Below, piece by piece: positions 1 to 10,608 of a stretch of DNA of 10,608 nucleotides. The notes below the pieces were generated by a model, which was not told the origin of the DNA, made no database searches, and saw only the letters and a list, made by a program, of their open reading frames with translations. The stretch's first letter is position 1; each line of letters starts with the position of its first letter. The stretch is from the NCBI GenBank assembly GCA_013140935.1, contig JABFSD010000169.1, forward strand, positions 1 to 10,608. Reading direction: 5' to 3'. The stretch is from Acidobacteriota bacterium. Its GTDB lineage: Bacteria > Acidobacteriota > Blastocatellia > RBC074. The translations under genes were made by a program, and so were the position numbers.

Positions 1-10
1 AGCGCGCGGC

Positions 11-757
11 TTAGCGACCGCCCGACACGTCCATGATCGTGCCGGTCACATACGAGGCTTCTTCAGAAAGCAGCCACAAGATGGCTTGCGCGACTTCGAG
101 CGCCTGGCCGCCGCGTTTCATAGGTACGGAGTCTTTGACTCGTTCAATGCGATTGGGTTCGCCGCCGCGCGCGTGAATGTCGGTGTAAATCACGCCCGGT
201 CTCACCGCATTGACGCGAATGCCTTCGGTCGCCACTTCTTTTGCTAAGCCCAACGTCATCGCATCAATCGCGCCTTTCGACGCAGCGTAATCAATATATT
301 CAAACGCGCCGCCCAACCGTGCCGCCGCTGAAGAAACATTGACGATGGCTCCGCCGCGCCCGCTATGTTTGAGCGACATACGTTGAACGGCTTCGCGCGC
401 ACAGACGAACGCGCCAGTGACGTTGGTCGCCAGCACGCGCTGCCAACGCGCGGCGTCCATGTCTTCAAGGCGGCTTTGCTTTTCGAGAATGCCCGCGTTG
501 TTGACCAGCGCATGCAACGCGCCGAGTTCACGATCAATCGTCTCGAACATCTTGACGACTTCGCTTTCGACGGCGATGTCGGTGGCGATGGCGAGCGCGC
601 GTCCGCCCGCTTGTTCGATGTGTTTGACGACTTGTTCAGCGGCGGCGCGATTGCTTTGGTAATTGACCGCGACAGTGTAACCGCGTTCGCCCGCCAGTTT
701 CGCGGTTGCTGCGCCGATGCCGCGACTGGCTCCGGTGATGAGAATGACTTTTTGCAT
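11..757 (-). CDS. ygfF: YgfF-like short-chain dehydrogenase/reductase (SDR)
   Basis: This is a 248-residue cytoplasmic NAD(P)-dependent oxidoreductase of the classical SDR family. The Rossmann nucleotide-binding motif TGASRGIG is at residues 8-15, D60 follows the third strand, NNAG is at 86-89, N112 is the active-site Asn, and the catalytic pair YxxxK is Y157/K161, with S142 or S143 as the catalytic Ser. Length is normal for the family. From memory, the stretches around TNVTG, EYIDYAASKGAID and GGEPNRIERVK resemble Escherichia coli YgfF and glucose-1-dehydrogenase-like SDRs more than FabG; no alignment was run. The physiological substrate cannot be read from sequence. The ATG at 757 has an AGGAG about 14 bases upstream, too far for a good Shine-Dalgarno site, but no better start is visible. 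It is transcribed divergently from the vWA gene and looks monocistronic. Confidence 0.93.
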   Translation of the reverse strand: MQKVILITGASRGIGAATAKLAGERGYTVAVNYQSNRAAAEQVVKHIEQAGGRALAIATDIAVESEVVKMFETIDRELGALHALVNNAGILEKQSRLEDMDAARWQRVLATNVTGAFVCAREAVQRMSLKHSGRGGAIVNVSSAAARLGGAFEYIDYAASKGAIDAMTLGLAKEVATEGIRVNAVRPGVIYTDIHARGGEPNRIERVKDSVPMKRGGQALEVAQAILWLLSEEASYVTGTIMDVSGGR

Positions 758-959
758 GGATGAAAGAGACGCTCCTGAGACGTGATTGAATCGGCGCGTA
801 GAATGCGACAGCCGTTAGCTTGAGGTAAAGCCGCGCGCGAAAATTCGTCTGCAACTCAATTCGCTATACTGCGTTCAAGCAGCACGCCACGAGCAAGACA
901 GAGAACCATTCCGGCTATCTGCCATTTAGAAACCGTCCCTTTTCTCAGGAGTTTGCTGT

Positions 960-2150
960 ATGAAAAAAGTGTTGTTTACCAACCTGTTGATCGCGGGCGT
1001 GCTGTTGAGCGCGCTCTTTGTTACGTTCACCAAATCACGTGCCGTCACGCCGCCCGATTCATGGCCTGAGCTGGCGCCGTCGCCCACGCCCAACGTCATT
1101 AACACATCATCGAATCAGAAAACGCTCGAACTGGTTTTTGCAATTGATACGACCGGTTCGATGGGCGGCTTGATCGAAGGCGCGAAGCAGCGCGTCTGGG
1201 GCATCGTCAACGAAGTGATGCAATCGTCAGCTCGTCCGCGCGTGCGCGTAGGGCTGGTCGCCTATCGTGATCGCGGCGATCAATACGTCACACAAATCAC
1301 ACCGCTCACCGAAGACCTCGATGCGGTGTATTCGCGCCTGATGGACTTTCGCGCCGACGGCGGAGGCGATACGCCAGAGAACGTGCGCCGCGCGCTGGCC
1401 GACGCTGTGCATAAAGCGGGCTGGGCGCAACAATCAAACAACGTAGCGCAAATCCTCTTCCTCGTCGGCGACGCGCCGCCGCACGAAGATTATCAAGACG
1501 AACCCGATGCCGCGCGCACCGTGCAACAAGCCCGCCAGCGCGACATCGTGGTCAATACGATTCAATGCGGCAATCTCGCTGGTACGCGCCCCGTGTGGGA
1601 AACCATCGCGCAAACCGGACAAGGGCAATATTTTTCTATCGCGCAAGACGGCGGCGTGGCGGTCATCACTACACCGTATGACGACAAGCTCGGCGCGTTA
1701 AGCAATCAGATGGGCGGCACGTATATGACTTATGGCGCGGGTGAAGTGCAGGCCAGCAACCTGACGCGGCAAGCCGATTCCGAACTAAAGATTCTGGCGG
1801 GCGCGGCTTCGGCGGCCAAAGCCGACCGCGCGTTGAATAAAGCCGTCAACTCGCGCGCTTATGACGGCGACCTCTTGCAGGAAGTCGAAAACGGCAGGCT
1901 CAAACTGGAAGAAGTAAAAGAAGCGGAACTGCCGGCTGAACTAAAAACGCTGTCGGCAACTGATCGCAAAAAAGAAGTGGATAAACGTTTGGCCGAACGA
2001 CAAAAGCTGCGCGATGAGATTACGCAACTGTCGAAACAACGCGCTGAATACCTCGAAGTCGAACGCAAAAAACAAAAACAACCGACCGGCTTTGACGCCG
2101 CCGTCAGCGCCGCGTTGAAAGCACAATTGGCGAAGAAGGGAATTCGCTAA
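960..2150 (+). CDS. Exported von Willebrand factor type A domain protein with C-terminal coiled coil
   Basis: The product is 396 residues. A hydrophobic N-terminal segment (about 5-22, after KK) is a signal peptide or anchor, with possible cleavage after SRA (28). A proline-rich linker follows, then a vWA domain at about 56-240. Its metal-ion-dependent adhesion site (MIDAS) is visible: DTTGS at 63-67 (second position Thr instead of the classical Ser), T138 in GGGDTPEN, and D171 in VGDAPPH. Residues about 305-372 are rich in Glu, Lys, Arg and Gln and likely form a coiled coil. vWA domains bind protein ligands through a divalent metal, so a periplasmic or surface binding role is inferred; the ligand is unknown. 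The start is well supported: AGGAG at 947-951 lies 8 bases before the ATG. A hairpin follows the stop, so it is probably separate from the efflux operon. Confidence 0.9.
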   Translation: MKKVLFTNLLIAGVLLSALFVTFTKSRAVTPPDSWPELAPSPTPNVINTSSNQKTLELVFAIDTTGSMGGLIEGAKQRVWGIVNEVMQSSARPRVRVGLVAYRDRGDQYVTQITPLTEDLDAVYSRLMDFRADGGGDTPENVRRALADAVHKAGWAQQSNNVAQILFLVGDAPPHEDYQDEPDAARTVQQARQRDIVVNTIQCGNLAGTRPVWETIAQTGQGQYFSIAQDGGVAVITTPYDDKLGALSNQMGGTYMTYGAGEVQASNLTRQADSELKILAGAASAAKADRALNKAVNSRAYDGDLLQEVENGRLKLEEVKEAELPAELKTLSATDRKKEVDKRLAERQKLRDEITQLSKQRAEYLEVERKKQKQPTGFDAAVSAALKAQLAKKGIR

Positions 2151-2161
2151 CCGTCACACGC

Positions 2162-2190
2162 GAGGGCTTGATCGCAGCAGTCAGGCCCTC
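2162..2190 (+). terminator. Hairpin after the vWA gene, terminator-like but without a T-tract
   Basis: GAGGGCTTGA (2162-2171) and TCAGGCCCTC (2181-2190) pair over ten positions, nine Watson-Crick and one G-T wobble, around a 9-base loop. The stem begins 12 bases after the vWA stop codon. The following bases (ACCAAAATTC) contain no run of T, so it does not meet the usual definition of an intrinsic terminator. It may instead be a 3'-end-stabilising hairpin. Confidence 0.4.
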
Positions 2191-2215
2191 ACCAAAATTC
2201 ACTTCACGCATTGCT

Positions 2216-2269
2216 CTGAAGTTGACATTCAATTCCCCGATATTGCGCAGCTATTGCCTGAAGTTCAGG
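2216..2269 (+). promoter_or_regulatory. Two TGAA/TTCA dyads upstream of the efflux operon, candidate operator region
   Basis: The octamer CTGAAGTT occurs twice, at 2216-2223 and 2258-2265. Each copy is part of a TGAA...TTCA dyad: TGAA, 7 bases, TTCA at 2217-2231, and the perfect dyad CCTGAA-G-TTCAGG at 2257-2269. The second lies 22 bases before the channel gene and overlaps a weak promoter candidate (TTGCCT at 2254-2259, 16-base spacer, GATAAG at 2276-2281). ArsR/SmtB-family metal sensors bind operators with a TGAA-N6-TTCA core, but neither spacing here matches. No regulator gene lies in the window, so a regulatory role is inferred only from position and symmetry. Confidence 0.25.
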
Positions 2270-2291
2270 GCTGACGATAAGCTGCGAATCA

Positions 2292-3626
2292 ATGCATTGG
2301 TCTCAACCATTCACTCAATTCAAACAACCATTCGTTCTGCTTTTTGAACTGGCGATGGTGTTCGCGTGGTCAGTTTCGCTCACGCTTGCGCAAGCTGCGC
2401 CCAAACGCCTTTCGTTGATCGAAGCCATCGAACAAGCGCGTCGCCAATCGCCCTTGCTTGTCGCCGCGAAACAACGCGTAGCCATTGCCGAAGCCGAAAA
2501 GCTGGAAGCCAGCCTGCGACCGAATCCTTCGTTCAATGTGAGCGGCGAAAACTTTCCGCTCGATCCGCCCGAAGGCGGTTTTCAATTCACGCGGACGATT
2601 GATTGGTTTGCGACCTTTACGCATACGATTGAGACGGGCAACAAGCGCGCGTTGCGTACCGCCGTTGCTGAACGCAATCTCGCTTCGGCCAACATCGAAA
2701 TCGCCGCGCTCGAACGCCAGCTCGTTTATGAAGTCAAAGCCGCTTATCAAAAAGTCGCGTTCGAGCGATTGCGGATGGCGCTCTTGCAAGAGAACCTGAC
2801 GAACCTCGAACAACTCGTGCAACTCACTGCCGCGCGCGTCAAAGAGGGTTACGTGGCCGAAGGCGACCTCATCAAAACACGTTTGGAAGCCCAACGCTTC
2901 GGTTATCAGTTGCGCAATGCGGCAATTGAATACGACCAAGCCAAGATCAAGTTGCTGCGTGCGGTTGGAGCAGATTCGTTTGAGAGCGATGCGTTGAGTT
3001 TTGAACTCGCGGATGATCTGGAAGCGCAGCCCGTGAGCTATACCGCGACGACCTTGCAGGAAGCCGCATTGCGCCAGCCGCAAGTGATGCTCGCGCAATC
3101 GCACGTCGAGACCGCGCGCGCCGCGTTACAACTCGAACAAGCTCGCGTGCGTCCCGATTGGCAAGTCACGGCGGGTTACAAACGCAACGGCGTAGACAAC
3201 GCGCTTTACGGTGCGCTTTCGATTCCGCTGCCGCTCTTCAACAAGAATCAAGGCATGCTCGCGCGCGCCGAAGCCTCCATCGCCGTCGCCGAATCTGAGT
3301 TGCGTTACGCGCGCAGCCTCGTGCTGGCTGATCTCACGAGCGCACGCCGTACGCTCACCGCCCGCGAGCAGCAACTCGAAAGCATTCGCGCCAGCTTCCT
3401 GCAACAAGCCGACGAAGTCCGCAACGTCGCGCTCGCCGCTTACCGCGAAGGCGCGAGCGATTTGCTCGTGCTGCTCGACGCGCAACGTACGCGCTCTCAA
3501 TCACAGGAGCTTTATTTTCAGGCTTTATACGATTACCAACTCGCCGTGCATGAACTCGAACGCGCGGCGGGTATTGACCGATTGCCGGTGCGCCCGAATG
3601 CGATTCAAACGTCTACGGAAAAATAA
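2292..3626 (+). CDS. czcC: CzcC-type outer-membrane efflux channel (TolC/OEP family)
   Basis: This is the outer-membrane exit duct of a tripartite metal pump, 444 residues as expected for the family. Residues 1-36 form a signal peptide with probable cleavage after AQA (33-35). There is no lipobox Cys, unlike lipidated members of the family. Two outer-membrane-efflux repeats follow (about 40-225 and 255-428), mostly long amphipathic helices. The second contains the typical stretch PDWQVTAGYKRNG (288-300), then GALSIPLPLFNKNQG (307-321), and ends with the AVHELERAAG helix (418-427), all characteristic of CzcC relatives. The ATG at 2292 has no clear Shine-Dalgarno sequence; a later ATG (residue 22) would cut into the signal peptide. 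The fusion-protein gene begins 3 bases after the stop, which shows the two are co-transcribed and probably translationally coupled. Confidence 0.92.
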   Translation: MHWSQPFTQFKQPFVLLFELAMVFAWSVSLTLAQAAPKRLSLIEAIEQARRQSPLLVAAKQRVAIAEAEKLEASLRPNPSFNVSGENFPLDPPEGGFQFTRTIDWFATFTHTIETGNKRALRTAVAERNLASANIEIAALERQLVYEVKAAYQKVAFERLRMALLQENLTNLEQLVQLTAARVKEGYVAEGDLIKTRLEAQRFGYQLRNAAIEYDQAKIKLLRAVGADSFESDALSFELADDLEAQPVSYTATTLQEAALRQPQVMLAQSHVETARAALQLEQARVRPDWQVTAGYKRNGVDNALYGALSIPLPLFNKNQGMLARAEASIAVAESELRYARSLVLADLTSARRTLTAREQQLESIRASFLQQADEVRNVALAAYREGASDLLVLLDAQRTRSQSQELYFQALYDYQLAVHELERAAGIDRLPVRPNAIQTSTEK

Positions 3627-3629
3627 ACG

Positions 3630-4919
3630 ATGAATACTCGCTTGCAGACAAAAGCATTTCTCCCACGAAGCCACACGAAGAAGACACGAAGATTCTTGCT
3701 GCCTTCCTTCGTGTTCTCTTCGTGTGGCTTCGTGGGCGGACTATTGATTGGGTTAGCGTGCATTGGCTTGAGTGGCTGTGGCACGACGCGCAACGAAACT
3801 GCGACGGCGCAACCCGCTGCGCCTGCGGCAGCCGCTACGCCGAAGCTGGATGAAAACCGCGTCACGCTTTCGGCTGAAGCCATCAAACGCGGACAAATCG
3901 AATCTGCCGAAGTCGCTACACAATCCTTCGCGCAATCTATCGAAGCGCCCGGCAGGCTTGCCTTCAACGAAGACGCCGCCGCGCGCGTGGGTACGATTGT
4001 CAGCGGACGTGTGACAAAAATTTTCGCTACGGTGGGCGACACGGTGAGCAAAGGGCAATCGCTGGTTTACCTGCACAGCCACGAACTCGTAGACGCGCGA
4101 GCCGCCGCCGCGAAAGCCGCTGTGATCGTCGCCGACAAAGAACGCGCGCTGACTTTCGCCAAGTCTGAAGCCGAGCGCACCGAACGCTTGCTCGCCGCCA
4201 AAGCCATCGCGCAACGCGAAGTCGCGCAGGCACAAGCCAACATCAAAGCCGTCGAAGCCGAACTCGCGCACGCGCAAGCTGAGAAAGAACGCGCCGATGA
4301 ATTTCTCGAACACCTTTCGGTTCCGCACGACAGCCACGACGATATCGTTATCAGTTCGCCCATCAGCGGCACGGTCATCAAACGCGATGTATCAGTCGGC
4401 ACGGTCGTGACCGAAGCGAGCGACTTGATTCACATCGCCGATACGTCAACGCTCTGGGCAATCGCCGCCGTGCCCGAACCGCAAGCCGCCACCTTGCGCG
4501 TAGGCCAAAGCGTCGCGCTCAAGCTCGCGGCGTTTCCGAATGCGCGCTTTAGCGGACGCGTCGTTTATCTCGGCAACGAACTCGATCCGGCAACGCGTAC
4601 CGTGCAAGTGCGCTGCCTCGTACAAAACGTCGGACGACGGCTGCGTCCCGAAATGACCGCGACCATTGTGTTGAATGCGGGCGGCGCGCAATCCATCGTC
4701 GCCGTGCCGCGCGACGCCGTGCAGGAACTCGAAGGCGCGCAAGTTGTCTTTCTCACGCGCGATGGCGGCACGTTTGAGAAAGTCGCCGTCGAAACCGGAC
4801 GCGAACAAAACGGACAAATCGAAATCATCAGCGGCTTGTCATCGGGCCAGCGCGTCGTCACGCGCGGCGCGTTTTTCATCAAGACGGAATTTCAAAAAGC
4901 CGCATTGTCAGATGAATAG
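3630..4919 (+). CDS. czcB: CzcB/CusB-type periplasmic membrane-fusion lipoprotein of metal efflux RND system
   Basis: This 429-residue protein is the periplasmic adaptor joining pump and channel. After a basic N-terminus and hydrophobic stretch (38-47), LSGC (47-50) is a lipobox, so C50 is probably lipidated. An Ala/Pro-rich linker runs to about 75. The first lipoyl half is around 116-150 (VSGRVTKIFATVGDTVSKGQ), followed by an alpha-helical hairpin (about 155-228), the second lipoyl half (240-260, SSPISGTVIKRDVSVG), a beta-barrel (270-348) and a membrane-proximal domain (350-425). A short His/Asp cluster, HDSHDD at 233-238, lies between hairpin and lipoyl half; a metal-binding role is only a guess. 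Oddly, residues 11-36 are encoded by a long palindrome (separate entry), which makes the pre-lipobox region 49 residues, about twice the usual length. The only Shine-Dalgarno candidate is a weak GGAA at 3617-3620. The pump gene is not next, as expected, but two genes later. Confidence 0.92.
   Translation: MNTRLQTKAFLPRSHTKKTRRFLLPSFVFSSCGFVGGLLIGLACIGLSGCGTTRNETATAQPAAPAAAATPKLDENRVTLSAEAIKRGQIESAEVATQSFAQSIEAPGRLAFNEDAAARVGTIVSGRVTKIFATVGDTVSKGQSLVYLHSHELVDARAAAAKAAVIVADKERALTFAKSEAERTERLLAAKAIAQREVAQAQANIKAVEAELAHAQAEKERADEFLEHLSVPHDSHDDIVISSPISGTVIKRDVSVGTVVTEASDLIHIADTSTLWAIAAVPEPQAATLRVGQSVALKLAAFPNARFSGRVVYLGNELDPATRTVQVRCLVQNVGRRLRPEMTATIVLNAGGAQSIVAVPRDAVQELEGAQVVFLTRDGGTFEKVAVETGREQNGQIEIISGLSSGQRVVTRGAFFIKTEFQKAALSDE
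3662..3736. repeat. 75-bp near-perfect palindromic element inside the czcB signal-peptide region
   Basis: The 30-base arms 3662-3691 and 3707-3736 pair at 28 of 30 positions around a 15-base loop (3692-3706). The two mismatches are adjacent, an AG/GA swap. Each arm carries three copies of an ACGAAG core about 10-11 bases apart (CACGAAG at 3664, 3674 and 3685). CACGAAG-type inverted repeats are usually intergenic in environmental genomes, from memory. Here the element lies entirely within the reading frame and is a multiple of three (25 codons). Transcribed, it would form a very stable hairpin starting about 30 bases after the czcB start codon. No target-site duplication is evident at its ends. 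Confidence 0.92.
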
Positions 4920-4930
4920 CGAACCAAAAA

Positions 4931-4959
4931 TTGCTTCGCTTATGAACCGCCGATATACT
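4931..4959 (+). promoter_or_regulatory. Candidate sigma70-type promoter for the two-gene cassette
   Basis: TTGCTT (4931-4936) and TATACT (4954-4959) are separated by exactly 17 bases. The -10 matches the consensus at five of six positions; the -35 matches only in TTG. Transcription would begin near 4966 and leave a leader of about 44 bases before the ATG at 5010. It starts 12 bases after the czcB stop, so the cassette could be expressed separately from the upstream efflux genes. Confidence 0.5.
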
Positions 4960-4997
4960 CGAATTCAGGGAAGGTTGAGTTCAGCACCGTGAAAGAA

Positions 4998-5003
4998 AAG
5001 GAG
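4998..5003 (+). promoter_or_regulatory. Strong Shine-Dalgarno site that sets the cassette start at 5010
   Basis: AAGGAG lies 6 bases before the ATG at 5010, an ideal arrangement. An upstream in-frame GTG at 4989 would extend the protein by seven residues but has no ribosome binding site and would place AAGGAG inside the gene, so 5010 is preferred. Confidence 0.8.
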
Positions 5004-5009
5004 CTAAAG

Positions 5010-5438
5010 ATGAATCAAGCAGTACCGACATTAAGTGCTTCAACAGCGGCAAGAGGCGTAACAGTTAAGCCTTGTTCGTGGCGCACTGAAGCTCTCAACA
5101 AAATCGTTGAGCTCGCTGCACTGCCGGAAAACTGGGATGGTTACGGCAGTCGTCGCATTCAGTCTGCCGCTCAACACCAAACCACCAATCTCATCGAAAA
5201 GTTGAGTCAAACCGCTTTGCCTGCGCCGCAGATTTTTCCCGTACCGGGCGGCGGGCTTCAGTTGGAATGGCAAACCGAACAAAGCGGGGCCGAATTGGAA
5301 ATTCTGCCTGACGGCTCGATGCAGTATTTGATCGAAGATGCCTCGCATGAGATGCGTGAAGGCACAGCTTCAGAGCTTGAAGTAACGCGCCTCGTTCGTT
5401 GGCTCGAAGCACAGGAAACAAGTATCGCTACGTTTTGA
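5010..5438 (+). CDS. Uncharacterised conserved protein with NWDGYG motif (cassette gene 1)
   Basis: This 142-residue soluble protein has no signal peptide or membrane segment. A helical N-terminal part ends in LPENWDGYGSRRI (39-50), followed by a helix and then a beta-rich segment with VPGGGLQLEW (78-87) and ELEILPDGSMQYLIE (95-109), closing with a C-terminal helix (about 120-135). I recognise the combination of a WDGYG motif, a GG(L/I/V)QLEW strand and an E(L/V)EI..DG strand from many unnamed bacterial proteins, but I know no function or family name. It is followed after 6 bases by a second small gene, so the two are probably co-translated. The cassette sits between czcB and czcA, with its own promoter candidate. 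The size and two-gene layout resemble a toxin-antitoxin pair, but no recognised toxin or DNA-binding fold is visible, so that is only one option. Confidence 0.85.
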   Translation: MNQAVPTLSASTAARGVTVKPCSWRTEALNKIVELAALPENWDGYGSRRIQSAAQHQTTNLIEKLSQTALPAPQIFPVPGGGLQLEWQTEQSGAELEILPDGSMQYLIEDASHEMREGTASELEVTRLVRWLEAQETSIATF

Positions 5439-5444
5439 AATTGC

Positions 5445-5849
5445 ATGCCTCAGCGAATTGACGACCCTTCGATTGATAACGACGACTGGCTTTGGCGGCG
5501 CATCCGCAATCGCCCGCAATGGTACGCGCAAAATCCTGACGGCACTTATCGCCTCAGTTCAGTGGCTTTTCTTGACAGTTACACCAACGAAGTTTCGGTT
5601 GATCTGGCAAAACTGACGACGCAGGAATTTGCGTTGCGCTCTGATGCGGACGATGGACTGGCGCAAATCAACGCGGGCTTGCCGCGTTCCTTGCAACACG
5701 TCGTAACGGCTGACCCTGAGCCTGACAATCCTGCGCACGCCTTGATTTGTCCGCCATCAACGCTGTCGCAAGGTCAGCGCAAAAGCAGCGCGCGTCTGAT
5801 GGCACAAGCGGCAGAATGGTTAGTGTTGCCGCAATCTTTACGCAGTTGA
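5445..5849 (+). CDS. Uncharacterised conserved protein with LWRR and DPxPDNPAHA motifs (cassette gene 2)
   Basis: This 134-residue, probably cytoplasmic protein has no signal peptide. Visible landmarks are LWRRI (16-20), RLSSVAFLD (36-44), SVDLAKLT (51-58), DPEPDNPAHALI (90-101) and a closing AEWLVLP (123-129). Proteins with this order of motifs (R.SS.AF.D, then a DP.P.NPAHA box with an invariant-looking His) recur in environmental bacteria, from memory, without an assigned function. The conserved Arg, Asp, Asn and His could form an active site, but this is speculation. No Shine-Dalgarno sequence precedes the ATG. It starts 6 bases after the stop of cassette gene 1, so translation probably depends on re-initiation, which argues for fixed co-expression. 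The pump gene czcA starts 17 bases downstream. Confidence 0.82.
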   Translation: MPQRIDDPSIDNDDWLWRRIRNRPQWYAQNPDGTYRLSSVAFLDSYTNEVSVDLAKLTTQEFALRSDADDGLAQINAGLPRSLQHVVTADPEPDNPAHALICPPSTLSQGQRKSSARLMAQAAEWLVLPQSLRS

Positions 5850-5866
5850 TTTGAATAAGCCTTTTC

Positions 5867-8800
5867 ATGCTGAATTCGATAATTGAGTTTTCCTTACAAC
5901 AACGTTTTCTCGTCATCGCGCTAACGCTCTTGCTCGCAGGCGCGGGCTTGTTCGCGTTGTCGAGTCTGCCGATTGATTCTTATCCAGACCTCACCAACAA
6001 CCAGGTCAACATCTTCACCGAAGCGCCTGGCACGGCGGCGACCGAAGTCGAACAGCTCATCACTTATCCGATTGAAAGCGCGATGCTCGGTTTGCGGCGC
6101 ACCGAAGAAGTGCGTTCGATTTCCAAGTTCGGCATCTCGGTCGTGACCATCGTCTTTGAAGACGGCGTAGACAGTTATTTCGCGCGCCAACTCGTCAACG
6201 AACGTTTGCAGGAAGCGCGCGGCCGTTTGCCACAAGAGGTTGATCCGGTGTTGGGGCCGTTGGCGACGCCGTTTGGCGAGATCAGCCATTATGTGTTGGA
6301 AGGGAAAGGCTACGACGCGATGCAATTGCGCAGCTTGCAGGACTGGGTCGTCAAGCCGCAGTTGCGCACCATCCCCGGTGTCAACGATGTGAGCGGCTGG
6401 GGCGGATTCATCAGGCAATATCAAGTCATCGCCAATCCCGAACGTTTGCTCGCTTATCAACTCACCTTGCAAGACGTTTATGAAGCCCTTGCCAGCAGCA
6501 ATCAAAACTTCGGCGGCAGCTATCTCGAACGCGGCGCAGAAGGCTTCACCGTCTTAGGGCAAGGCCGATTCAATGCCGCCAACGCCGAAAGCGACATCGG
6601 CAGCGTCGTCGTGAAAGCGCGTGCCGGTACGCCCGTGCTGATCCGCGACGTAGCCGAAATCAAAATCGGTGCGGCTATGCGACAAGGTTCGGTGAGCAAA
6701 GACGGGCAAGGCGAAGTCGTCTCAGGCATGGTCATTATGAGCAAAGGCGAAAGCTCGAAAGACACGATTGAGAAAGTGCATGAACGCTATCGCCAAATCG
6801 AAAAGTCGCTGCCAGCGGGCGTGAAGATTACGCCGTTTTATGAACAGACCGACCTTATCAATCGCACGACGAAAACGCTGGCGACGAATTTAATCGAAGG
6901 CGGCTTGCTCGTGATCGTCGTGCTGTTTCTGTTTTTGTTTAACGTGCGGGCTTCGTTGATCGTGGCGTCGGTGATTCCGCTTTCGATGTTGATTGCGTTC
7001 ATCGGCATGAAGGCGTTCGGTTTGACGGCCAACCTAATGAGCCTCGGTGCGCTCGATTTCGGATTGATCGTAGACGGCGCAGTCGTGATGATCGAAGGCT
7101 TTGTCACCGCGCTCGGCGTTCAATCGGTCGCGCATGATCGCAAAGAACGTCTGCGGCTTTCCGCGCTCGACATCGCGCGTCCGATTGTGTTCGGCATCGT
7201 CATCATCATCGCCGTATACCTGCCGCTCTTTGCCTTGCAAGGTTTGGAATCGCGCATGTTTCGTCCGATGGCGTTGACCGTGTGTTGCGCGTTGGTGGGT
7301 TCGTTGTTGCTGACGCTGACGTTCGTGCCGGCGATGGGTTCGTTGTTGCTCAAACCGCACGGCGAAGGCGTACACGAACGATTCATGCAAGGTTTGCAAA
7401 ACGCCTATCGTCGCGGCCTCGAACGCGCAGCCAGGATGCGTTGGCTGACGGTGGCGACTGCGTTGTTGTTGGTCGTTGGCGCATTCGCTGTGCTGGCACG
7501 GCTCGGCACTGAATTCATGCCCAAGCTCGATGAAGGCCAGTTCCTCATCGAGACGCGCCGCCTGCCTTCGGTGTCGCTCACGCAAGCGACTGAGATTTCA
7601 GGCATGGTCGAAAAGGCTTTGCTCGAATTTCCCGAAGTCACGAGCGTCATCACTAAACTCGGTCGGCCAGACATTGCCACTGACACGATGGGCGTTTATC
7701 AAGGCGACGTTTACGTCAAACTCAAACCCATCGAGCAATGGCGCAGCGCGACCACGCGCGAAGGCTTGATCGAAGCGTTTGATAAGAAGCTGCAAAACGT
7801 GCCGGGCGTCGGATACAACTTCACGCAACCGCTCGAAATGCGTATGGACGAAGTCATTTCGGGCGTGCGTGCCGACGTAGCCGTAAAACTTTTCGGCGAC
7901 GACACCGCAGTGTTGGAACGCGAAGGCGAACGCATCGCGCGCGTTTTGCAACGCGTCGCGGGCGCGGCTGACGTGCAAGTCGAAGCCCTCAGCGGCGCGG
8001 GCGAGTTGCAAATTCAAATCAATCGCGCGGCGCTCGCGCGTTACGGTTTGCACACCGACGACGTAGCCCGCACGGTCGAGATGGCTTTGGGCGGCGCAGT
8101 GGCGACCGAGTTGATTGACGAACGCAAACGCACAGACATCGTTGTGCGTTTGCCTGAAAGCTATCGCGCCAATGACGCCGCGCTGGGTTCGATCTTGTTG
8201 CCTGCGCCCAACGGCGAGCGCGTCACGCTCGCTCAACTCGCTTCGATCAAAACCGCGCTCGGCCCCGAAGTCGTCAACCGCGAAAACGCTCAACGCCGCA
8301 TCGTGATTCAATCAAATGTGCGCGGACGCGACATCGGCAGCTTCGTCGCCGACGCGCAAGCCGCGTTTGATCGCGAAGTTAAATTGCCGACGGGTTATTT
8401 CGTGACGTGGGGCGGCGAGTTCGAGAATCAGCAACGCGCGATGAAACGCCTTTACCTCGTCGTACCGCTCGCGCTGTTTTTGATTTTCATGTTGTTGTTC
8501 GCTTCGTTCGGCACGCTGCGCCATGCGCTCTTAATTATTCTCAACGTACCTTTCGCGCTCGTCGGTGGCGTCGCCGCGTTGTGGTTGCGCGGCTTGCCCT
8601 TGAGCCTTTCCGCCGCCATCGGTTTCATCGCGCTCTTTGGCGTCGCCGTTCTCAACGGCGTAGTGATGGTGAGTTACATCAACCGCTTGCGCGACGATGG
8701 ATTGTCTTTATCAGAAGCCGTTTTGACCGGAGCCGCCGGGCGCTTGCGTCCCGTGTTGATGACGGCGCTCGTGGCAAGCTTGGGATTCATTCCGATGGCC

Positions 8801-8965
8801 TTATCCAGTGCGCCCGGCGCAGAAGTGCAACGACCTTTGGCGACGGTCGTGATCGGCGGATTGATTACCGCGACCTTGCTGACGATGTTCGTGTTGCCGT
8901 TGTTGTATGAATGGATTGAGCGGTTTCAGCAACGCACTGTGGCCGTGAGTGATAGCGAAGCATAG
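5867..8965 (+). CDS. czcA: CzcA-type heavy-metal efflux RND pump (HME family)
   Basis: This is the inner-membrane proton/metal antiporter of the tripartite system, apparently complete at 1032 residues. It shows the RND plan: TM1 (about 13-33), a large periplasmic domain (34-340), TM2-6 (about 343-495), TM7 (about 525-545), a second periplasmic domain (546-858) and TM8-12 (863-1015). TM4 contains ALDFGLIVDGAVVMIEG, giving D397, D403 and E410, which correspond in spacing to D402, D408 and E415 of Cupriavidus CzcA. This suggests divalent ions (Zn, Co, Cd or Ni) rather than Cu/Ag; the exact metal is undetermined. After E410, the Asn usual in this family is Gly. QPLEMRMDEVISGVRADVAVKLFGDD (654-679, shown here only by its ends QPLEMR and KLFGDD) is also typical. 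The ATG at 5867 lacks a clear Shine-Dalgarno sequence. The stop codon TAG lies at the start of a tandem repeat. Confidence 0.95.
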   Translation: MLNSIIEFSLQQRFLVIALTLLLAGAGLFALSSLPIDSYPDLTNNQVNIFTEAPGTAATEVEQLITYPIESAMLGLRRTEEVRSISKFGISVVTIVFEDGVDSYFARQLVNERLQEARGRLPQEVDPVLGPLATPFGEISHYVLEGKGYDAMQLRSLQDWVVKPQLRTIPGVNDVSGWGGFIRQYQVIANPERLLAYQLTLQDVYEALASSNQNFGGSYLERGAEGFTVLGQGRFNAANAESDIGSVVVKARAGTPVLIRDVAEIKIGAAMRQGSVSKDGQGEVVSGMVIMSKGESSKDTIEKVHERYRQIEKSLPAGVKITPFYEQTDLINRTTKTLATNLIEGGLLVIVVLFLFLFNVRASLIVASVIPLSMLIAFIGMKAFGLTANLMSLGALDFGLIVDGAVVMIEGFVTALGVQSVAHDRKERLRLSALDIARPIVFGIVIIIAVYLPLFALQGLESRMFRPMALTVCCALVGSLLLTLTFVPAMGSLLLKPHGEGVHERFMQGLQNAYRRGLERAARMRWLTVATALLLVVGAFAVLARLGTEFMPKLDEGQFLIETRRLPSVSLTQATEISGMVEKALLEFPEVTSVITKLGRPDIATDTMGVYQGDVYVKLKPIEQWRSATTREGLIEAFDKKLQNVPGVGYNFTQPLEMRMDEVISGVRADVAVKLFGDDTAVLEREGERIARVLQRVAGAADVQVEALSGAGELQIQINRAALARYGLHTDDVARTVEMALGGAVATELIDERKRTDIVVRLPESYRANDAALGSILLPAPNGERVTLAQLASIKTALGPEVVNRENAQRRIVIQSNVRGRDIGSFVADAQAAFDREVKLPTGYFVTWGGEFENQQRAMKRLYLVVPLALFLIFMLLFASFGTLRHALLIILNVPFALVGGVAALWLRGLPLSLSAAIGFIALFGVAVLNGVVMVSYINRLRDDGLSLSEAVLTGAAGRLRPVLMTALVASLGFIPMALSSAPGAEVQRPLATVVIGGLITATLLTMFVLPLLYEWIERFQQRTVAVSDSEA

Positions 8966-9045
8966 GAGTTATGTGAGTTCTAGGAGTTATAGGAATGCCT
9001 GCCAATCAAGTGTTCCCCATAACTCTCATCGCTCCCATAACTCCC
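8964..9045. repeat. Nonameric (9-bp) repeat arranged as an imperfect inverted repeat
   Basis: Plus-strand units of 9 bp begin at 8964, 8973 and 8982 with consensus RGGAGTTAT; the first and third are identical (AGGAGTTAT) and the second is degenerate, with a decayed fourth at 8991. Complementary units lie at 9019-9027, 9028-9036 and 9037-9045 (ATAACTCTC, ATCGCTCCC, ATAACTCCC). The arms 8965-8992 and 9018-9044 pair at about three quarters of positions around a spacer of roughly 25 bases. The last two bases of the czcA stop codon belong to the first unit. It fills most of the gap between czcA and sua5. Confidence 0.85.
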
Positions 9046-9051
9046 ACTGGC

Positions 9052-9080
9052 TTGCCGCTGAATTATTTTTTGCGTGTAAT
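9052..9080 (+). promoter_or_regulatory. Candidate promoter for sua5, placed for a near-leaderless mRNA
   Basis: TTGCCG (9052-9057) and TGTAAT (9075-9080) are 17 bases apart; the -10 matches the consensus at five of six positions and the -35 only in TTG. With the usual 6-8 base distance from the -10, transcription would start around 9087-9088, 2-3 bases before the ATG at 9090. No Shine-Dalgarno sequence precedes that ATG, which fits leaderless initiation. Confidence 0.4.
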
Positions 9081-9089
9081 GCCCAGTCT

Positions 9090-10046
9090 ATGACGCCTGC
9101 CCTCGAAACCCTGCTCACCACCGACCTGCACGAAGCCGCGCGCTTCATTCAACGTGGCGAACTCGTCGCCTTTCCCACTGAAACCGTTTACGGACTCGGC
9201 GCGGATGTCTTCAACGAAAGCGCCATCGGCAAAGTCTTCGCCGCCAAAGGCCGTCCGTCTGACAATCCGCTGATTGCGCACGTCTCGCATCAAGATCAAA
9301 TCAAACAACTCGCCGCGGACATTCCTGACGATGCGCAAAAAATGATAGACGCTTTTTTCCCCGCGCCGCTGACGTTGGTCTTGCCCAAACACGACCGCGT
9401 ACCGCTGCTGGCTTCGGCAGGCTTACAGACCATTGGCGTACGCATGCCGCGTCACGACTTGGCGCGCGAATTCATCACGGCTTGCGGCACGCCGCTCGTC
9501 GCGCCTTCGGCCAATTTGTCAGGCAGTCCCAGCCCTACGACGTGGCAGGCGGTCGCGGCAGATTTGTTGGGACGCATCGCCTGCATCCTGCAAGGCGTGC
9601 AAACCGAAGTCGGCCTCGAATCCACCGTCGTAGATTGCACGGGTGACGCGCCCGTCGTCTTGCGCACAGGCGGCGTTACGCTCGAACAGTTGCAAGCCAT
9701 TGTGCCTGCTACGCGCAAAGCTGACGCGACAGACTTGCATCAGCCAAAAAGTCCCGGCTTGAAATATCGCCATTACGCGCCGCACGCGACGGTGGTGATG
9801 GTGAGTGAAATGAATGAATTGAAAGGCAACGAACACGCTGCGTGGATTGGCTTACACGCGCCGCGTTCAAGCGACTGGCATTTGATAAAGCAATGCGCTG
9901 ACGTGGCTGAATACGCGCACGAACTATTCGCTTTCTTTCGTGCGTGTGACGCGCAAGGCATAAAGGCAATTTATTGCGAAGCAGTCGCCGAGCAAGACTT
10001 AGGCGTAGCGTTGATGGATCGCATTCGTCGCGCGGCCCATCGCTGA
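9090..10046 (+). CDS. sua5: L-threonylcarbamoyladenylate synthase (Sua5/YwlC/TsaC family)
   Basis: The enzyme makes threonylcarbamoyl-AMP from threonine, bicarbonate and ATP, the first step of t6A formation at position 37 of tRNAs that read ANN codons. It is cytoplasmic. The 318-residue product has both parts of the long Sua5 type: a YrdC-like catalytic domain (about 10-200) with PTETVYGLG (29-37), AAKGRP (51-56), APSANLSG (138-145), ESTVVD (177-182) and LRTGG (191-195); then the linker SPGLKYRHYAP (221-231) and a C-terminal Sua5 domain (about 232-318). Single-domain TsaC proteins lack the latter. The ATG at 9090 is chosen because it places the catalytic domain at a normal distance. An in-frame GTG at 8949 would start inside czcA and translate the nonamer repeat, so it is rejected. 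It is probably not part of the efflux function. Confidence 0.93.
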   Translation: MTPALETLLTTDLHEAARFIQRGELVAFPTETVYGLGADVFNESAIGKVFAAKGRPSDNPLIAHVSHQDQIKQLAADIPDDAQKMIDAFFPAPLTLVLPKHDRVPLLASAGLQTIGVRMPRHDLAREFITACGTPLVAPSANLSGSPSPTTWQAVAADLLGRIACILQGVQTEVGLESTVVDCTGDAPVVLRTGGVTLEQLQAIVPATRKADATDLHQPKSPGLKYRHYAPHATVVMVSEMNELKGNEHAAWIGLHAPRSSDWHLIKQCADVAEYAHELFAFFRACDAQGIKAIYCEAVAEQDLGVALMDRIRRAAHR

Positions 10047-10059
10047 GCGCACACCACAC

Positions 10060-10557
10060 TCAAAATTGTAAACCGCGCAATTCGAACAACAGGTCTTTCA
10101 CTTGGTCTTCGGTGATTTTGGCGGGCGCGTCAATTTTGACGCTGGCGAGAAAGGTTTCACCCGGCGCGAGATTTTTGCGGGCGCGCGGAATGGGTACGCT
10201 GATGCCTTCTTTGAGGAGTTGATCGTTGAGGTCAATCATCCGTCCGGCGAGTTCGAGGCCGGTGATGGTGCGTTCGCCGCGATTGGTGACGCGCACCTGA
10301 ATTTCATATTGCGCCTGACCCAGCATGTTCGGGTGTACGATCTTATCTACTAATTCAAGCGCGACTTTGCTGTGGTAATTGTCGAAATCAGCATTGCCTG
10401 CACGAATCGCATTGGGCAAGGCCGGTTTGATGTCAGGTTTGGACGTGGCAATCCATATCACCGCGCCAATCAAGCCGACGACGATCAAGCCGAGAATGGC
10501 GACGACGAGGCGATTGGTTTTGGGTTCTTCGACTTTGGGTTTTTCTAGTTCAAGCAT
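10060..10557 (-). CDS. Small membrane-anchored protein with a periplasmic beta-type domain, function unknown
   Basis: This 165-residue protein has a charged N-terminus (1-16, rich in Glu, Lys and Pro), one transmembrane helix (about 17-38) and a soluble domain (about 45-165) predicted to be mostly beta strands. The pattern YEIQVRVTNRGERTITGLELAGRMID (residues 84-109, key positions N92, G94 and G100) followed by LAPGETFLASVKI (130-142) is typical of Ig-like FxLYD or DUF2393-type domains, in which a strand states an inter-residue V.N.G....G. motif. The assignment is by eye and tentative, and such domains have no known reaction. Orientation is probably N-in with the domain outside the inner membrane. 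It converges with sua5, with 13 bases between the stops. No Shine-Dalgarno sequence is visible; a heptamer repeat lies 7 bases before the start codon. Confidence 0.8.
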   Translation of the reverse strand: MLELEKPKVEEPKTNRLVVAILGLIVVGLIGAVIWIATSKPDIKPALPNAIRAGNADFDNYHSKVALELVDKIVHPNMLGQAQYEIQVRVTNRGERTITGLELAGRMIDLNDQLLKEGISVPIPRARKNLAPGETFLASVKIDAPAKITEDQVKDLLFELRGLQF

Positions 10558-10564
10558 AGTTTTA

Positions 10565-10599
10565 GGAATTCGGGAGTCGGAATACGGAATTCGGAAGAT
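10565..10599. repeat. Degenerate 7-bp tandem repeat, consensus GGAATTC
   Basis: Five consecutive 7-base units fill 10565-10599. Units 1 (10565-10571) and 4 (10586-10592) are exactly GGAATTC, unit 3 is GGAATAC, unit 2 is GGGAGTC and unit 5 is GGAAGAT. The array ends 7 bases upstream of the start codon of the minus-strand gene. It may continue beyond the window edge, since only 9 more bases are visible. Heptamer repeats of this general kind are known from cyanobacteria and other environmental bacteria. Confidence 0.75.
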
Positions 10600-10608
10600 A
10601 TGGACGAC

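Follow-up and report, generated by a model that had tools for sequence, protein, structure and literature searches.

A dispersed palindromic repeat as a probable part of a lipoprotein signal peptide in an acidobacterial genome

How does a long palindrome come to lie within the first codons of a metal-efflux gene, and why would it survive there? The question is raised by a window of 10,608 nucleotides, the whole stretch of DNA analysed, from contig JABFSD010000169.1 of an Acidobacteriota genome. According to the ORF list and Pfam, the window carries a gene for a membrane-fusion (adaptor) lipoprotein of the CzcB/CusB type (czcB; 3630-4919, + strand, 429 aa, HlyD_D23). This gene sits between an outer-membrane efflux protein gene (OEP; 2292-3626, + strand, stop codon TAA at 3624-3626) and, two small ORFs later, a czcA-type RND pump gene (ACR_tran; 5867-8965, + strand). 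The two small ORFs (4989-5438 and 5445-5849) have no Pfam match.

A palindrome within the leader of czcB

An inverted-repeat search, the predicted fold and the copies elsewhere in the genome define a palindromic repeat, belonging to no particular strand, at 3662-3736; it is a member of what is here called family A (CACGAAG-type). Its 30-nt arms (3662-3691 and 3707-3736), complementary at 28 of 30 positions (93%), flank a 15-nt loop (3692-3706, + strand). The predicted fold has an energy of -55.5 kcal/mol (z -9.8), equalled by 0 of 200 shuffles, and an Rfam scan of the palindrome returned microRNA models, all sub-threshold, as expected of a good hairpin. The element is 75 nt long, lies wholly within the ORF and leaves its frame open. 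A preliminary description of this DNA had reported a 75-bp palindrome of exactly these arms and pairing, 25 codons long and inside czcB, and both the inverted-repeat search and the ORF list bear it out; deletion of 3662-3736 closes the frame to give MNTRLQTKAFLGLLIGLACIGLSGC, as it had also claimed.

Composition and direct reading set the two arms apart. The left arm (3662-3691, + strand) lacks T and in the frame of the gene encodes PRSHTKKTR(R), with a charge of +4, including the basic stretch SHTKKTRR pointed out earlier. The right arm (3707-3736, + strand) lacks A and encodes FVFSSCGFV, in which the extra cysteine of the preliminary description is found at residue 32. A basic n-region, a hydrophobic core and a lipobox (L-S-G-C, 3768-3779, + strand) can all be read in the leader, which is long: the lipobox cysteine is residue 50, in agreement with the 49 preceding residues first counted.

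The 12 nt to the left of the palindrome (3650-3661, + strand; AAAAGCATTTCT) are common to other family A copies. In an alignment of 27 family A ends, which includes the window's copy and two rows that are inner anchors, they correspond to the commonest base at every position, some positions being weakly conserved, and the consensus tends to AAAA-N5-TNCTC. Because this flank matches the ends of other copies, the insert probably exceeds 75 nt, with a unit that would start before 3662 and for which 75 nt is a minimum.

The repeat family and its occurrence in signal peptides

The preliminary description had proposed looking for further copies of the palindrome in the genome (G000; 6.1 Mb in 1235 contigs, 74% complete). 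Searching the genome against itself for the element yielded 80 matches, which collapse to 34 places (three marginal matches of 14-17 nt left out). At E <= 0.001 the family is present in 8 of 58 genomes, the window's own included (7 of 57 relatives); seven of the eight belong to one bacterial family and the eighth (G031) has a single weak match. Since it is one of 34 dispersed copies of a family also present in relatives, the element in czcB appears to be an inserted dispersed repeat, not a chance hairpin, and the dispersal points to mobility of the family. Single hairpins of about 70-115 bp account for many copies; the remainder are compound and can reach 180 bp or more, in some cases with an inner ACAGGATT-type repeat. 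The exact patterns of two other repeats, CACAGAG and CGCAAAG, have 2 and 1 matches, respectively, in this genome, and a 19-nt piece of the arm had no exact match in the viral contigs searched.

Family A copies are found close to stop codons: 21 of 33 (the 34 places minus one left out of the stop-codon script) begin -3 to 33 nt past one. At 13 places co-directional genes lie within 120 nt on both sides, the gene calls around the copies coming from a simple dicodon script. Most copies inspected are untranslated junction sequence. Three of the 34 places, all among the 21 stop-adjoining copies, are in signal peptides (czcB, a sulfatase and a PQQ-dehydrogenase), and at least these three are predicted to be coding. 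No gene-interior copy was found among the 34 places of this genome apart from L027, which is covered by an opposite-strand ORF call that was itself taken as spurious. Elsewhere in the window, an imperfect inverted repeat (8965-9044; 29-nt arms, 76%) begins at the RND pump gene's own stop codon, in keeping with placement just after a stop; the gene beyond it is, we assume, Sua5/YciO-like.

The czcB site was compared at the protein level among at least 117 homologues listed; two remote homologues from a contig scan of the genome for czcB were left out. Those homologues for which a taxonomic name is given come from Blastocatellia/Acidobacteria. In a search with residues 9-50, only the window's own protein among 20 candidates carries the peptide. 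The close orthologues with an N-terminus differ at the site. P0002-P0004 (85-90% by BLASTP) have a segment RVSSPTVREG...GRATDTLRA, unrelated to family A, and P0098 (87%, partial) is without its first part. P0005 (76%) has MDIHPRSHTKKTRRAVGVSGLFFLCFVVSAC, the peptide of one arm (PRSHTKKTRR only) of the window's family in the same frame, and P0006 (79%) has a 16-residue leader from which the insert is absent. The residues before the lipobox cysteine number 62-63 in P0002-P0004, 49 in the window, 30 in P0005 and 16 in P0006. The full 25-codon segment is present in none of the close orthologues with an N-terminus; P0005 has 10 of its residues. Conservation of the 25 codons in all close orthologues, named at the outset as evidence against insertion, is not what P0002-P0006 display.

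The alternative segments themselves resemble palindromes. Used as a protein query, the P0004 segment hits G000 (contigs C107, C205 and C988) and G001 at places where both strands match, and two of the G001 copies form hairpins whose arms pair at 28/29 and 38/38 positions; the segment thus belongs to a second palindrome family. In P0011 and P0008 (61%) the sequences TKGQRDKELVPFVPLPLCPFAL and TRGQRDKELDSFVSLFLCPFVL are similar to the ACAAAGG palindrome of G003.

Seven further signal-peptide cases were found in DNA from this genome and five relatives and involve about five repeat types; the eight loci, window included, come from a guided search and not from a blind screen, and the cleavage sites were assigned by reading. 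The sulfatase of this genome reads MKKMK, the repeat (26/27 arm pairs) and then YVLLFLLAALSFAQ; its nearest homologues, at most 45% identical, have no repeat at the matching place. The PQQ-dehydrogenase of this genome reads MIFRPRSHTKKTRRNWTG...SLIPSILTILSILSNSSCLIANA, with QVTYERI following the cleavage site, and its inner arms pair at 32/34 positions. A PQQ-dehydrogenase of G007 has a CACAGAG-type palindrome (28/32) after MKKVF, of which the G006 orthologue apparently has one arm; a G001 orthologue and a G000 paralogue are without insert. In G003 a 36/36 palindrome lies directly past the first codons (MEQ...) of a TPR protein gene, a case reached through a noisy peptide search, and in G001 an FG-GAP protein gene starts with a TTG overlapping the stop upstream, followed by 33/33 arms. 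In G006 and G008, distant czcB-type adaptors carry decayed CGCAAAG-type hairpins, identified without shuffle control. The frame is open through the element in 8/8 loci, and in 7/8 the start codon overlaps the upstream stop or lies at most 5 nt from it (-4 to +5). The TPR gene has its nearest identified stop 24 nt away, and this stop belongs to a short frame (132 aa) that may not be the real neighbour. Taken together, the sequences indicate that a similar outcome arose several times, from different palindromes, in predicted exported proteins of one bacterial family.

Such cases appear to be rare and the repeats to avoid genes, as judged from a survey of 1.6 Mb of G001, G006, G007 and G008, with contigs picked for length and some for earlier matches on them. 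Of 170 hairpins, 145 are intergenic, 6 edge and 19 genic in sequence of which 85-87% is called coding. The sole signal-peptide case is the G007 locus, on a contig fetched because it was already known; there is none among the other 169. Palindromes with a T-poor first arm are genic in 2 and intergenic in 46 cases, against 5 and 5 for those with an A-poor first arm (Fisher p = 0.001, with 3 edge palindromes left out and a threshold chosen post hoc). One signal-peptide case was met in the 21 G001 places inspected out of 40 listed (from 89 candidates), and one in 11 distinct places of the ACAAAGG repeat in G003. Other long open frames through repeat copies (G001, G003, G006-G010) were not counted: on reading they seemed to be non-coding or antisense, or to lie upstream of an evident start.

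Several other features of these relatives were recorded. In the 1.6 Mb, lopsided palindromes have a T-poor 5' arm in 51 cases and an A-poor one in 10. The first 200 kb each of G001 contigs C2 and C22 hold 83 hairpins in 400 kb, by eye of at least 10 families, against 21-43 per 400 kb in three relatives. Two RND pump genes (G008:C24:318178 and G006:C10:14107) contain in-frame palindromes with the core CCGCCTT(C/T)AGGCGG, whose peptides (PPSGG...PPEGG/PPKGG) are apparently at one loop in two species. Further in-frame palindromes occur at G006:C10:107240, G006:C10:119124 and G001:C2:43247, in genes that we take to encode, respectively, a ThiL-like protein, a permease-ATPase-like protein and a Ser/Thr kinase (near the activation loop). 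The gene-interior palindromes (RND loop, ThiL, kinase) are sequences other than family A.

Arm composition, survival and alternative readings

The base composition of the arms (left A13 C10 G7 T0; right A0 C7 G10 T13) bears directly on survival in a coding frame. All stop codons require both T and A, so neither arm can contain one in any frame. Codons without T in second position cannot encode F, L, I, M or V, and those without A in second position cannot encode K, N, Q, H, E, D or Y. Hydropathy in the three frames is -2.6, -2.6 and -2.9 for the left arm and +1.2, +1.9 and +0.5 for the right. Depending on the frame, the left arm carries a net charge of -1, +4 or +1, and its basic character is therefore a property of the frame used in czcB and not of all frames. 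When T-free arms are shuffled, 81% of the frames have a right-minus-left difference in hydropathy of 3 or more; for random palindromes the share is 1.3% of frames, of which 48% are open. The orientation of the insert is irrelevant because a palindrome is its own reverse complement. The T-free rule applies strictly to the repeats of czcB, the sulfatase and the FG-GAP protein and to the G006 core, and nearly so to the TPR repeat (2 T of 36); it fails for the arms of G007 (3 T of 32) and the compound PQQ arms of G000 (12 T); since the G007, compound PQQ and TPR arms contain T, the argument from the genetic code does not reach every case.

The reading that we consider probable is that a dispersed, strand-symmetric palindromic repeat has a copy in frame at 3662-3736, and that this copy forms part of the czcB signal peptide. 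Such repeats would settle shortly past stop codons and become coding where the next gene starts at that stop. As the ATG of czcB (3630-3632, + strand; direct reading and stop-spacing analysis) lies 3 nt past the OEP stop, the repeat would fall in the first codons and contribute to the lipoprotein signal peptide. Its survival there could follow from a left arm without T and a right arm without A: the arms are free of stops, and the peptide that they supply would run from hydrophilic (basic in this frame) to hydrophobic, just as a signal peptide does from its n-region to its h-region. The extended region would presumably be removed with the signal peptide. The earlier proposal that the element is tolerated because it is cleaved off is, we think, incomplete, since the element encodes a basic and a hydrophobic stretch and elsewhere such repeats form much of the signal peptide. 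Palindromes probably recur in export signals because they encode a charged and then a hydrophobic stretch. A broader proposal, to which we would give somewhat less than an even chance, is that a T-free 5' arm turns a palindrome into a ready-made signal-peptide module, and that stop-adjoining repeats, having stop-free hydrophilic and hydrophobic arms whatever the frame or strand, may be a code-dictated, recurrent source of new or replaced signal peptides.

A point against the main reading is that a stem of 30 bp lying 32 nt past the start codon should hinder translation.

The repeat could instead be kept as an RNA hairpin that tunes operon expression, through REP-like ribosome stalling or as an RNase site, its coding in czcB being a side effect. 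We regard this as possible, on balance doubtful, and compatible with a role in the signal peptide. The stem is very stable, stop codons lie within 35 nt of the beginning of 21 of the 33 copies, and a share of Escherichia coli REPs is likewise near stops (446 of 4,072 within 15 nt; PMC12306157). However, the hairpin is not conserved at the site, since orthologues carry the peptide of another palindrome, one arm or nothing, and the signal-peptide polarity would be left unexplained.

It is unlikely that translation begins within or just past the element, at the TTG at 3696-3698 (+ strand), at one of the two in-frame GTGs of the right arm (residues 28 and 35) or beyond, in which case the left arm would be 5' leader RNA and the right arm alone, or neither, would be translated. 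The public protein prediction P0001 (407 aa), recovered in the homologue search, does start at this TTG, and the untranslated state of most family copies inspected agrees with such a start. Against this, the ATG at 3630 is at a distance from the upstream stop that is usual for coupled genes, and any start from TTG 3696 onward gives a leader without a basic residue before the cysteine. The stretch between element and lipobox has neither ATG nor GTG, and a start at either of its two TTGs would leave no more than 11 residues before the cysteine, none of them basic. Moreover, the PQQ-dehydrogenase genes of G000 and G007 have an ATG overlapping the upstream stop, and between the repeat and the mature part they contain no start codon.

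A misjoin of a repeat copy into czcB during assembly is very improbable: repeats do cause misjoins and this assembly is fragmented and incomplete, but both flanks match czcB orthologues (the MNT start as in P0002, the hydrophobic core and the lipobox) and like insertions occur in independent genomes. That ribosomes bypass the hairpin, leaving the element in the mRNA and out of the protein, as mentioned for palindromic elements of yeast mitochondria (PMC6649704), is hardly credible given a frame open at all eight loci, which bypass would not require.

Implications and comparison with known palindromic repeats

The element thus appears to be a genuine in-frame repeat insertion that comes with a testable general rule. 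If this is correct, protein-coding palindromes reach beyond Rickettsia to an acidobacterial lineage, one signal peptide carries different repeat-derived segments in close relatives, and there would be a simple reason in the genetic code for where such repeats survive. The origin and turnover of signal peptides would become testable through relatives and secretion reporters, and caution would be in order where gene callers may misplace starts in such genes. Should the ready-made modules also be real, they would represent a bacterial route to signal-peptide birth and turnover set by the genetic code. The open-access literature searched, outside which most subscription journals lie, yielded no report of different palindromes at one signal peptide and no statement of the T-free-arm argument. 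Already in print are palindromes that code for protein in Rickettsia and, in Yersinia, a signal peptide formed in part by a MITE.

The E. coli REPs resemble family A as extragenic palindromes, some of them beside stop codons, and differ in size and in that some copies here are predicted to be coding. A crude motif screen for a RAYT partner gave 0 matches among the predicted proteins of the 1.6 Mb from four relatives. Coding palindromes of nematomorph mitochondria are likewise inverted repeats within protein genes (PMC6649704), but they are mitochondrial, perfect and not dispersed bacterial families.

The Rickettsia palindromic elements (RPE) are dispersed palindromes of about 105-146 bp; they fall into several families, and some of them lie in frame within conserved protein genes (PMC2229807, PMC10969869). 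The window's element shares with them a long stem-loop, and family A shares dispersal over many places and in-frame copies, predicted to be coding, in conserved protein genes (czcB, sulfatase, PQQ-dehydrogenase); here too there are several families. There are also differences: the lineage is another, the repeats are shorter, and in the window's family the arms are T-free or A-free and the putative coding copies so far lie in signal peptides at gene junctions.

The palindrome also has some features of a MITE, namely terminal inverted repeats, small size and no internal transposase gene, for which it is too short. A precedent in this respect is YPO1552 of Yersinia, whose signal peptide is partly made by the YPAL/RU-2 MITE (PMC2759123). 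That case concerns one putative exported protein, whereas here several repeat types and several conserved genes are involved, and different palindrome-derived segments appear to occupy one site in close relatives.
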